DNA from: Proteinivorax tanatarense | Lineage (GTDB): Bacteria; Bacillota; Proteinivoracia; Proteinivoracales; Proteinivoracaceae | NCBI RefSeq assembly: GCF_040267685.1 | Contig: NZ_CP158367.1 | Coordinates: 310,001 to 374,000 of the forward strand | Length of the DNA stretch: 64,000 nucleotides | Reading direction: 5' to 3' | Shown here: piece after piece, positions 1 to 64,000 of the stretch | Numbering within the stretch: the first letter of the stretch is position 1 | Layout: each line of letters begins with the position of its first letter | The notes under the pieces: model-generated | Seen by the model: the letters and a program-made list of their open reading frames with translations, nothing else | Database searches by the model: none | Told to the model about the DNA's origin: nothing | Translations under genes and position numbers: made by a program

Positions 1-417
1 AGCGATGCTTTAGGGGCTCATTACTTTACTGAAGTTGGGGATGTTGTTATGCGGCTTAGTCATCCTCATACTGCTGTTTATATTGATGAGAAGCATGCCG
101 GTCTTTTGGTCCCGTCTTACTTTGCCATTATTAAAGCTGATGCCTGTAAGTGTTTGCCCCAATTTATATCTTGGTATTTAAACTCTTCTATGGTAAAAAG
201 AGAGTTAGAGCGATCTCAAAGTGGCTCTCGGATACCTAGCACCAACAAAAATGTGCTAAAGTCCATTCCTATGCAGGAAATAACCTTAGAGAAACAGAAG
301 TGGGTAGTAGATTTATTAAAACTACATCAAAGAGAAAAAAACCTCTATCATAGATTGATAGAGGAAAAAGAAAAAGAGTTTACCGCAATAACACAACAAA
401 TCTTAGCTAAAAAATAA
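1..417 (+). CDS. Type I restriction specificity (S)-like subunit, 5' end cut by window
   Basis: The reading frame is open from base 1, so the gene begins outside the window and only about 138 C-terminal residues are visible. They resemble the end of a target-recognition domain and its coiled-coil spacer in HsdS-type proteins: a stretch ending SRIPSTNKNVLKSIPM, then a Lys/Glu-rich helix (residues about 95-138). The stop lies 12 nt before hsdM, so it is probably the first gene of the same operon. A complete hsdS follows hsdM, so the locus may encode two alternative specificity subunits. The family call rests on the tail alone; another DNA-recognition protein with the same spacer is possible. 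Confidence 0.6.
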   Translation, partial: SDALGAHYFTEVGDVVMRLSHPHTAVYIDEKHAGLLVPSYFAIIKADACKCLPQFISWYLNSSMVKRELERSQSGSRIPSTNKNVLKSIPMQEITLEKQKWVVDLLKLHQREKNLYHRLIEEKEKEFTAITQQILAKK

Positions 418-429
418 GGGGGAGAAAAA

Positions 430-1959
430 ATGAGCGAAAAAGTAACCCAAGATCAAATTAACTCTGTCCTATGGCAAGCGGCAGACACATTTAGAGGAAA
501 GATAGATTCCAGTACGTACAAAGATTATATCCTGACTATGCTGTTTGTGAAGTATATCAGCGATTCATATAAAGAAAGCGTAGAGCAATACACAGAAAGA
601 TACAATGGAGATGAAAGACGGATAGAGCGTGCCCTATCCAGGGAACGGTTTGTGCTAGAAGAAAACACAACCTTTGACTATCTCTATGAAAGAAGAACCA
701 GCCCAGAAATTGGCGAAACCATCAACAAAGCCCTATCAGGCATAGAGGAAAACAACAGCAGAAAACTTAGAGGAGTATTTAGAAACATAGACTTTAACTC
801 CGAATCGGTGTTAGGAAAAGCCAGAGAAAGAAATGCCATCTTACGTTCATTGCTAGAAGACTTCAATAGATTAAACCTAAGACCCTCGGTACTAGGTGAT
901 GAAGATATAATTGGAGATGCATATCAATACATGATTGGCGAGTTTGCTTCAGGTGCCGGTAAAAAAGGTGGAGAGTTTTACACCCCTGGAATGGCATCAG
1001 AGCTACTAGCTCGTCTAGTTAAGCCAGAGGAGAACGACCGTATCTACGACCCTACCTGTGGATCTGGCTCGTTACTTATTAAAGTGGCAAACAAGGTGCC
1101 AAATAAAAAGGTCGCCATCTACGGTCAAGAGCGAAATGGTGCAACCCATTCCCTAGCTCTTATGAATATGTACCTTCACGGCATTGACGATGCCAAGTTA
1201 CAGTGGGGCGATACCCTAGCAAATCCTCTACACCTAGAAGATGAAAAGCTAATGAAGTTCCAAGCCATAGTAGCAAATCCGCCATTTTCACTGGACAAAT
1301 GGGCTATGGGCTTTGCAGGAGAGGGTGCCAACGACAAGAAGTTTAAAATGGACGCCAGCTTAGACCCCCATCGCCGTTTTGAGTGGGGAGTACCACCATC
1401 GTCAAAAGGCGATTACGCTTTCGTTCAACACATGCTTTACTCGCTAGCAGAAAATGGCCGCATGGCAACAATCCTACCCCATGGAGTGCTGTTTAGAGGA
1501 GCTAGCGAAGGCAAAATCAGAAAGCAAATAATAGACATGAACCTACTAGATGCAGTTATTGGCCTACCGGAAAAACTTTTCTACGGCACAGGGATTCCAG
1601 CCTGCATCATGGTATTTAAAAAGAATCGTCAGCGAAAAGATGTGCTATTTATCGATGCATCAGGGGAAGGAAACTACGAAAAAGGTAAAAACCAAAACCG
1701 CATGAGAGAACAAGACATAGCAAAAATAGTTGAAACCTACGAAAACTACGAAATAAAAGACAAATACTCCTATGTAGCTACACTAGATGAAATAAAAGAA
1801 AACGACTACAACCTTAATATTCCTCGCTACGTAGATACCTTCGAAGAGGAAGAACCGGTGGACATGGAACAGGTGAAAGGAAATATTAAAGACATAAAAA
1901 AAGAACTTAGCGAAGTGGAAGAGCAGATGGAAAAATATTTGGAAGAACTAGGATTGTAG
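430..1959 (+). CDS. hsdM: Type I restriction-modification methyltransferase subunit
   Basis: This 509-residue adenine-N6 DNA methylase is the M subunit of a type I R-M complex; with HsdS it methylates the host recognition site. Visible marks: a helical HsdM N-terminal domain (about 1-150), GGEFYTP (180-186), the S-adenosylmethionine-binding motif DPTCGSG (207-213) and the catalytic NPPF (283-286). The C-terminal 35 residues are a charged helix that would contact HsdS. The ATG follows GGGGGAGAAAAA at good spacing. It lies 12 nt after the upstream S-like gene and 113 nt before hsdS. Length is normal and nothing looks broken. Confidence 0.97.
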   Translation: MSEKVTQDQINSVLWQAADTFRGKIDSSTYKDYILTMLFVKYISDSYKESVEQYTERYNGDERRIERALSRERFVLEENTTFDYLYERRTSPEIGETINKALSGIEENNSRKLRGVFRNIDFNSESVLGKARERNAILRSLLEDFNRLNLRPSVLGDEDIIGDAYQYMIGEFASGAGKKGGEFYTPGMASELLARLVKPEENDRIYDPTCGSGSLLIKVANKVPNKKVAIYGQERNGATHSLALMNMYLHGIDDAKLQWGDTLANPLHLEDEKLMKFQAIVANPPFSLDKWAMGFAGEGANDKKFKMDASLDPHRRFEWGVPPSSKGDYAFVQHMLYSLAENGRMATILPHGVLFRGASEGKIRKQIIDMNLLDAVIGLPEKLFYGTGIPACIMVFKKNRQRKDVLFIDASGEGNYEKGKNQNRMREQDIAKIVETYENYEIKDKYSYVATLDEIKENDYNLNIPRYVDTFEEEEPVDMEQVKGNIKDIKKELSEVEEQMEKYLEELGL

Positions 1960-2072
1960 AAAATAATTATGATAATAATTAGGCTTAAGCTTAGCTTTCA
2001 AACAAACGAGTCTTTTTGACAGTTAAATTTCACATATAAAGCATTAACAACTTTAAATAGAAGGTGAAAATT

Positions 2073-3236
2073 ATGGGAAACAAAAGAAGTAACAATTGGA
2101 GGGTAGGTCGATTACAAGAAATAGCATATGTCGTTATGGGGCAGTCACCGCCTGGAAGTTCATATAACACTGAAGGGAAAGGAGTAGGTCTAATAAATGG
2201 ACCTACAGAGTTTACAAAAAAACATCCTGTTGTTAAACAATGGACAGTAGAACCTAAAAAATATTGTGAAAATAGAGATGTTTTATTATGTGTAAGAGGG
2301 AGTTCAACGGGCAGAATTAACATATCAGACAGTAAATATTGTATTGGTAGGGGAGTTGCAGCCATCTCAGCTAGAGAAAATATGGGTGTTACAGACTATA
2401 TATACTATCTGATTGATCACAAAGTAAATAACCTTTTAAACTGTACAACCGGTTCGACTTTTCCTAATTTAAGTAGTGCAGAAATAAAAGGATTTGAAAT
2501 AAAAATTCCCTCTCTACCTGAACAACAAAAAATAGCTTCCATCCTATCAACATGGGATAAGGCTATACAGTTAAAAGAAAAGCTAATCCAGCAGAAAAAA
2601 GAACAGAAAAAAGGCCTGATGCAAAAGCTTCTAACAGGAGAAAAAAGACTTCCTGGGTTTGAGGGAGAGTGGGAAGAAGTAAAGTTGGGGGAAGTTATTA
2701 AAGAAAGCAAGGATAAAACATTAAAACATAACCAATATCCAGTGCTAACTTCATCAAGGAAAGGTATATACTTACAAGATAAGTATTTCTCCAAACAAGT
2801 TGCTAGCAGAAATAATACTGGCTACAAAATTATTAAAGAAGGTGAGTTTACTTATCGAACTATGAGTGATGATGGAAAATTTGTTTTTAATAGATTGGCT
2901 GATGTTCCAGTGGGCATTGTTAGTCCAGCATATGTTGTTTTTAGAGCTGTAGAAATGGAACCAGTTTTTCTAGAAGAGTTTTTGAATTCTCATCAGTTTA
3001 ACAGGTATATAAGAGCTAATGTTCAAGGTGGTACACGACTTAGTTATAAATATAAGAGTCTATCAGAAACTATAGTTAAGATACCTTCTAAAGATGAACA
3101 AAAAGCAATAGCAGACATTATTTTGCAATCAAATAAAGAAATAAAGCTACTACAACAAGAACTAGAACAACTAAAACAACAAAAGAAAGGCCTAATGCAG
3201 CTATTGCTTACGGGAAAAGTCAGAGTAAAGGTTTAA
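2073..3236 (+). CDS. hsdS: Type I restriction-modification specificity subunit
   Basis: This 387-residue S subunit sets the DNA target of the HsdM/HsdR complex. It shows the classic two-half architecture: two variable target-recognition domains (about 10-150 and 200-340), each followed by a similar conserved spacer helix. The first spacer carries LPEQQKIASIL and QKKGLMQKLLTG; the second carries DEQKAIADIIL and QKKGLMQLLLTG. I start at ATG 2073, six bases after AGAAGGTGA; a GTG at 2064 lies inside that ribosome-binding site. A TTGACA element near 2018 could give a local promoter, but no good -10 follows. The two domains differ, as expected for a bipartite target. Confidence 0.95.
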   Translation: MGNKRSNNWRVGRLQEIAYVVMGQSPPGSSYNTEGKGVGLINGPTEFTKKHPVVKQWTVEPKKYCENRDVLLCVRGSSTGRINISDSKYCIGRGVAAISARENMGVTDYIYYLIDHKVNNLLNCTTGSTFPNLSSAEIKGFEIKIPSLPEQQKIASILSTWDKAIQLKEKLIQQKKEQKKGLMQKLLTGEKRLPGFEGEWEEVKLGEVIKESKDKTLKHNQYPVLTSSRKGIYLQDKYFSKQVASRNNTGYKIIKEGEFTYRTMSDDGKFVFNRLADVPVGIVSPAYVVFRAVEMEPVFLEEFLNSHQFNRYIRANVQGGTRLSYKYKSLSETIVKIPSKDEQKAIADIILQSNKEIKLLQQELEQLKQQKKGLMQLLLTGKVRVKV

Positions 3237-3280
3237 CCTTTACTCCTTTTCCCATTTAACAAAGAAATGGAGGTGTAGTT

Positions 3281-6200
3281 TTGAGATATTCAAGTCAAAG
3301 CGAAGAAAATATAAGCCAGCAGCCTGCTATTGAAGTGCTGCAAGGTTTGGGGTATGAGTATATAGCTCCCGAAAAAGCAGAGCAGATGCGAATTAGTATG
3401 TATAGCCCTTTTCTCAACTCAGTTCTAGAAGAAAAACTAAAAGAGTTAAATTCCTTTGAGTACAAAGGACAGCAGCACTCTTTTAGCGATGGTAACATTC
3501 AAAAAGCTATCAGGGACTTAGACGAGCCCCTTACTGACGGCCTTGTCAAAACCAACGAAAAAATATACGAATCTTTAATGCTGGGTCGCAGTTATACAGA
3601 GTACCTGCCCGATGGATCTATCAAATCTTTTACCCTCAAATACATAGACTGGGAAAATATCGAAAACAACTCATTTCATATAGTAGAGGAATTTTCCGTA
3701 GAGCGAGAAACAGGGGATGAAATGGCACGGCCGGATATCGTTCTGTTCATTAACGGTATTCCTTTTGCTGTTATTGAGTGCAAAAAGGCAGCTATGGGTG
3801 TAGCCCAAGGTGTAGAGCAAACTATCCGTAATCAGCGCAATGACTATATTCCACAACTTTTTAAGTTTGTTCAGCTAGTTATGGCAACAAATAAGAACGA
3901 AGTAAAATATGCCACCTGTGGCACCCCAAAAAGATTTTGGTCTGTGTGGAAAGAAGAGCATGAAACGTGGCTCAACGAACATTTACAAACCCTAGTCACC
4001 AACCGAATCGCCACCACTCAAGACAAAAACATCATCTCCCTATGTCATCCAAAGCGTTTGTTGGAGCTAACTAAATTTTTTACTGTCTTTGATAAAGACA
4101 TAAAGAAAATATGTCGCTATCAACAATACTTTGCCATAAAGGAAATTATAGAAACAATAGGAACCTACGACGAAGCGGGCAACCGCCAAAGCGGGGTTAT
4201 TTGGCATACCCAAGGCTCTGGCAAAAGTTTAACAATGGTAATGCTAGCTAAATATATTTTATCTAACCTTGCTAAACACAGCCCTAAGGTTGTAATTGTT
4301 ACAGACAGGGTGGAGCTAGACAAGCAAATTCATAACACCTTTAACCACACAAGGCTAAAAGCTAGCCGAGCAAGATCTGGATCACACCTAGTAGATCTTA
4401 TCGATGATAACAATGCCGACATTATAACCACATTGGTCCACAAGTTTGACACAGCATCCCAAACCAGCGACGCCATAGAATCAAAAGATGTTTTTGTGCT
4501 GGTAGATGAAAGTCACAGAACCCAGTATGGAGAGCTGCACACCAAAATGAAAAGGGTATTTCCAAATGCCTGCTATTTAGGTTTTACCGGAACCCCCCTT
4601 ATGAAAAAAGAAAAAAACACCATGATAAAATTTGGCAAGCTAATCCACACCTACACCATAGCCGATGGGGTCAAAGACAAAGCTATCTTACCGCTGTTAT
4701 ATGAAGGCAAGATGGTGGAGCAAACAATTAACCAAAACGCTGTAGACAGGAAACTAGAAATGATTACCCGACATCTTAACGAAAAGCAAAAAGATGAGGT
4801 TATGCAAAAATGGTCCCAGTATGAAAGAATAGCATCGTCGGACCAGCGGATAGAAATGATAGCCTTTGACATTAACAAACACTTCTTTGACAACTACAAA
4901 ACTCAAGGCTCACAGTTTAAAGCTATGCTAGCTACAAACAGCAAAATCGAAGCCATTCGCTACTTTGATGCCTTTGAAGAGTTAGGAGATTTAAACACTG
5001 CTGTGGTAATATCCCCACCGGATAAGCGAGAGGGATACGATGCCGTAGATGAAGAATCCAAAAACAAAGTTATTAACTTTTGGAGCAAAATGATGAACCG
5101 CTATGGCAGCGAAGAAGCTTATGAAGATGCCATAAAAGACGAGTTTGTAAATGGCGATGAAATAGATCTGTTAATAGTGGTTGATAAGCTACTAACAGGC
5201 TTTGATGCCCCTAAAGCTACAGTGCTATATATCGATAAGCCCCTAAAAGAGCATACACTCCTACAAGCTATAGCAAGAGTAAACCGCCTCCATGAAGGAA
5301 AGGATTACGGTTTTATCATAGACTACAGAGGTCTACTTGAAAGGCTGGACACCGCCATGGAGATGTACTCCGGCGCTGGCCTAGAAAACTTTGATCCCGA
5401 AGATTTAAAGGGAGCACTACATGATGTAATCAGTGTAATAGGTTCTTTAAGACAATACCACTCAGAGCTTATGGATATATTTGCACCAATAAAGAACAAA
5501 GGAGACAGTGAAGAGTATGAAGTGCTGCTAGCTGACGAAGAACTGCGAGAAGATTTTTACGAAGTCCTTAGTAAATTTGGCCGTAACCTAGGTATAGCGT
5601 TAGAATCGGAAAAAATTTACGATGCCATAGGACAAAAAGAGCTAAACAAATACAAAAAAGATCTAAAGTTCTTCCAAAGTCTTAGAAAGACCGTAAAACT
5701 TCGCTACTCCGACACCGTAGACCACAAAGAATACGAAGCAAAGATGCAAAAAATAATGGACCAGTATATATCCTCAGAAGATATCATGAGGATAACCAAT
5801 CCAGTAGATATCCTAAACGAAAAAGACTTTGAAGATGAGCTAGACCGTCTAGGTTCAAAAAGGGCTAAAGCAGATGCCATCCAATCAAGGCTTACAAAAA
5901 GCATAAACGCCAAATGGGATGAAAACCCCGCCCACTATAAAAAGTTTTCACAAAGACTACAGGATATACTAGACGAGTACAGAGAACGCCGCATATCAGA
6001 AAAAGAATACTTTGAAAAAATGAAGGACCTTATGAATGACTACCGCCAAGGCGAGCCCACTGATGACTATCCAGAGACCATAAAGAAAAATAAATCAGCC
6101 CAAGCTTTTTACGGAGTAACAAAAGAAGTGGTCCTAGACAATAAAGAAAGTAATATTAACTATGATGCAATAGGAAAGCTGGCACTAGAAGTGGATAAAA

Positions 6201-6379
6201 TTATTCAAAAGTATGCCAAAGTAGACTGGAAAAACAACCCCGAAGTCCATAACCGCATAGAACAAGAAGTAGATGACCTAATATTTGATTTTACTGAAGA
6301 ACAAGGCATTGATTTAAGCGTAGATGAAATAGATAAACTACTAGAACAAGTTAAAAAAATAGCTCAAAGACGTTACTAG
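3281..6379 (+). CDS. hsdR: Type I restriction endonuclease subunit R
   Basis: This 1032-residue R subunit is the ATP-driven DNA translocase and nuclease of the complex. Motifs in order: a PD-(D/E)xK nuclease with D152 and E166-C-K168; Walker A TQGSGKS (310-316); helicase motif II DESH (409-412); motif III GFTGTP (434-439); and motif VI-like LLQAIARVNR near residue 660. A helical C-terminal region follows. The start is TTG 3281, directly downstream of GGAGGTG (3269-3275), and no nearer ATG fits. All catalytic motifs are intact, so the enzyme should be active. It ends 14 nt before the metallopeptidase gene and is probably cotranscribed with it. Confidence 0.97.
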   Translation: MRYSSQSEENISQQPAIEVLQGLGYEYIAPEKAEQMRISMYSPFLNSVLEEKLKELNSFEYKGQQHSFSDGNIQKAIRDLDEPLTDGLVKTNEKIYESLMLGRSYTEYLPDGSIKSFTLKYIDWENIENNSFHIVEEFSVERETGDEMARPDIVLFINGIPFAVIECKKAAMGVAQGVEQTIRNQRNDYIPQLFKFVQLVMATNKNEVKYATCGTPKRFWSVWKEEHETWLNEHLQTLVTNRIATTQDKNIISLCHPKRLLELTKFFTVFDKDIKKICRYQQYFAIKEIIETIGTYDEAGNRQSGVIWHTQGSGKSLTMVMLAKYILSNLAKHSPKVVIVTDRVELDKQIHNTFNHTRLKASRARSGSHLVDLIDDNNADIITTLVHKFDTASQTSDAIESKDVFVLVDESHRTQYGELHTKMKRVFPNACYLGFTGTPLMKKEKNTMIKFGKLIHTYTIADGVKDKAILPLLYEGKMVEQTINQNAVDRKLEMITRHLNEKQKDEVMQKWSQYERIASSDQRIEMIAFDINKHFFDNYKTQGSQFKAMLATNSKIEAIRYFDAFEELGDLNTAVVISPPDKREGYDAVDEESKNKVINFWSKMMNRYGSEEAYEDAIKDEFVNGDEIDLLIVVDKLLTGFDAPKATVLYIDKPLKEHTLLQAIARVNRLHEGKDYGFIIDYRGLLERLDTAMEMYSGAGLENFDPEDLKGALHDVISVIGSLRQYHSELMDIFAPIKNKGDSEEYEVLLADEELREDFYEVLSKFGRNLGIALESEKIYDAIGQKELNKYKKDLKFFQSLRKTVKLRYSDTVDHKEYEAKMQKIMDQYISSEDIMRITNPVDILNEKDFEDELDRLGSKRAKADAIQSRLTKSINAKWDENPAHYKKFSQRLQDILDEYRERRISEKEYFEKMKDLMNDYRQGEPTDDYPETIKKNKSAQAFYGVTKEVVLDNKESNINYDAIGKLALEVDKIIQKYAKVDWKNNPEVHNRIEQEVDDLIFDFTEEQGIDLSVDEIDKLLEQVKKIAQRRY

Positions 6380-6393
6380 ATAGGGTGACTAAT

Positions 6394-7119
6394 ATGGAAA
6401 AACATCAAGTAAAATACGGAGAAGAAACAATAGAGTTCCAACTGCAAAGAAAAGACGTCAAAAACGTAAACCTTAACATAAAGCCTGACACAACAGTACA
6501 AGTGTCCGCCAACCACAAAGTTCCAGATGACTTTATATACAACTTTGTAAAAGGCAAAGGTTCTTGGATAAAAAAGCAGCAGAAAAAATTTGAGAAAGTA
6601 GCTCCCCAGCCGCAAAGCGAACGGGAATACGTAAGCGGTGAATCCTTCAAATACCTAGGCAAACAATACCGACTAAAGGTAGAACAAACTGACGAAATCG
6701 AGCAAGTAAAATACTTAAGAGGCTTTATCCACCTATATGTAAAAGACAAAACCAACCACAACAAAAAAGCAAAACTACTCCAAAACTGGTACCGCACAAA
6801 AGCTAAACAAACCTTTCAAAAATCCCTAGATAAAATGTACCCCAAAGTAGGAAAATACGGCATAAAAAAACCAAACCTAGAAACCCGCCAAATGAAAGCC
6901 CGCTGGGGCTCAGCTCTAATAGAAACAAACATAATCCTAATAAACAAAGACCTAATAAAAGCCCCAAAACACTGCATAGACTACGTAATCCTACACGAAC
7001 TACTACACTTCAAAAACAACAACCACAACCAAGACTTCTACCAAACCCTAAACATTCTAATGCCTGACTGGGAAGAACGGAAGAAGATACTAGATGAGGA
7101 AGTAGTGCGGGAGTTGTAG
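6394..7119 (+). CDS. YgjP-like (DUF45/M48-type) zinc metallopeptidase
   Basis: This protein of about 241 residues carries the zinc motif HELLH (201-205) followed by NNNHNQDF, which supplies a third ligand; this is the YgjP/DUF45 (WLM-related) pattern. The N-terminal half is a Lys-rich beta domain. Genes of this family often sit next to hsdR, but their role in type I systems is not established. The start is ATG 6394, spaced from GGGTGA; a GTG at 6385 lies within that site. It is the last gene of the R-M operon, with a strong terminator 30 bases downstream. Family confident, function unknown. Confidence 0.85.
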   Translation: MEKHQVKYGEETIEFQLQRKDVKNVNLNIKPDTTVQVSANHKVPDDFIYNFVKGKGSWIKKQQKKFEKVAPQPQSEREYVSGESFKYLGKQYRLKVEQTDEIEQVKYLRGFIHLYVKDKTNHNKKAKLLQNWYRTKAKQTFQKSLDKMYPKVGKYGIKKPNLETRQMKARWGSALIETNIILINKDLIKAPKHCIDYVILHELLHFKNNNHNQDFYQTLNILMPDWEERKKILDEEVVREL

Positions 7120-7148
7120 GGATAAATATAATAAGATGACATATTTAG

Positions 7149-7183
7149 AAAAGACAGCTTGATTTTAGTTAAGCTGTCTTTTT
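7149..7183 (+). terminator. Intrinsic terminator after the type I R-M operon
   Basis: A 12-bp perfect stem (AAAAGACAGCTT with its complement) closes a 10-nt loop and runs into five T residues. It ends the R-M/metallopeptidase operon and separates it from the ATPase unit. Confidence 0.85.
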
Positions 7184-7320
7184 CGTTGAACAAAATAAAG
7201 GAATTTTCAAAAGAATGTAGAAAAGGTTTAATTGGAGGTAATATTTACCTGTACTAAATTGATGTATGCAAATTAGTGCTTTAAATTTGGCACAACTTAG
7301 GCTATATGGAGGTGTAAGTA

Positions 7321-8868
7321 ATGGAAGAAATAAGTATTAATAGGCTCAGGTCGTTGGTAGATATTCAACAAATTAAAATTAGCCCAATAACCGTTTTAGT
7401 GGGAAAAAATAGTTCTGGAAAGAGTACCTTTCTTAGAACATTTCCCTTGTTTAAACAATCAATTGCAAGAAAGACTTCTGAACCTATATTGTGGTTTGAC
7501 GAATATGGTGTAGATTTTGGTGACTTTGAAACTGCTAAAAACAATGTTGTAAAGAATGACACGATAGAGTTTGGTTTTACTTTTAGCATAAAAAAGAATA
7601 AATTAATCTTCAGGAGGTCGGGTTTTGATTTTGATGATAAAGATAGTATAAATGTTGAATTGGGGGTAAAAAAAAATTATTTAGCAGACCTTTTAGTTTG
7701 CATGGCAGACCAAAAGATTAAACTAGAGTTTAAAGATAAAGGGCAAATATCTAAATTTACTGTAAATGATGAATCAATGATCACTAATGATTTGAGGTGG
7801 GATTCGAACCCTTTTGGTTTGATTCCAGAGATAGCGGATGAAAGGTTTATAACATATAATAGCCAAGAATTTTTCAGGTATAAGAATCAAGGATTTTTAC
7901 CCTATAAGAGTCAGTTAGTTAAACTCTTTTTAAAAAAAGCTCATAGTTCAACTAAAGAAGAAACTATTAGAAGAGCAATAGCAAACATAGTATTTGGAAA
8001 TAAAAGAAATATGTATAATGCTATGATTAAAAGTAACTTTCCAAATAAGTTAAAAGAGAATCTGAAATCTCTAGACATAGAGACATCAGAGTTTAAGCAA
8101 ATTAATAATTTGCTTATTGCACAAGAAATTAACCATATTCTAGATATATGTAATAAGTTGATTTCAAAATCAATTCAGTCAGTGAAATATATGAAGCCTG
8201 TAAGAGCAAATGCAGAAAGATATTATAGGATACAAGGTTTATCTGTAGACGAAATCGATCCTAGTGGTGATAATATCCCTATGTTTCTAAATAATTTAAC
8301 AGATTCAGAAAAAGACAAATTCGAAAAGTGGACACAAGAGCGATTTAATCTTAAGTTTTCAATTTCTAAAAAGCAAGGGCATGTTTCGATGGTCATGAAA
8401 GACGAAAATACTAACCAAAGTTATAACTTAGCAGATACTGGTTATGGTTATTCTCAAATATTACCTATTATCGTATTATTATGGCAGGCGCAAAGAGTAA
8501 AAAATCGTGTTAGGTCCTATTCTCTCTATAGAACAGTAGATAGCTTAATTGTAATTGAGCAGCCTGAACTTCATTTGCATCCAGCTTTTCAAGCGAAATT
8601 AGTTGATCTTTTTGCGAGAATCGTTCAAGAAGCTAGTAGCCATAATAAAGAAATTCGTTTTATAATTGAAACTCATAGCGAGACCATGGTAAATAGATTG
8701 GGACACTTAATTGCAAGAGAATTTCTGAGTAAAGATGATGTTAATGTACTCTTATTTGATAAAGTAGAAAATTATAAAACTGAAATAGAGTCAATGGAGT
8801 TTACTGAAAATGGGGCGTTAAAAAATTGGCCAATTGGTTTTTTTGAACCAGATGCTCCAAGGAGGTAA
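7321..8868 (+). CDS. OLD-like AAA family ATPase, probable defence protein
   Basis: This 515-residue ATPase of the SMC/ABC (AAA15/OLD) type has Walker A GKNSSGKST (28-36) and a Walker B/signature region VIEQPELHLHP with E413. The C-terminal ending GALKNWPIGFFEPD resembles DUF3696. Such proteins act as nucleotide-dependent sensors or clamps in phage-defence pairs. It is preceded by GGAGGTG and followed nine bases later by the TOPRIM-like gene, whose ribosome-binding site overlaps its end, so the two are co-translated. The domain between the ATPase halves (about 90-330) is not recognised. Role in defence is inferred from family and position next to the R-M locus. Confidence 0.8.
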   Translation: MEEISINRLRSLVDIQQIKISPITVLVGKNSSGKSTFLRTFPLFKQSIARKTSEPILWFDEYGVDFGDFETAKNNVVKNDTIEFGFTFSIKKNKLIFRRSGFDFDDKDSINVELGVKKNYLADLLVCMADQKIKLEFKDKGQISKFTVNDESMITNDLRWDSNPFGLIPEIADERFITYNSQEFFRYKNQGFLPYKSQLVKLFLKKAHSSTKEETIRRAIANIVFGNKRNMYNAMIKSNFPNKLKENLKSLDIETSEFKQINNLLIAQEINHILDICNKLISKSIQSVKYMKPVRANAERYYRIQGLSVDEIDPSGDNIPMFLNNLTDSEKDKFEKWTQERFNLKFSISKKQGHVSMVMKDENTNQSYNLADTGYGYSQILPIIVLLWQAQRVKNRVRSYSLYRTVDSLIVIEQPELHLHPAFQAKLVDLFARIVQEASSHNKEIRFIIETHSETMVNRLGHLIAREFLSKDDVNVLLFDKVENYKTEIESMEFTENGALKNWPIGFFEPDAPRR

Positions 8869-8877
8869 TTTGTTATA

Positions 8878-10065
8878 ATGCTAATTAGTATAGATGAATC
8901 CGTAATTGATTTTATTAGAGAAAATAAGGAAGAGCTTAACTATTGCTCTAAGGTTATAAAAAGTTTAAATACAATTGCACGAGCTTATGCTGATAAAGAA
9001 CATTTTGTTATAGGCGATGTTTATACACTTGAATATCTTTGTAAATGCGAACTATTAGAAAATACTAGCAAACGCATGTTCACAAGTATAAGCTCACAGT
9101 ATGTATTTATAGCGGGACTTCAAGATAGATTGAACTGCAAAGTAGTAGCGCATAAGAAAGGTAATAATTTTTTTAAAGAAGGAAATGAGTATTGGGTGCC
9201 AATTGATAGATTTGAAAAGTTGAGGGAGTCCTATTTGGTATCTGAGGATTTATCGGACTGTGGGTTTTATGAGTCTCTATGTAAAAAGATGATGAGAGGA
9301 AAAAGGAACTTTGATGGTGTAAACCTTAAATTTTTTCCAGATAGTTGTAGTGGCAATCAAGCAGACCGTACAGTAACAAGTTTATTGCAAAGAGGTCATG
9401 AGGCTTTTATTTTGCTTATAGTTGATACAGATAAGGATCACCATGAAAGTAGGCCCGGGCCATCATTTGATGAAGCGCTAAAGGTATATAAAAAAACAAA
9501 AACATCTAATGTAATAAAGTTACATGAAATGAAATTAAGAGAAAAAGAAAACTTAGTTCCACCATCATTATTCCTTCTTATAGAGAATCCGCCTCATGAG
9601 GAAATTTTAAGATTCTTATCTGAATTAGAGCCTTACCCCGAGTATGAAAATGTATTAAGGTATCTTGATATTAAAGATGGATTTAAAGTTGGAACTTATA
9701 TAGGGCGAGGTTTATATGAAAACGTAATAAAAGGATTAGAAACAGAAAACCTACTTGCTTGCAGCTTAACTAATGATAACAATAAAACAATTTTCAATGG
9801 TATTGGTAATAAAGTTTTAGAAAATAAGTTTCAAAAACAGGTTTTAGAAGGTGGGTTACTCTCCATAATAAAAGAAAAAGAAAAATTACTAGAAGAAGGG
9901 AAAGAAATCCCCCGCAATGTTTTGGTAGAGCTTAATTACAAGTATAATAAATCAAAGGAGTTGTTTGCTTCATTACCAACTTATATAGAAGAAGACTGGC
10001 ACCAACTGTGTGAAGATATAGTATCATGGGGATGTTGTCCACAGAATGTGAAAGAGGTTAACTAA
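8878..10065 (+). CDS. Protein with TOPRIM-like motifs, partner of the AAA ATPase
   Basis: This 395-residue protein has no confident family. The centre holds LLIVDTDKDHHES (D183, D185) and, about 40 residues on, LREKENLVP (E222, E224, N225). An acidic pair followed by a [RK]E-x-EN motif is typical of TOPRIM/DUF4435-type nucleases paired with OLD-like ATPases. No signal peptide or membrane segment is visible. It shares an operon with the ATPase (9-nt gap). I infer an effector nuclease role; this is motif-level evidence only, and a non-nuclease partner cannot be excluded. A GGGTCA-type repeat begins just after its stop. Confidence 0.55.
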   Translation: MLISIDESVIDFIRENKEELNYCSKVIKSLNTIARAYADKEHFVIGDVYTLEYLCKCELLENTSKRMFTSISSQYVFIAGLQDRLNCKVVAHKKGNNFFKEGNEYWVPIDRFEKLRESYLVSEDLSDCGFYESLCKKMMRGKRNFDGVNLKFFPDSCSGNQADRTVTSLLQRGHEAFILLIVDTDKDHHESRPGPSFDEALKVYKKTKTSNVIKLHEMKLREKENLVPPSLFLLIENPPHEEILRFLSELEPYPEYENVLRYLDIKDGFKVGTYIGRGLYENVIKGLETENLLACSLTNDNNKTIFNGIGNKVLENKFQKQVLEGGLLSIIKEKEKLLEEGKEIPRNVLVELNYKYNKSKELFASLPTYIEEDWHQLCEDIVSWGCCPQNVKEVN

Positions 10066-10066
10066 G

Positions 10067-10127
10067 GAAAACCTCTGGGTCATAAAACCAAGCATGAGCC
10101 AAGGAGGCAGGATCCTTGGTCCACTTT
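10067..10127. repeat. GGGTCA repeat fused to a REP-like palindrome
   Basis: AAACCTCTGGGTCA (a variant of the dispersed repeat) is followed by CCAAGGA and TCCTTGG arms around a seven-base loop, within a segment beginning GAGCCAAGG. A second palindrome of this type is at 12885. It marks the junction between the TOPRIM-like gene and the truncated IS21 relic. Confidence 0.65.
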
Positions 10128-10326
10128 TATTAGTATAAGTCTTTACTGGAAATTTAGCAGCTTTCAATTTCCTTTCTCGGCTTCTTTCTAATCTTTCTTT
10201 ATACAGCTCTTCAAGTAAATCCATTAAAAATTGTTCTTTAGATCTAAACTCAAGTCCGTCACATATATCCATTAGCGAATTGGATATACTCAGTTTTTTT
10301 TGGTAAAATTTAATTTTATCTATCAT
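10128..10326 (-). pseudogene. IS21 helper ATPase (IstB) N-terminal fragment
   Basis: Reading leftwards from 10326, about 66 residues match the start of IstB-like helpers: a helical segment, then EFRSKEQFLMDLLEEL and the basic RSRERKLKAAKFP. The reading frame then runs into the REP-like repeat and ends, so the whole AAA ATPase domain is missing. The start overlaps the end of the istA remnant by about 11 bp, the normal istA-istB arrangement. It is non-functional. Confidence 0.75.
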
Positions 10327-11169
10327 CTCTCATTCTTCCCATAAGTGAGTTGTAGGATTCTGCACTGATGTCATAGTCTGGGAGGCGAGGTAAAGCAGGG
10401 GGTGAATGATTTTGGTGGTAAACGGAGACATCCTCTGTAAGACGGTAGTAAGTTGTCCATAAAGCAGCAGTTTCTTTAACAGATTTCCTTATGTTTTCAG
10501 CTAAAACTTTCTCCGCAAATGCCATATCTTTTTCAAGTAAGCACATTTTTAAAAACTTTAGACTTTGTTTTAAATCCTCACTATCCATTTCATTTGTATA
10601 TGACTTCCAATTATCCGGAAGTAAAGAGTAAAACCCTGAATATTTTAATGCTCTTGGTCTTGCTACGATAACGTCGATAAAGTCCATCCAATGTGTAGAT
10701 TTTTTGCCCTTTTCAAAAAGCCTGTTATGCCTTGTTATCTCACGATAGTCTTTATCATAAATCACCAACTCGTTAGCAAGAATTTTTACCCATACATAAC
10801 TGCCTACATACTTAGGCGAAAGTAGACCTTTTGCTTTTCTTCTTTTACTAAAGTTCGCATTGTCCGCTCAGAAATCAGACACTTACCAGGACGTTCTGCC
10901 TTTAATCTCTCATGTATTTTCTTGGCAGTATGTCGGTATTTCTTCTTTTTATCCTTATCTTCTTCTAGTATTTCTCTGACATAAGGTCTGATCAAGTCCG
11001 ATTTTGTAGGACCGGATTTTTTCTTAGGCTTTACATTAAAATCTTCTTTTTCTAAGTATTTTTTAATTGTGCGATAATTATGACCAGTGCGTCTTTCTAT
11101 TTCAGAATAACTTAGGCCTTTCTCAAAATACATTTTTCGTATATAATCTAATTGAGTAATTGTCAGCAC
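10316..11169 (-). pseudogene. IS21 transposase (IstA) with internal deletion
   Basis: Two pieces of one transposase are present. The N-terminal piece (11169 down to about 10806) has a GTG start after GGGGGAAAGGAT and a helix-turn-helix, GLSYSEIERRTGHNYRTIKK. The C-terminal piece (about 10805 to 10316) carries ELVIYDKDYREITRHNR and RPRALKYSGFYSLLPDNW, typical of the IstA end. They are in different frames, and the DDE catalytic core between them is absent, so one deletion removed several hundred bases. It is a dead element. Confidence 0.8.
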
Positions 11170-11282
11170 ATCCTTTCCCCCTTTTAAGTTGTGGTCACTT
11201 AAAAGGATATATTGATTGGATTGTACTGGCAATTACTTTTTGTATTTTTGACGGCCGTTTATTGTATTTTTACTTTACCATA

Positions 11283-11535
11283 AACAATTATTATACCAAC
11301 AGATACAACAAAGGCTAACCACACAAAGTCCCCACATATCAGCCGTTCAAGAGCAGTTCCCACGCTACTACGGCCAAGAACAAACTATAAAACAAGGATA
11401 GTGCAAGGGGTATTTAAGGTCCTAATAACTGATGTATACCAAAGAAGATGCAGCATCACAGGGGAAAAACCTTGCCAGTGCTAGAAGCAGCTCACATAAA
11501 CCATATAGCTTAAAAGGCCCCCATGAAGTAATACC
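11283..11535 (+). pseudogene. Decayed HNH endonuclease gene, copy A
   Basis: Pieces in several frames encode LYQQIQQRLTTQSPHIS, then PRYYGQEQ, and in the last part CSITGEK/LPVLEAAHI and SLKGPHEV, the zinc-finger-like CxxTG and AAHI motifs of an HNH endonuclease. Frameshifts and stops break it. Four further copies of the same gene lie at 12965, 15595, 17330 and 23575. The 3' end is cut by the IS relic at 11536. Confidence 0.7.
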
Positions 11536-11706
11536 ATAGAAGTCAGCAAAAGAAAATTTGTTATAATTTTTCAAGGGGTATTCATCCCTTCTTATTAATC
11601 GAATCTATGTTTTGATTACTTTATAAATCGATAAATGCGGGGGTCCTTTTTAAACTAAAAATATAAAGCTTTTATAACAGGCGATGTATAGTTTAAATCG
11701 CTTAAA
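11536..11706 (-). mobile_element. End fragment of the same IS as at 17767-19401
   Basis: This stretch aligns with the right end of the intact insertion sequence (19230-19400). It shares ATCGAATC/TTTTGATTACT, a G-rich run, AAAGCTTTTATA and a CAGGC segment, and it ends in a degraded terminal repeat. On the minus strand the first codons KNYNKFSFAD match KKYKQISFAN of the intact transposase. Only the upstream region and about 11 codons survive. Confidence 0.7.
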
Positions 11707-11732
11707 ACCAGTATTAATGGGAGGGAGTTTGT

Positions 11733-12878
11733 ATGATTTTTTATTTAGATGAATGTTTTAACACAGGTAATAATTGGAATGACAAAAGTCAACCATACTT
11801 TACTTATGGGGGGTGGATAATTTCTGAAGATAATCTAGAAAAAGCTAATTCTATAGTTAAAAGTTTTGCGGAAAAGCATCAAGGTGAGCTGAAGTCTAAA
11901 AGTTTTGCATCTCATAAAGGAATAAAAAAAGTGATTAATTTATCAAAAGAGTTAATGTCAAAGAGTAATGCTGTTCCATATTTTGTGTGCTTTGAGAAAA
12001 ATTACTTGATAGCTTGCAAAGTAGTAGAATTATTTTTTGATTGTCAGACTAATTGTAAAGTGAATGGCTACCTTACTTTTCCTAATGAATTTGAATATTT
12101 TAAAATAATAAGTAATACAGAAGGTATTAATGTATCGTATGAAAATGCAAAGAAATATTTACCGCCAATCAAAATGACTAAAAAAGCCTTGGCTGATATA
12201 ATAAGTACAGATCAAAGATTGTGTACTTACATTGGAGATATTATTAATGATGAAAATATTCATAGTGAATGTATTTACAATATAATAGAGAAGCTTGAAT
12301 CACTTTTCTATAAACAAGGCTTTGAACAAATATCTAACATTTTTAAAATTGAGAATTTCGACGCGAAAAAAATATACGAAGAATTAATCGGGGAAGAATT
12401 GAAAGATACCACGGGAATAAAGGTTTCAAAAAAATCTATTTTGGTACAACCATCCCTGTATGAAATGATACAGAATTTAAGAAATCATTATAGAAATTTA
12501 AGACTTGTGGTAGACACATTGGGAATACAAGACAGTCAGTTTGCGGAAATAAGTGAGCGTCTTGAAGTGCCGATAGAAGTTGTAGAGGAATCAGAAAATG
12601 AATTCATGATATTGGCTTCAGATTTATTAGTAGGGCATGTTGCTAGATTAGTTAAGAATATTATAGATAATTCCAACTTTGTTGGAGAATCTGATATTGA
12701 ACTATTGAAAAGTACTATTACAGAAAAAAATAGTGTTTTTGAACATCAATCTTCAATATGGCATTTAAAATTTTCCGAGAAAAGTGGAAAAAAAATTCTT
12801 GAAAAGTTAGGGTATCAACTTAATGATAATGGTACTAATCAGATACTTAAAGACAGCTTCCACTTGTTCAGAAAGTAG
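11733..12878 (+). CDS. DUF3800-type protein
   Basis: This 381-residue protein matches the DUF3800 pattern: it starts IFYLDECFN and continues PYFTYGGWII, then an internal acidic strand LRLVVDTLG (about 255) and a C-terminal segment ESENEFMILASDLLVGHVARL. Conserved acidic residues (D6, E7, the D of VVDT and the D of ASDLL) could form a metal site. Members are frequent in mobile and defence regions but their biochemical role is unknown. The ATG follows GGGAGGGAG at good spacing. Neighbours are HNH relics and repeats, which fits an accessory gene. It seems intact. Confidence 0.75.
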   Translation: MIFYLDECFNTGNNWNDKSQPYFTYGGWIISEDNLEKANSIVKSFAEKHQGELKSKSFASHKGIKKVINLSKELMSKSNAVPYFVCFEKNYLIACKVVELFFDCQTNCKVNGYLTFPNEFEYFKIISNTEGINVSYENAKKYLPPIKMTKKALADIISTDQRLCTYIGDIINDENIHSECIYNIIEKLESLFYKQGFEQISNIFKIENFDAKKIYEELIGEELKDTTGIKVSKKSILVQPSLYEMIQNLRNHYRNLRLVVDTLGIQDSQFAEISERLEVPIEVVEESENEFMILASDLLVGHVARLVKNIIDNSNFVGESDIELLKSTITEKNSVFEHQSSIWHLKFSEKSGKKILEKLGYQLNDNGTNQILKDSFHLFRK

Positions 12879-12884
12879 GATGGA

Positions 12885-12921
12885 TACAAGAATGAGCCAA
12901 GGGGACAGGAACCTTGTCCCA
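12885..12921. repeat. REP-like palindrome downstream of the DUF3800 gene
   Basis: GAATGAGCCAAGG is followed by GGGACA and TGTCCC arms around a short loop. The left half matches the element at 10067-10127 (ATGAGCCAAGG). The form resembles REP sequences tied to Y1-type (REP-associated) transposases; no such transposase is in the window. Confidence 0.6.
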
Positions 12922-12964
12922 AATTTTATAAACATATCCATTAACTTTTATATCTTATATAACA

Positions 12965-13130
12965 ACGCAAAACTTATGATACTTCAAAGCCATATGGACG
13001 ATCACTATACCAACAAGCACAACAAAGGCTGACTACACAAAGTTCCCACCTATCAGCTGTTCAAGAGCAGTCCCCACGCTACTACGGTAAAGAACAAACT
13101 ATAAAACTAAGAATAGGGCAAGGAGCATTA
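12965..13130 (+). pseudogene. Decayed HNH endonuclease gene, copy B
   Basis: The central part of the same HNH gene is present: a segment reading (in mixed frames) TYDTSKPYGRSLYQQ, then a TTQS/PHISAVQEQ region and YYGKEQTIK. It has frame changes and lacks both ends; the HNH motifs themselves are gone. It lies 80 bp after the DUF3800 gene. Confidence 0.65.
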
Positions 13131-13194
13131 AAACAAAACATAGGGGTCTACCATGGAAATAGAAGATAGGCCCCTAAGAATATATATAAATTCT

Positions 13195-13246
13195 TTGATA
13201 AAGGGGTCTGATTCTTTAAAAAATTGAGTCACCCCCCTTTAAATTA
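13195..13246. repeat. REP-like hairpin AAAGGGG/CCCCCCTTT
   Basis: AAAGGGGTCTGATTCTTT and a later GAGTCACCCCCCTTT form an imperfect inverted repeat. The GGGG-N-GATTCTTTAAA motif recurs near 59867. It lies just upstream of the small RNA candidate and may be one of several REP families here. Confidence 0.4.
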
Positions 13247-13264
13247 TAATATAAACTGATATAA

Positions 13265-13350
13265 TGATAACCAAACGAGGGTGTGGCTCGCGGGGTCAGT
13301 TGCTCAGAAATGAGTTAACTCAGGCCTGAAATGCCGCCCTCGTTTTTGTT
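13265..13350 (+). ncRNA. Unidentified small structured RNA with its own terminator
   Basis: A TATAAT box at about 13258-13263 is followed by a compact folding unit. The outer stem is ACGAGGGTG (13275-13283) with CGCCCTCGT (13335-13343), nine pairs including one G-U, followed by five T. Inside, GGTCAGTT pairs with AACT-CA-GGCC, and the tip is CTCA-GAAA-TGAG with a GAAA tetraloop. I do not recognise an Rfam family. It carries no obvious reading frame. It could be a free small RNA or a leader relic; the inner strands share GGGTCAG and CAGGCCTGAAAT with the dispersed repeat. Confidence 0.5.
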
Positions 13351-13394
13351 GTGTCCGTAACGTTGACCGGGATGATGCCGTCCTTATGGGAAGT

Positions 13395-13521
13395 GCAAAA
13401 TATTGGGGTCAGGCTTTTGATATTTCAATACTTGACCTCCCTTTATTAATTATAATAGACTTTATTGATAAATAGAGGAGTTTAACCCCTAATATCGAAA
13501 TATGTGCTAGGACGGATTTTC
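13395..13521 (+). repeat. UPF0158 cassette leader, copy 1
   Basis: A block of about 120 bp with GGGGTCAGGCTTTTGATATT, TTGACCTCC, TATAATAGAC, GAGTTTAACCCC and ATCGAAATATGT leads into the ribosome-binding site of the UPF0158 copy. Near-identical blocks are at 17656-17766 and 20735-20864. TTGACC and TATAAT look like a promoter (spacing about 16 bp), so the block probably carries the cassette's expression signals. Confidence 0.75.
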
Positions 13522-13920
13522 ATGAGCGTTGTGGCAAGTTTAGATGAGATTGTGGAAGCTATGGAGTTGCAAAGTGATGATGATAGTCCATATTTAAGTT
13601 AAAAACGGGAGAAGTTGTGGTGTTATCTGCTGAAGATATTAGGTATGCAGAAGACGAAGTAGATACTGAAACACTGCCAGATTGGCAAAAAGATAGTGTT
13701 GAGATAGCACAAGAAGTTATAAAAGATGAAGAGGAAAACTACATTCCATTGCCGTAGAAGTCAGTTATTAAACTCAATACAGAAAAGAGGAGCCTTCAGA
13801 AGATTTAAGGATGATATAATACGGTTTGGTATTGCAGATAAATGGTGTAAATATAAAGAAGAAGCTTTAAAAGATATAGCAATACAGTGGTGTAAAAGCC
13901 ACAATGTTAAGTATAATTAG
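13522..13920 (+). pseudogene. UPF0158 gene, copy 1 (broken)
   Basis: This is a copy of the intact gene at 19430. The start MSVVASLDEIVEAM is conserved, but a one-base loss near 13599 gives an immediate TAA. A deletion of about 66 bp near 13757 removes the segment corresponding to SEFVIHEYSIMEAF. The C-terminal part (GAFRRF to SHNVKYN) is still readable. It is non-functional. Confidence 0.85.
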
Positions 13921-13947
13921 TTATTTTGGACAAGTGTTAAAAAAATA

Positions 13948-14166
13948 ATATGCAAAACATTGAGGTCAGGCTTTTGATATTTCAATACTACTAATCCCAC
14001 CTTAATTTTAGGGTGGGTTTTGTTGATAAAAAAAGGAATCTTCAAACAAATGTTGAAACGTTCACATAGCACTGTATTAAGAGTTAAGGGTGATCTTATG
14101 GCAATAAAACCTAGAGTATAACATCCTAGGAGACAATCTCCGGGGCAGGCCTGCAATATTGCAATT
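13948..14166. repeat. Repeat cluster: GGGTCAGG copies flanking a 140-bp duplicated block
   Basis: GAGGTCAGGCTTTTGATATT (from 13962) leads into a block (13985-14130) that is almost identical to 25838-25980. The block contains a CCCACC/GGGTGGG hairpin and a tiny open frame MAIKPRV. It ends at 14131 against a second repeat variant, GGGGCAGGCCTG with GCAATATTGC (14141-14166). This is a stack of repeats with no gene. Confidence 0.7.
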
Positions 14167-14325
14167 CTTCGTTATTATATAGAATGTTGCTGCCCAAGCG
14201 GCCATCCCATACCCTCGCTTTTTAAGAAAGTTTTAACTAGTGCTAAATATACAGGATTTCATTAAATATAAGAAGAATATGAAGGATATAATGTCTCATG
14301 ATTAAAAATCTGGGAGGAAAATCGC

Positions 14326-15555
14326 ATGAGTAAAAAAACTATGTGTTTTATTTTTTTGCTTATATTAGCACTATTTATTTCTGGATGTAACGGGGGCAAA
14401 GAAGATGAAATAAATTGGCAGGTGTATGCTAACGAATATTACGAGGTAAAATATCCTGAAGGCTGGGATGTAATCGCCTTCAACAATAGTGTTACTTTTT
14501 CCAAAGGCGAAGCTAATGATATATGGGATGTTAGTGTAAAACCAGTTGGTGTTGATGGGAAAGAGGGTTTTCATGAGGATATTAAGAAATCTAAAGAGGA
14601 ATCTGAAAAAGCAGGCGATGTAATTGAAGAGATTTTGGAAACTGAAATAGGGGGACAGCCTGCGTACAAGGTGAAGGTCACCAATTCTGAATTTGAGGCA
14701 AAAGGTTATTTTATATCTATTTATAAAAATAACGTAGCATTTGATTTTGCGTTTACTGCCATGGAAGAGGATTATTATGATGACATTAACTATATAGAAG
14801 AAATGGTAGATTCCTTAAAAATAAAAGAATTTGCCACCTATCACGGTGACATTAAGGAATTTATAGCGGAAAATGGTAAAGCAATTGATACTTACAATTT
14901 AAATGATTTTTCAGCTTTTAATCTTTTATATGATGATTTAGAAGAAAATACAATATTTCTAACAGGAGAGCACCATGGAGTTGCCGACAACAGTGTGTTG
15001 GATTTGAAATTTTTAAATTATTTAGTAAAAGAGGCTGGGGTAAAGTATTACTTGGCAGAGACCTCGTTTAGTAACGCTCAGCTAATCAATAGGTACTTAA
15101 AAACAGGGGATGAAAGTTTTTTGGACGAACTATTCGAATCTCAAGTTGGAACTTTTGCAGGAAATGAAAATGAGTTTAATAAATGGAAAGAGCTGTATAA
15201 GCTTAACAAAACTTTACCCAAAGAGGACAGAATAAAGGTAGTTGGTGTTGACATAGAGCACCAGTTTGAAAATGGTGTTAGATACATGTACTCTTTGATA
15301 GATAAAGAAAATGTGCCAAGTGAGATAGAGTCAGAGATTAATGAGTTAATAGACATATATGAAAGTGAAAGGTATGATTATTGGTCTGTGCACAGAACTA
15401 TTAGTAATATTAGAGAGAGTTTAAACTCTAAAAAAGATATATATGAAGAATTTTTAGGAGAAGAGTTATTTGAATTTAAACTTGTTAATGAAAACATCTA
15501 TACTTTGCGTAGATTTAATGACACTGAGGGGGCAAAACCTCCGGGTCAGGCCTGA
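14326..15555 (+). CDS. Lipoprotein with erythromycin esterase/ChaN-like domain, truncated by a repeat
   Basis: Residues 1-21 are a lipoprotein signal ending in lipobox ISGC (C21), so the protein should be anchored on the outer face of the membrane. Residues about 35-160 resemble a DUF1795/PsbP-like domain (YEVKYPEGWDV). Residues about 205-400 resemble the erythromycin-esterase/ChaN/TIKI fold (TGEHHGVADN; a VVGVDIEHQ segment). The final residues GAKPPGQA are encoded by the GGGTCAGGC repeat at 15528-15567, so the natural C-terminus is lost. The ATG follows GGGAGGAAAA. It may be partly active or dead; domain calls are moderate. Confidence 0.65.
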   Translation: MSKKTMCFIFLLILALFISGCNGGKEDEINWQVYANEYYEVKYPEGWDVIAFNNSVTFSKGEANDIWDVSVKPVGVDGKEGFHEDIKKSKEESEKAGDVIEEILETEIGGQPAYKVKVTNSEFEAKGYFISIYKNNVAFDFAFTAMEEDYYDDINYIEEMVDSLKIKEFATYHGDIKEFIAENGKAIDTYNLNDFSAFNLLYDDLEENTIFLTGEHHGVADNSVLDLKFLNYLVKEAGVKYYLAETSFSNAQLINRYLKTGDESFLDELFESQVGTFAGNENEFNKWKELYKLNKTLPKEDRIKVVGVDIEHQFENGVRYMYSLIDKENVPSEIESEINELIDIYESERYDYWSVHRTISNIRESLNSKKDIYEEFLGEELFEFKLVNENIYTLRRFNDTEGAKPPGQA

Positions 15556-15567
15556 AATATTGCAATA
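15528..15567 (+). repeat. GGGTCAGGC repeat inside the lipoprotein 3' end
   Basis: GGGGGCAAAACCTCCGGGTC continues as AGGCCTGAAATATTGCAAT. It overlaps the last codons of the lipoprotein gene and abuts an HNH relic. The core holds the palindrome CAGGCCTG followed by an AATATT centre. Confidence 0.85.
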
Positions 15568-15594
15568 TGTAGTAGGAAGGTTATTAGTGAAAGC

Positions 15595-15790
15595 TTTAGT
15601 CTTATTAATAGCTCGTTGGCTACATCATTTACCTACTTTGACAGAAGTAATTGGATTCCAGTTCCAATAAATTTCCAAAGCATGATTGGGTTGGAAATCA
15701 ATATTTCCAAGGAATAAGCATATAGGCAACTTAGAGATTTAAGTGCCCAAGGTAAGGACTGGGGCGGCACTAACCTACCAAAGAACTGTC
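15595..15790 (+). pseudogene. Decayed HNH endonuclease gene, copy C (N-terminal region)
   Basis: The stretch GTAATTGGATTCCAGTTCCA is shared with copy D (17468-17487). After it come short frames such as INISKE, AYRQLRDLSAQGKDWGG, likely the upstream part of the same HNH gene. It contains stops and begins right after the repeat. The assignment rests on the shared segment only. Confidence 0.45.
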
Positions 15791-15829
15791 TAAAAAAAAC
15801 GTGAATTTAGTAAGAAAGTGGGGGATTGT

Positions 15830-16462
15830 ATGAGTAATAAAAAAGTACGCCGGTGGTTTCAGAATGCTCTTGGTTTCCTTTTAGTAATAGGTTTAATAGT
15901 TGTTTTCATATACTTATTAGTTTTAATATGGAGTTCTTTTAAGGGTCTTCAGAAAGAAGTGGCTGCAGCAATAGTAGCGGCCGTTGCAACCATTTTAGTT
16001 TCAGTTTTCTCTATAGTAATAGCTAAGCTTTTTGAAAGAAAGCGTGCAATCGAACAAGAATTACGTGAAAAGAAAATTCCTATGTATGAAGAGTTTATTA
16101 AATTTTGGTTCAAGGTACTGATGTCTGAAAAGACGGAAGCCAAACAGTTATCCGAAAAAAATATGGTAGTTTTTTTTAGTGAATTTACTGAAAAGCTTAT
16201 GGTTTGGGGCTCAGATGAAGTTGTAAAAAAATGGTCTAATTATAGACGCCTCTATGTCAGTGATAAATTAAAGAGTGATTCAGTTAATGCCATGTTTGAG
16301 TTCGAAAGGCTCTTAATGGCAATACGTAAAGATATGGGTCATAAAAATAAAGATATTAAGAAGGGGGAACTGTTAGGCTTGTTCATTAATGATATTGATA
16401 AGTATGTTGAAAAACCCCATAAAATAAGACGAGGGAATGAGCAGGGTGTAACTGGCAAGTAG
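15830..16462 (+). CDS. Membrane protein of unknown function
   Basis: This 210-residue protein has two N-terminal membrane helices (about 14-38 and 45-68), separated by a short loop. A long soluble, helix-rich cytoplasmic domain follows (RKRAIEQELREKKIPMYEEF onward). The start is ATG 15830, five bases after GTGGGGGA. I do not recognise the family. It sits between HNH relics in the accessory region, next to another unknown gene. Such two-helix membrane proteins with a soluble tail occur in defence islands, but nothing here proves that role. Confidence 0.6.
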   Translation: MSNKKVRRWFQNALGFLLVIGLIVVFIYLLVLIWSSFKGLQKEVAAAIVAAVATILVSVFSIVIAKLFERKRAIEQELREKKIPMYEEFIKFWFKVLMSEKTEAKQLSEKNMVVFFSEFTEKLMVWGSDEVVKKWSNYRRLYVSDKLKSDSVNAMFEFERLLMAIRKDMGHKNKDIKKGELLGLFINDIDKYVEKPHKIRRGNEQGVTGK

Positions 16463-16702
16463 AATTGGATTAACTTTGGCAAATAATTTTCCCTAGAGAT
16501 TTTTACAGCTACTTTTTAGATTTTTCTCCAAAAAATGAGTCTCTGTGTGCTAATCTATAACTTTTTTCTGACATATGAATAACTCGCATCTATGGTTGAT
16601 TCTATCCCTCATGTTGAGAACAGACACCATAGGTTCTGATAAATTTACAAGACTACTTTCAAATAGTATAGTTAATAGATTTTAAAATGGGAGGTTGGAT
16701 AT

Positions 16703-17323
16703 ATGGATAAAACAGAAATTGTAAATAAAATAATTCGCAATAAAAATCTATCTTTAGAACAACATCATAAGGAACAGATAGGCAAACTAAAGTGGGAGTA
16801 TGCGGATGTCTTATACTCATTTCGTGGAGTTTATACATTAGGAATAAATGTATACTATAAAGATAAAGTAGAATGTTGTGGTTTAACAATACGACCCAAA
16901 AAAAGAACGAATGACTATCAAAGGGTATACAGCGCAAAATTTATTAAGGAGAATTATTCAGACTTTAGTGAACTTAATAACCTTGGCAAGTTAGAAGATT
17001 TTATTAAAGTATATAATGAAATAGGGAATATTATACCTATTTGGCCAGGAGGAAATATGCATAAAGGCATGAGTCAGTGTTATGACATTCCAGATATTTA
17101 CTTTAATAAGAGCACAATAAAAAGATATTCACTTCACTTTTTTAATTCATTTAAATATAAGAATTCTTTTTTAGAGGAGGTTTTACAAGGTAAATATAGC
17201 AAGATAGAAACTAAAGGTTATCTTAATTTTGACAAAGAAGAGTATAAAAGTTTTTTGGTACATATTATTAAGGTGATTAGGTATAGAACTGACTGTATTG
17301 AGAAATGGTTAAAGAGGAAATAA
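16703..17323 (+). CDS. Hypothetical protein with PIWPGGN motif
   Basis: This 206-residue soluble protein is not recognised with confidence. The centre has NIIPIWPGGNMHKG and YDIPDIYF, conserved-looking motifs. The N-terminus is a charged helix and the C-terminus ends in a basic IEKWLKRK. The start ATG is eight bases after GGGAGG. No catalytic signature is evident. It is flanked by the membrane protein and an HNH relic and looks intact. Confidence 0.6.
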   Translation: MDKTEIVNKIIRNKNLSLEQHHKEQIGKLKWEYADVLYSFRGVYTLGINVYYKDKVECCGLTIRPKKRTNDYQRVYSAKFIKENYSDFSELNNLGKLEDFIKVYNEIGNIIPIWPGGNMHKGMSQCYDIPDIYFNKSTIKRYSLHFFNSFKYKNSFLEEVLQGKYSKIETKGYLNFDKEEYKSFLVHIIKVIRYRTDCIEKWLKRK

Positions 17324-17329
17324 TAATAA

Positions 17330-17600
17330 ACCTCCGTGTCTAATGGCGCTAACAGTTTAACTGAACTTAATGAACAAGTTTATAAATACAGAAAGACAAG
17401 TCGTTTATCTGATCCAGACCCTCATATAGGCGGCATTATTCTATCTAGCCAATTTGCTTTGGCGAAAGTAATTGGATTCCAGTTCCAAAAAACTGGAGTA
17501 AAGATATAGTACAAGGTAAAACTTACGACACTTCAGAGCCTCACGGATGATCTCTATACCAACAAGTACAACAAAGACTGACTAGACAAAGTGGTTAAAG
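17330..17600 (+). pseudogene. Decayed HNH endonuclease gene, copy D (N-terminal half)
   Basis: Fragments read SLTELNEQVYKYRKTSRLSD, then HIGGIILSSQFALA, then NWSKDIVQGKTYDTSEPHG followed by a stop and SLYQQVQQRLTRQS. This is the upstream half of the HNH gene whose later parts are seen in copies A, B and E. The HNH motifs are absent and stops are present. Confidence 0.65.
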
Positions 17601-17655
17601 ATAAAGGGTACATGTTACTAAATGTTAATAACCTAAAGTTTGCCCGTTTTAAAGT

Positions 17656-17766
17656 GCAAAACATTGGGGTCAGGCTTTTGATATTTCAATACTTGACCTC
17701 CCTTTATTTATTATAATAGACTTTATTGATAAATAGAGGAGTTTAACCCCTAATATCGAAATATGT
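17656..17766 (+). repeat. UPF0158 cassette leader, copy 2, cut off by an insertion sequence
   Basis: This is the same leader block as at 13395 and 20735. It ends at ATCGAAATATGT (17755-17766), where the insertion sequence begins. The rest of the cassette (ribosome-binding site and gene) resumes at 19402. Confidence 0.85.
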
Positions 17767-19401
17767 AGGTAATTGCAAAATGCGTTAATTAAAAAAGAAT
17801 AGAGCAACCGAAAATATGTAAAAATGTATTTTAAGAAGAATCAGGTGCGAAAATAAGCAGTCTATGCTACAAGGTTTTTAATTGACATAGGTGCTGATGT
17901 GTTGTTCGCTCTATGCAGAACAGTTAACGCAGTAAGCTGCGTAATAGCCGCTAATAATATATCAGCTTTTAAAGTCTTGGTATTATAAAGCTTAGAGGAT
18001 CTAAGAGACATAGAGTGTTTAAGCTGGGCAATAGCTCTTTCACATATTGTTCTAACCTTATATAAGTTACTCCATTTCTCAGAGTCTCTGGGGATAGCAC
18101 AATTAAGTCTATAGTTTTTGTGTATAGGCACATAAGTTACACGACCATAAGAGGAAGAAGTACAAGGGTTTTGACAATCTAAAGTGCTTTTTTGCTTACC
18201 ATTTACTCTTTTTTTTTTAGATTTAGGACACTTAAATTTAACCCTATCAGCCCTTCCTTTTTCTCTGGCAACACCATCATAATTCATTTTTAATGAACTA
18301 TCGTGAGGGCATGTAGGGGTGCCATCATCTGTAAAGCCTGAAGATGGCAAGTCAGATTTACGCCTTTGGTTTAAAGGAATAATTGGGATCATATTCTTAT
18401 CGCAATAAAGATAGCGATAATTATCGTAAGAGTCAAAACCAGCATCTCCAAGAAAGTACTTGTACTTTAAAAGAGGGTGCTTTTTGAAAAAGTTTTCTAA
18501 AACGGGAATAAGAGTTTTAGAATCATACTCATCTTTTAATTCAGGAGAAATGGTTTCTAAGTCTAAATCATAAAAATCTATATGTCTAACAATGCCAAGC
18601 CCGTTAGTAACAACGTTTGTTTTAAGATAATAGCCAAAGTGTCCGTTTAAATGAGATAGCTTAAACTCGTTATTAGCAGACGCCATTTTAGGCATCTTAC
18701 TTGCGGCAAGAGAATGAGGGTTAACAGAGTTTTCAATTTTAGCATACTTTTTTGCACTGGTTAGAAGCGTTTCATAAAACTTAGGGTTATTTTCTTTAAC
18801 AAAGGCCTCAAACCCCGTGGTATCAGAGATTAAGATGTCAGCTAGATCATCATTGATATCATGACATAAAGCCTCAGTATCATCCACTAAATTATGAAAC
18901 ATCTGCTCAATGTGTGGTAGAAAATTCTGTTTAAAACGAGTGAATTGAGCTGGATCAGGCAACTTATCGTCAAACCCACAAAAATCTCTTAACTCTTTGG
19001 AAAGAGCTAGAATGTTTAGAAGAGTTTTAGTGTGGGGTAATGAGAGAATCTTTTGCAAGATTAAAGCAGATATCATAGACGACAAAGAATAGTCTCTATT
19101 TCTACCTAACGATGAATAGTAAGCATCATAAAACGAAGCCGGGATGATTTCATCCACTTCTAAGAAATCGCTAAATAGCTCAATTAAGGTAGGTTGCTTA
19201 GATTTTAACAGCTCATCAAATTCTTGGTTAAAGTTAGCAAAAGAAATTTGTTTGTATTTTTTCATTGGATATTCCTCCTTTCATATAATCAAATGCGTAT
19301 TTTGATTACTATATAAATTCGATAAAAAGTGGGGGGATTCCTTTGAGATTATTAATATAAAAGCTTTTATATCAGGCATTGTGAAGTTTTGCAATCGCCT
19401 A
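17767..19401 (-). mobile_element. Intact DDE insertion sequence with 12-bp target duplication
   Basis: The left end AGGTAATTGCAAAA and the complement of the right end, AGGCGATTGCAAAA, are terminal inverted repeats with two mismatches. ATCGAAATATGT is duplicated on both sides (17755-17766 and 19402-19413), which is direct proof of transposition. The single gene on the minus strand is the transposase. The insertion splits a UPF0158 cassette between its leader and its gene. Confidence 0.9.
17862..19265 (-). CDS. DDE transposase (IS4/IS5/IS1182-like)
   Basis: This 467-residue transposase starts at ATG 19265 behind AAAGGAGGAATATCC. The N-terminal region (about 60-130) is DUF772-like (SLSSMISALILQ; GFDDKLPDPAQFTRFKQNF). 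The catalytic triad is visible as D in ISDTTGFEAF, D in FLGDAGFDSYDNY and E in CERAIAQLKHS. A Cys-containing insert lies between the second D and the E. Length and motifs are complete, so the element may still be mobile. A relic of a second copy lies at 11536-11706. Confidence 0.9.
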   Translation of the reverse strand: MKKYKQISFANFNQEFDELLKSKQPTLIELFSDFLEVDEIIPASFYDAYYSSLGRNRDYSLSSMISALILQKILSLPHTKTLLNILALSKELRDFCGFDDKLPDPAQFTRFKQNFLPHIEQMFHNLVDDTEALCHDINDDLADILISDTTGFEAFVKENNPKFYETLLTSAKKYAKIENSVNPHSLAASKMPKMASANNEFKLSHLNGHFGYYLKTNVVTNGLGIVRHIDFYDLDLETISPELKDEYDSKTLIPVLENFFKKHPLLKYKYFLGDAGFDSYDNYRYLYCDKNMIPIIPLNQRRKSDLPSSGFTDDGTPTCPHDSSLKMNYDGVAREKGRADRVKFKCPKSKKKRVNGKQKSTLDCQNPCTSSSYGRVTYVPIHKNYRLNCAIPRDSEKWSNLYKVRTICERAIAQLKHSMSLRSSKLYNTKTLKADILLAAITQLTALTVLHRANNTSAPMSIKNLVA

Positions 19402-19413
19402 ATCGAAATATGT
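19402..19413. repeat. Right target-site duplication of the insertion sequence
   Basis: ATCGAAATATGT repeats exactly the 12 bases at 17755-17766 that precede the left end of the element. Confidence 0.85.
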
Positions 19414-19429
19414 GCTAGGAGGGATTTTC

Positions 19430-19894
19430 ATGAGCGTTGTGGCAAGTTTAGATGAGATTGTGGAAGCTATGGAGTTGCAAAGTGATGATGATAGTCCATA
19501 TTTAAGTTTGAAAACGGGAGAAGTTGTGGTGTTATCTGCTGAAGATATTAGACATGCAGAAAATGAAGAAGGTATTGCAACACTGCCAGATTGGCAAAAA
19601 GATAGTGTTGAGATAGCACAAGAAGTTATAAAAGATGAAGAGGAAAACTACATTCCATTGCCGTCTGAGTTTGTAATACACGAGTATAGCATAATGGAAG
19701 CTTTTTGCTATAACCAAGAAGTGAACATAAGAAATCAGTTATTAAACTCAATACAGGGCAGAGGAGCCTTCAGAAGATTTAAGGATGATATAATACGGTT
19801 TGGTATTGCAGATAAATGGTATAAATATAAAGAAGAAGCTTTAAAAGATATAGCAATACAGTGGTGTAAAAGCCACAATATAAAGTATAATTAG
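19430..19894 (+). CDS. UPF0158 family protein, intact copy
   Basis: This 154-residue protein is the only complete one of three copies in the window. It has the UPF0158 look: SLDEIVEAMELQSDDDSPYL at the N-terminus, a strand LKTGEVVVLS, PLPSEFVIHEYSIMEAF in the middle, and GRGAFRRFKDDIIRFGIADKWY near the end. The function of the family is unknown. The start is ATG 19430, six bases after AGGAGGG. The insertion sequence lies directly upstream and separates the gene from its original leader (17656-17766), so expression may now depend on the element or be lost. A clean terminator follows. Confidence 0.85.
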   Translation: MSVVASLDEIVEAMELQSDDDSPYLSLKTGEVVVLSAEDIRHAENEEGIATLPDWQKDSVEIAQEVIKDEEENYIPLPSEFVIHEYSIMEAFCYNQEVNIRNQLLNSIQGRGAFRRFKDDIIRFGIADKWYKYKEEALKDIAIQWCKSHNIKYN

Positions 19895-19901
19895 TTATTT
19901 T

Positions 19902-19933
19902 GGACAAGGTGTTTAAACCTTGTCCATTTTTTT
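19902..19933 (+). terminator. Intrinsic terminator of the intact UPF0158 gene
   Basis: GGACAAGGT and ACCTTGTCC form a perfect nine-pair stem with a GTTTAA loop and seven T. A very similar hairpin ends the gntP operon at 37463-37495. Confidence 0.9.
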
Positions 19934-20133
19934 ATTATTAATTGCGTTGAAATGTATTTGCTGCTATAAAAGACTTATAGATCCAGGGATAGGGAATAAA
20001 CCCCAGATCCTTCGCTAAAGCTCAGGATTATAATCCAGAGCGATGATGTTATAACCCAACGAGGTTTGGGTTCTTATGAGAGCATACAAACAATTAAGGT
20101 GGAGCCAAATAGACTAAAATAAATCTTTTTTAG
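19934..20133. other. Non-coding stretch with a degenerate repeat
   Basis: No gene is seen. AGATCCTTCGCT...GCTCAGGAT (about 20004-20032) is a short repeat with a weaker relative at about 48370-48402 (AGATTTTTCGCT...GCTCAGAATGACA). The remaining sequence contains AACCCAACGAGGTTTGGGTT, an imperfect hairpin. Confidence 0.5.
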
Positions 20134-20162
20134 TTGTCGCAAGAACAGATGTTTGATAGAAT
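20134..20162 (+). promoter_or_regulatory. Promoter with LexA-like box upstream of the RhuM chimera
   Basis: TTGTCG (20134-20139) and TAGAAT (20157-20162) are 17 bp apart. Between them GAACAGATGTTT (20143-20154) fits the Gram-positive LexA half-site pattern GAAC-RNRY-GTTY. This suggests SOS control of the downstream gene. Confidence 0.5.
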
Positions 20163-20194
20163 TATACTAAATATAAAATAAAGGGGAGAGGCAT

Positions 20195-20734
20195 ATGCCA
20201 AATGAAACAAACATGCTAATCTACCAGACAGAAGACGGGAGTACAAAAATTGATGCCAGGTTGGATAATGGCAATGTGTGGATGACTCAAAGAGCAATTG
20301 CTCAGCTATATCAAACTACAACTCAAAATATTACTATACATATTATCAAAATATTAGAAATATTAAACGAAAAAACTTGTTCTAAGAAATTTGTTATAGA
20401 GAGAGAAGAAGGGGGAAGGGTAGTACAAAGGAATGTGCTTCACTATGATTTAGATGTGATATTTAATATTGCCTTGAAAGGTCAGTACTTTGAAGAATTT
20501 AATGGGCTTATGACTTTTATAAATGAAAAAGGGATTAAAAAAGAGTACATAACATATATACCCAAAAAAGAGAGAGAGTTTGGCCAAATGCTAAGAGGGA
20601 TACTAGAAGGCGTAGTGGAAATTTATGAGCAGTTTAGGGTAGCAAGTAAATATATTATTGATTTTTACGTTCCTGAGGCTCATCTAGCAATTGAGTATGA
20701 TGAAAGTCACCATTTTAAGCAAGTAGAAGAATAA
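20195..20734 (+). pseudogene. RhuM-type N-terminus joined to a truncated DUF559-like nuclease
   Basis: Residues 1-100 match RhuM/virulence-type proteins (LIYQTEDGSTKIDARL, VWMTQRAIAQLYQTTTQNI, a winged-helix-like DNA-binding start). Residues about 105-179 match the nuclease tail seen in BRO/KilA-type phage proteins (FYVPEAHLAIEYDESHH). The frame stops exactly where a GGGTCAGGC repeat begins, so the last part of the nuclease domain is lost. The joint at about residue 95-105 may itself be a deletion. The start ATG follows AAAGGGGAGAGG. Probably inactive as a nuclease; the DNA-binding part might survive. Confidence 0.6.
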
Positions 20735-20864
20735 AATGCAAAACATTGGGGTCAGGCTTTTGATATTTCAATACTTGACCTCCCTTTATTTATTATAATA
20801 GACTTTATTGATAAATAGAGGAGTTTAACCCCTAATATCGAAATATGTGCTAGGAGGGATTTTC
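20735..20864 (+). repeat. UPF0158 cassette leader, copy 3
   Basis: This is the complete leader block (GGGGTCAGGCTTTTGATATT, TTGACCTCC, TATAATAGAC, ATCGAAATATGT), starting right after the RhuM chimera stop and running into AGGAGGG and the third UPF0158 copy. Confidence 0.85.
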
Positions 20865-21329
20865 ATGAGCGTTGTGGCAAGTTTAGATGAGATTGTGGAA
20901 GCTATGGAGTTGCAAAGTGATGATGATAGTCCATATTTAAGTTTGAAAACGGGAGAAGTTGTGGTGTTATCTGCTGAAGATATTAGACATGCAGAAAATG
21001 AAGAAGGTATTGAAACACTGCCAGATTGGCAAAAAGATAGTGTTAAGATAGCAAAAGAAGTTATAGAAGATGAAGAGAAAAACTATATTCCATTGCCGTC
21101 TGAGTTTGTAATACACGAGTATAGCATAATGGAAGCTTTTTGTTATAACCAAGAAGTGAACATAAGAAATCAGTTATTAAACTCAATATAGGGCAGAGGA
21201 GCCTTCAGAAGATTTAAGGATGATATAATACGGTTTGGTATTGCAGATAAATGGTATAAATATAAAGAAGAAGCTTTAAAAGATATAGCAATACAGTGGT
21301 GTAAAAGCCACAATGTTAAGTATAATTAG
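20865..21329 (+). pseudogene. UPF0158 gene, copy 3 (nonsense mutation)
   Basis: This is nearly identical to the intact copy at 19430 but carries CAG to TAG at 21189, which removes the last 46 residues (from GRGAFRRF on). The rest of the sequence remains readable to 21329. The cassette breaks off at about 21338, where helicase sequence begins. Confidence 0.85.
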
Positions 21330-21338
21330 TTATTTTGC

Positions 21339-22083
21339 AGATGCTGAATACGATCTTCTAGAAAAATATGTTAGAGCACTTAATACAAATGAGGCAACAG
21401 ATCCTAAGTATAACAAGACAGTAGAACTTTTAAGAGAAAAGAATTGGATAGAGCGGGGAACAATAATTTTTTCTCAATATTTCGATACAGCTAAATGGGT
21501 AGCAGAGAAACTATCTAATGACTTTAGCGGGGAATGTATAGGATTATATGCAGGGGGAGAAAAGTCTGGGCTCTTTGAAGATGGTATCTTTAAAAAAAAA
21601 GATAAAGAAGTTTTAAAGGCTATGGTAAAAAATAGAGAACTAAGAATTTTAGTAGGTACAGACTCCGCCAGCGAAGGGCTAAACTTACAAACACTGGGCT
21701 GCCCAATTAACCTTGACTTACCCTGGAACCCAACTAGGCTAGAACAAAGAAAAGGGAGAATCCAAAGAATTGGTCAAATGTACGATACAGCACAAATTTT
21801 TAATATGAGATATGAAGATTCAGTAGAGGATAGAGTACATAGTCTACTTTCATCTCGACTAAAGAACATCTTCAGTGTGTCCGGACAGCTGCCAGATGTC
21901 TTAGAAGATGCTTGGATAAATATAGCAGTTGGAGAAAAAGCTCTAGAGATAATAGACAACGTCCCAGAAAAGCACCCATTTGAAAATAGATACAACAAAG
22001 GAGTAAAACACATAGACTGGGAAAGCTGCTCTGAAGTATTGGACAAAAAAGAGAAAAGAAAATACTTGGCTAGAGGTTGGTAG
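21339..22083 (+). pseudogene. SNF2-type helicase, C-terminal fragment
   Basis: About 247 residues of the second helicase lobe remain: IFSQYFDTAKWVAEKL, then LVGTDSASEGLNLQTLG (motif V) and LEQRKGRIQRIGQ (motif VI), ending with YLARGW. This fits the large SNF2-related helicases that occur with phospholipase-D-type nucleases in defence loci. The N-terminal part with Walker A and DEAD motifs is absent, replaced by the tail of the third UPF0158 cassette. An ATG at 21313 in that tail keeps the frame open but has no ribosome-binding site. Confidence 0.75.
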
Positions 22084-22200
22084 CTATATAAAGTAGTTTA
22101 AGAATAATCTTAGACTACTCTTTTTAAAAAAGTTATATCCAGTCACTTGGTATTTAACAGTAGCATTTTAAAATTATCAGAGAAGACTTTTTAGAATATA

Positions 22201-22237
22201 AAAAAACTTAAGACACAACGAATAGTGGTGTCTTAAG
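22201..22237 (-). terminator. Terminator of the Abi gene (minus strand)
   Basis: CTTAAGACAC and GTGTCTTAAG pair perfectly over 10 bp, and on the minus strand six T follow. It lies 33 bp past the abi stop. Confidence 0.8.
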
Positions 22238-22269
22238 GCTGTTGACATTTTATTAACAGCTAATACATT

Positions 22270-23232
22270 TTAACTTAAATTTATTTTCCAATGGGTATTG
22301 AATCCCATAGTTTTAAGAATTTCACATATATTAACTGATATAAATTTATTCTCATACTTATTGAAAAGGTTTTCTAAGTTCTTTAATAATGACTTATATT
22401 CATTTTTTGGGGTTACTAACTTTAAAAAGGCAATAATTGAAAAAAGATTTCCTGTACTAATAGTTTTTTCTCTTAATTTTATGGAACGTGCAATATCGGC
22501 ATATTTAGAAGGCTTATGTAACTTAAAGTTATATAGACGTTCTTCATGTGCGCATACATTTCTAAACAAGGTTGCAGTTTTTAGGATATTGGTTAGCATA
22601 CTAGGAGTAAAATGGATTTTCGTTCTATGCTCACGCTGGAAGCAATGTGAAAATTCCTTGGCAATATCGTTTTGTATTTTATCATCAAGACATTCATAAA
22701 AATTTTGTATATTTCCTAGTGTTAAATACTTAACCAAGACCCACAATGGAACCCCATCATGGTTATCTAAATAATGTTTAATAGGGTTGTTTTTGCTAGA
22801 TTGCTTAGAGATGACATTGGTTATAACAGAAATCAATTGTAAAATTTGTTTAAGTTTTTTTGGGTCTCTAGAATAACTTAACATATTTAAGTAGGCGTTC
22901 GATTCAGTGTATGTTTTTGAAAAGTGATATGAAAGCTTAGATTTTATGCTGCTTTCGAATTTTAATAACTCTTTAAGTACAATGCTCCTAAGATCTCGAT
23001 CGAAACAATATAGAGAATAAATCTCCTCGATAGACGCTTTTTCTTTATATGACTCAGGAGTAATAGGGGTGCCATTTTCGTGTTTTTGTAAGAACAGATC
23101 TTTATAACCGTTAATAAGCGCATAATAATTTTCTTTTTCTAAAATCCTCATAGCTCTTGAACCATTCTGAACAGTCAAGCCTCTACTTCTAAGAATCCTT
23201 AGCTGCTGCCTATAGGTTTTGAAAGGTTTCAA
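22270..23232 (-). CDS. AbiD/AbiF-like abortive infection protein (Abi_2 family)
   Basis: This protein of about 320 residues belongs to the Abi_2 (AbiD/AbiF) family. Typical segments are KPFKTYRQQLRILRSRGL at the start, ENYYALINGYKDLF, CFDRDLRSIVLKELLKFE, and the HEPN RNase motif RNVCAH (R224, H229) followed by EERLYN. Members block phage growth by RNA cleavage. I start at TTG 23232, six bases from GAGGTG; a GTG at 23241 lies in that site. A short RNA gene with its own promoter and terminator lies immediately upstream, an arrangement reported for AbiF-type systems in which the RNA acts as antitoxin. All motifs are intact. Confidence 0.88.
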   Translation of the reverse strand: MKPFKTYRQQLRILRSRGLTVQNGSRAMRILEKENYYALINGYKDLFLQKHENGTPITPESYKEKASIEEIYSLYCFDRDLRSIVLKELLKFESSIKSKLSYHFSKTYTESNAYLNMLSYSRDPKKLKQILQLISVITNVISKQSSKNNPIKHYLDNHDGVPLWVLVKYLTLGNIQNFYECLDDKIQNDIAKEFSHCFQREHRTKIHFTPSMLTNILKTATLFRNVCAHEERLYNFKLHKPSKYADIARSIKLREKTISTGNLFSIIAFLKLVTPKNEYKSLLKNLENLFNKYENKFISVNICEILKTMGFNTHWKINLS

Positions 23233-23246
23233 AATAATCACCTCAT

Positions 23247-23290
23247 AAAAAAAGGCCCAGTCCTCGTAAGGAGCATGAGCCGGATCGTTA
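23247..23290 (-). ncRNA. Short RNA upstream of abi (antitoxin or attenuator)
   Basis: On the minus strand, transcription predicted from about 23290 gives roughly 43 nt ending in a hairpin and seven U (23247-23253). The hairpin is GGCTCA with TGGGCC, an internal loop, then TCCT-TACG-AGGA with a four-base loop. It ends 14 bases before the abi start codon. It can be a separate small RNA, as known for AbiF systems, or a leader whose terminator limits abi transcription. Confidence 0.65.
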
Positions 23291-23295
23291 ACTTA

Positions 23296-23324
23296 ATTAT
23301 AATATATTACATGATGAACGTCAA
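23296..23324 (-). promoter_or_regulatory. Strong promoter for the abi-linked RNA
   Basis: On the minus strand TTGACG (23319-23324) and TATAAT (23296-23301) are exactly 17 bp apart, close to the sigma-A consensus. Confidence 0.85.
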
Positions 23325-23511
23325 TATGTAGTATAACCCTAAATTTTAAAAAAATCATACTTAAATTTTACAGTCCAATAATAGTCCCTTTTAGTTTACA
23401 ATCCACTACCCTGTCTTTGATCCATTATTAGAGTAGTTATCTAAGTATGACTGGATTTGTTGACAACAGAGTGTTATCATCTCATTGTTTAAACGTTTTT
23501 TGCCTTGGGAG

Positions 23512-23546
23512 AAAAACCTCCGGGTCAGGCCTGCAATATTGCAATT
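23512..23546. repeat. GGGTCAGGC repeat before HNH copy E
   Basis: GAAAAACCTCCGGGTCAGGC continues as CTGCAATATTGCAAT, with two adjacent palindromes, CAGGCCTG and GCAATATTGC. It joins unrelated sequence on the left to an HNH relic on the right. Confidence 0.85.
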
Positions 23547-23574
23547 CTCGCCGCTCCATAGCTTGTGAGCAAAA

Positions 23575-23957
23575 ATTACGACACTTCAAAGCCATATGAC
23601 GATCACTATACCAACAAATACAACAAAGGCTGACTACACAAAGTCCCCACATATCAGCTGTTCAAGAGTATTCCCCACAAAGCTACTACGGCAAAGAACA
23701 AGTTATAAAACCAAGAATAGGGCAAGGGGCATTAAGGTCCTAATAACTGATGCATACCAAAGAAGATGCAGCATCACAGGAGAAAAAACTTTGCCAGTGT
23801 AGAAGCAGCTCACATAAGACCATATAAAAGAAGACTTCGGAAACGGCAAAGAATACTACACATACCACGGCCAAAAGCTATCAATACTACCAAAAACAAA
23901 AGAACACCAGGAGGTAACTACCTTCAATGGCATAATGAGAATGTTTACTTGGGCTAA
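23575..23957 (+). pseudogene. Decayed HNH endonuclease gene, copy E
   Basis: This is the most complete of the five relics. In shifting frames it gives VLITDAYQRRCSITGEKTLP, then EAAHIRPYK (the HNH core CxxTG...AAHI) and finally GGNYLQWHNENVYLG, the usual end of this HNH family. Frameshifts lie near 23595 and 23790, and a piece between AAHIRPYK and the C-terminus is missing. It cannot encode an active enzyme. Confidence 0.75.
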
Positions 23958-23974
23958 CAAATGCCCGATGTTTG

Positions 23975-24030
23975 CAAATGGGGACGGTGACTTTTTTTAC
24001 TCATTATTTGTATAAAACACCAGTGTTTTA
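23975..24030. repeat. REP-like GGGGACGGTGACTTTTT and a palindrome
   Basis: AAATGGGGACGGTGACTTTT has relatives at 25514 (GGGGACGTTGACTGACTTTT) and 31356 (GGGGATGGTGACTTTTTAG). It is followed at 24014-24029 by the perfect palindrome AAAACACCAGTGTTTT. No gene is seen from 23958 to 24243. Confidence 0.55.
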
Positions 24031-24243
24031 AGTGGTGAGATTTCGGCAAGTAAAAACAAAAGTTAAACATACAACTGAGTAAAAAATATAAGAAGGTTGT
24101 GGCAACAGCTATAGGTATACCAGACAGGAATGATTCATAATAATAACTCTATTAAAAGGAAATCAACTTCAAAAGTAGAATGATAAAAGTAAGACCTCGC
24201 AACGGCTTTAAATCATCCTAAAACAATTGGAGTGATGTAAAAA

Positions 24244-25044
24244 ATGGGGAAGATATCGGAAAAGCACCTAGACTATTCTTTACAATGTAGCAGAGCTACT
24301 TTGGAGATGGAGGAGTTATATCCATCTAAAGAAAATGATGAGGTATGCTATAAGATAGCAGCTGGGGATTTGAATCAGCAACAAGCTATTGATGGGATAG
24401 TTAATTCTATGAAATTAGATAAAAGTCAAGGGGTTGAGCAGGAAGTTAGTTCATATTCTAAGTACTGCTATGAAGGATCTTTGGTGCTAATTAACAACTT
24501 CAATATTCGCAGTAAAGATAAGCTACTAAAGGCCGAGGGTGAGTTAGCTAGAATACGAGAGTTTGCTTTAAAGCTGGCTCCAAAACCTGGTCAGTTTGAC
24601 CTTCCACATTTACAAGAAATTCACAAGTTTTTGTTTCAGGATATCTACCCTTTTGCCGGAAAGTTGAGGCAGGAGAATATAAGCAAAGGCAACTCTATAT
24701 TCCTTCCAGTAGAACAGTTTCAAAATGGGATTCCTTACTTTTTTCAATACCTTAACAAAAGAATTGCCAAACCTGATGGCCTTAAATTAGATGACCTTGC
24801 AGCAAAGCTTGCGTACTATATGTCGGAGCTAAACTTTATACACCCCTTTAGAGAGGGCAACGGCCGCACGCAACGAGAATTCATTCGCTGCCTAGCTCTC
24901 AAATACGGCTACACAATAAATTGGGCTAGCGTTGGCAAACTCAAATTAAAAGAAGCGACGATAAAAGCTTTTGATGACCCTAATGATCTACTGGATTTAG
25001 CTGGGTGTATTAAAGAAGGGATTAATATTTACTCCTTTTTGTAG
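24244..25044 (+). CDS. Fic domain protein (probable AMPylase/NMPylase)
   Basis: This 266-residue protein has a complete Fic active site, HPFREGNGRTQR (200-211), within the usual helical Fic domain (about 110-235), including PFAGKLRQENISKGNSIFLP. Fic enzymes transfer nucleotide monophosphates to target proteins and often act as toxins. The N-terminal 80 residues form a separate helical region that may hold an inhibitory helix, although I do not see a clear [ST]xxxE[GN] motif. The ATG follows GGAGTGATG. No separate antitoxin gene lies next to it, but a large structured RNA begins about 100 bp downstream. Confidence 0.9.
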   Translation: MGKISEKHLDYSLQCSRATLEMEELYPSKENDEVCYKIAAGDLNQQQAIDGIVNSMKLDKSQGVEQEVSSYSKYCYEGSLVLINNFNIRSKDKLLKAEGELARIREFALKLAPKPGQFDLPHLQEIHKFLFQDIYPFAGKLRQENISKGNSIFLPVEQFQNGIPYFFQYLNKRIAKPDGLKLDDLAAKLAYYMSELNFIHPFREGNGRTQREFIRCLALKYGYTINWASVGKLKLKEATIKAFDDPNDLLDLAGCIKEGINIYSFL

Positions 25045-25108
25045 AAAGAATTGTCTTCTATGATAAATCTAGATTAGAATGGTTATTAATTTTGTTGTAT
25101 TGAAAGGA

Positions 25109-25138
25109 TTGAAAAAAATAAAGAGTTTATTATATAAT
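25109..25138 (+). promoter_or_regulatory. Promoter for the 370-nt structured RNA
   Basis: TTGAAA (25109-25114) and TATAAT (25133-25138) are 18 bp apart in very AT-rich sequence; transcription would begin near 25145. Confidence 0.7.
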
Positions 25139-25144
25139 ATAAAA

Positions 25145-25517
25145 TAAAAAAAAATAATAACTTTGGGCAGGGTGTAGTCGGTAATTCCTAATCGACATTA
25201 TAAATTTAGGGATAGGTTAAACCATAAACTTGTATGGTTGTTAATTCCTAACACAAGTGTCGCTTGTTCCAATATTAAGCGACTAATAAATGCAGGGACT
25301 TATTCATCTTGCCTAAAATCTAGCTAGGCAAACCTGTTTTGTCGGCAATCCCCGGACCGACTAAAAGCCATACTTAAACAACCGTACTTTAACAAATTTG
25401 GGGATAGGCTAAACAGTTTAAAACTTGTAACAACTGGTGATGTCTAAAACACAAGTATTGTTGTCCGATTGACAATTAAAAGAAGGCGGACTAAGGTTCG
25501 TTTGCCTAGCTTTTTTA
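25145..25517 (+). ncRNA. Unassigned structured RNA with two homologous domains
   Basis: About 370 nt with many perfect helices and no reading frame. Helices include a GTCG/CGAC hairpin with AATTCCTAAT loop (about 25178-25196), ACTTGT/ACAAGT (domain 1), GTCGCTT/AAGCGAC, TTGCCTA/TAGGCAA, GTCGG/CCGAC, and ACTTGT/ACAAGT again (domain 2) followed by TTGTC/GACAA. It ends in GGCGGAC/GTTTGCC plus six T. Both domains begin GGGATAGG(C/T)TAAAC. I cannot match it to a known class (compare raiA, OLE, ROOL and the riboswitches). Downstream sequence is decayed, so its partner gene, if any, is lost. Confidence 0.65.
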
Positions 25518-25667
25518 AAATGGGGACGTTGACTGACTTTTTTAGGCGATGGGCTACTAAAGAACGCTATTTATCAACTTATGTTAAGCTAGAAACTATC
25601 AAAAATGTGTTGGGAAAAAGCAAAAAAGGGTTGGAAATATTGTGGGAGCATTTTTAGGGTCGTTGAC
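25514..25667 (+). other. REP-like motif and a short C-terminal-looking gene fragment
   Basis: After the RNA terminator there is a GGGGACGTTGACTGACTTTT motif, then an open frame RWATKERYLSTYVKLETIKN continuing to KKGLEILWEHF and a stop at 25657. No start or ribosome-binding site is present. It looks like the tail of an unidentified protein gene brought in by recombination. Confidence 0.35.
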
Positions 25668-25804
25668 TCCGTTTTGCACATGTTCACCCTATACCTGTAA
25701 TGCTAGGGTTTTATAAAGCAGGAGTGCCTTTTGGTGTAACTATGTCGTTCTTTTTTGCTTCGCCATTGCTACATCCAATTATTGTAGGACTTATGTTAAT
25801 ACAA
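25668..25804 (+). pseudogene. Permease (DUF318/UPF0718-like) fragment
   Basis: About 45 residues read HVHPIPVMLGFYKAGVPFGV then TMSFFFASPLLHPIIVGLML, the conserved core of DUF318-type membrane permeases (compare GVPLGxxLAFLxASPLxNP). Both ends are missing; the 3' edge is exactly the GGGTCAGGC repeat at 25806. Confidence 0.5.
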
Positions 25805-25805
25805 A

Positions 25806-25985
25806 ACAAAACCTCCGGGTCAGGCTTTTGATATTTCAATATTACTAACCCACCTTAATTTTAGGGTGGGTTTTGTTGATAAAAAAAGGAATCTTCATAC
25901 AAATGTTGAAACGTTCACATAGCACTGTATTAAGAGTTAAGGGTGATCTTATGGCAATAAAATCTAGAGTATAACATCCTAGTGT
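25806..25985. repeat. GGGTCAGGC repeat plus the duplicated 140-bp block
   Basis: ACCTCCGGGTCAGGCTTTTG begins the segment. From 25838 to 25980 it matches 13985-14130 almost base for base, including the CCCACC/GGGTGGG hairpin and the MAIK(S/P)RV mini-frame. The match ends at CATCCTAG in both copies. Confidence 0.8.
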
Positions 25986-26163
25986 TCTCTACCATGTTAT
26001 ATAAACTGGAGTCTGGTAAGACAACTTTATAGGAAATAGTGATATCAGGGATTTTCTTTGGTGTCTGTTTAAAAGCAAGGTGATACACATTAGTAGAATT
26101 AAATATTAAATGCAATAAGACTATTTAGAACGTTGATAAATTGCAAAAAAAGGAGTTTGAATA

Positions 26164-26675
26164 ATGAAAACCAAGGATATAGTAACAGAAAGAATGATAC
26201 TTAAGAGTATGACTTTAGACGATTGTGATTTTGCGGCTAGCTTATGGGGGGATCCTGAGACTGGGAAATACTTGAATAATCCACCATATAAAAATGGTGA
26301 TGAACTTAGAGAACTAATCTCTGATATTGATGATTGGCAAGAAGAATATCCCTTTATAGCATATGATAAGGTGACAAATAAACCCATAGGAACTTGTAGT
26401 ATAGCAACAGAGGGGCCAGAAGGAGAATGGGGGGTGGATATGATGTTGTAAAAGGACTATGGGGGAATGGATATGCGACTGAAATGGCAAAAGCAATGAT
26501 TAAATTTGCCTACTCACTGGGGGTGCGAGATTTTTATTGTACTGTTGCTACAGATAATATAGCATCTTGCCGTATAATGGAGAAATGTGGACTTAAGCCA
26601 GATATAACTAGTAGTTTTAAAAACCATCCCAAAAGCAGATGTCACCAAGGAGTTTTTTGCTACTGTACAAAATAA
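26164..26675 (+). pseudogene. GNAT acetyltransferase with a frameshift at a G run
   Basis: Residues up to EGPEGEWG (26164-26430) and a second frame from GYDVVKGLWGNGYATEMAKA to the stop at 26675 together make one RimJ/RimL-type GNAT acetyltransferase of about 170 residues. The acetyl-CoA loop is GLWGNGYATE. The break lies at a run of six G (about 26427-26433). Adding one G, or removing two, restores the frame. It may be a dead gene, a sequencing error or a slip-controlled gene. The ATG follows AAAAGGAG. Confidence 0.8.
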
Positions 26676-26749
26676 ATTAAACTCTTTAAATCGTTGATTT
26701 TTATCTAGTATTGGGTTAGAATTAGATTTATATTTTATAACTGAATAAC

Positions 26750-26820
26750 TAATCGTATATTTTTGGAAATATGGTCCATAAGTTTCTACCAGACTACCGT
26801 AAATGGTCTGACTACGGACT
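26750..26820 (+). promoter_or_regulatory. Purine riboswitch, guanine/xanthine type
   Basis: The three-way junction is visible: P1 TCGTA/TACGG; the L2 loop AATATGG; J2/3 and flank AAGTTTCTACC; P3 AGAC/GTCT around ACCGTAAAT; and J3/1 GAC before TACGG. The C in this junction is the specificity base and indicates guanine rather than adenine. J1/2 deviates somewhat from the consensus. Confidence 0.88.
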
Positions 26821-26856
26821 TTGTTTGCTGCTTATGGCAGTGGATATTTTTGTTAT

Positions 26857-26888
26857 AAAAACCCGTAGATTATTTTCTCCGGGTTTTA
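26857..26888 (+). terminator. Riboswitch-controlled terminator before xpt
   Basis: AAAACCCG and CGGGTTTT pair around a 14-nt loop and run into TTTATATTT. It lies between the aptamer and xpt and is the likely OFF structure when guanine is bound. Confidence 0.75.
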
Positions 26889-26929
26889 TATTTACTATGC
26901 GACATATCAAATATAAGGGTGATAAGGTA

Positions 26930-27478
26930 ATGGATATTTTAAAAAACAAAATTTTAGAAGAAGGCAGAGTGTTAGATGGAAATATTTTAAAGGTTGATAG
27001 CTTTCTAAATCATCAGCTAGACGTTAACTTATTAAATGAAATAGGAAGAGAGTTTAAAAGAATTTTCGCTAAGGATGAAATAACTAGGATACTGACGGCA
27101 GAGGTTTCAGGTATTGCTATAGCTGCAATTACTGCTCAGTATTTCAATGTTCCTGTGGTATTTGCTAAAAAAACAGAATCTAAAAATTTAGATGAGGAAA
27201 CCTTTGAAGGCAATGTCTACTCATACACAAAGGGTAAGCAATACAAGATCCGTGTATCAAAGAGATATATGAGTAAAGATGATAAAGTTTTAATAATCGA
27301 CGATTTCTTGGTCAATGGACAGGCTCTTTTAGGTCTTAAAGAAATAGTGGATGAAGCTCAGGCTACATTGGTAGGTGCAGGGGTTGTAATAGAGAAGGGT
27401 TTCCAAAAAGGGGGGGAACTTGCGAGGGATAATAAAATTAATGTTAAGTCACTTGTAACCATTGATTCTTTGTTTTAA
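26930..27478 (+). CDS. xpt: Xanthine phosphoribosyltransferase
   Basis: This 182-residue purine-salvage enzyme converts xanthine and PRPP to XMP. It starts MDILKNKILEEGRVL and has the PRPP-binding motif VLIIDDFLVNGQAL, with GLKEIVDEAQA after it, and the typical SRQF-like N-terminal segment LKVDSFLNHQLDVNLL. I choose ATG 26930, close after AAGGGTGATAAGG; longer readings upstream run into the riboswitch. It is a single-gene unit under guanine control. It is followed by a GGGTCAGGC-type repeat 24 bases after the stop. Confidence 0.95.
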   Translation: MDILKNKILEEGRVLDGNILKVDSFLNHQLDVNLLNEIGREFKRIFAKDEITRILTAEVSGIAIAAITAQYFNVPVVFAKKTESKNLDEETFEGNVYSYTKGKQYKIRVSKRYMSKDDKVLIIDDFLVNGQALLGLKEIVDEAQATLVGAGVVIEKGFQKGGELARDNKINVKSLVTIDSLF

Positions 27479-27501
27479 TGGCTGTGAGTATTGAACGCAA
27501 T

Positions 27502-27742
27502 GGGGGCAAAACCACTGGGTCAGGCCTAAAGTCCAATACTGAACATGCAAATACTTTGCTTTTTATCTTTAGGTATAAGCTATAATACTGCTTATCAGCA
27601 TATTGAATTGAAAGACTTCAACAGTCGGAGTTTATTTTTGGGGATGATAAAAAAAGAAATAGAATTTTTAGATTCTATGACTTAATGGATATTTTGGAAA
27701 GCTAATAGGAAACATCCGGGTCAGCCTTGCAATATTGCAATT
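27502..27742. repeat. Two GGGTCAGGC-type repeats between xpt and the HAD gene
   Basis: GGGGGCAAAACCACTGGGTC (from 27502, then AGGCCTAAA) and ACATCCGGGTCAGCCTTGCA (from 27711, then ATATTGCAATT) are divergent members of the dispersed family. No gene is visible between them. Confidence 0.7.
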
Positions 27743-27782
27743 GTTGACAGGGGATTTATACCTGTCTAGGTTAATTTTAGAA

Positions 27783-27833
27783 AAATACAGAGCATACAGC
27801 GTATAGTTAAAGCTGTGTGCTCTGTATTTTTTT
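27783..27833 (+). terminator. 18-bp hairpin with T run in the xpt-HAD gap
   Basis: AAATACAGAGCATACAGC pairs with GCTGTGTGCTCTGTATTT (one G-U pair) and is followed by TTTT. No gene ends directly before it; it may end xpt readthrough or an unseen small RNA from about 27740. Confidence 0.7.
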
Positions 27834-28014
27834 GTTTTTGAAAGCTCCAGTAAAATATAAAAAGGAATAATCATAAGATTGGCGAAATATCAACATATAA
27901 ATTAGCTTATGGCTATAATAGAAAGGTGGTATTAGGTCGTAGAAGCCTAGATAGAGTTTTTAATGTGACCTATTTTGGATTTTTTTTATATAAACCTGAT
28001 CTTTATAGGAAGGG

Positions 28015-28749
28015 ATGATTGTTTTGTATAAAATTGACGGGGTTTTTTTTGACTTTGATAATACTATAGTAGATTACAGAAAAGCTGATAAAAAGGCTTT
28101 AAATTCTGTAGTAGATATATTAAAAAGGGATATCGATGCTGATGAGTTTATAGAAGTTTCTGGTGAAAAAATAATGGAATTTCATGGCTTAGTAGATAAA
28201 GGGGCTGAAAACCCTATTAACATGCATAAATATAGGCTGCAACACACGTTGCAGCATTTCTCTTTAAAATGGGAGGACCGGTATTTATATACTTACTTAA
28301 ACCAATATATAGAATCAACTGTGTGCTATCCGAATGTAGATGATGTACTAAAACTTTTATATGGAAATGTTAGGCTAGGAATTGTAACAAATGCTTATGA
28401 CTCAAAAGAACAGAGACAAAGGATTCGACAAACTGGTTTAGAAGAATACTTTGATGATATAGTTGTATGCTCGGATATAGGTGCTTACAAACCCTCAAAA
28501 GAAGCTTTTTTACACTTAGTAAGCAAATATAATTTTGATCCACTATCTTGTCTATATATAGGTGATTCTGAAAAATATGATATAAAAGGGGCAAAGAATG
28601 CTGGTTTAAAAACGATAAAAATACTTCATGGTAGGCCCCAAAATAATTCAACAGCAGACTTTATTTGTGAAGATTTCGAGGAATTACTAGGTCTGTTAAA
28701 AGTATTAGTGGCAGGCCTGGAATATTGCAATTATCATCGCAAAAGTTAA
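28015..28749 (+). CDS. HAD-family hydrolase, C-terminus replaced by a repeat
   Basis: This 244-residue HAD phosphatase (YjjG-like subclass) has motif I FFDFDNTIVD, motif II GIVTNAYD, motif III K in GAYKPSKEAF and motif IV LYIGDSEKYD, so the catalytic set is complete. Substrate unknown; relatives act on nucleotides or small phosphates. The start could be ATG 28015 or TTG 28024, which is better spaced from AGGAAGGG. The last residues VAGLEYCNYHRKS are encoded by a GGCAGGCCTGGAATATTGCA repeat, so the natural C-terminus was altered. A short leader with a T-rich hairpin (about 27931-27992) precedes the gene. Confidence 0.85.
   Translation: MIVLYKIDGVFFDFDNTIVDYRKADKKALNSVVDILKRDIDADEFIEVSGEKIMEFHGLVDKGAENPINMHKYRLQHTLQHFSLKWEDRYLYTYLNQYIESTVCYPNVDDVLKLLYGNVRLGIVTNAYDSKEQRQRIRQTGLEEYFDDIVVCSDIGAYKPSKEAFLHLVSKYNFDPLSCLYIGDSEKYDIKGAKNAGLKTIKILHGRPQNNSTADFICEDFEELLGLLKVLVAGLEYCNYHRKS
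28708..28732 (+). repeat. GGCAGGCC repeat in the 3' end of the HAD gene
   Basis: GTGGCAGGCCTGGAATATTG leads to CAATT. It is a truncated family member that supplies the final codons of the HAD gene. Confidence 0.75.
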
Positions 28750-28873
28750 TTACCTACCGTCATGTTGTGAACGTTTCAAGGGAGTTTAACCCCTTTATCT
28801 ATTCAATGGTACACACTAAAAAGATGTATAATGAAGGAAGTTAGCTTCAGCTCTCACCAGCTATCAGCCATTT

Positions 28874-28962
28874 AAGAAGAAAGGCAAATCCTGCTTCTTC
28901 ATTTTTTACACCTAAAAGAAAAAGCAGATAATCCCAATGGGACTATCTGCTTTTTCTTTTAG
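28874..28962 (+). terminator. Two hairpins between HAD and merR genes
   Basis: The first (GAAGAA...TTCTTC, followed by six T at about 28892-28898) can end the HAD transcript. The second is a near-perfect long inverted repeat: the 19-base arm starting CTAAAAGAAAAAGCAG (28912-28930) pairs with 28944-28962, extended by ATCCC/GGGAC. Confidence 0.75.
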
Positions 28963-28968
28963 AAATCC

Positions 28969-28999
28969 TTGACCTGTAGTCAGGTACAGGTTATATACT
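28969..28999 (+). promoter_or_regulatory. MerR-type promoter with 19-bp spacer and operator
   Basis: TTGACC (28969-28974) and TATACT (28994-28999) are 19 bp apart, the over-long spacing typical of MerR-controlled promoters. ACCTGTA and TACAGGT (28972-28991) form a perfect dyad inside the spacer. This indicates autoregulation by the downstream MerR protein. Confidence 0.85.
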
Positions 29000-29020
29000 A
29001 AAGCTAGGAGGTGTTTATTT

Positions 29021-29410
29021 ATGTTAATTGGTGAAGTGTCTCAAAGGTATAGAATTAATATTGAAACTTTGAGGTATTACGAAAGGCTGGGGTTAGTTGT
29101 CCCTGGGAGAGTCGGTAATAGAAGACATTATACCGAAAAGGATATTGACGATTTGATCTTTGTTCTGCGTATGAAAGAGATGATGTTTTCACTGTCTGAG
29201 ATTAAAAAGATTATGGCTATAGACAAAAAAATAGATAAAGTAATCATTACACAGCATATAGATAAGGATGAAATTGATAAATTACAAAAGGAAGTTGCTA
29301 AAAAGTATAACGATATATTAAAAAAAGAAAAGGAGTTAGCAAAAGTTAAGGGGCATTTAAACAAGTTGTTTTGCAAAATTGAAGAATTTAAAAAAGGGGA
29401 GGAGTCATAA
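29021..29410 (+). CDS. MerR-family transcriptional regulator
   Basis: This 129-residue regulator has a winged-helix start (LIGEVSQRYRINIETLRYYERLGLV) and a long C-terminal coiled coil (about 75-125) for dimerisation. It has no cysteine metal site of the classical MerR kind, though a Cys lies near the end (FCKIEEF), so redox or small-molecule sensing is possible. It is encoded two bases before the aldo-keto reductase and shares its promoter, so that gene is its likely target. The ATG follows CTAGGAGGTG. Confidence 0.92.
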   Translation: MLIGEVSQRYRINIETLRYYERLGLVVPGRVGNRRHYTEKDIDDLIFVLRMKEMMFSLSEIKKIMAIDKKIDKVIITQHIDKDEIDKLQKEVAKKYNDILKKEKELAKVKGHLNKLFCKIEEFKKGEES

Positions 29411-29411
29411 A

Positions 29412-30563
29412 ATGCTTAGAAAAGAGCTGGCGAAACTACCTTTTTCTTCTATAGGGTTTGGGTGCTATGGATTGGGTGGAGCTTACGGGAATAAGATTAA
29501 TGAAAAACAAGGTATAGACTTAATTCAAACGGCGTTTGATCAGGGGATAAAGGTATTTGATACCGCCAGTAGTTATGAGGGTACTGAAGAAATATTAGGA
29601 AAAGCTATTGCACCTTTTAGACACGAGGTTGTAGTAGCATCTAAGGTTGGTCTTGTAGCAGGCAATATACCAGACCTATCCAAGAGCAATGTTATTGCGT
29701 CATGCAAGGAGAGTCTAAAAAAGCTTGGCACAGATTATTTAGATATTTATCAAATCCATTATGATGATCCAAAGACAACGGTTGAAGAGACAGTGGAGGG
29801 TTTGGAAAGTCTTAAAGAAGCTGGGTTTATAAGAAGCTACGGTATAGGTCATTTAGCTAAAGGAAGGATGTTAGAATATTTAAAGATAGGGGATGTATCT
29901 ACTGTTTTATCAGAAATTAGTGTAATTAATAACTCTAGTTATACGCAGTTGTATCCACTTCATAAAAAGTATGGCTTTGACATAATGGGTTTTAGTGTAA
30001 CTGGAAGAGGGATCCTATCGGGGGAAATAAATCATGCTACTAAATTTTTACCCGGTGATATTAGGGCAATCGATCCACAGTTTAAAAGATCTAAGCTTAA
30101 GTCAGCTTTACGAAGGTATAAAAAGCTAAAAGAGATTAGCGGAGATTGTGGGGTTACGCCGGTCCAGTTAGCCATTTGTTGGGTAATGCAAAAGGAGGGC
30201 ATAGAAGTAGCGTTGATAGGGCCAACAAAGAAAGAGCATCTTTTAGAAAATAGCAGGGCAGCAAAATGCAGTATAAAAAAAGATATTATAGATGAAATTG
30301 ATAGTTTTATAAGAAAGGAAGGTGAATGGCTAAAGGTAGCTATATCTGAAGAGGTGTCTAACATATTAGATAATCAACTGAATAAAGACATTGTCACCGC
30401 AATTAAAGATTTAATATATGTGCTAGAGCATTGTCTGGAGAACAACTTGATGGAGCACAAAAGAGGGGCAGCTTTATATAAGCAAATAATAGCAGTACAA
30501 AAAAGTGATAAATCTTTAAATCAGATACAGAAAATAAAAGAGGAAATAAAGAGCAGCATTTAA
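29412..30563 (+). CDS. Aldo-keto reductase
   Basis: This 383-residue NADPH-type aldo-keto reductase has the catalytic tetrad D and Y in FDTASSYEG, K in VVASKVG and H in YQIHYDD; GFGCYGLGG opens the barrel. The region after about residue 300 is an extra helical extension of some 80 residues not usual in this family. Start ATG 29412 comes right after the merR stop, with GGGGAGGAG as ribosome-binding site. It probably detoxifies aldehydes under control of the MerR protein; the substrate cannot be read from sequence. Confidence 0.9.
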   Translation: MLRKELAKLPFSSIGFGCYGLGGAYGNKINEKQGIDLIQTAFDQGIKVFDTASSYEGTEEILGKAIAPFRHEVVVASKVGLVAGNIPDLSKSNVIASCKESLKKLGTDYLDIYQIHYDDPKTTVEETVEGLESLKEAGFIRSYGIGHLAKGRMLEYLKIGDVSTVLSEISVINNSSYTQLYPLHKKYGFDIMGFSVTGRGILSGEINHATKFLPGDIRAIDPQFKRSKLKSALRRYKKLKEISGDCGVTPVQLAICWVMQKEGIEVALIGPTKKEHLLENSRAAKCSIKKDIIDEIDSFIRKEGEWLKVAISEEVSNILDNQLNKDIVTAIKDLIYVLEHCLENNLMEHKRGAALYKQIIAVQKSDKSLNQIQKIKEEIKSSI

Positions 30564-30567
30564 AAAT

Positions 30568-30650
30568 AAGGACCTTCGATTCAGAATTTTGATATCTCGA
30601 TATTAGACCTCTAGTTATTAGGATAGACTTTTTTGTTACAGGCAAAAGGG
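30568..30650. repeat. Degenerate member of the GGGTCAGGC/leader family
   Basis: TTCGATTCAGAATTTTGATA, then TCGATATTAGACCTC and ATTAGGATAGACTTTTTTG, follow the same order as the UPF0158 leader block but with many changes. No gene follows until 30819. Confidence 0.45.
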
Positions 30651-30818
30651 GCACTTATTACGTCTGTTAATTGGTTACAATCAAGTGATTTTTATTGTAG
30701 AAAAGGATGAAGGGTGGTATGAAAGACAGGATGATAATATTAGATAAACGATATTAGGGAGGATTTTTGGATTAAAAAAAGAAGGGTGTATTAGACAATA
30801 TTTTAAAGGAGTGTTACC

Positions 30819-31331
30819 ATGTCAAAAAAAGTGGCTTTGCTTTTAGAAGACTTGTACAATGAGCAAGAATTTTGGTATCCATACTATCGTATGATTGAGG
30901 CGGGGTATGAAGTGACAGTCATAGGGACCGGTAGAAAAAGTTCATATGAAGGAAAGTCTGGCCTTTCTGCAAAAGAAGATGTAGCTGCTAAAGATGTTGA
31001 TCCAAAGGATTTTGATGCAGTTATTGTTCCCGGTGGTTTTGCACCTGACTACATGCGCAGAGATAATGATATGGTGAATTTAGTTAAAGTTATATCAGAC
31101 CAAGGAGGAGTTGTGGCAGCTATTTGCCATGCTTTATGGGTGCTAGCAAGTGCAGATATATTAAAAGGCAAAAAAGCTACCGCTGCGGCTTCAATTAAAG
31201 TTGATGTTATTAACGCTGGAGGGACATTTTTAGATGAGGTAGTAGTTGTAGATGGTAATTTAGTTACATCAAGAAAGCCAGATGATCTGCCGGCATTTTG
31301 CAAAGAAATTATTGGAAAATTAGAAGAGTAA
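30819..31331 (+). CDS. DJ-1/PfpI family protein
   Basis: This 170-residue protein of the PfpI/DJ-1 superfamily has the nucleophile elbow AAICHALWVL (C103, H104) and an N-terminal acidic site LLEDLYNEQEF. Relatives are deglycases, amidases or stress proteins of the YraA/PfpI type; the exact reaction is uncertain. The start ATG follows AAAGGAGTG. It stands alone, in a region of small stress-linked genes (aldo-keto reductase, MerR). Confidence 0.9.
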   Translation: MSKKVALLLEDLYNEQEFWYPYYRMIEAGYEVTVIGTGRKSSYEGKSGLSAKEDVAAKDVDPKDFDAVIVPGGFAPDYMRRDNDMVNLVKVISDQGGVVAAICHALWVLASADILKGKKATAAASIKVDVINAGGTFLDEVVVVDGNLVTSRKPDDLPAFCKEIIGKLEE

Positions 31332-31531
31332 AAATAAGAAACACGACAAAACCATGTGAAAATGGGGATGGTGACTTTTTAGAGTGGTTAGGCAAAATTG
31401 TAAACTGGGACTTTACTTGTTTCAACGCTTGCCTTACAGCGGGATGGGTAAAGTAGACTAAACTACACAATTAGTTCTTGTCTATTAATAACATAGGTGT
31501 TATTAATACACTAAATTTAAAGAGGTGCACT

Positions 31532-31954
31532 ATGGGTGAAATTTTTGAATTAGAAATTAATGATATACAGCCTTCACAGTTATTTGTTTCTGAGCAAAAA
31601 CTTAAAAATGTGTATAAGTGGTTAAATAAAGATATAAACAGCTATGACCCAATCCCAGTGAAAGACTTAAATGGCAAGACAGTTTTTACCGACGGGCATA
31701 CCAGATCGTTTGCCTTATATAAATTAGGGGCTAAAAAAGTAAAAGTATATTGGGACAAAGACGAGCTTGACTGGGAAGCCTACCAGATATGCGTAAATTG
31801 GTGTCTAAAAGAAGGTATTACAAATATCACACACTTAGAGAGTAGAATATTAAATGATGATCAATACAGGTTAATGTGGCATGAGAGGTGCCGTAAGATG
31901 CAAGCTAAGGTTAGAAAAAGAAAGAGTCAAGGGTCTTTAAACAAGCCATCTTAA
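31532..31954 (+). CDS. ParB-like nuclease-domain protein
   Basis: This 140-residue protein has a ParB/sulfiredoxin-type fold signature: IQPSQLFVSEQKL, PIPVKDLNGKTVFTDGHTRS, and a GAKKVKVYWD strand. The conserved motif TDGHTR is equivalent to the ParB DGxHR nucleotide-binding box. The role is unknown; it stands far from any par locus and lacks a helix-turn-helix. I start at ATG 31532 after AGAGGTG; an upstream ATG at 31478 has no such site. Confidence 0.75.
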   Translation: MGEIFELEINDIQPSQLFVSEQKLKNVYKWLNKDINSYDPIPVKDLNGKTVFTDGHTRSFALYKLGAKKVKVYWDKDELDWEAYQICVNWCLKEGITNITHLESRILNDDQYRLMWHERCRKMQAKVRKRKSQGSLNKPS

Positions 31955-31991
31955 ACAACTAGCAACCCACAGGAATTTGCTAGTTGTTTAA
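31951..31991. terminator. Inverted repeat after the ParB-like gene
   Basis: TTAAACAACTAGCA and its exact complement form a 14-bp stem. There is no T run in either direction beyond TTTAA, so termination is possible but not certain. Confidence 0.5.
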
Positions 31992-32069
31992 AGCAGGATA
32001 TAAGGGGTTTGAATATCATGTGGAAATAATAATTAAATGATAAATTAAATATAGTGAGGAGTTGTTATA

Positions 32070-32442
32070 ATGAAATTTTGTTGGACTACGATATCAGTAA
32101 GCAATATGGAAAAGTCATTGGAGTTTTATTAAGATATAGCAGGACTTACCATAGCTGAGCCCATTAACCCCAGTGGAGATATAGATATAGTTTTTTGGGG
32201 GGAAGGGGAAACAAAGGTATAGCTAATCTCCAGTCCTGATTATCCTAAGGCGAACAAACCCCAAGGGGTGTTCATGGGGTTTGAAGTAGACTCTTTAGAT
32301 GCTCAAATGAAATTTATTGAAGATAAAGGAATAGAAACCCGCAGGACCAATTCAGCCAGGGCCAACGGTTAAATTTTTCTACGTAAAAGACCCCGATGGA
32401 ATAAATATTCAGTTTGTAGAAAAGCCTATCATAACAATTTAA
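32070..32442 (+). pseudogene. VOC/glyoxalase-type gene, inactivated
   Basis: The ATG follows GTGAGGAG. The frame reads MKFCWTTISVSNMEKSLEFY, then a TAA (32130) in place of a sense codon, DIAGLTIAEP, a TAG (32220), ISSPDYPKANKPQG and GFEVDSL. After a frameshift near 32345 it continues PGPTVKFFYVKDPDGINIQF. These are the beta-alpha-beta modules of a vicinal-oxygen-chelate protein. Two nonsense codons and a shift make it dead. Confidence 0.85.
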
Positions 32443-32562
32443 TAGGCTGGGACAAAACTTTAATGTATCCTGTAATTTAGCGACTAAAGAAAAGGCAATC
32501 TTAGAGGAATGTCAGCCGTGTGCCATTGAGAAAGGAAGAGTAAAACAAACCTTAAATTCGTT

Positions 32563-32597
32563 AAAACACCACTTTTTTAAAAGGTGGTGTTTTTATT
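32563..32597 (+). terminator. Intrinsic terminator upstream of deoR
   Basis: AAAACACCAC and GTGGTGTTTT form a perfect stem closed by a T/A-rich loop, followed by TTTATTAA. It isolates the dtn operon from upstream transcription. Confidence 0.75.
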
Positions 32598-32645
32598 AAT
32601 AAAAATTAAGAATTTTTAGAAGGCGAAGCCTTAAATTAAAGGATA

Positions 32646-32760
32646 GTGATAAATATCACAAAATTTTTTGAAAATAATCATTGAAAAAATATAAAACAAC
32701 CTATATAATGAACATATAAAAACATAATAGAACGTAAATAAACAAAGATAATGTTTGTTT
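32646..32760 (+). promoter_or_regulatory. Promoter region of the deoR-dtnK-pdxA2-gntP operon
   Basis: TTGAAA (32681-32686) and TATAAT (32704-32709) have 17-bp spacing. The palindrome AAACAAA-N7-TTTGTTT (32740-32760) lies downstream and is a likely operator for the DeoR protein. A second palindrome, GTGATAAATATCAC (32646-32659), lies 22 bp upstream of the -35 box and resembles a CRP/FNR-family site. Confidence 0.75.
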
Positions 32761-32782
32761 GTGTTTGAAGGAGGTGGTTTTA

Positions 32783-33547
32783 ATGTTGCCAGCAGAGCGA
32801 CGCAAAGAAATCATTGAAGTGCTTAAAAGAGAAGAAAAGATAGTAGTTGATGAGGTGGCGGAAAAACTCAATGTATCACCTATGACTATAAGAAGGGATT
32901 TGCAACAGCTTGAAAAAGAGGAGGTTCTAACAAGAACCCACGGTGGAGCTGTTTTAGGTGAAAAGCTAACTCAAGAAATTCCTTACAATGAAAAAAAACA
33001 GGAAAACACAGAAGCTAAGGGAAAAATAGCAGATCAAGCTGCAGCTTTAATAGAGGATGGATATACCATAATTTTAGATGCAGGGACTACTAATATGGCC
33101 ATTGCAAAAAGACTGGATAAGTTTAAAAATATAAAAGTTGTTACAAATGACCTGTTAATTGCCTCTTATCTTTCCCAACAAGAAGTTGACGTTTATTGTA
33201 GTGGTGGGGAGATACAAAAAAACACCGGTGCATGTTTTGGTTCGTCGGCGTTAAAGTTTTTTAGTGAGGTATATGCCGACATAACTTTTGTAGGAACTTC
33301 TGCAGTTGATGTTGTAGCTGGGATAACAACTCCAACCTTAGATAAGGCTGAATTGAAGAAGAAAATGCTTTCAGCAGGGGAGAAAAAGGTGTTAGTGGCT
33401 GATAGCTCAAAGTTTGGCAAAAAAAGCTTTGCTAAAGTAGTAGATTTAAGGGATTTAGATGTAGTAATAACCGATTCTGACCTTCCAAAAAACTTGATAG
33501 ACACTCTAAGCTCAGAACAAGAATCAATTAAAGCTACAATTGTTTAA
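32783..33547 (+). CDS. DeoR-family regulator of sugar-acid use
   Basis: This 254-residue repressor has an N-terminal winged helix (RRKEIIEVLKREEKIVVDEV; VSPMTIRRDLQQLE; THGGAV). Its C-terminal sugar-phosphate sensor domain has ILDAGTTNMAIAKRL and GTSAVDVVAGITTP. The true start is ATG 32783, seven bases after GGAGGTGG. It is the first gene of the operon and probably represses it through the palindrome at 32740-32760, released by a phosphorylated sugar acid. Confidence 0.92.
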   Translation: MLPAERRKEIIEVLKREEKIVVDEVAEKLNVSPMTIRRDLQQLEKEEVLTRTHGGAVLGEKLTQEIPYNEKKQENTEAKGKIADQAAALIEDGYTIILDAGTTNMAIAKRLDKFKNIKVVTNDLLIASYLSQQEVDVYCSGGEIQKNTGACFGSSALKFFSEVYADITFVGTSAVDVVAGITTPTLDKAELKKKMLSAGEKKVLVADSSKFGKKSFAKVVDLRDLDVVITDSDLPKNLIDTLSSEQESIKATIV

Positions 33548-33564
33548 TATAGGAGGCGTAAAAG

Positions 33565-34896
33565 ATGTCAAAGGTGGTAATTATAGCTGATGATTTAACA
33601 GGTGCCAATGCTACTGGAGTTCTACTGGCTAGGAAGGGATTTAAAACAGGAACCTATCTTAATATTGATAGATACTCTAAAGATAATAACTGCGAAGTAA
33701 TATCTATAAGCACTGATAGTAGAGCTATTAGCGCAAAAAATGCTTACCAACGTGTGCAAAGCGTTGCTCAGTTTTTTAAAGATGATGATGTTTCATTATT
33801 TGCCAATAGGATTGATTCTACGTTGAGAGGGAATATTGGAGCTGAAACTGAGGCCCTTTTGGATATTTTAGAAGATCATATGGCTATCGTGGTTTGTTCT
33901 TTTCCTTCATCGGGAAGGACGTCAGTCGGGGGGTACCTAACTGTTGATTCTTTGCCGCTGGAGAAAACTGCGGTGGCCCAGGATCCTAAAACTCCTATTA
34001 GTCAATCGTATATTCCGCAGCTAATTCAAGAGCAAACTGATTACCCGTTAGGATTTATTCCCTTAAAAGTGGTGTTAAAAGGTTGTAGCACTATAGCAGT
34101 TCAGCTTGCAAAACAAAGGGAATTGGGTAACAGAATTGTTGTGGTGGATGCAACCACTGATGAGGATATAAAAGAGATAGCAAAGGCTACTAGGGAAAGT
34201 AAAATTAACGCTATATCGGTGGACCCGGGACCATTTACATCCGCCCTTGCTTCTCAAATCTTAGAGGATAGTAAAGAGAAATTTTTGGGACAAAAAACTA
34301 TGTTTGTAGTGGGAAGCGTAACCGATGTTACTAGAGGTCAGCTAGAAGAGTTAAAGTTAAAGCATAGGCCGTTAACAGTTAAAGTATCACCTATGGACTT
34401 AATTTATGATGATATCAAAGAGAAAGAAATTGAACGAGCAACAAAAAAGTTACTGCAGGATATGGATAGTTACAAAATCATTGGAGTAGCAACCACCAAA
34501 AACAAAGAAGGTGTGTTGAATTTGCCCCAAATAGCTAAAGAACTAAAAATTTCAGAAGATGATGTAGCTAACCGGATTTCTAAGGGGCTTGGAGAAATAA
34601 CCAAAAGAGTTATGAAAGAAAGTAAGGGCAAAATTGGTGGGTTGTATACCAGTGGTGGTGATGTAACTGTTGCTGTGTGTCATAGCCTTCAATCAGCAGG
34701 GATAGAGGTTAAAGATGAGGTGTTGCCATTAGCAGCCTATGGAAAGATACTTGGTGGTAGCTATGAAAACACTCCAATTATAACTAAGGGCGGTTTAATA
34801 GGTGATTCTAAAGCGATGATTACTGCACTGGAATATCTATTAACTAAAATTTCTACAAATCAATATTCCAATAAGGAGGAGAAGATAGATGAGTAA
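33565..34896 (+). CDS. dtnK: Four-carbon acid sugar kinase (D-threonate kinase type)
   Basis: This 443-residue DUF1537-family kinase has an N-terminal substrate domain ([16 protein letters not shown]; a KIDSTLRGN-like segment as RIDSTLRGN) and a C-terminal ATP domain ([19 protein letters not shown]). Family members phosphorylate D-threonate, L-threonate or D-erythronate at O4. With PdxA2 downstream the best fit is D-threonate to 4-phospho-D-threonate; stereochemistry cannot be read from sequence. Start after GGAGGCG, 17 bases from deoR. The gene ends inside the start of pdxA2 (ATGAGTAA overlap), so the two are translationally coupled. Confidence 0.88.
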
Positions 34897-35890
34897 AGCG
34901 TATATTGCTGTTCCCATGGGAGACCCAGCTGGCATAGGACCAGAGATAGTAGTAAAAGCCATAGCAGAAGACAGCTTACATGAAGAAGGGAAGGTGGTAA
35001 TTATTGGTGATAAAGAAACATTAAAACAAGCTGCTGATATTACCGGATTAAACAATTTAGAAATTAACGAGATTACTAAAGCTAGTGAGGGAAGATACCA
35101 ACCTGGTGTGTTGAATCTATTTAATTTAGCTAATGTAGATATAAATAAACTAAAGCTAGGAGAAATTCAGGGTGCTGCAGGTAAAGCAGCCTTTGAATAT
35201 ATTAAAAAGTCTGTAGACCTTGCCTTAGATGGAGAGGTTGATGTAGTTGCTACAACTCCAATAAACAAAGAAGCTTTAGCTGCTGGAGGGGTTAACTATA
35301 TTGGTCATACTGAAATGCTTGCAGACCTCACAGATACAGATGATCCGCTTACGATGTTTGAAGTTAAAAATCTAAGGGTGTTTTTCTTATCTCGCCATGT
35401 TTCGTTGCGGCAGGCTTGTGATATGGTAACTGAGGAAAGGGTATATGATTATATTGTTAGATGTTCAAAGGCTTTAGAACGTTTGGGAGTTAAGGAGGGA
35501 TCTATAGCAGTAGCTGGGCTAAACCCTCATAGCGGAGAAAATGGACTATTTGGCGACGAGGAAGTAGCGCAGATTGCCCCTGCTATAGAACGAGCTCAAA
35601 AAGATGGTTATAAGGTAGAAGGGACTATACCAGCTGATTCGGTATTTCATATAGCTTTAAATGGAAAGTATGATGCAGTTTTATCTCTTTACCACGACCA
35701 GGGTCATATAGCGACAAAAATGGTGGATTTTGAAAGGACGATAGCCATCACAAACAACCTTCCTTTTTTAAGGACATCAGTAGACCATGGTACCGCCTTT
35801 GATATAGCAGGGACCGCCAAGGCAAGTGCTGTTAGCTTAGTAGAAGCTATTAAGCTTGGCGCAAAGTATGGACCTAAATTTAAAAGGTAG
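34889..35890 (+). CDS. pdxA2: 4-phospho-D-threonate dehydrogenase (PdxA-like)
   Basis: This 333-residue PdxA2-type NAD-dependent oxidative decarboxylase would convert 4-phospho-D-threonate to dihydroxyacetone phosphate and CO2. Marks are [13 protein letters not shown], the metal-binding [21 protein letters not shown], and [11 protein letters not shown] near the end. It overlaps dtnK by eight bases, which argues for the sugar-acid pathway rather than vitamin B6 synthesis. A stable hairpin and 110 bp separate it from gntP. Confidence 0.9.
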
Positions 35891-35940
35891 CATTGATTTA
35901 ATATGATTATTTAATAATTTGTCTAATCTAGTAATTAATT

Positions 35941-35967
35941 TGGTGCCCTGCCAAATGTGGGGCACCA
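35941..35967 (+). other. Intra-operon hairpin before gntP
   Basis: TGGTGCCC and GGGCACCA form an eight-pair stem with an 11-base loop and no T run. It is more likely an RNA-stability or processing element than a terminator. Confidence 0.5.
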
Positions 35968-36000
35968 GTAAACATATAATATACTAAGGAGGAATACCAT

Positions 36001-37377
36001 ATGTCTACATCTTTTGGAATTTTAGGTCTTTTATTAGGTCTTGTGCTACTATTTGTATTTATTTTAAAGACAAAGATTCATGTGTTTTTGGCTCTAATAA
36101 TTTCAGCCTCAATTATTGGACTTACTAATGGAGTAGCGCCTGGTGAAGTAGTGGAACATATTCAAGTAGGCTTCGGAACAACCTTAGGTAATATCGGTAT
36201 TATTATTGGTTTTGGTGTTATGATGGGACAGATATTTGAAATGTCCGGTGCTGCAGAAAGAATGGCAAAAACTTTTACTAAAATGCTTGGTAAGGGTCGA
36301 GAGGAAATCGCCATGGCATTGACTGGATTTATTGTTTCTATTCCAATTTTTTGTGATTCAGGGTTTGTTGTTCTTTCGCCGCTAGCCAAAGCTATTTCTA
36401 GGAAAATAAAAAAATCAGTTATTTCCCTTGGTATTGCTTTGGCGTTGGGGCTTGTTATAACTCACTCCTTAGTTCCCCCTACTCCAGGTCCTGTAGGTGT
36501 TGCTGCAATTTTTGGGGTTGGCATCGGAAGCATTCTGTTATGGGGACTTATATTAGCTGTGCCCATGACCGCTGCGGGGATGGTATATGGCAGTTGGGTA
36601 GGCAAAAAGATTTATCAGCTTCCGGGAGACAAGGAAGGGGAATGGATAAGGCCGCAATTTCAGCAGCCTGACTATGGCAATCTAGATATGGATGACAATA
36701 AAACATTGCCCTCGTTTTTTATGTCTATATTACCTATTTTAGTACCAATTGTTTTAATTTTAGTTAATACAACAATGACAGCTTACGCAGATATTAACGA
36801 GTTAGAAAACTTTGTACATCCGATGATTGAATTTCTAGGAGCCCCTGTTATAGCTGTTGCAATAGGTCTTCTAATTGCAATTTTTGGGTTAGCAAAAGGG
36901 TTTACAAGAGAAGTAACACTTGAAAATATGGAAGAAGGTATTAAATCTGCCGGTATTATCATTTTAGTAACCGGTGGTGGTGGAGCGTTAGGTAGAATTA
37001 TCGGCGAAAGTGGTTTAGGTGAAGAAATAGCACTATGGTTAGCCGGTATTGGAATACCAGGAATTTTAGTGCCCTTTGCTATCGCTTCAATGGTTAGATT
37101 GATTCAAGGTAGCGGTACTGTTGCTATGTTAACAGCAGCTAGTATCACTGCCCCAATGGTGGATAGTCTTGGAGTGGACCCTGTGTTTGCCGCATTGGCA
37201 GCTTGCGTTGGTTCGTTAGTGTTTTCCTATTTCAACGACAGCTATTTCTGGGTTGTTAACCGCACGCTTGGGATCAAAGACGTAAAAGAGCAAATAAGAG
37301 TATGGTCAGTAACAACTACAATTGCATGGGCTGTAGGCTTTGTTTGCTTGCTAGTGCTTAACGGTATTTTTGGATAA
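36001..37377 (+). CDS. GntP-family sugar-acid permease
   Basis: This 458-residue membrane protein has about 12 hydrophobic segments and the GntP-family signature GSGTVAMLTAASITAPMV, plus SLVPPTPGPVG. Family members carry gluconate and related sugar acids with protons. As the last gene of the deoR-dtnK-pdxA2 operon it should import the pathway substrate (a threonate-type C4 acid). The ATG follows AAGGAGGAATACC. A good terminator follows. Confidence 0.92.
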   Translation: MSTSFGILGLLLGLVLLFVFILKTKIHVFLALIISASIIGLTNGVAPGEVVEHIQVGFGTTLGNIGIIIGFGVMMGQIFEMSGAAERMAKTFTKMLGKGREEIAMALTGFIVSIPIFCDSGFVVLSPLAKAISRKIKKSVISLGIALALGLVITHSLVPPTPGPVGVAAIFGVGIGSILLWGLILAVPMTAAGMVYGSWVGKKIYQLPGDKEGEWIRPQFQQPDYGNLDMDDNKTLPSFFMSILPILVPIVLILVNTTMTAYADINELENFVHPMIEFLGAPVIAVAIGLLIAIFGLAKGFTREVTLENMEEGIKSAGIIILVTGGGGALGRIIGESGLGEEIALWLAGIGIPGILVPFAIASMVRLIQGSGTVAMLTAASITAPMVDSLGVDPVFAALAACVGSLVFSYFNDSYFWVVNRTLGIKDVKEQIRVWSVTTTIAWAVGFVCLLVLNGIFG

Positions 37378-37462
37378 AGTTATAAATATAGACAAATGGA
37401 AACGTAATCAAAATAGTATTGGAACTTCTAAAAGATGCTACAAAAGTATGATTAGCTTATTT

Positions 37463-37495
37463 GGAACAAGGCGTTTAAGCCTTGTTCCTTTTTTT
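37463..37495 (+). terminator. Terminator of the dtn/gntP operon
   Basis: GGAACAAGGC and GCCTTGTTCC pair perfectly around GTTTAA, followed by seven T. Confidence 0.92.
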
Positions 37496-37581
37496 GTTAT
37501 AAGTGATGTGCACTAAAGGCCTTTACCATGGCATCGATTGACAGTGTTATCTGCTTTTTTCTAAAAACAATAGTTTGCCAT

Positions 37582-37610
37582 TTGACAAGGTTGCAATCTA
37601 TTGATAGAAT
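37582..37610 (+). promoter_or_regulatory. Promoter of the yrrT-luxS-mccB-mccA operon
   Basis: TTGACA (37582-37587) and TAGAAT (37605-37610) are 17 bp apart, 52 bp before the first gene. I see no S-box or T-box in the short leader. Confidence 0.8.
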
Positions 37611-37661
37611 ATCCCTATTAAACATATATGGATTGTATAGAATGGATGGGAGGTTTTTAAA

Positions 37662-38306
37662 ATTTCTAGGTTTAATGAGGTTTTTGATCAATGGGCAGGT
37701 AGTTATGATGATACTGTTTATAGCGGTGAAAGTGAGTACTGTAAGGTCTTTGAAAACTATAACGGTATTTTGTCAGAGGTTTGTGCTAATCTAAAGGCTG
37801 GACTAACTTTAGAAATAGGTGTGGGAACAGGAAATCTGACCGATAAACTAATAGATAGTGGCGCTAGTGTCATTGGGGTTGAACCTTCAACTGAAATGAG
37901 AAAATTGGCTACTAAAAAAAATTCAGATTTAAAAATTTACAACGGCCATTTTCTAAACATCTCCAGTACACTAACTATAAAATTTGATAATATAGTGTCT
38001 TCATATGCTTTTCATCATTTGACATTATCAGAGAAAAGGCAAGCGATTCAGTATTTAAAAAGACATCTCAATCCAGGTGGTAGAATTGTCATTGCTGATA
38101 CTATGTTTGAATCGGCAAAGTACAAAAAAGAGCTATATAGTTCAGTAAAGAAAAATGGACAGTTTAATCTACTTGAAGATTTAAATAGCGAATATTACGA
38201 GTTGCTGGAGTCAGTTACGTCAATATTTGAGGATTTTAATTTCCAATTTAACACTAAAAAGATGAATGAGTTTGTTTGGGTAATTACAGCGCAAAGGAGA
38301 GATTAA
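37662..38306 (+). CDS. SAM-dependent methyltransferase (YrrT-like), apparent ATT start
   Basis: This methyltransferase of about 214 residues starts SRFNEVFDQWAGSYDDTVY and has the SAM motif LEIGVGTGNLTDKL, GVEPSTEMRKLA and FDNIVSSYAFHHL. It fits the YrrT position in the Bacillus-type operon for methionine to cysteine recycling. The frame opens after TAG 37638. It has no ATG, GTG or TTG until TTG 37767, which is past the conserved DQW/SYDDTV region. ATT 37662 lies eight bases after GGGAGG and is the best start. One base separates its stop from luxS. Confidence 0.85.
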   Translation: MSRFNEVFDQWAGSYDDTVYSGESEYCKVFENYNGILSEVCANLKAGLTLEIGVGTGNLTDKLIDSGASVIGVEPSTEMRKLATKKNSDLKIYNGHFLNISSTLTIKFDNIVSSYAFHHLTLSEKRQAIQYLKRHLNPGGRIVIADTMFESAKYKKELYSSVKKNGQFNLLEDLNSEYYELLESVTSIFEDFNFQFNTKKMNEFVWVITAQRRD

Positions 38307-38307
38307 C

Positions 38308-38763
38308 ATGAAGGATATTGTAGTGGAAAGCTTTACTATGGATCATACAAAGGTAGAAGCCCCTTTTGTAAGGAAGTGTGGCCAGATTATTACACCAAAA
38401 AAGGACATGATTACAAAGTTTGATCTCCGTTTTGTCCAGCCTAATAAAACGGCTATCCCTACAGCAGCTTTACATGGGATGGAGCATTTAATGGCAGGCT
38501 TTATAAGGTCAGAAATAGCTGATGTTGTGGACATTTCACCTATGGGTTGTCGTACAGGTTTCTACTTAATCTTAATAGGTGACGTAACGGAAGATGAAGT
38601 CGTTAAAGCGCTAATTAATGCGTTAGAGAAAGTTACAATGGCTGAAGAAATTCCAGCAGCCAATCCAGTTCAATGTGGCAACTATAGGGATTTGTCCCTT
38701 TTTGGAGCGCAGGAATATGCAAAAGATTTGCTGAAAGCTTTCAAAAATAAGTACCAAGCGTAA
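38308..38763 (+). CDS. luxS: S-ribosylhomocysteine lyase
   Basis: This 151-residue LuxS cleaves S-ribosylhomocysteine to homocysteine and the AI-2 precursor DPD. The metal ligands are H56 and H60 (in HGMEH, with E59 catalytic) and C123 (VQCGNY); the catalytic C81 lies in MGCRTGFY. It overlaps functionally with its operon neighbours: homocysteine passes to MccA and MccB. ATG follows AAAGGAGAG, one base after the methyltransferase stop. Length and motifs are normal. Confidence 0.97.
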   Translation: MKDIVVESFTMDHTKVEAPFVRKCGQIITPKKDMITKFDLRFVQPNKTAIPTAALHGMEHLMAGFIRSEIADVVDISPMGCRTGFYLILIGDVTEDEVVKALINALEKVTMAEEIPAANPVQCGNYRDLSLFGAQEYAKDLLKAFKNKYQA

Positions 38764-38818
38764 CTTTTAGCACTTAATAGCTCATAAATTTTAAATTAGA
38801 AATGAAAGGATGATAAAT

Positions 38819-39922
38819 ATGAAATTTAATTCATTAGTTATACATGGTGGAATAGATGGAGACAAACATACAGGAGCGGTTACTGTACCAATTTACCAGA
38901 CATCAACCTATACTCAATCGGCCCCTGGGGTACACAAAGGGTTTGAGTATTCCCGTACTGGCAATCCAACAAGGCAAGCTTTAGAAAAGCTAATAGCCGA
39001 TTTAGAGGAAGGTAGCGATGGATTTGCTTTTAGCTCCGGCATGGCTGCTATATCCTCTGTGTTAATGCTTTTTAACTCCGGTGACCATATTATCTTTGGC
39101 GATGATTTATATGGTGGAACCCATAGAGTGATAAATCATGTGTTTAAAAATTTTGGCATTGAAAGCTCTTTCGTCGATTCTAGTAATCTACAGGATGTTA
39201 AAGAAGCGATAAAACCTAATACAAAAGCAATCTTTATTGAGACTCCTTCAAATCCAATGATGAAGGTAACTGACATTAGCTCTATTGCTAAGATATCTAA
39301 AGAGAGCAACCTACTATTAATTGTAGATAATACCTTTATGACTCCATATCTACAGAAACCTTTGAATTTAGGAGCAGATATAGTACTACACAGTGCAACA
39401 AAATACCTAGGAGGACACAGTGACTTAGTAGCTGGTCTGGTAGCTGTTAATAAAAAGTCATTAGCTGAAAAACTTCACTTTATTCAAAACTCTGTTGGTG
39501 CTATTTTAGGACCTCAAGACAGCTGGTTGTTAATTAAGGGCATAAAAACTTTGCCTTTGCGAATGGACAGACATATCTATAATACTGAAAGAGTAATCGA
39601 ACACTTACAGGCTCAAAGCTGGGTTACTAAAATACATCACCCTAAGTTTAAATCACAAGACAACTCCCAGAAGTTTGGCGGTATGGTAGCTTTTGAAGTA
39701 AAGGACAAAGAAACCCTAGATAGGTTAATTAAAAAGTTTAAAATTTTTACGTTCGCTGAAAGCTTAGGCGGGGTGGAAAGTTTAATATCTGTGCCAGCAC
39801 AAATGACCCATGCAGCTGTAGATGAAGATGTAAGGAAAGAGTTAGGAATTACAGATACATTGATGCGGGCTTCTGTAGGTGTTGAGGACATAGACGATAT
39901 ACTAAAAGACTTAACATTGTAG
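38819..39922 (+). CDS. mccB: Cystathionine gamma-lyase (MccB-like)
   Basis: This 367-residue PLP enzyme of the Cys/Met metabolism family has YSRTGNPTR and the PLP lysine K195 in HSATKYLGGHSD, plus SLGGVESL near the end. With MccA it converts homocysteine to cysteine. It is slightly shorter than usual, apparently lacking a small loop before FGGMVAFE. The start is ATG 38819, spaced from GAAAGGATG; an ATG at 38810 overlaps that site. The stop is ten bases from the mccA start. Confidence 0.92.
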   Translation: MKFNSLVIHGGIDGDKHTGAVTVPIYQTSTYTQSAPGVHKGFEYSRTGNPTRQALEKLIADLEEGSDGFAFSSGMAAISSVLMLFNSGDHIIFGDDLYGGTHRVINHVFKNFGIESSFVDSSNLQDVKEAIKPNTKAIFIETPSNPMMKVTDISSIAKISKESNLLLIVDNTFMTPYLQKPLNLGADIVLHSATKYLGGHSDLVAGLVAVNKKSLAEKLHFIQNSVGAILGPQDSWLLIKGIKTLPLRMDRHIYNTERVIEHLQAQSWVTKIHHPKFKSQDNSQKFGGMVAFEVKDKETLDRLIKKFKIFTFAESLGGVESLISVPAQMTHAAVDEDVRKELGITDTLMRASVGVEDIDDILKDLTL

Positions 39923-39932
39923 GTGAATGAAA

Positions 39933-40850
39933 ATGAAAGTTATAAATAACATAACTGATTTAATTGGAAATACCCCTATGCTTATGTTAAAGAACTTAGG
40001 TTTTCCACCAGAGGTGGAAGTGTATGCGAAACTAGAGTTTCTCAATCCAGGAGGATCTGTTAAAGACCGGATAGGACTTTGGATAATAGAAGAAGGTATT
40101 AAAGCAGGTTTAATAAAAGAAGGGACCACCATAGTTGAGGCCACTGCTGGGAATACAGGAATTGCCGTTGCGCTAGCGGCTCAACGTTATAACTTAGATG
40201 TTGTTTTTGTGGTGCCAGATAAGTTTTCTGTAGAAAAACAAACTATTATGAGAGCTTTAGGTGCAAAAATCATTAACACCAGCTCATCTAAGGGCTTAAA
40301 AGGGGCTTTTGAAAAGATTGAACAATTAAAGGAAGAATTAAAAGACGTTTTTGTTTTTGATCAGTTTAATAACCCCTTAAACCCTAGGGCTCACTTTAAT
40401 ACCACTGCTAGGGAAATAGAAAAGCAGGTTAAAGGAAATATTGATTACTTTCTTGCCGGCGCCGGCTCAGGCGGCACCTTCGGTGGCATTATGTCGCACC
40501 TTAAAGAGAAAAGTCCCACCATAAAAGGTGTGCTAGCAGACCCTGAAGGGTCTATAATTGGCGGCGGTGATTGCGGTGACTATAAGATTGAAGGTATAGG
40601 GAACGATTTTATCCCTAAGACTATGGACGTTCAATTAATTGATAGTGTAATTAAGGTCAGTGACGATAACGCTTTTAAGTGTGTAAAGGAGTTATCCCTA
40701 AAAGAAGGGATAATTGTAGGCTCATCGTCGGGCGCAGCAGTATCTGCAGTTAAAAAGTTAATTGAAAGGGAAAATATTACTCAAGGTAAGATAGTAACTG
40801 TTTTGCCGGATAAAGGTGACAGATACCTAAGTCAAGGACTCCTTGATTAA
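39933..40850 (+). CDS. mccA: O-acetylserine-dependent cystathionine beta-synthase (MccA-like)
   Basis: This 305-residue PLP beta-family enzyme has K44 in GGSVKDR, the phosphate loop GAGSGGTFGG and EATAGNTGIA. Sequence alone does not separate cysteine synthase (CysK) from MccA. Its place next to mccB and luxS favours a role in making cystathionine from homocysteine and O-acetylserine. I start at ATG 39933 because AGGTGA touches the other ATG at 39927. A huge inverted repeat follows the stop. Confidence 0.85.
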   Translation: MKVINNITDLIGNTPMLMLKNLGFPPEVEVYAKLEFLNPGGSVKDRIGLWIIEEGIKAGLIKEGTTIVEATAGNTGIAVALAAQRYNLDVVFVVPDKFSVEKQTIMRALGAKIINTSSSKGLKGAFEKIEQLKEELKDVFVFDQFNNPLNPRAHFNTTAREIEKQVKGNIDYFLAGAGSGGTFGGIMSHLKEKSPTIKGVLADPEGSIIGGGDCGDYKIEGIGNDFIPKTMDVQLIDSVIKVSDDNAFKCVKELSLKEGIIVGSSSGAAVSAVKKLIERENITQGKIVTVLPDKGDRYLSQGLLD

Positions 40851-40867
40851 GGGGGCAGGGACAAGGT

Positions 40868-40933
40868 AGTCTGACCCCAAGATTTAAGACGAGTATCTTC
40901 ATAGATGCTCGTCTTAAATCTTGGGGTCAGACT
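40868..40933. repeat. 30-bp inverted repeat carrying the GGGGTCAGAC motif
   Basis: AGTCTGACCCCAAGATTTAA (left arm 40868-40897) pairs with its near-exact complement at 40904-40933 (one G-U) around six bases. The right arm ends GGGGTCAGAC and is followed by TTTTGATATTTCAATAC, the dispersed repeat sequence. It can act as terminator for the mcc operon and is also the most symmetric member of the repeat family. Confidence 0.9.
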
Positions 40934-40949
40934 TTTGATATTTCAATAC

Positions 40950-41216
40950 TCTATTTCCTCCTAATATTTAGGACAAGGTGTTTAAGCCTCACACTTCTTT
41001 TCATGTATTATCTAGCCATAATAAAGTCAAGAAACAAAAAGAAGGAAAACAGCAGTTTGTTGTTAAATAAGTAATACTAAGCATTAAAAAAAGGTTATAA
41101 GTTGAACCTATATAGTATCAGTTTGTCCGGTAAATTGCCTATACGCTTACCGAGCTCTTTTTGTCCCAGCACCGTCGCTATAGAAAATACAGTTAACAGG
41201 TAGAAAGGATGGTAAT
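40950..41216. other. Non-coding gap with a degraded terminator
   Basis: AGGACAAGGTGTTTAAGCCT resembles the GGACAAGG hairpins at 19902 and 37463 but has lost its second arm. Nothing else is recognised before the Sel1 gene. Confidence 0.4.
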
Positions 41217-43130
41217 ATGATATTATCTACACAAGAAAGAATATTATTGCTGTTAAACAAGTTTTTTCAAGATCTAGTAGAGCATAAGCTTAGTGAAAAG
41301 CACGGTGAGAAGTGGTTTGAGCAATACTTAGTACCCTATGTAATAGCTTATACACAAGATAGGAGTAATAAGAATAATAAGAACTTCGAGAAGTATAATG
41401 CATTTTTAAACAAGAATAATGGAAACTATTCAAAAAAAGATATAGATGTTACTTTTGCTAGTGCACTATTATTGTACGATGATCAGATTGAATTAGAATT
41501 TGAAGGCAATGAAAAAAATGCGTTAAATCAACTTAGAATAGCAAGAAATAATTATGGACATGCCACGGATCTGACAGCTCTTCATAGAATCTCCCTTAAT
41601 AGCAAAACCCTTATAGATTTAAAAAATGCTATTTTAACTTTTGGCAAAGAATCCATTTCACCGGGTATGTTTGAGGAAATAGAAGAGTTAGAACAAGCAG
41701 TATTAAATCCTACTGCTGAGACAAATGGGCATACGAGGGAAAAAATAGAAGAGTCCATTTGTGACCAAGAATACAATAGAGCAGAGGATTTGCTCAAAAA
41801 GGGTAATTTAGAAGAAGCATATGCTATTCATATTGAATTAGACTCTCAGGGGCATACTCCTTCTACTATACGTTTGGGAGATTTTTATCGTTTGGGTATT
41901 TATGTAAGTTCAGATATAGATCGGTCTGTAGATTTGTATGAAAAAGCTAAAGAGCAAGGGGAATTATCTGTATCAGAGGTGATAGAGTCTTTAAAGGAGT
42001 TAAAACAAAATAGCAAAGAAGCAGAAGAAGGAAAGTTAAACTCTCAGTTTAAACTAGGAATTGTCTATGAAGAAGGTAAGCTGGTTCCACAAGATAAAGA
42101 AAAAGCGTTATATTGGTACCAAAAAGCTCTTAGTCAAAAAAGTCTGCTGGCCCGCAATAGAGTTGTTAGTCTTGCAGAATCAGGATACAAAAATGCCCAA
42201 TATGTAGTGGCAGAAGCTTATGAACTAGGTCGAGGTGTGGAAAAAGACTTGGATAAAGCGTTAGTAGAATACGAAAAGATTTTATATGGGGACACAGAGG
42301 AAATAGCAGCTTTAGAAAAAGTAATTGCTTTAACGGAAAGAGATGCTGAAAGTCAATATAATTTAGGGATTTACTATCATGACAAGAAAAATTATAAAGA
42401 AGCATATAAACATATAAAAAGATCAGCAGAAAATGGTTATGCTAATGCTATGAATGCACTGGGATATTTATATGGCTACGGCCAAGGGGTAGAAAAAAAT
42501 TTAGAAACGTCATTTAAGTGGACTGAAAAAGCAGCTGAACAAGGATTAGTAAAAGCCCAAAGAAATGTTGGATTATTATATAAAAATGGCACAGGTGTCG
42601 AAAAAAATCTCAAAGCATCTTTTAATTGGTATAAAAGGGCGGCTGAACATGGGGATGGTAAATCCGAGAGGATATTAGGGCAGTTTTACAAAAGAGGATA
42701 TGGTGTAAAAAGAGATTATCATATGGCTTTTGAATATTTCCAAAAAGCTGCTAACAAGGGAGAGGCAGTGGCGCAATATGAGCTTGGGTTGTGCTACGGA
42801 TTTGGACAGGGTACAAAAACAAATCATACAGAAGAAGTAAAGTGGTATAAAAAAGCAGCTAGCCAGAATAATTCTGATGCCCAACATAACTTAGGTGTGT
42901 GTTATTGCTATGGGGATGGTGTTGACAAGGATTATAGTATGGCTTATAAGTGGTTTTTTAAAGCAGCAAAAGCAAAAAATCCTAGGGCTCTATATAGTCT
43001 TGGAAATTGTTATGAATATGGTTATGGTACATATGTGAACAAAGAAGAAGCGTTTAAATGCTATAAAAAGTCTGCAGATTTAGGATGGAAACGGGCTATA
43101 GAAAAGGTATACCCAACGGGAGGGAGTTGA
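41217..43130 (+). CDS. Sel1-repeat protein with HEPN-like N-terminal domain
   Basis: This 637-residue protein has at least nine Sel1-like repeats from about residue 200 to the end (AQYVVAEAYELGRGVEKDLD, AMNALGYLYGYGQGVEKNLE, and so on), forming a helical protein-binding solenoid. The N-terminal domain (1-165) is helical and contains RNNYGH (R110 to H115), an R-x4-H HEPN motif, within LRIARNNYGHATD, resembling Swt1-type HEPN domains. No signal peptide is present. This may be a cytoplasmic RNase with a sensor solenoid, or an inactive HEPN scaffold. The ATG follows GAAAGGATGG. It seems to be a single-gene unit. Confidence 0.75.
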   Translation: MILSTQERILLLLNKFFQDLVEHKLSEKHGEKWFEQYLVPYVIAYTQDRSNKNNKNFEKYNAFLNKNNGNYSKKDIDVTFASALLLYDDQIELEFEGNEKNALNQLRIARNNYGHATDLTALHRISLNSKTLIDLKNAILTFGKESISPGMFEEIEELEQAVLNPTAETNGHTREKIEESICDQEYNRAEDLLKKGNLEEAYAIHIELDSQGHTPSTIRLGDFYRLGIYVSSDIDRSVDLYEKAKEQGELSVSEVIESLKELKQNSKEAEEGKLNSQFKLGIVYEEGKLVPQDKEKALYWYQKALSQKSLLARNRVVSLAESGYKNAQYVVAEAYELGRGVEKDLDKALVEYEKILYGDTEEIAALEKVIALTERDAESQYNLGIYYHDKKNYKEAYKHIKRSAENGYANAMNALGYLYGYGQGVEKNLETSFKWTEKAAEQGLVKAQRNVGLLYKNGTGVEKNLKASFNWYKRAAEHGDGKSERILGQFYKRGYGVKRDYHMAFEYFQKAANKGEAVAQYELGLCYGFGQGTKTNHTEEVKWYKKAASQNNSDAQHNLGVCYCYGDGVDKDYSMAYKWFFKAAKAKNPRALYSLGNCYEYGYGTYVNKEEAFKCYKKSADLGWKRAIEKVYPTGGS

Positions 43131-43504
43131 TAACATTTCGGGATCTTGATATAAATACCTCTATTTTTTAGCATGGACTGGTATTTTTCCACTGATGCTC
43201 GCAAGGAACCCATTTAGCTATAGGGTGCTTTTTGATATAGAGCCTGCAATGAACATTCCCTTTAGATGCAGTGAAACATTATAGAAATTTTAACAAGAGA
43301 AGACTTTTCCAAAATTTTTTGATGGAACAGTCCCTTATATGTAGAAAGTAAAAGGGATGTTGACGCTCATGCCAGTTGTTTCCATAATCGATACAGAATA
43401 ATAAGTCTTGCAACTCCCAGTTGACAAGAAACCAAGTGCGGGTGGTGGTATTGCATCCGTACTTTTTACTATAATGATACTATTAAGAGAAAGGAGTGGT
43501 TACT
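43131..43504. other. Non-coding gap before the XRE gene
   Basis: No reading frame of interest. TTGACA at about 43420 and TATAAT at about 43470 are present but not at standard spacing to one another, so no promoter is assigned with confidence. Confidence 0.3.
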
Positions 43505-44116
43505 ATGGATATGGCAGAAAGAATACAGAATTTAAGAAAAATGCAAGGAATCTCACAAGAGCAACTAGGAGATAAGATTGGCGTTTCTCGTCAAGCGGTT
43601 TCTAAATGGGAAAGCAATCAAAGTGTCCCTGACTTGGATAAGGTGATTTTAATGAGTGAGCACTTTAATGTGACAACAGACTATATACTGAAGGGGATAA
43701 AAAGCTCAGATAAACTAGATGAGAAGAAAATAAAAACAAATTTTAGCATTATTGTGGCTACGGCCCTTAATTCCATTGGATTAATAGCAGCATTTGCATT
43801 ATGGTATGAGAGACAGGTAGCAAGGGCACCGGCTATCGGATTGATTTTTATGGTTCTTGGGTGCGTGGTTTATGGCTTGGGTTTTATAAATGCTACAGAT
43901 AGTACGAAAAAAGAACTAAGATGTAAATTTTGGGAAATTAATATCTGGTTGGTATCATTTATACCTCTTTCGTTAATCTACAATGTTGTAATGTTTGGAG
44001 TTGTAGCTCCATACCCGTTATTATGGTATCCGCTAATAGCTTTCCCGATTTTTTGTATGATCTACATTTTTATTTGTTTTTATGTGCGTAAAAGATGCAA
44101 AAAAAGAATGAAATAA
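43505..44116 (+). CDS. XRE-family regulator with membrane-spanning C-terminus
   Basis: This 203-residue protein has a helix-turn-helix (RIQNLRKMQGISQEQLGDKI; VSRQAVSKWESNQSVPDLDK) at residues 5-60. About four hydrophobic segments follow (from about 85 to 200), a common Clostridia architecture for membrane-tethered regulators. The signal and target are unknown. I start at ATG 43505; the ribosome-binding site AAAGGAG is nine bases away. The C-terminal tail RKRCKKRMK is strongly basic. Confidence 0.85.
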   Translation: MDMAERIQNLRKMQGISQEQLGDKIGVSRQAVSKWESNQSVPDLDKVILMSEHFNVTTDYILKGIKSSDKLDEKKIKTNFSIIVATALNSIGLIAAFALWYERQVARAPAIGLIFMVLGCVVYGLGFINATDSTKKELRCKFWEINIWLVSFIPLSLIYNVVMFGVVAPYPLLWYPLIAFPIFCMIYIFICFYVRKRCKKRMK

Positions 44117-44122
44117 GAAATG

Positions 44123-44201
44123 AAAACCTCACTATTTTAAAAAAAGGAAGTTCGGTAATATCAGCTTTAAACTAAACGCCTTTTACTCCATGTGAGGTTT
44201 T
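44123..44201. repeat. Inverted repeat AAAACCTCAC/GTGAGGTTTT
   Basis: Ten-base perfect arms are separated by 59 bases. The arms are followed by TGTT. It lies just past the XRE gene and may be a long terminator or a small element's ends. Confidence 0.45.
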
Positions 44202-44378
44202 GTTATAGATTTTATTATTGACATACGGATTGGATCTATAATAATCAAAAATTAATCCGAGATTGAGGGTAACTATTAGAAGCTTGGAGGCAGTGATCCT
44301 TATAAAGGTAGGGGAATATGGTTTTAACCTATAAAATAGTTGTGTAAATATAAAACTGCAATGTTGCAGAATTAGAAG

Positions 44379-44894
44379 GTGGAGATAATTATTAAAAAAA
44401 TTAATAAGTATTTTCGTGAATGGATTTTACCTATTGGATTAGCATTTGTTATCGCACTAGTATTTCGAGCTAATATAGCTGAGGCAATGTACATCCCATC
44501 TAGTTCAATGGAGCCTACACTTAAACCAGGTGATATTGTTGTTATTGAGAAAATTAGTCGAGGTATTGAGCGTGGAGATGTTGTTGTTTTTAAAACACCT
44601 AAACTACATAATGGTGAAGAGTACATTATAAAAAGGGTAATCGGTCTTCCAGGTGAAACTCTTCAAGTAAAGAATGGGAGGTTACTAATTAATGGGGATA
44701 AGGTTCAGGAATCCTATAATAAAAATTCCTTTAAAGATAATTTCGGGCCTATTACTTTAGCTCAAGAATCTTATTTTGTAATGGGTGATAATAGAAATAA
44801 CAGTGTAGACAGCAGAAATATCGGTGCGATTTCATTAGAACAAATTAACGGCAGATACATTTTTCGTATACCAATTAGCAAGCTGAACCCTTAA
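44379..44894 (+). CDS. lepB: Signal peptidase I
   Basis: This membrane serine protease of about 170 residues removes signal peptides. One N-terminal membrane helix (about 17-36) is followed by box B YIPSSSMEPTL with the nucleophile S43, box C GDVVVF, box D YIIKRVIGLPGE with the general base K85, and box E GDNRNNSVDSR. Start choice is odd: GTG 44379 lies inside the ribosome-binding site AGAAGGTGGAG. ATT 44388 or 44391 is better spaced, so the protein may begin (I)IKKINKYFREW. A terminator follows 19 bases after the stop. Confidence 0.95.
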   Translation: MEIIIKKINKYFREWILPIGLAFVIALVFRANIAEAMYIPSSSMEPTLKPGDIVVIEKISRGIERGDVVVFKTPKLHNGEEYIIKRVIGLPGETLQVKNGRLLINGDKVQESYNKNSFKDNFGPITLAQESYFVMGDNRNNSVDSRNIGAISLEQINGRYIFRIPISKLNP

Positions 44895-44913
44895 GTTAGA
44901 TCTACAATAGGAT

Positions 44914-44962
44914 AATAAATACCTCAGTAAAACCTTTGTTTGCTGGGGTATTTATTTTTTTA
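44914..44962 (+). terminator. Terminator of lepB
   Basis: AATAAATACCTCAG pairs with CTGGGGTATTTATT (one G-U), followed by at least six T. Confidence 0.88.
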
Positions 44963-45086
44963 ATTTCAAACTGCTCAAGCAAAAGGTTTTCTGGGTAATC
45001 TTTATAATTATATTTAAGCTTTGAAGCTTCCTTTTTATCTCAGGAAATCAAATCCGTAAAAAAATCTAAAAAATTGTTATTTAGTA

Positions 45087-45115
45087 TTGAAATAGGAGTT
45101 GAATTATGCTAATAT
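45087..45115 (+). promoter_or_regulatory. Promoter of the Dps-like gene
   Basis: TTGAAA (45087-45092) and TAATAT (45110-45115) have 17-bp spacing. No clear PerR palindrome is visible here, unlike at katG. Confidence 0.6.
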
Positions 45116-45176
45116 TAAACTAACAAGAACAATTACTAATAAGTAGTTAAATTTATTTCGAAAGGATGAATTTCAA

Positions 45177-45611
45177 ATGAAAGACCACAAAAAATTAAAC
45201 GAATATTTATCAAACTTAGCAGTTATCAATGTAAAGTTACATAATTTACATTGGAATGTAGTAGGAAAGCAATTTGTTCAAATCCATGAGTTTACTGAGT
45301 CTATGTATGATGATGTCTTTGGCAAATTTGATGATGTAGCAGAGCTTATCAAGATCCAAGGAGGAAAGCCTTTGGCGAAACTATCTGACTATCTCCAAAA
45401 TGCCTCCATTAAAGAACTAGATAAAGACATATTTACAACAGATGAGGTCCTTGATATTTTACAAGATGATTTAAGAAAAATGAAAGATTTAGCAACTGAA
45501 ATTAGAAATACAGCTGATGAAGAAGGGGATTTTGAGACTGTGGCAGAGTTTGAAGAACATGTTGCAGGTTATAGCAAAAATCTGTGGTTTATTAGATCTA
45601 TGATGGCTTAG
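45177..45611 (+). CDS. dps: Dps/ferritin-like DNA-protection protein
   Basis: This 144-residue ferritin-like protein stores iron and quenches peroxide. The Dps ferroxidase segment is present: KLHNLHWNVVG with H in the first helix, then HEFTESMYDDVFGKFDDVAE giving H, D and E ligands. The length suits a 12-subunit Dps-type cage. The ATG follows CGAAAGGATGAA. It lies 430 bp from katG, which fits a shared peroxide-defence role. A 15-bp perfect terminator follows. Confidence 0.92.
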   Translation: MKDHKKLNEYLSNLAVINVKLHNLHWNVVGKQFVQIHEFTESMYDDVFGKFDDVAELIKIQGGKPLAKLSDYLQNASIKELDKDIFTTDEVLDILQDDLRKMKDLATEIRNTADEEGDFETVAEFEEHVAGYSKNLWFIRSMMA

Positions 45612-45620
45612 TTGATTGAT

Positions 45621-45662
45621 AAAGATACATGGAAAGAAATTAATTTCCATGTATCTTTTATT
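45621..45662 (+). terminator. Terminator of dps
   Basis: AAAGATACATGGAAA and TTTCCATGTATCTTT are perfectly complementary around eight bases and run into TATTTTG. Confidence 0.85.
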
Positions 45663-45967
45663 TTGTTTATAGATAAAGTTAAGGAGTTAGGCTTAATTAG
45701 ACCAAATGATTTTTTAATAACAACTCATTTTGATTAAAAAACAAATAATATTACACCTATTATAAAACTAACAATTAATATTTTTGCTAAATGATATGTG
45801 ACTAAAGTATCTAAACACATGTTGACAATCATATACACTATTAGATTAAAACCTGTTCAAGATTTTAACCTCTTTGTTATAGGGAGTCAGGAGATAAGCA
45901 TGATATGGAGAAGGAAGAAGAACAAGGGGGGGGAGTGGGAAGATTTTGATAATTTAGAACTTATATC
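45663..45967. other. Non-coding gap upstream of the katG promoter
   Basis: AT-rich sequence with a run GGGGGGGAGTGG near 45926. I see no gene or stable hairpin. Confidence 0.35.
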
Positions 45968-48234
<2,267 letters not shown>

Positions 48235-48322
48235 AGATATAACTATTTTCTTGGCTGAGGTCTATAAAAAATACTATGATCAAAAAAAGAATATGTTCTG
48301 ATAGACAGATAGTAAGAATTAT

Positions 48323-48361
48323 AAAAAGAGGTCAGCCATATAGCTTGGCTGACCTCTTTTT
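48323..48361. terminator. Bidirectional terminator between katG and proC
   Basis: AAAAAGAGGTCAGCCA and its exact 16-base complement flank seven bases. T runs exist on both strands, so it can serve katG; proC ends nearly 200 bp away. Confidence 0.88.
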
Positions 48362-48557
48362 ATAAGAAACCCAAGATTTTTCGCTTTAGGCTCAGAATGA
48401 CATTCATGATAAGTAAGTTGTTTATAAACATTGTTATATCAGCTGTTGAAGATTCTATTCGGGTTTCCAGCTTAGGATTTAATTGTGCTGGTTTATTTTG
48501 TTGAGCTTTGCGTACGTTTCCTATACTTAAAAAAGTAGATAAGAAATGTTATATTGC
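48362..48557. other. Convergent intergenic region with a degenerate repeat
   Basis: AGATTTTTCGCTTTAGGCTC then AGAATGACA (about 48372-48402) resembles the repeat at 20004-20032. No gene is seen. Confidence 0.45.
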
Positions 48558-49355
48558 TTAAGTTATACTCTTAGAACGATTAGCACAGTTGACCATAGCT
48601 TTTATAACAGATGACCTTAATTCACATGACTCTAATGTTTTTACGGCTTCTATTGTTGCTCCTGCAGGAGAACAAACCATATCTTTTAATTCAGCAGGAT
48701 GCTTACCAGTTTCAATTAACATCTTAGCACTACCCATAACAGCTTGAGAAGCAAACCTGTAGGCTTGCTTTCTATCCATTCCAAGTAAAACCGCTGCATC
48801 TGCCATAGCTTCAATAAACATAAAAACATATGCCGGAGAGCTCCCGCTAGCTGCAACTACAACATCCATTAGGTCTTCAGGCACAATCTCTACTGCGCCA
48901 ACTGCTTCAAAGAGCTCTTTCACCTTGTTTACTTCGTTATCTTCAACTAAACTATTATAGCAAATAGCTGTCATGCCTTCTCTCACAATTGAAGGTGTGT
49001 TTGGCATAGTTCTAATTATCTTTATTTCTTTAGAAAAAGCTTTTTCCAAAGAGGCTAAAGTTATACCAGGTGCTATTGTAACAATAATTGTATCTTTTGA
49101 TGTTGACGGTGATATTTCTTTGATTATCTCAAAATAACCTTGTGGCTTTATTGCCAAAATAACTATTTCACAGTCTTCTACTATTTTTTTATTGTCAATT
49201 GTTGTTTGGATTCCGAGTAACTCTTCTGCTTTATCTAGGCATGGTTCAAAGTTGTCTGAAGCAATAATGTCCTCTTTGGGTAATAACTTAGAATCAATTA
49301 TACCTTTTATAATGGCTTGTGCCATATTTCCACATCCTATAAACCCTAGTTTCAT
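48558..49355 (-). CDS. proC: Pyrroline-5-carboxylate reductase
   Basis: This 265-residue enzyme reduces 1-pyrroline-5-carboxylate to proline with NAD(P)H. It has the nucleotide-binding start GFIGCGNMAQAII, VILAIKPQ, RTMPNTPS, and the C-terminal signature AASGSSPAYVFMFIEAMADA with CSPAGATIEAV. The ATG follows AAAGGAGGAGAA. It is the last gene after hypE and hypD (39-base gap), so its main job here is to finish hydroxyproline conversion to proline. Confidence 0.95.
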   Translation of the reverse strand: MKLGFIGCGNMAQAIIKGIIDSKLLPKEDIIASDNFEPCLDKAEELLGIQTTIDNKKIVEDCEIVILAIKPQGYFEIIKEISPSTSKDTIIVTIAPGITLASLEKAFSKEIKIIRTMPNTPSIVREGMTAICYNSLVEDNEVNKVKELFEAVGAVEIVPEDLMDVVVAASGSSPAYVFMFIEAMADAAVLLGMDRKQAYRFASQAVMGSAKMLIETGKHPAELKDMVCSPAGATIEAVKTLESCELRSSVIKAMVNCANRSKSIT

Positions 49356-49394
49356 AGTTTCTCCTCCTTTAGGTATCTTTATTACTAAAATTGC

Positions 49395-51770
49395 TTATTC
49401 AAATGTTTGTTCTGTTCTATCAATAATTTCATTTTGCAGTGTTTTGCTAAGGTTTCTGAAATGGTCACTATACCCAGCTACCCTAACTATTAAGTCTTTA
49501 TGTTCTTCAGGATTTTTTTGTGCCTCAATCAATGTCTTGCGATCAATTACATTAAATTGAATATGGTGTCCATCCTTATTGAAGTAACTGCGAATAAAGT
49601 TAGACATATGCTCTAAACCTTCATCACCAGCAACTATCGAAGGAGTAAACTTTTGATTTAGTAATGTTCCTCCTGTACTTAAATGGTCCATTTTAGATGC
49701 AGAATTGATCACCGCTGATGGGCCGTTAATATCTGCTCCCTTTTCTGGAGAAATCCCTTCAGATAATGGCTTGTAAGCATTTCTTCCATTAGGACTTGCT
49801 CGCATCACCTCTCCAAAATAAACATGGCATGTTGTAGGTAGCATATTAATTCGATACTGACCACCTTTCATGTTTCTTCGACCATTAACAGATTTTTTAA
49901 AAGCATTAAAAGTTTCTACCATGATATCATCTGCATAATTATCATCATTACCATATTTAGGTGTTTTATCTTTAACTCTATTAAGGATAAAATCATGGCC
50001 TTCAAAATCATCTTTCAGGGCCTTCATTAACTCTTTTATAGTAAACCTTGAATGATCATAAACATTATATTTGATAGATGCTAGCGAGTCAGTAATGGTA
50101 CCTATCCCAACTCCTTGAATATAGCTAGTGTTATAACGAGCGCCACCATTATTATAATCCTTTCCTTTTGAAATGCAATCGTTAATTATTACAGAAAGAA
50201 ATGGCACAGGCATATATTTTGCATAGATCATCTCTATTATATTAGAGCCTTGGACTTTAATATTAATGAAATGTTCAATTTGCTTTTTATAGGCATTAAA
50301 GAGTTGAGCATAGTTTTTATAGTCTTCAGCATTTCCAGTCTTAAGGCCTAACTGCTTGTTAGAAACCGGATCTAATCCATTGTGTAAAGTTATTTCTAAA
50401 ATTTTAGGCAAATTAAAGTACCCTGTGAGTATATATGCTTCATGTCCAAAAACACCGGATTCTACGCAACCACTAGTTCCTCCAAGCCTTGCATCTTCAA
50501 TTGTCTTTCCAGCATTTAACAACTCTTGGATAATTGCTTCTGTATTGAAAAAAGCAGGCTGTCCCCACCCTTTTCTGGAAACCTCACATGCTTTCTTTAA
50601 AAAGTGGTTTGGAGTTTTTTTGCTAATTTGTACATTTGAACTAGGTTGTAGCAGTTTCATTTCATCCATACATTTTAAAATAAGGTAACTAATATCATTG
50701 ACTCCGTCTCTACCGTCAGGTGTAATACCACCTGAAGTTATAGTCGCAAAATCAGTGTAGGTACTACTTTCTTTTAAAGTGACTCCCACTTTAGGTGGGG
50801 CTGGTTGGTTATTAAACTTTATCCATAACGATTCTAAAAGCTCTAAAGCTTTATCTTCATTTAATAAACCATTTTTTATATCATTTTTGTAAAACGGATA
50901 TAGATGTTGGTCTAACCTACCAGGGCTAAAAGCATCCCACGGGTTAAGCTCAGTTGTGACTCCCAAATGAATAAACCAATACATTTGAATTGCTTGCCAA
51001 TAAGTTTTAGGTTTATGGGCTGGTACGACATCACAATTATGGGCAATCTGTAGAAGTTCTTTTTTTCGCTTCGAGTCATTTTCTTTTTCAGCTAAATCTC
51101 TAGCTAACTTAGCATATCTTTGCCCTAGTGTTATAATTGCATCACATGCAATGTCCATAGCTGTAAGCTGTTCTTTTTTTTGTAATGCTTCGGGGTCGTG
51201 TATATAGTCTATTTTGTCTAGAGCATCTTTAATTTCTCTTTTATAGTCTAAAAAACCTTTTTCATAGATAGATGTTGAGCCCACTGTATGCCCCGGCCCT
51301 CTTTGTTCCATAAATTCAGTGAAAATACCTGCTGCATAACATTCTTTCCACTCTTTACTCATAGAACTTAATATTTTTTCACGTATCGAGCGTTTTTTCC
51401 AATATGGTATAATTTTTTCTTTTTGATTTTGTAAGTCTTCTTCACTTACTTTAAAACAAATAAGTTCTCGGTCATTCATTATTTTCATATCTTCGAGGGT
51501 ATGACAGCAAAGTTCTGGAAATGTTGGAGTCTTTTGAGGGCCATCTCCCTTTTCACCGACAATTAGTTCGTGATCATTAATACATATAGTTTTATTCTCC
51601 ATGAAATGTTTAAATGCCAAAGCACGTAATTCAGGTATTGAGACTGAGCCCTCATATTTCATGTAAGCTTCTGTCATTAAGCTAGCTCTTTCCATATATA
51701 TCCTAGGCTGTGTAGAAACACTTTCATGTCTTAATTTTTTTATTCTTTCATTCATACCTCTTGATTTCAT
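49395..51770 (-). CDS. hypD: trans-4-Hydroxy-L-proline dehydratase (glycyl radical enzyme)
   Basis: This 791-residue glycyl radical enzyme dehydrates trans-4-hydroxyproline to pyrroline-5-carboxylate. The thiyl cysteine C435 lies in GGTSGCVESG with E437, and the radical glycine G766 in RVAGYSDHF; both sit within one residue of the positions known for the Clostridioides difficile enzyme (C434, G765). Long stretches such as QPAPPKVGVTLKESSTYTDF match HypD rather than pyruvate formate-lyase. Start ATG 51770 is eight bases from GGAGG. The activase gene ends four bases before it, and proC follows, which confirms the pathway. Confidence 0.95.
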   Translation of the reverse strand: MKSRGMNERIKKLRHESVSTQPRIYMERASLMTEAYMKYEGSVSIPELRALAFKHFMENKTICINDHELIVGEKGDGPQKTPTFPELCCHTLEDMKIMNDRELICFKVSEEDLQNQKEKIIPYWKKRSIREKILSSMSKEWKECYAAGIFTEFMEQRGPGHTVGSTSIYEKGFLDYKREIKDALDKIDYIHDPEALQKKEQLTAMDIACDAIITLGQRYAKLARDLAEKENDSKRKKELLQIAHNCDVVPAHKPKTYWQAIQMYWFIHLGVTTELNPWDAFSPGRLDQHLYPFYKNDIKNGLLNEDKALELLESLWIKFNNQPAPPKVGVTLKESSTYTDFATITSGGITPDGRDGVNDISYLILKCMDEMKLLQPSSNVQISKKTPNHFLKKACEVSRKGWGQPAFFNTEAIIQELLNAGKTIEDARLGGTSGCVESGVFGHEAYILTGYFNLPKILEITLHNGLDPVSNKQLGLKTGNAEDYKNYAQLFNAYKKQIEHFINIKVQGSNIIEMIYAKYMPVPFLSVIINDCISKGKDYNNGGARYNTSYIQGVGIGTITDSLASIKYNVYDHSRFTIKELMKALKDDFEGHDFILNRVKDKTPKYGNDDNYADDIMVETFNAFKKSVNGRRNMKGGQYRINMLPTTCHVYFGEVMRASPNGRNAYKPLSEGISPEKGADINGPSAVINSASKMDHLSTGGTLLNQKFTPSIVAGDEGLEHMSNFIRSYFNKDGHHIQFNVIDRKTLIEAQKNPEEHKDLIVRVAGYSDHFRNLSKTLQNEIIDRTEQTFE

Positions 51771-51774
51771 CAGA

Positions 51775-52683
51775 TCATCCTCCAATCTTGATATTAAGAA
51801 ATCCTTTTAACTTAAAAAGCTTTTCAATCGTTTTTATATCTTTTGTACTTGGGGTTTGTAATAGATTTCCTTGATATTTTTTACCAAGACGCTCATACTT
51901 AACAACCCCTTTATTATGGTATTTAAGTAAACTAATAGAACTAACTGGTATACAGTTTTCTATAAGCCAATCTGCTATATTTTCCATTTCTTTTGTATTA
52001 TTATTAAAGTTATCGATTACAGGTATTCTAATATGAATATCAGCAGGAAACTGGCTAACTAGCTTTAGATTATCTAAAATAATGTTTAGACTATTTCCGA
52101 TATATTCTTTATGCTTTTCAAAGTTTAATGTTTTTAGATCATATAAGAACGTATCGACATATGGTGCTAAAGTTTTAAAAGATTTTGCAGGAGCTAAACC
52201 ACATGTATCAATACAAATATTAATACCTCTATTTTTGAGCATTTTACATAGTGACACTAGATAATCTAGGTCTTGAGACATAACTTCTCCACCAGATAAT
52301 GTTACTCCCCCGCCAGATTCATCATAAAGATTTATATCTTTTTGTAAGATGTCCTTTAGTTTTTCTAATTCATAGTACCTTCCAGCTATTTCAATAGCAT
52401 CATTTAAGCAGTAATCTACGCATTGTCCACAAGCAATACACAAGTTTTTATTTATAGTTATACTTTGTTCTTCTATAGCGTTTTGAGGACACTTTTCTAC
52501 ACAAATTCCACACTTTTTGCAGCGTTCATCGTACCGCAGAATTTCTTTATGATATTTTTGGCTTTCTGGGTTATGGCACCATTTGCACCATAGGTCACAC
52601 CCTTTAAAGAATACTGTACTTCTAATTCCAGGGCCATCGTGAATAGAAAAACGTTGTATTTTAAGTATTATTGGTTTGGTAAT
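51775..52683 (-). CDS. hypE: HypD-activating radical SAM enzyme, apparent ATT start
   Basis: This radical SAM activase of about 302 residues installs the glycyl radical on HypD. It reads KIQRFSIHDGPGIRSTVFFK, the cluster motif GCDLWCKWC (CxxxCxxC), then two ferredoxin-like clusters CKKCGICVEKCP and CIACGQCVDYC, and GGGVTLSGGE. No ATG, GTG or TTG exists between the upstream TGA and these motifs. The only fitting start is ATT 52683, nine bases after AAAGGGTG. Any later canonical codon (TTG 52443) would delete the radical SAM site. A promoter lies 91 bases upstream. Confidence 0.92.
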   Translation of the reverse strand: MTKPIILKIQRFSIHDGPGIRSTVFFKGCDLWCKWCHNPESQKYHKEILRYDERCKKCGICVEKCPQNAIEEQSITINKNLCIACGQCVDYCLNDAIEIAGRYYELEKLKDILQKDINLYDESGGGVTLSGGEVMSQDLDYLVSLCKMLKNRGINICIDTCGLAPAKSFKTLAPYVDTFLYDLKTLNFEKHKEYIGNSLNIILDNLKLVSQFPADIHIRIPVIDNFNNNTKEMENIADWLIENCIPVSSISLLKYHNKGVVKYERLGKKYQGNLLQTPSTKDIKTIEKLFKLKGFLNIKIGG

Positions 52684-52773
52684 AGTTAATCACACCCTTT
52701 CTGAAATAAGGCAGAGTATCATAGTCGACTTCCATTGGGGAAACCATAGCCAGGTTAAAGTGAAGGAGCAAAT

Positions 52774-52803
52774 TGTATAGAATTTTATCAAATAGCGTGT
52801 CAA
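52774..52803 (-). promoter_or_regulatory. Promoter of the hypE-hypD-proC operon
   Basis: On the minus strand TTGACA (52798-52803) and TATACA (52774-52779) are 18 bp apart. It lies between the transporter stop and hypE, so the catabolic genes have their own start of transcription. Confidence 0.75.
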
Positions 52804-52866
52804 GTGCTTTTAAAGATTCCTTTAGAGAGGGATTAAAATTATATTTTACTAACAGACTGGTAATAA

Positions 52867-54069
52867 TTAAATTAAAAGCAAGTACAAATAATTTGCTACA
52901 CAGCCAGCAACTGCACCACCAGCTAAATGACATAAAATTGCTTGCTTAGCAAAATGATTTTGTTTTAATGTATCTAACATACCCATATGAGTGCTCAAAA
53001 AACCGCTTAAGCAGATGCCCATTCCAGTAAACGTTGCAACTGTTCTAGCACTGGCAAAGCCTGCATCTATAAATCCACTAGTTAATCCCATAGCACTACC
53101 AACTGCACCTAAGGCAGTAAATGGGAAAGCTAGTAGTTCTGGAACATCAAAGCCCCATAACAAATTAGAAATAGGTAAGAAATATTCGCCAATTCTTGGT
53201 AAAAGTTGAACTCCTTCATATGCCACACCTAAATACTCACCACTGTCGCCAGCCGGCCCAAAAGTTAGGATCATCACCATCGTACAAATTAATACTGTAC
53301 CAGAGGCACATGACAAACCTAACTGTACGCCTGATTTAGCTCCATCCATCATTGAACTCATAAGCCTTTCAAACATGGAGCCACGACGAATCTTTCTGAT
53401 ATTAAGTCCTTCCACAGAACTTTCATCTATTCTATATTTGCGATCTTCTTTATAATGTTTTTTTGCAAAATATAACATGAGTCTTACAGACACAATTCCC
53501 CCTACAATTGCAGCTATGTTGCCTATTAGAACAGCTGAAAAATACTCTCTTCCGAGACTCAACATATAAGCAGTAACTATTAACCCCATTCCAAATGTTG
53601 TTCCTAAATTTGCATAAGTTGCTTTTTCAGCTTTTGTAAAATACCGGTTAAAACCTTCATCTGCCGCTAGCGACAAAATAGCAGGATTATCAGAAGTATA
53701 GGTAGTTACTGCACCTAAAGCAGATGCACCAGGCAACCCAAATAAAGGACGCATAACACGTGAGACTAATTTATTAACTAAGGCAACAACACCAAACTCT
53801 GATAGTATTGCTGCTAATGCACCAGCAAGTATAGCAACCGCCATTATATAAAATGATGTATTCATTAACACGTCATGCCCAGTTTTCATCATGACGCTGA
53901 AAACAATATCTAGCCCCATAACTTTCCCTAAATATCCGAATAAAAGTAAAACGCAGCCTAGTACAACAAATGTTTCTAATGATATAGCTTTTTTAGTTAG
54001 CTGCTTTTCTGTGTTACTTTTCCCAACATTTGTATTCGCTTCAGTTTTGTTGACCTTTTCTGTTTCCAT
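52867..54069 (-). CDS. Polytopic membrane transporter, candidate hydroxyproline/proline carrier
   Basis: This 400-residue membrane protein has about ten hydrophobic segments after a polar 30-residue N-terminus. It contains two gate-like repeats (GALAAILSEFGVVALVNKL; the pair SMFERLMSSMMDGAKSGVQL and MGICLSGFLSTHMGM), as in YjiH/nucleoside-recognition (Gate) proteins. The substrate is not shown by sequence. Its place upstream of hypE-hypD-proC on the same strand suggests uptake of hydroxyproline or proline. The ATG follows AAAGGGGAGAAG. Confidence 0.7.
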   Translation of the reverse strand: METEKVNKTEANTNVGKSNTEKQLTKKAISLETFVVLGCVLLLFGYLGKVMGLDIVFSVMMKTGHDVLMNTSFYIMAVAILAGALAAILSEFGVVALVNKLVSRVMRPLFGLPGASALGAVTTYTSDNPAILSLAADEGFNRYFTKAEKATYANLGTTFGMGLIVTAYMLSLGREYFSAVLIGNIAAIVGGIVSVRLMLYFAKKHYKEDRKYRIDESSVEGLNIRKIRRGSMFERLMSSMMDGAKSGVQLGLSCASGTVLICTMVMILTFGPAGDSGEYLGVAYEGVQLLPRIGEYFLPISNLLWGFDVPELLAFPFTALGAVGSAMGLTSGFIDAGFASARTVATFTGMGICLSGFLSTHMGMLDTLKQNHFAKQAILCHLAGGAVAGCVANYLYLLLI

Positions 54070-54080
54070 AATCTTCTCCC

Positions 54081-54164
54081 CTTTGCAGTAATGTTAAAAA
54101 AGTCACATAAAAATTTCAAACCCTCTCAAACCCAATATTACTACATTACTGCAAAAGTAGTCAA
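54081..54164 (-). promoter_or_regulatory. Transporter promoter with paired inverted sites
   Basis: On the minus strand TTGACT (54159-54164) and TAATAT (54135-54140) are 18 bp apart. TTTTGCAGTAATGT lies in the spacer and its inverted copy ACATTACTGCAAAG lies near the ribosome-binding site (54081-54094). This pair may bind the neighbouring XRE-cupin regulator or form a leader hairpin. Confidence 0.55.
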
Positions 54165-54489
54165 GCATATTTTCACTAAAATGAAATAAGACTTCTATCA
54201 ATTCACGTTCGTGAAAATCACTATAATGCGGATGAGTTGCTAATAGCGACTATGAAGCTGTAGGTTAAGCCTAGAAATTGAAGTAGCTAAAATACAATAT
54301 TATAACTGAATTTCTGGGGAGAAAATATAATATTTATTAAATCGTCACTGTACTTATTAGTAAAGCTAGTCTTGATAAACATCTTTATAAACATTACTGA
54401 TAACAAATTTAATCGCTGTACCTGTGGTTCTTATAGAAGTAACAAGTTTTTTTTAACCATGTTCTCTGAATACATAAGTCGCAAATAAA
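54165..54489. other. Non-coding gap, nothing recognised
   Basis: AT-rich sequence between the transporter promoter and the terminator of the XRE-cupin gene. I see no reading frame, strong hairpin or repeat. Confidence 0.4.
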
Positions 54490-54520
54490 AAAGATAAAGA
54501 AGAAAAACCTCTTTATCTTT
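54490..54520 (-). terminator. Terminator of the XRE-cupin gene
   Basis: AAAGATAAAGA and TCTTTATCTTT form a perfect 11-bp stem; on the minus strand the run continues TTTTTTATTT. Confidence 0.8.
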
Positions 54521-54621
54521 AGCATAACTTGTTTTGTTTAATCTTTAGTAGTGTACTAACCTTCATATTATTAAGCAAAAACTATGCTAATTTACACATT
54601 GAAAATTTGTCTGATTACCTT

Positions 54622-55212
54622 CTATACTTTTTGACCATTTTTACCAAGTTTATTGAATAAATTTGGCGTAGAAACGCATATTATCTTCACATTCATATTG
54701 GTATCATTAGCCCAATTATGAGGAGTTGAGGATTGATAATGTGCTGTATCTCCAGGGTAAAGATAGTGTACTTCATCTTTATATAAGAAGGTCAAAATAC
54801 CTTCTAGAACATAAATAAATTCTTCGCCTTCATGTTGATATGTTTTCAATGTTTCCTTTTTGTAGGAAGGTAAAATTTCGATAATTCTAGGATAAACTGC
54901 TAAGTCACTGTGGTTTGTACTTAAATTTGTTATAGCATACTTACTTCCTATAGTATCCAAAACTTCTCTAGCATGTTTTTTTAAGATGACTGAACTTCTT
55001 TTAGGTTGATCTGGTAAAAAGTAAGTTAAATTAACATCAAAAATAGCTGCTATTTTAGCCAGTGCATCTATCGATATAGTGTTAACTCCCCTTTCAAATT
55101 GTGACAAATATCCCACTGAAAGATTGGTTTTTCCACTTAGCTCCTTAAGAGTTATTTTCTTTTCTTGACGTAATAGCTTTACACGTTTGCCAATTTGAAC
55201 TTCTAATTTCAT
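54622..55212 (-). CDS. XRE-cupin transcriptional regulator
   Basis: This 196-residue regulator has a helix-turn-helix (KRVKLLRQEKKITLKELSGK; LSVGYLSQFERGVNTIS) at residues 8-65. A cupin_2 sensor domain spans about 110-185 (HEGEEFIYVLEGILTFLY; YPGDTAHYQSSTPHNW). XRE-cupin proteins commonly control amino-acid or polyamine catabolism. It is the nearest regulator to the hydroxyproline genes and on the same strand, so it is the best candidate to govern them. The ATG follows GGAAGGATGG. Confidence 0.88.
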   Translation of the reverse strand: MKLEVQIGKRVKLLRQEKKITLKELSGKTNLSVGYLSQFERGVNTISIDALAKIAAIFDVNLTYFLPDQPKRSSVILKKHAREVLDTIGSKYAITNLSTNHSDLAVYPRIIEILPSYKKETLKTYQHEGEEFIYVLEGILTFLYKDEVHYLYPGDTAHYQSSTPHNWANDTNMNVKIICVSTPNLFNKLGKNGQKV

Positions 55213-56009
55213 TGTACCATCCTTCCAACTGATTATTTAAGATTTAAGGGTAAATCTTTGTTGGCAATTTAAGTAGTTGTTCTCAATTTTTACTATTATA
55301 GCAATAAATTTTAAAGTTAAAGACGTTAGTTATAGCTATCCAACCCTAAAGTTGCAGCTAAGCAAATGTTTGAGTCATTTATGCTACGAAGCAAGGGCAG
55401 TTCGTATTCCGCACATTGATATAATTATTATAGCACAATATACTTAACGCACGTTTTTTCACAAAATGGGTTATGTAATTAAAAGTTAGACTTTACTTTG
55501 AATATGAGCAAAAAAAACAAAAATCCATAAAAACACTAAGGAGCTTTTTTAACGTTGTTCTAAATCGTCAATTAAGATCTACAGAATATTATACATTATA
55601 ATTTCTAAAAATCATATATTAATTACGGGAGTCTACGATATTGAAATGCGTTAAACATTACTATTGAAGGTGATGGTGCTATCTAAAACAAAATAATAGC
55701 TATGAAAAGGTATAACTCCTTAGAAATTAAGGAAATTATACCTTTTTTGCTGTATAATTGTATTATTAATAGAAATAGATGGTTGTAACAATGTTAAAAC
55801 CAATAATAAGTACACCAATAATAAATAAAAGAATATTAACTAAGGTGAGGAGAGTGTTTATTTGGGCTGATAAATGGCCTGTCTGTGCCATTGGTATAAC
55901 TAATTATAATATTGCACTATTGCCCCAAGATAACTTGGCATAGCAAATCAACTTATTTTGCTTTTTGTTTTGAGAGGGGTAGTGTTTCACAAAGAGTAAC
56001 GGCATTTAA
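55213..56009. other. 800-bp non-coding region with one strong hairpin
   Basis: AAAAGGTATAA (55705-55715) and TTATACCTTTT (55736-55746) enclose an inner TCCTTA/TAAGGA stem, with T continuing to 55748; it looks like a terminator without a visible upstream gene. GGGCTGATAAATGGCC near 55863 resembles GGGCTAACAAATGCCC at 23952. Otherwise nothing is recognised. Confidence 0.5.
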
Positions 56010-56105
56010 ATGATAGGTCTAGATAGCTTAGAAAAAAACAAAAAAGGGTTAGTGGATAAAGCGGGCGTCAATAAAATTAAAAAAGGATTTAAGGGAGGTT
56101 TTACT

Positions 56106-57578
56106 TTGTTTACTAGGAAAAAAACAGCCTACAAAATTTTTGTGGTTATTGCTTATTTAGGGGTTATAACAACAAACGCCTTAGCGAATATTATACCTAT
56201 TGGCGGGGTGACTACTGGGGAAGTTTCGGATAGCTATCCCAATTTTTTTGCTCCAGCAGGCTTTACTTTTGGAATCTGGGCAGTTATATATTTGCTTTTA
56301 GGAGCATACGTACTGTACCAGTTTGGTTTATTTCGAAGGCAGCTGATAAATGAGAGGATATTTCAAGAAATAGCTCCCTATTTTATAATTTCTTCTTTGG
56401 CAAACATCTTATGGATTTTTGCGTGGCATAATTTTAAAATAGCAGTCAGTTTATTTTTAATGATTGCAATTCTCTTAAGTCTTATTAAAATTCAATACAT
56501 ATTAAAAAGATTTAAATTATATTCTCGAGACAAGTTATTTATTAGAGCTCCTTTTAGCATTTACTTTGGATGGATTACAGTTGCCACTATAGCTAATATA
56601 ACCACGTATCTAGTTAGCATCAACTGGAGTGGGTTTGGGCTATCTGATGTTACATGGACGGTAATCATACTGATAGTGGGATTGATGATTGGGAGTTTGA
56701 CTATATTTTTAAATAAAGACTTAGTTTACGGTGGCGTCATTATTTGGGCCTACTTTGGGATTTTGTTCAAGCATACTTCCCCATATGATTTTGGTGGAAA
56801 ATATGTACCAATAATATTAACAGTTATTTTATCGATAATTATATTGAGTATGGTAATGGCCTACATAGGGAAAAAATTAAGGGCATTTTTTGTTATTCTT
56901 ATACTACTAGTGGTAGTTTCTACGGTATTTATTAGCTTTAGAACTTATAAAGCAATGGATGAGGCTGTAAAAGCTAAGGAAAGCCCCAATGTAACAGTAC
57001 AGGATCGGACAATTGTTTTTAACCCAGAAGATGAAGCTATAGCTAACCTGGTATTTTATCAAGGTGGTTTAGTTCAGCCACAAGCTTATGCTGTTTTAGG
57101 GCAAATGCTTTCAGAACAGGGGGTGAGGGTTTTTATTCCTAGAATGCCTTTAAATCTTTCAATCTTAAATGCTAGTAGTTTTGACAAAATACATGGGGAA
57201 TATGAAGATGGTAACGACTGGTATATAGGCGGCCACTCTTTAGGTGGAGCCACTGCGTCTATTTATGCAAAAAATAATTCAGAAAACATAGAAGGCATTT
57301 TTTTTCTCGGGGCTTATCCCAGTGATAGAAGTGATCTTTCAGGTTTTGAAATAGATGTATTATCCATAAATGCCAGCTTAGATAGTATTATTGACAGGGA
57401 CAAATATGAACAAACTAAATCACTTTTACCTCAACATACGGTATATGTAGAAATAGAAGGGGGGAATCACTCAAACTTTGGATATTATGGTTTGCAAAAG
57501 GGTGATGAAAAAAGCACTATTACAAGAAAAGAACAACATAAAGTTGTTTCAGAAAAAATAAGCGAAATGATAGAATAA
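56106..57578 (+). CDS. TspO-like membrane domain fused to an alpha/beta hydrolase
   Basis: This protein of about 490 residues has two parts. The first 300 residues hold eight or so membrane helices and TspO/MBR-like features (ANIIPIGGVTTGEVSDSYPN, FFAPAGFTFGIWAVIY). The last 190 residues are an alpha/beta hydrolase with nucleophile Ser in GGHSLGGA, an Asp in INASLDSII and His in GGNHSNFG, so the triad is complete. I prefer TTG 56106, seven bases after AGGGAGG; an ATG at 56010 adds 32 polar residues but has no ribosome-binding site. The hydrolase probably faces the outside; its substrate is unknown. Confidence 0.8.
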   Translation: MFTRKKTAYKIFVVIAYLGVITTNALANIIPIGGVTTGEVSDSYPNFFAPAGFTFGIWAVIYLLLGAYVLYQFGLFRRQLINERIFQEIAPYFIISSLANILWIFAWHNFKIAVSLFLMIAILLSLIKIQYILKRFKLYSRDKLFIRAPFSIYFGWITVATIANITTYLVSINWSGFGLSDVTWTVIILIVGLMIGSLTIFLNKDLVYGGVIIWAYFGILFKHTSPYDFGGKYVPIILTVILSIIILSMVMAYIGKKLRAFFVILILLVVVSTVFISFRTYKAMDEAVKAKESPNVTVQDRTIVFNPEDEAIANLVFYQGGLVQPQAYAVLGQMLSEQGVRVFIPRMPLNLSILNASSFDKIHGEYEDGNDWYIGGHSLGGATASIYAKNNSENIEGIFFLGAYPSDRSDLSGFEIDVLSINASLDSIIDRDKYEQTKSLLPQHTVYVEIEGGNHSNFGYYGLQKGDEKSTITRKEQHKVVSEKISEMIE

Positions 57579-57632
57579 ATTTTTTTAATTAAGATTTGAG
57601 GACAGTTATTCAAAGGGAGAGGAGTGAAGTAA

Positions 57633-59126
57633 GTGAGTAGAATTAATAAACCTAACTTTGCTATGGTATGTGATTTTTATGAGCTAACCATGAGTAATGG
57701 TTACTTTAAGAAAGGGTTGCATAAAAAAAAGGCATACTTTGACATGTTTTATAGAAGTACACCTGATAACGGAGGTTTTGCTATTGCTGCTGGCCTTGAG
57801 CAGTTTATTGATTATATAGAAGCTTTGAGATTTACAAAATATGATATTGAGTTTTTACGTTCTAAAAAAATATTTGACGAGGGTTTTTTAGAGTATCTGG
57901 CTAACTTCAAGTTTAGTGGTGATGTTTATGGGGTTCCTGAAGGCACTCCAATTTTTCCAAATGAACCTATTCTTACAATAAGAGCTCCTATAATTGAAGC
58001 TCAATTAATAGAAACATTCACCCTTTTAGCTTTAAACCATCAATCCTTGATTGCCACTAAAGCAAATCGAATAGTAAGAGCTGCTAATGGACGAGCTGTT
58101 TTTGAATTTGGATCCCGTAGAGCTCAAGGTGCCGACGGAGCTATCTTAGGTGCCAGAGCTGCTTACATCGGTGGATGCAGTGGAACCGCTTGTGCTGTTT
58201 CTGAGCAAATTTATGGAGTTCCAGCAGGTGGAACAATGGCACATTCATGGGTTCAAATGTTTGATAGTGAGTATGAAGCTTTTAAGACGTATTGTGAAAT
58301 ATACCCTGAGGATACCACTTTGTTGGTCGATACATACGACACCTTAAGGAGTGGGGTTCCTAATGCTATAAAGGTTTTTAAAGAAGTTCTTATTCCAAAG
58401 GGGATAACAAATTTTAATATTCGACTTGACTCAGGGGATATAGCCTACTTATCAAAAAAAGCAAGGAAAATGTTAGATGATGCAGGGCTAAAAAACTGTA
58501 AAATAATTGCCTCAAACTCCTTAGATGAACACATTATTCAATCTTTATTGGTACAGGGTGCTAAAGTAGATGCTTTTGGGGTAGGTGAAAGGCTTATCAC
58601 TTCAAAAAGTTCGCCAGTTTTTGGGGGTGTATATAAACTGGTTGCCATAGAAGATGAAGCTGGGAATATAACGCCAAAAATTAAATTAAGTGATAATGTA
58701 ACTAAAATCACTAATCCTCATTTTAAAAAGGCATATAGATTATTTGATAAAAACACTAATGAGGCAGTGGCAGATTATATTTGTGTGCATGATGAAACCA
58801 TTGATGAAAGTAAAAGTTTGAAGCTTTTTGATCCAAATGTAGTGTGGAAAGGAAAGGTTTTACGCAATTATACTGCAAAAGAACTGTTAGTACCCATTTT
58901 TAAAGATGGGGTTAAAGTTTATAATTCACCTACTGTTCATGAGATAAAAAGGTATTGTAAAGAGCAGGTCTCTCTATTATGGGATGAGGTAAAGCGTTTT
59001 GAAAATCCCCATATATATTATGTTAATTTATCTGAAAAATTATGGGATGTAAAACAAGAGCTTCTTAAACAACAAAAAGGAAACTCAGAAAATAACAACA
59101 ATGGTATTAATCTAGGTGATAAATAA
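57633..59126 (+). CDS. pncB: Nicotinate phosphoribosyltransferase
   Basis: This 497-residue NAD-salvage enzyme makes nicotinate mononucleotide from nicotinate and PRPP. Typical segments are MVCDFYELTMSNGYF, FEFGSRRAQGADGA, the autophosphorylated His region GTMAHSWVQMF and RLDSGDIAYLSKKAR with IIASNSLDE. The start is GTG 57633, after GGAGAGGAG. The next gene, a nicotinamidase-like hydrolase, begins 17 bases after its stop, so the two form an NAD-salvage operon (nicotinamide to nicotinate to NaMN). Confidence 0.95.
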   Translation: MSRINKPNFAMVCDFYELTMSNGYFKKGLHKKKAYFDMFYRSTPDNGGFAIAAGLEQFIDYIEALRFTKYDIEFLRSKKIFDEGFLEYLANFKFSGDVYGVPEGTPIFPNEPILTIRAPIIEAQLIETFTLLALNHQSLIATKANRIVRAANGRAVFEFGSRRAQGADGAILGARAAYIGGCSGTACAVSEQIYGVPAGGTMAHSWVQMFDSEYEAFKTYCEIYPEDTTLLVDTYDTLRSGVPNAIKVFKEVLIPKGITNFNIRLDSGDIAYLSKKARKMLDDAGLKNCKIIASNSLDEHIIQSLLVQGAKVDAFGVGERLITSKSSPVFGGVYKLVAIEDEAGNITPKIKLSDNVTKITNPHFKKAYRLFDKNTNEAVADYICVHDETIDESKSLKLFDPNVVWKGKVLRNYTAKELLVPIFKDGVKVYNSPTVHEIKRYCKEQVSLLWDEVKRFENPHIYYVNLSEKLWDVKQELLKQQKGNSENNNNGINLGDK

Positions 59127-59143
59127 AAAAGGAGTGTGGTACT

Positions 59144-59674
59144 ATGAAAAAGATACTTTTGGTTATAGATTATCAAAATGATTTTGTAAAGGGGCCTCTT
59201 GGATTTAGCAAGGCGGTAGAGCTTGAGGATACTATTGCTGAAAAAATTGACTTGTATAGGAAAAATGGTGATGAAGTAGCCTTTACTTTTGATACCCATA
59301 ATGAAGATTATTTGACAACCCAAGAAGGAAGAAATCTTCCAATTCCCCACTGTATTAAAGGAAGTGATGGTTGGAACTTATATGGCAAAGTAGCAGAAAG
59401 GTATTTAAAAACAGATGTGAGTTTTGAAAAGAATAGTTTTGGTTCTACAGAGCTTTTAAACTATCTTGCTAAAAACAACTACGATAGCGTTGAACTTGTG
59501 GGGGTTGTATCTAATATTTGTGTTCTTTCCAATGCAGTACTAGCAAAAACTGCATTGCCTGAGTCACTTGTATTGGTAGATGCATCTTGTACCGCAAGTA
59601 ATGACGAAAAGCTCAACGAGGAAGCATTAGATATTATGGAAAGTATTCAAGTTAAGGTGATAAATAGAGCTTAA
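59144..59674 (+). CDS. pncA: Nicotinamidase-like cysteine hydrolase
   Basis: This 176-residue isochorismatase-fold hydrolase has the catalytic Asp in VIDYQNDFVKG, a Lys in FEKNSFG and Cys in VVSNICVLSNAV with the preceding cis-peptide. Next to pncB it is most likely the nicotinamidase that feeds nicotinate into NAD salvage. The ATG follows AAAGGAGTGTGG. It is somewhat shorter than many PncA proteins, and metal ligands (DTHN) are present. Confidence 0.88.
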   Translation: MKKILLVIDYQNDFVKGPLGFSKAVELEDTIAEKIDLYRKNGDEVAFTFDTHNEDYLTTQEGRNLPIPHCIKGSDGWNLYGKVAERYLKTDVSFEKNSFGSTELLNYLAKNNYDSVELVGVVSNICVLSNAVLAKTALPESLVLVDASCTASNDEKLNEEALDIMESIQVKVINRA

Positions 59675-60064
59675 GCCCAGGCTTAGGCTCTATTTATATA
59701 TATACACTTATAAACGAATTACTTTAAGTAATTTTTTTGTTTAAAGTCTAGGAAAAAGAAATCTGTATTATTTCATGGTTATAAGGTGACCACTATTTAT
59801 CCAATTTAAAACACATAAATCTCCTTTTTTGGAATAATAGAGTTCCCTTAAGTCCAGATTTTAAAAAGGGACGATTCTTTAAATTTTCATGAAGATTTTA
59901 GTTTAAAGTTTAGTAAATATAAAGCCTAAACCTAAAGTTTTTACACTTTACAAAAACAAATGAAATGCTATATTAAGGGTATTAAGTGAGAAAATGTTTG
60001 CAAGAAAAAATTATCTTTATACAAAAGGTACATAAAAGATAAATTTTTAAACCGGAGGTGGAGT
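59675..60064. other. Non-coding gap before the GH31 gene
   Basis: AAAAAGGGACGATTCTTTAAA near 59864 belongs to the REP-like GGGACGGTTCTTT type. TTGCAA and other promoter-like boxes occur near 60000, but I cannot assign a clear promoter. No gene is seen. Confidence 0.4.
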
Positions 60065-62209
60065 ATGAAAAGTTATTTGATGAATGATAATGTAAAGGTT
60101 TATAGATATGGACAGCCCATGGAAACCAATATAGTGCAGGGGAGAAAGGTTGAGAAACAAGGCGTTGATGAAATAATTAAACCTAAGTTTGAAAACGGGA
60201 AATGTCGGTTTGACATAAAACTTCAGCCAGATGATATGGTTTATGGTTTGGGAGGAAATTTGGGTGGTATCAACAAGAGGGGTAGAAGGTATGAATCATA
60301 TTGTACAGATGAGCCCAGCCATACAGATGAGAAAAGAGCACTTTATGGCGCCCATAATTTTTTTATTATTTCTGGTGAAGAAAATCGTGGTTATTTTATT
60401 GATTTTCCCTCGCGTATAAAGTATGATGTTGGATTTTCTCAATTAGATAAATTTAGCATCCAAATATCTGGTCGAGATTTTTGTTTATATGTAATAGAGG
60501 GAAAGAGCTTAGAAGATATAACCACTAATTTTTTGAAGATTATTGGCAAAGCTTACATTCCTCCCAAGTGGGGGTTTGGATATTTTCAAAGCCGTTGGGG
60601 ATACAAAAATAAAGAAGAGATTTTAGAGGTTCATAACAGCTTTAAAGAAAAGGGAATCCCTCTAGAGGGGATTTATTTAGATCTTGATTATATGGAAAGG
60701 TTCAAGGTTTTTTCTATTTCAACAGAAAGGTTTGAGGGTTTTAAGAATTTAGTGGCAAGCTTAAAAAAGGACGGTACTTATCTAATTCCTATAATAGATG
60801 CTGGGGTTAAAGTTGAAAAAGGTTATGATGTTTATGAAGAAGGAATTGAGGGAGAGCATTTTTGTAAGGATGAGGATGGTAAGCCTTATGTAGCTGCTGT
60901 CTGGCCGGGAGATGTTCATTTCCCTGATTTTTTTAAGGAAGATACCCAAAGATGGTTTGGATTAAAATATAAGGTTCTTACAGATGCTGGCATCGAAGGT
61001 GTATGGAATGATATGAACGAACCATCTATCTTTTATGATGAAAAGTCCATTAAAGATGCTCTAGATTTGGCGGTAGAGTCAAAAGATAAGGATATGGATG
61101 CGTTTTCATTTTTTGCAGCTAAAGATAAATTTGAAAACATCGCTAATAAAGATGAGTATTATCAAAGATTCTATCATCAAGTTGGTAATCAAAATATCAG
61201 CAATGATGAAGTACACAATCTTTATGGCTACTATATGACAAAGTCCGCTAATTTTGGTTTAAGTAGTTTATTAAAGGACAAGAGGTTTTTGTTAATCTCC
61301 AGAGCATCAAGTATAGGGATGCACCGATATGGAGGAATTTGGACTGGAGATAATTACTCTTTTTGGTCTCATTTAGATCAAAACATCAAAAATATGCCTT
61401 CTTTAAACATGTGTGGTTTCTTTTACACAGGAGCAGACACCGGAGGGTTTGGCAATGATAGCTATGGGGAGATGCTAGTTAGGTGGTTGCAGTTTAGTGT
61501 ATTTACTCCACTTTTAAGAAATCATTCGGCTATTGGAACTCAAAACCAAGAGCCTTACGCGTTTGGCGAAAAGGTGACAAAAGAGTGTAAAAAAATAATT
61601 GAAGCCAGATATAGGTTGCTTCCCTATATATACTCAGAATATATGAAGTCTGTAAATAATTTTAAGCTAATGTTTAGACCGCTATCTTTTGAGTATGATG
61701 AAGATTTGGCTAAAGAGGCGGAGGACCAGCTGTTTTTAGGTGAAGAGCTTATGATAGCACCGGTTTATAAAGCTAACCACAAAGGTAGGTTTGTTTATCT
61801 TCCAGAAAAAATGGCAGAAGTAACTTTTGATGAGGGGAATGAAAGGCTAGAGGTAAAAGATAGTGGGATACATTATTTTAACTACAAGCTTTCTGAGTTT
61901 AAGTTTTACCTTAGGGAAGACTCTATTCTCCCCCACGTAGCGTCTGCTATGAATGTTAAATCACTAAGTCAACAAAAACTAAAAGTATTGGCTTATGTTA
62001 ATGCAAGGGCAGAGTATAATTTATACGATGATGATGGAGTTTCCTATGATTATAAAAAGGGCAAGGTATACAATACCAAAATTAAGGTTGCAAAAACTAG
62101 CCAGGATTATATGATAGAGGTAAAAAATACAAACCCGTTTATTAAAGAAGCTGAGTTTACCATTGTTAACTCAGATAATAAAGTTATAAAGAAAACAATT
62201 AAGTTATAG
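60065..62209 (+). CDS. Glycoside hydrolase family 31 alpha-glucosidase
   Basis: This 714-residue GH31 enzyme has an N-terminal beta-sandwich (about 1-150) and a barrel with WGFGYFQSRWGY, the nucleophile D316 in GVWNDMNEPSIF and the acid/base region FYTGADTGGFG (D458). RLLPYIYSEY and LFLGEELMIAPV follow. It has no signal peptide, so it acts inside the cell on short alpha-glucosides. It stands alone, with no transporter beside it. The ATG follows CCGGAGGTGG. Substrate (maltose or isomaltose type) cannot be decided from sequence. Confidence 0.93.
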   Translation: MKSYLMNDNVKVYRYGQPMETNIVQGRKVEKQGVDEIIKPKFENGKCRFDIKLQPDDMVYGLGGNLGGINKRGRRYESYCTDEPSHTDEKRALYGAHNFFIISGEENRGYFIDFPSRIKYDVGFSQLDKFSIQISGRDFCLYVIEGKSLEDITTNFLKIIGKAYIPPKWGFGYFQSRWGYKNKEEILEVHNSFKEKGIPLEGIYLDLDYMERFKVFSISTERFEGFKNLVASLKKDGTYLIPIIDAGVKVEKGYDVYEEGIEGEHFCKDEDGKPYVAAVWPGDVHFPDFFKEDTQRWFGLKYKVLTDAGIEGVWNDMNEPSIFYDEKSIKDALDLAVESKDKDMDAFSFFAAKDKFENIANKDEYYQRFYHQVGNQNISNDEVHNLYGYYMTKSANFGLSSLLKDKRFLLISRASSIGMHRYGGIWTGDNYSFWSHLDQNIKNMPSLNMCGFFYTGADTGGFGNDSYGEMLVRWLQFSVFTPLLRNHSAIGTQNQEPYAFGEKVTKECKKIIEARYRLLPYIYSEYMKSVNNFKLMFRPLSFEYDEDLAKEAEDQLFLGEELMIAPVYKANHKGRFVYLPEKMAEVTFDEGNERLEVKDSGIHYFNYKLSEFKFYLREDSILPHVASAMNVKSLSQQKLKVLAYVNARAEYNLYDDDGVSYDYKKGKVYNTKIKVAKTSQDYMIEVKNTNPFIKEAEFTIVNSDNKVIKKTIKL

Positions 62210-62410
62210 GATGGTGTTTATCTATTACTTTATTTTGTCTCAGAGATAAAAAAGTAAAGGAGAAAGGACTATTTTAATCTTTGAGAACCATGGATGACCA
62301 GCCCTTATTAGCACTAAAGTAGTAAGGTATAAATATAATATTCAACTATCAAAAAACTGATATAACTTTAAATACTTAATTACATAGATTATTTATCCCC
62401 CCAAAATACT

Positions 62411-62457
62411 AACAAGGCTGCCTCAAATTTGCTCTAAAAATTTGAGGCAGCCTTGTT
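62411..62457. repeat. 20-bp perfect inverted repeat without T run
   Basis: AACAAGGCTGCCTCAAATTT and its exact complement flank seven bases. It lies 200 bp past the GH31 gene. No T run follows, so it is either a distal terminator relic or a transposon-like palindrome. Confidence 0.8.
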
Positions 62458-62565
62458 ATGGAGTTGTAGTAGTTTTTATTCTATGACTACCTAAATGTTT
62501 AACTTTCAAATTATGATAAGGTGAATTTTGGAGACGTGATAATAAAGGTGACAAAGAAATAAAAC

Positions 62566-62603
62566 AAAAGTAGTGGCTATAAGCTTTATAGTCACTACTT
62601 TTT
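62566..62603 (+). terminator. Hairpin terminator in the GH31-EAL gap
   Basis: AAAAGTAGTGGCTATAA pairs with the following TTATAGTCACTACTTTT (one mismatch) and ends in five T. No complete gene precedes it closely. Confidence 0.7.
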
Positions 62604-62945
62604 GTTTGCAAAGGAGACGTCGCGTTTTAAACCACAGAATTATATTACTCCATTAGGAATATATAGCAGAACAAGTATAGAAAATGAGGAAGATACAAAA
62701 CTTCTGCCAATAAGTTACTTAGGAGGTTCAGGTTTTAAATTTTTACAGTGCAAGTAATCTGTGAATCCTTAGTTGAAATTTAAAAACAAAGGCACAAAAG
62801 GGAAACGTAGGATGAAATTACAATTATTAATTGGTATAGAAGCAGGAAAAAACAAGAAAAAAGTCGAAATTGTCAGGTAATATCCTTTTGGAGTTTTTAT
62901 TATTACTTTTTTGGCAGTAGTGTTCTGCAATGGTTTTGGAGAGGT

Positions 62946-63362
62946 TATCATTATCTGGAAGTTGAAGTAACTGAGTCAATAATGGTAGAGTCTTTTGAAA
63001 TTATTTACTCTACATTATCACAACTTCGTGAAAAAGGGATAAAAGTTGCCATTGATGATTTTGGGATAGGGTACTCATCTTTAAGTTATTTGACGAAGCT
63101 TCCTATTGATACAATAAAAATAGATAAATCCTTTGTTGATGGCATAGAAAGCGATAGTAAAAAGAAGCTTATGGTGAGTACTATTATGGAAATGGCCAAA
63201 ATTATGAGTTTAGAAATAGTAGTAGAAGGAGTGGAGAGTAAAGAGCAGTATGAGTATTTTGCAGATGTAAATAACACTAAAATACAAGGATATTATATCG
63301 CAAAACCAATGGCTGAACAGCAGGCGATAAATAAAATTAAAAAAATATTAATGAAAAAGTAG
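62946..63362 (+). pseudogene. EAL-domain (c-di-GMP phosphodiesterase) fragment
   Basis: About 138 residues of the C-terminal half of an EAL domain remain: YLEVEVTES, VAIDDFGIGYSSLSYL, PIDTIKIDKSFV, VVEGVESKEQY and QGYYIAKPM. The first half, with the EAL signature and two catalytic acids, is missing; upstream sequence (62604-62945) is non-coding. ATG 62982 has no ribosome-binding site. It is a decayed phosphodiesterase; whether the fragment is expressed is unknown. Confidence 0.8.
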
Positions 63363-63453
63363 TATGAGATCTGAAGAATTTATACTGTTTTCTTCGATAA
63401 TATTTGTACAAAGATATTCCCTAAAATGACTATAATATAGTAAAGGATATGAT

Positions 63454-63720
63454 ATGGTGGCTATTATTAAAGAAAAACTAGAAATGAGAGGAATGTCAAG
63501 GGAAGAACTAGTGAATTATTTTAGTAGTATTTCAAGAAAAAATCACAATAATTGTTTATTTTACGGAGAAGGTTGGAAGGTAAAAGTAACTAATCAAAAA
63601 ATTACTATGATTTGTTCTTTAAAAATACCGTCTACAGTTGTTGAGTTTTATATACAGGAAGAAGTTTTTGATGATTTTTTAAAGGCCTTTAGACTGAAGT
63701 TTCTTTCGGCAGGAGGTTAG
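63454..63720 (+). CDS. Small hypothetical protein
   Basis: This 88-residue protein is not recognised. It has a helical start (KEKLEMRGMSREELVNYF), a strand-rich middle (GWKVKVTNQKITMICSLKIP) and the ending FRLKFLSAGG. The ATG follows AAAGGATAT, a weak but well-placed site. It lies between an EAL relic and a response-regulator gene, so a signalling role is possible but unproven. Confidence 0.55.
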   Translation: MVAIIKEKLEMRGMSREELVNYFSSISRKNHNNCLFYGEGWKVKVTNQKITMICSLKIPSTVVEFYIQEEVFDDFLKAFRLKFLSAGG

Positions 63721-63843
63721 GGTACTGGTTTTACCACCTGTTTTATTAAGATAAAGGGAAAATATCTAAAAATGTCGAATAAAGCAATGAAATACATTTT
63801 GAAAATTCAGTAATATAATCCTGACTATAATTGAGGTGATAAA

Positions 63844-64000
63844 GTGAAAATTTTAGTTGTTGATGATCAAAAGCTTAATTTAATGCTAGCAAAAGAAATG
63901 CTAACAGAACATTTTTCCGAACATGAAGTTTTATTGTGCAACGATTCTACAAAGGTAAAAGATATGGTTTTTGAGCAAAAAATAGATATCATTCTATTAG
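63844..64000 (+). CDS. Response regulator receiver domain, 3' end cut by window
   Basis: The visible 52 residues (KILVVDDQKLNLMLAKEMLT, then KVKDMVFEQKIDIILL) are the start of a CheY-like receiver domain, with the acidic pair in VVDD. The phospho-acceptor Asp would come right at the window edge. GTG 63844 follows TTGAGGTGATAAA. The output domain is not visible. Confidence 0.85.
   Translation, partial: MKILVVDDQKLNLMLAKEMLTEHFSEHEVLLCNDSTKVKDMVFEQKIDIILL

Follow-up and report, generated by a model that had tools for sequence, protein, structure and literature searches.

The locus at 25109-25517 (+) lies between a Fic gene and a broken permease fragment, and it raises the question of what, if not a protein, it specifies. 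Coordinates are those of the window, the whole 64-kb stretch of DNA analysed (positions 310,001-374,000 of a 3.09-Mb genome; 35% G+C). The sequence-only reading had proposed a dedicated RNA gene with a strong promoter, a terminator and no reading frame, and all three elements withstood closer inspection. Only 8 promoter sites as good as this one (TTGAAA and TATAAT, 18 nt apart; Table 1) occur in the window, both strands counted, and we infer that transcription starts near 25145. No sense open reading frame of at least 30 aa lies inside the ~370 nt, the longest being a 29-aa TTG frame; a 62-aa TTG frame at 25469 consists mostly of the downstream permease remnant. At the 3' end, the local terminator-like hairpin is accompanied by a better terminator stem, P1B, which runs directly into the T6 tract. 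The local hairpin competes with both PK3B and P1B for its two strands, is incompatible with either, and has a pairing probability of about 0 in the full-length fold. The predicted transcript, ~25145-25516, is made up of a 17-nt leader, domain A, a 4-nt linker, domain B and the T tract. Since only the leader, the linker and the T tract fall outside the domains, the predicted ends of the transcript are the ends of the domains.

The two domains are built alike. A closing helix, P1, surrounds a P2 hairpin, a first pseudoknot (PK1), an H-type pseudoknot formed by P3 and P4, a P5 hairpin and a last pseudoknot, PK3. P2 is a GTCGG..YCGAC hairpin whose loop pairs with a conserved GGGAT downstream to form PK1; P3 encloses ACTTGT, which pairs with the more distal ACAAGT (P4); and PK3 joins the P5 loop to GGGAC or CGGAC close to the domain end. 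Each domain also carries a core (AUAGGyUAAAC; AAACUUGU/ACACAAGU) that is modeled as mostly single-stranded. The two homologous segments described earlier are indeed present (GGGATAGGTTAAAC at 25209-25222 and GGGATAGGCTAAAC at 25401-25414, ACTTGT at 25228 and 25423, ACAAGT at 25253 and 25451, with a short hairpin after each). The existence of two related copies is thus borne out, but their extent had been underestimated, as the duplication spans the whole predicted transcript. The pseudoknots, which that description omitted, are the main feature of each domain.

Table 1. Features of the RNA locus and its surroundings in window coordinates; p values are from shuffled strands.
Feature	Position	Strand	Details
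Type I restriction (RM) genes	430-6379		
Other genes: AAA_15 ATPase (OLD-like), DUF3800, transposase, helicase remnant			
RhuM-like gene			assigned by reading PDC-S05 matches and the sequence
AbiD (Abi_2) gene	22270-23241	-	
HNH restriction-like gene remnant	23569-23957	+	assigned by reading PDC-S05 matches and the sequence
Fic gene	24244-25044	+	HPFREGNGR motif intact
Promoter	25109-25138	+	-35 TTGAAA 25109-25114, 18-nt spacer, -10 TATAAT 25133-25138; 11/12 consensus
Domain A (156 nt)	25162-25317	+	P1A 25162-25174/25305-25317; p=0.0002; pairing probability 0.97
P2A hairpin	25177-25196	+	strands 25177-25181/25192-25196; p=0.031
PK1A	25184-25189/25208-25213	+	P2A loop ATTCCT with AGGGAT; p=0.016
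Core A	25202-25222	+	AAATTTAGGGATAGGTTAAAC; 19/21 identical to core B
H-type pseudoknot A	25220-25258	+	P3A AACCAT 25220-25225/ATGGTT 25234-25239, p=0.039; P4A ACTTGT 25228-25233/ACAAGT 25253-25258, p=0.019
P5A and PK3A	25259-25299	+	P5A GTCGCTT 25259-25265/AAGCGAC 25277-25283, p=0.0025; PK3A loop GTTCC 25266-25270 with GGGAC 25295-25299, p=0.19
Domain B (190 nt)	25322-25511	+	P1B 25322-25333/25500-25511, 12 perfect pairs; p=0.0005; pairing probability 0.88
P2B hairpin	25341-25361	+	strands 25341-25345/25357-25361; p=0.057
PK1B	25348-25353/25400-25405	+	P2B loop ATCCCC with GGGGAT; p=0.0025
Extra segment of domain B (~31 nt)	25364-25394	+	two imperfect 14-nt units (GCCATACTTAAACAA, CCGTACTTTAACAA)
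Core B	25394-25414	+	AAATTTGGGGATAGGCTAAAC
H-type pseudoknot B	25414-25456	+	P3B CAGTT 25414-25418/AACTG 25432-25436, p=0.017; P4B ACTTGT 25423-25428/ACAAGT 25451-25456, p=0.021
P5B and PK3B	25457-25491	+	P5B ATTGT 25457-25461/ACAAT 25472-25476, p=0.046; PK3B loop GTCCG 25463-25467 with CGGAC 25487-25491, p=0.05
Local terminator-like hairpin	25484-25507	+	AGGCGGAC/GTTTGCCT
T6 tract	25511-25516	+	predicted 3' end of transcript

The local alignment of A with B scored 36.5, against a mean of 10.2 (sd 1.7, maximum 18.5) for 2000 shuffles. Identity between the copies reaches 19 of 21 bases in the core and 12 of 12 in P4, against 29 of 48 in the nested helices. Unpaired columns overall (36/65) are no better kept than helices; only the core block is. 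Each of the 41 comparable pairs is a standard one in A and B alike, with ten two-sided changes, five one-sided changes and no broken pair. The two-sided changes include two in P3, three in P5, one in PK3 and one in PK1, the last with a one-sided change in addition. P4 is invariant and covariation therefore says nothing about it. In tests of pair retention, which compare only two copies, aligned by hand with N padding, and helices initially chosen by eye, 30-47% of positions still paired when the 3' strands were slid by 1-3 columns, and replacing the changed bases at random kept a mean of 32-33 of the 41 pairs (best 40; 20,000 trials with each of two null models).

Because such tests favour a structure drawn by eye, we ran a structure-blind stem scan on the A/B alignment. 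Among stems of at least four pairs, five had two-sided changes, and these were exactly P1, PK1, P3, P5 and PK3 (P=0.035 for the two-sided changes; P=0.25 for stem number alone). Most individual helices also stood out against shuffled strands, PK3A on its own being below significance (Table 1). The whole RNA folds with z = -2.7, and 1 of 100 shuffles was equally stable, under a nested model from which the pseudoknots are excluded. Both closing helices form in the nested full-length ensemble. The domain fold is probably correct, though unproven.

One further helix would join the two domains. AACAACCGTAC (25377-25387), in the extra segment of domain B, could form 11 pairs, one of them GU, with GTATGGTTGTT (25232-25242) of domain A. 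This is the third-best helix of the RNA, and an equally strong third helix was found in 0 of 200 shuffles. As the main fold it was rejected, since enforcing it cost about 10 kcal/mol relative to the two-domain fold; possibly, it is a transient or docking contact.

The RNA had been described as unassigned, and covariance models agree. Rfam 15, including OLE, ROOL, GOLLD, raiA, HEARO, the DUF3800 motifs and all riboswitches, gave nothing at the gathering cut-off and, at E<=10, nothing above chance (the best, SAM-V, reached 16.3 bits against a cut-off of 41, on the opposite strand). The RNA is single-copy in its genome. Neither the other species in its genus nor the remaining class members searched contain it. 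A blastn search of 100 relatives returned a single 32-nt match (G058), which lies antisense within hsdS and was hence dismissed as chance. For more distant homologues we used a covariance model, R1, made from the two hand-aligned, N-padded copies with the extra segment of B omitted; R1 served for searching, and the scores that the two copies reach with it follow by construction. Applied to the sampled phylum and 398 relatives, R1 yielded no believable homologue, two matches, one in G034 that runs antisense to an ABC-transporter gene and one in G392 at E 0.05, being put down to chance by context or score. Across ~85,000 species genomes, a strict pattern had 0 matches and a relaxed pattern only chance matches, at 96 loci (L032-L127). 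Of these, 80 were scored with R1, none exceeding 19.5 bits, and for the other 16 the motif alone was inspected by eye. A core-only pattern, run on viral contigs and relatives, also gave only chance matches (best 21 bits, within a riboflavin gene), and the phage and plasmid collections contained no homologue. A homologue with a diverged core could escape these searches. As no homologue was found, there is no independent, cross-species covariation, and the compensatory changes are those between the RNA's own two domains.

The neighbourhood is a mosaic of intact and broken defence genes. The HNH restriction-like gene, a remnant here, is intact in the sister species (314 aa; L027 894-1838). Two kinds of short repeat occur in the window, AACCTCCGGGTCAGGC at 15536, 23515 and 25810 (+) and AATGGGGACGGTGACT at 23977, 25519 and 31361 (+), and both have longer relatives in the same genome and in the sister genome. 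Copies of AATGGGGACGnTGACT at 23977 and 25519, units of the second kind, flank Fic and the RNA on either side. The permease fragment (25580-25800), downstream of the RNA, is broken, and the permease is intact in the sister species. Farther along, a purine riboswitch (79.7 bits; 26733-26834, +) precedes a phosphoribosyltransferase (xpt-like) gene, and a long inverted repeat with A/T-rich flanks at 28916-28958, likely a bidirectional terminator, gave spurious microRNA and psm-mec matches in Rfam. ARAGORN detected no tRNA or tmRNA in the window.

The reading that we favour, and to which we give about an even chance, is that of a stand-alone RNA gene of ~370 nt that carries two diverged copies of one triple-pseudoknot domain and serves as a receptor or scaffold with two binding sites. 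Each domain would be closed by its own P1 and would present the same mostly single-stranded core; on the simplest reading, independent modules, built alike, would offer this core twice. Most probably, both cores would recognize one and the same partner, whether protein or ligand, which would make the RNA such a receptor or scaffold. P1B, the closing helix of the 3' domain, would double as the transcription-terminator stem. The absence of an intact reading frame to regulate directly downstream supports this reading. Moreover, as far as can be judged from sequence, the RNA has what is expected of a large ornate RNA: a promoter and terminator of its own, no reading frame and several pseudoknots. 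The mutual exclusion of P1B/PK3B and the local hairpin counts against a stand-alone gene, which would not need alternative pairings. The earlier proposal of a dedicated structured RNA is thus strengthened by the lack of an Rfam family, the compensatory changes between the copies and the coincidence of transcript and domain ends, whereas its comparison to tandem aptamers or large ornate RNAs stays an analogy. More tentatively, the RNA may be the first of a new structured class, marked by triple-pseudoknot modules, an invariant core and a 3' closing helix that ends transcription. Such an RNA would hold a pair of identical partners and might sense or store something within a defence island.

The main rival, which we hold to be unlikely, is a tandem riboswitch-like leader, both domains being aptamers of the same class, whose downstream gene has decayed and left the leader behind. 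Duplicate domains with an invariant core do resemble tandem aptamers; tandem riboswitches are the subject of a review (PMC9481103), and terminator-embedded aptamers exist, as in HMP-PP/thiS (PMC6478431). The folding of domain B would choose between P1B/PK3B and the local hairpin and so set read-through past T6. The competition for both strands of that hairpin is consistent with such a switch, as is a weaker counterpart in domain A, where GCAGGG may pair with TCTTGC. Also, under nested folding of a growing transcript that ends at 25400, an alternative hairpin (25309-25315/25325-25331) beats P1A, 0.83 to 0.10. P1B itself abuts T6, however, so that both states should terminate. A riboswitch should be followed by an intact, co-directional gene or operon, but only the broken permease fragment lies directly downstream. 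This fragment starts inside its gene and is set apart from the RNA by the repeat unit at 25519, and no comparable RNA leader stands before the intact permease in the sister species. Nor does another copy of the RNA precede any gene in this genome or in the genomes searched.

It seems improbable that the RNA belongs to a defence or toxin-antitoxin module, for instance as a type III-like RNA antitoxin acting with Fic, AbiD or a lost toxin. Type III antitoxins are typified by RNAs of repeated pseudoknots, and the defence-gene context (type I RM, AAA_15/OLD-like, RhuM-like, helicase remnant, AbiD, Fic) would suit such a role. The repeats of type III systems are 34-50 nt long (PMC12373285), however, against 156 and 190 nt for the domains described here. 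In those systems the tandem repeats immediately precede a toxin gene, from which a terminator separates them; no toxin gene follows the RNA. In Fic, an N-terminal VbhA-like stretch seems to supply an antitoxin within the same chain, so that the protein would have an antitoxin of its own: in G164, the relative L129 contains a stop codon inside the full-length match, which would fit two separate genes, and under the match of a plasmid relative a VbhA antitoxin is annotated. None of the 21 Fic loci of relatives has such an RNA. A short leader of AbiD's own, with promoter, hairpin and terminator, lies at 23242-23330 (-). In the stretch 23237-23330 (-), a TTGACG/TATAAT promoter is followed by a hairpin and a T7 tract ahead of the start codon; this is the layout of AbiF/RCd22 (PMC12373285), with no RF03085 match. 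Because both Fic and AbiD seem to be supplied with an antitoxin already, neither obviously needs the 370-nt RNA as one. As partners proposed by neighbourhood, both were set aside on these grounds, and so was the permease, whose sister copy lacks the leader.

Least probable of all is a decaying, non-functional relic of a mobile or phage RNA: the RNA does sit between repeat units (23977, 25519) amid broken genes, is single-copy and is missing from the sister species, but its promoter, its terminator and all helices of both domains are intact, with no broken pair in either copy.

If the stand-alone RNA with two modules is real, it could be defined from one genome by comparing its own halves, and intricate RNA families may exist that are too rare for pipelines based on species comparison. 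If transcribed, it would offer a compact target, with domains of 156 and 190 nt, for structural and pull-down work. Tandem riboswitches and terminator-embedded aptamers (PMC9481103, PMC6478431) resemble it in having two similar domains in series, an aptamer-like invariant core and a last domain that shares the terminator strands; the RNA described here differs in that no intact gene lies downstream, its domains fit no known aptamer class and each has three pseudoknots. With type III RNAs, including AbiF/RCd22 (PMC12373285), it shares repeated structured units (ToxI pseudoknots), a promoter and terminator and a defence context, but its units are 3-5 times longer, no cognate toxin lies downstream and RF03085 does not match. 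From OLE, ROOL and GOLLD (PMC12286853), the latter two of no known function, it differs in matching no Rfam family, in being clearly shorter (370 nt), in its two-domain internal duplication and in having no tRNA island or phage genes adjoining; like them, it would be a stand-alone bacterial RNA with an elaborate fold and pseudoknots.
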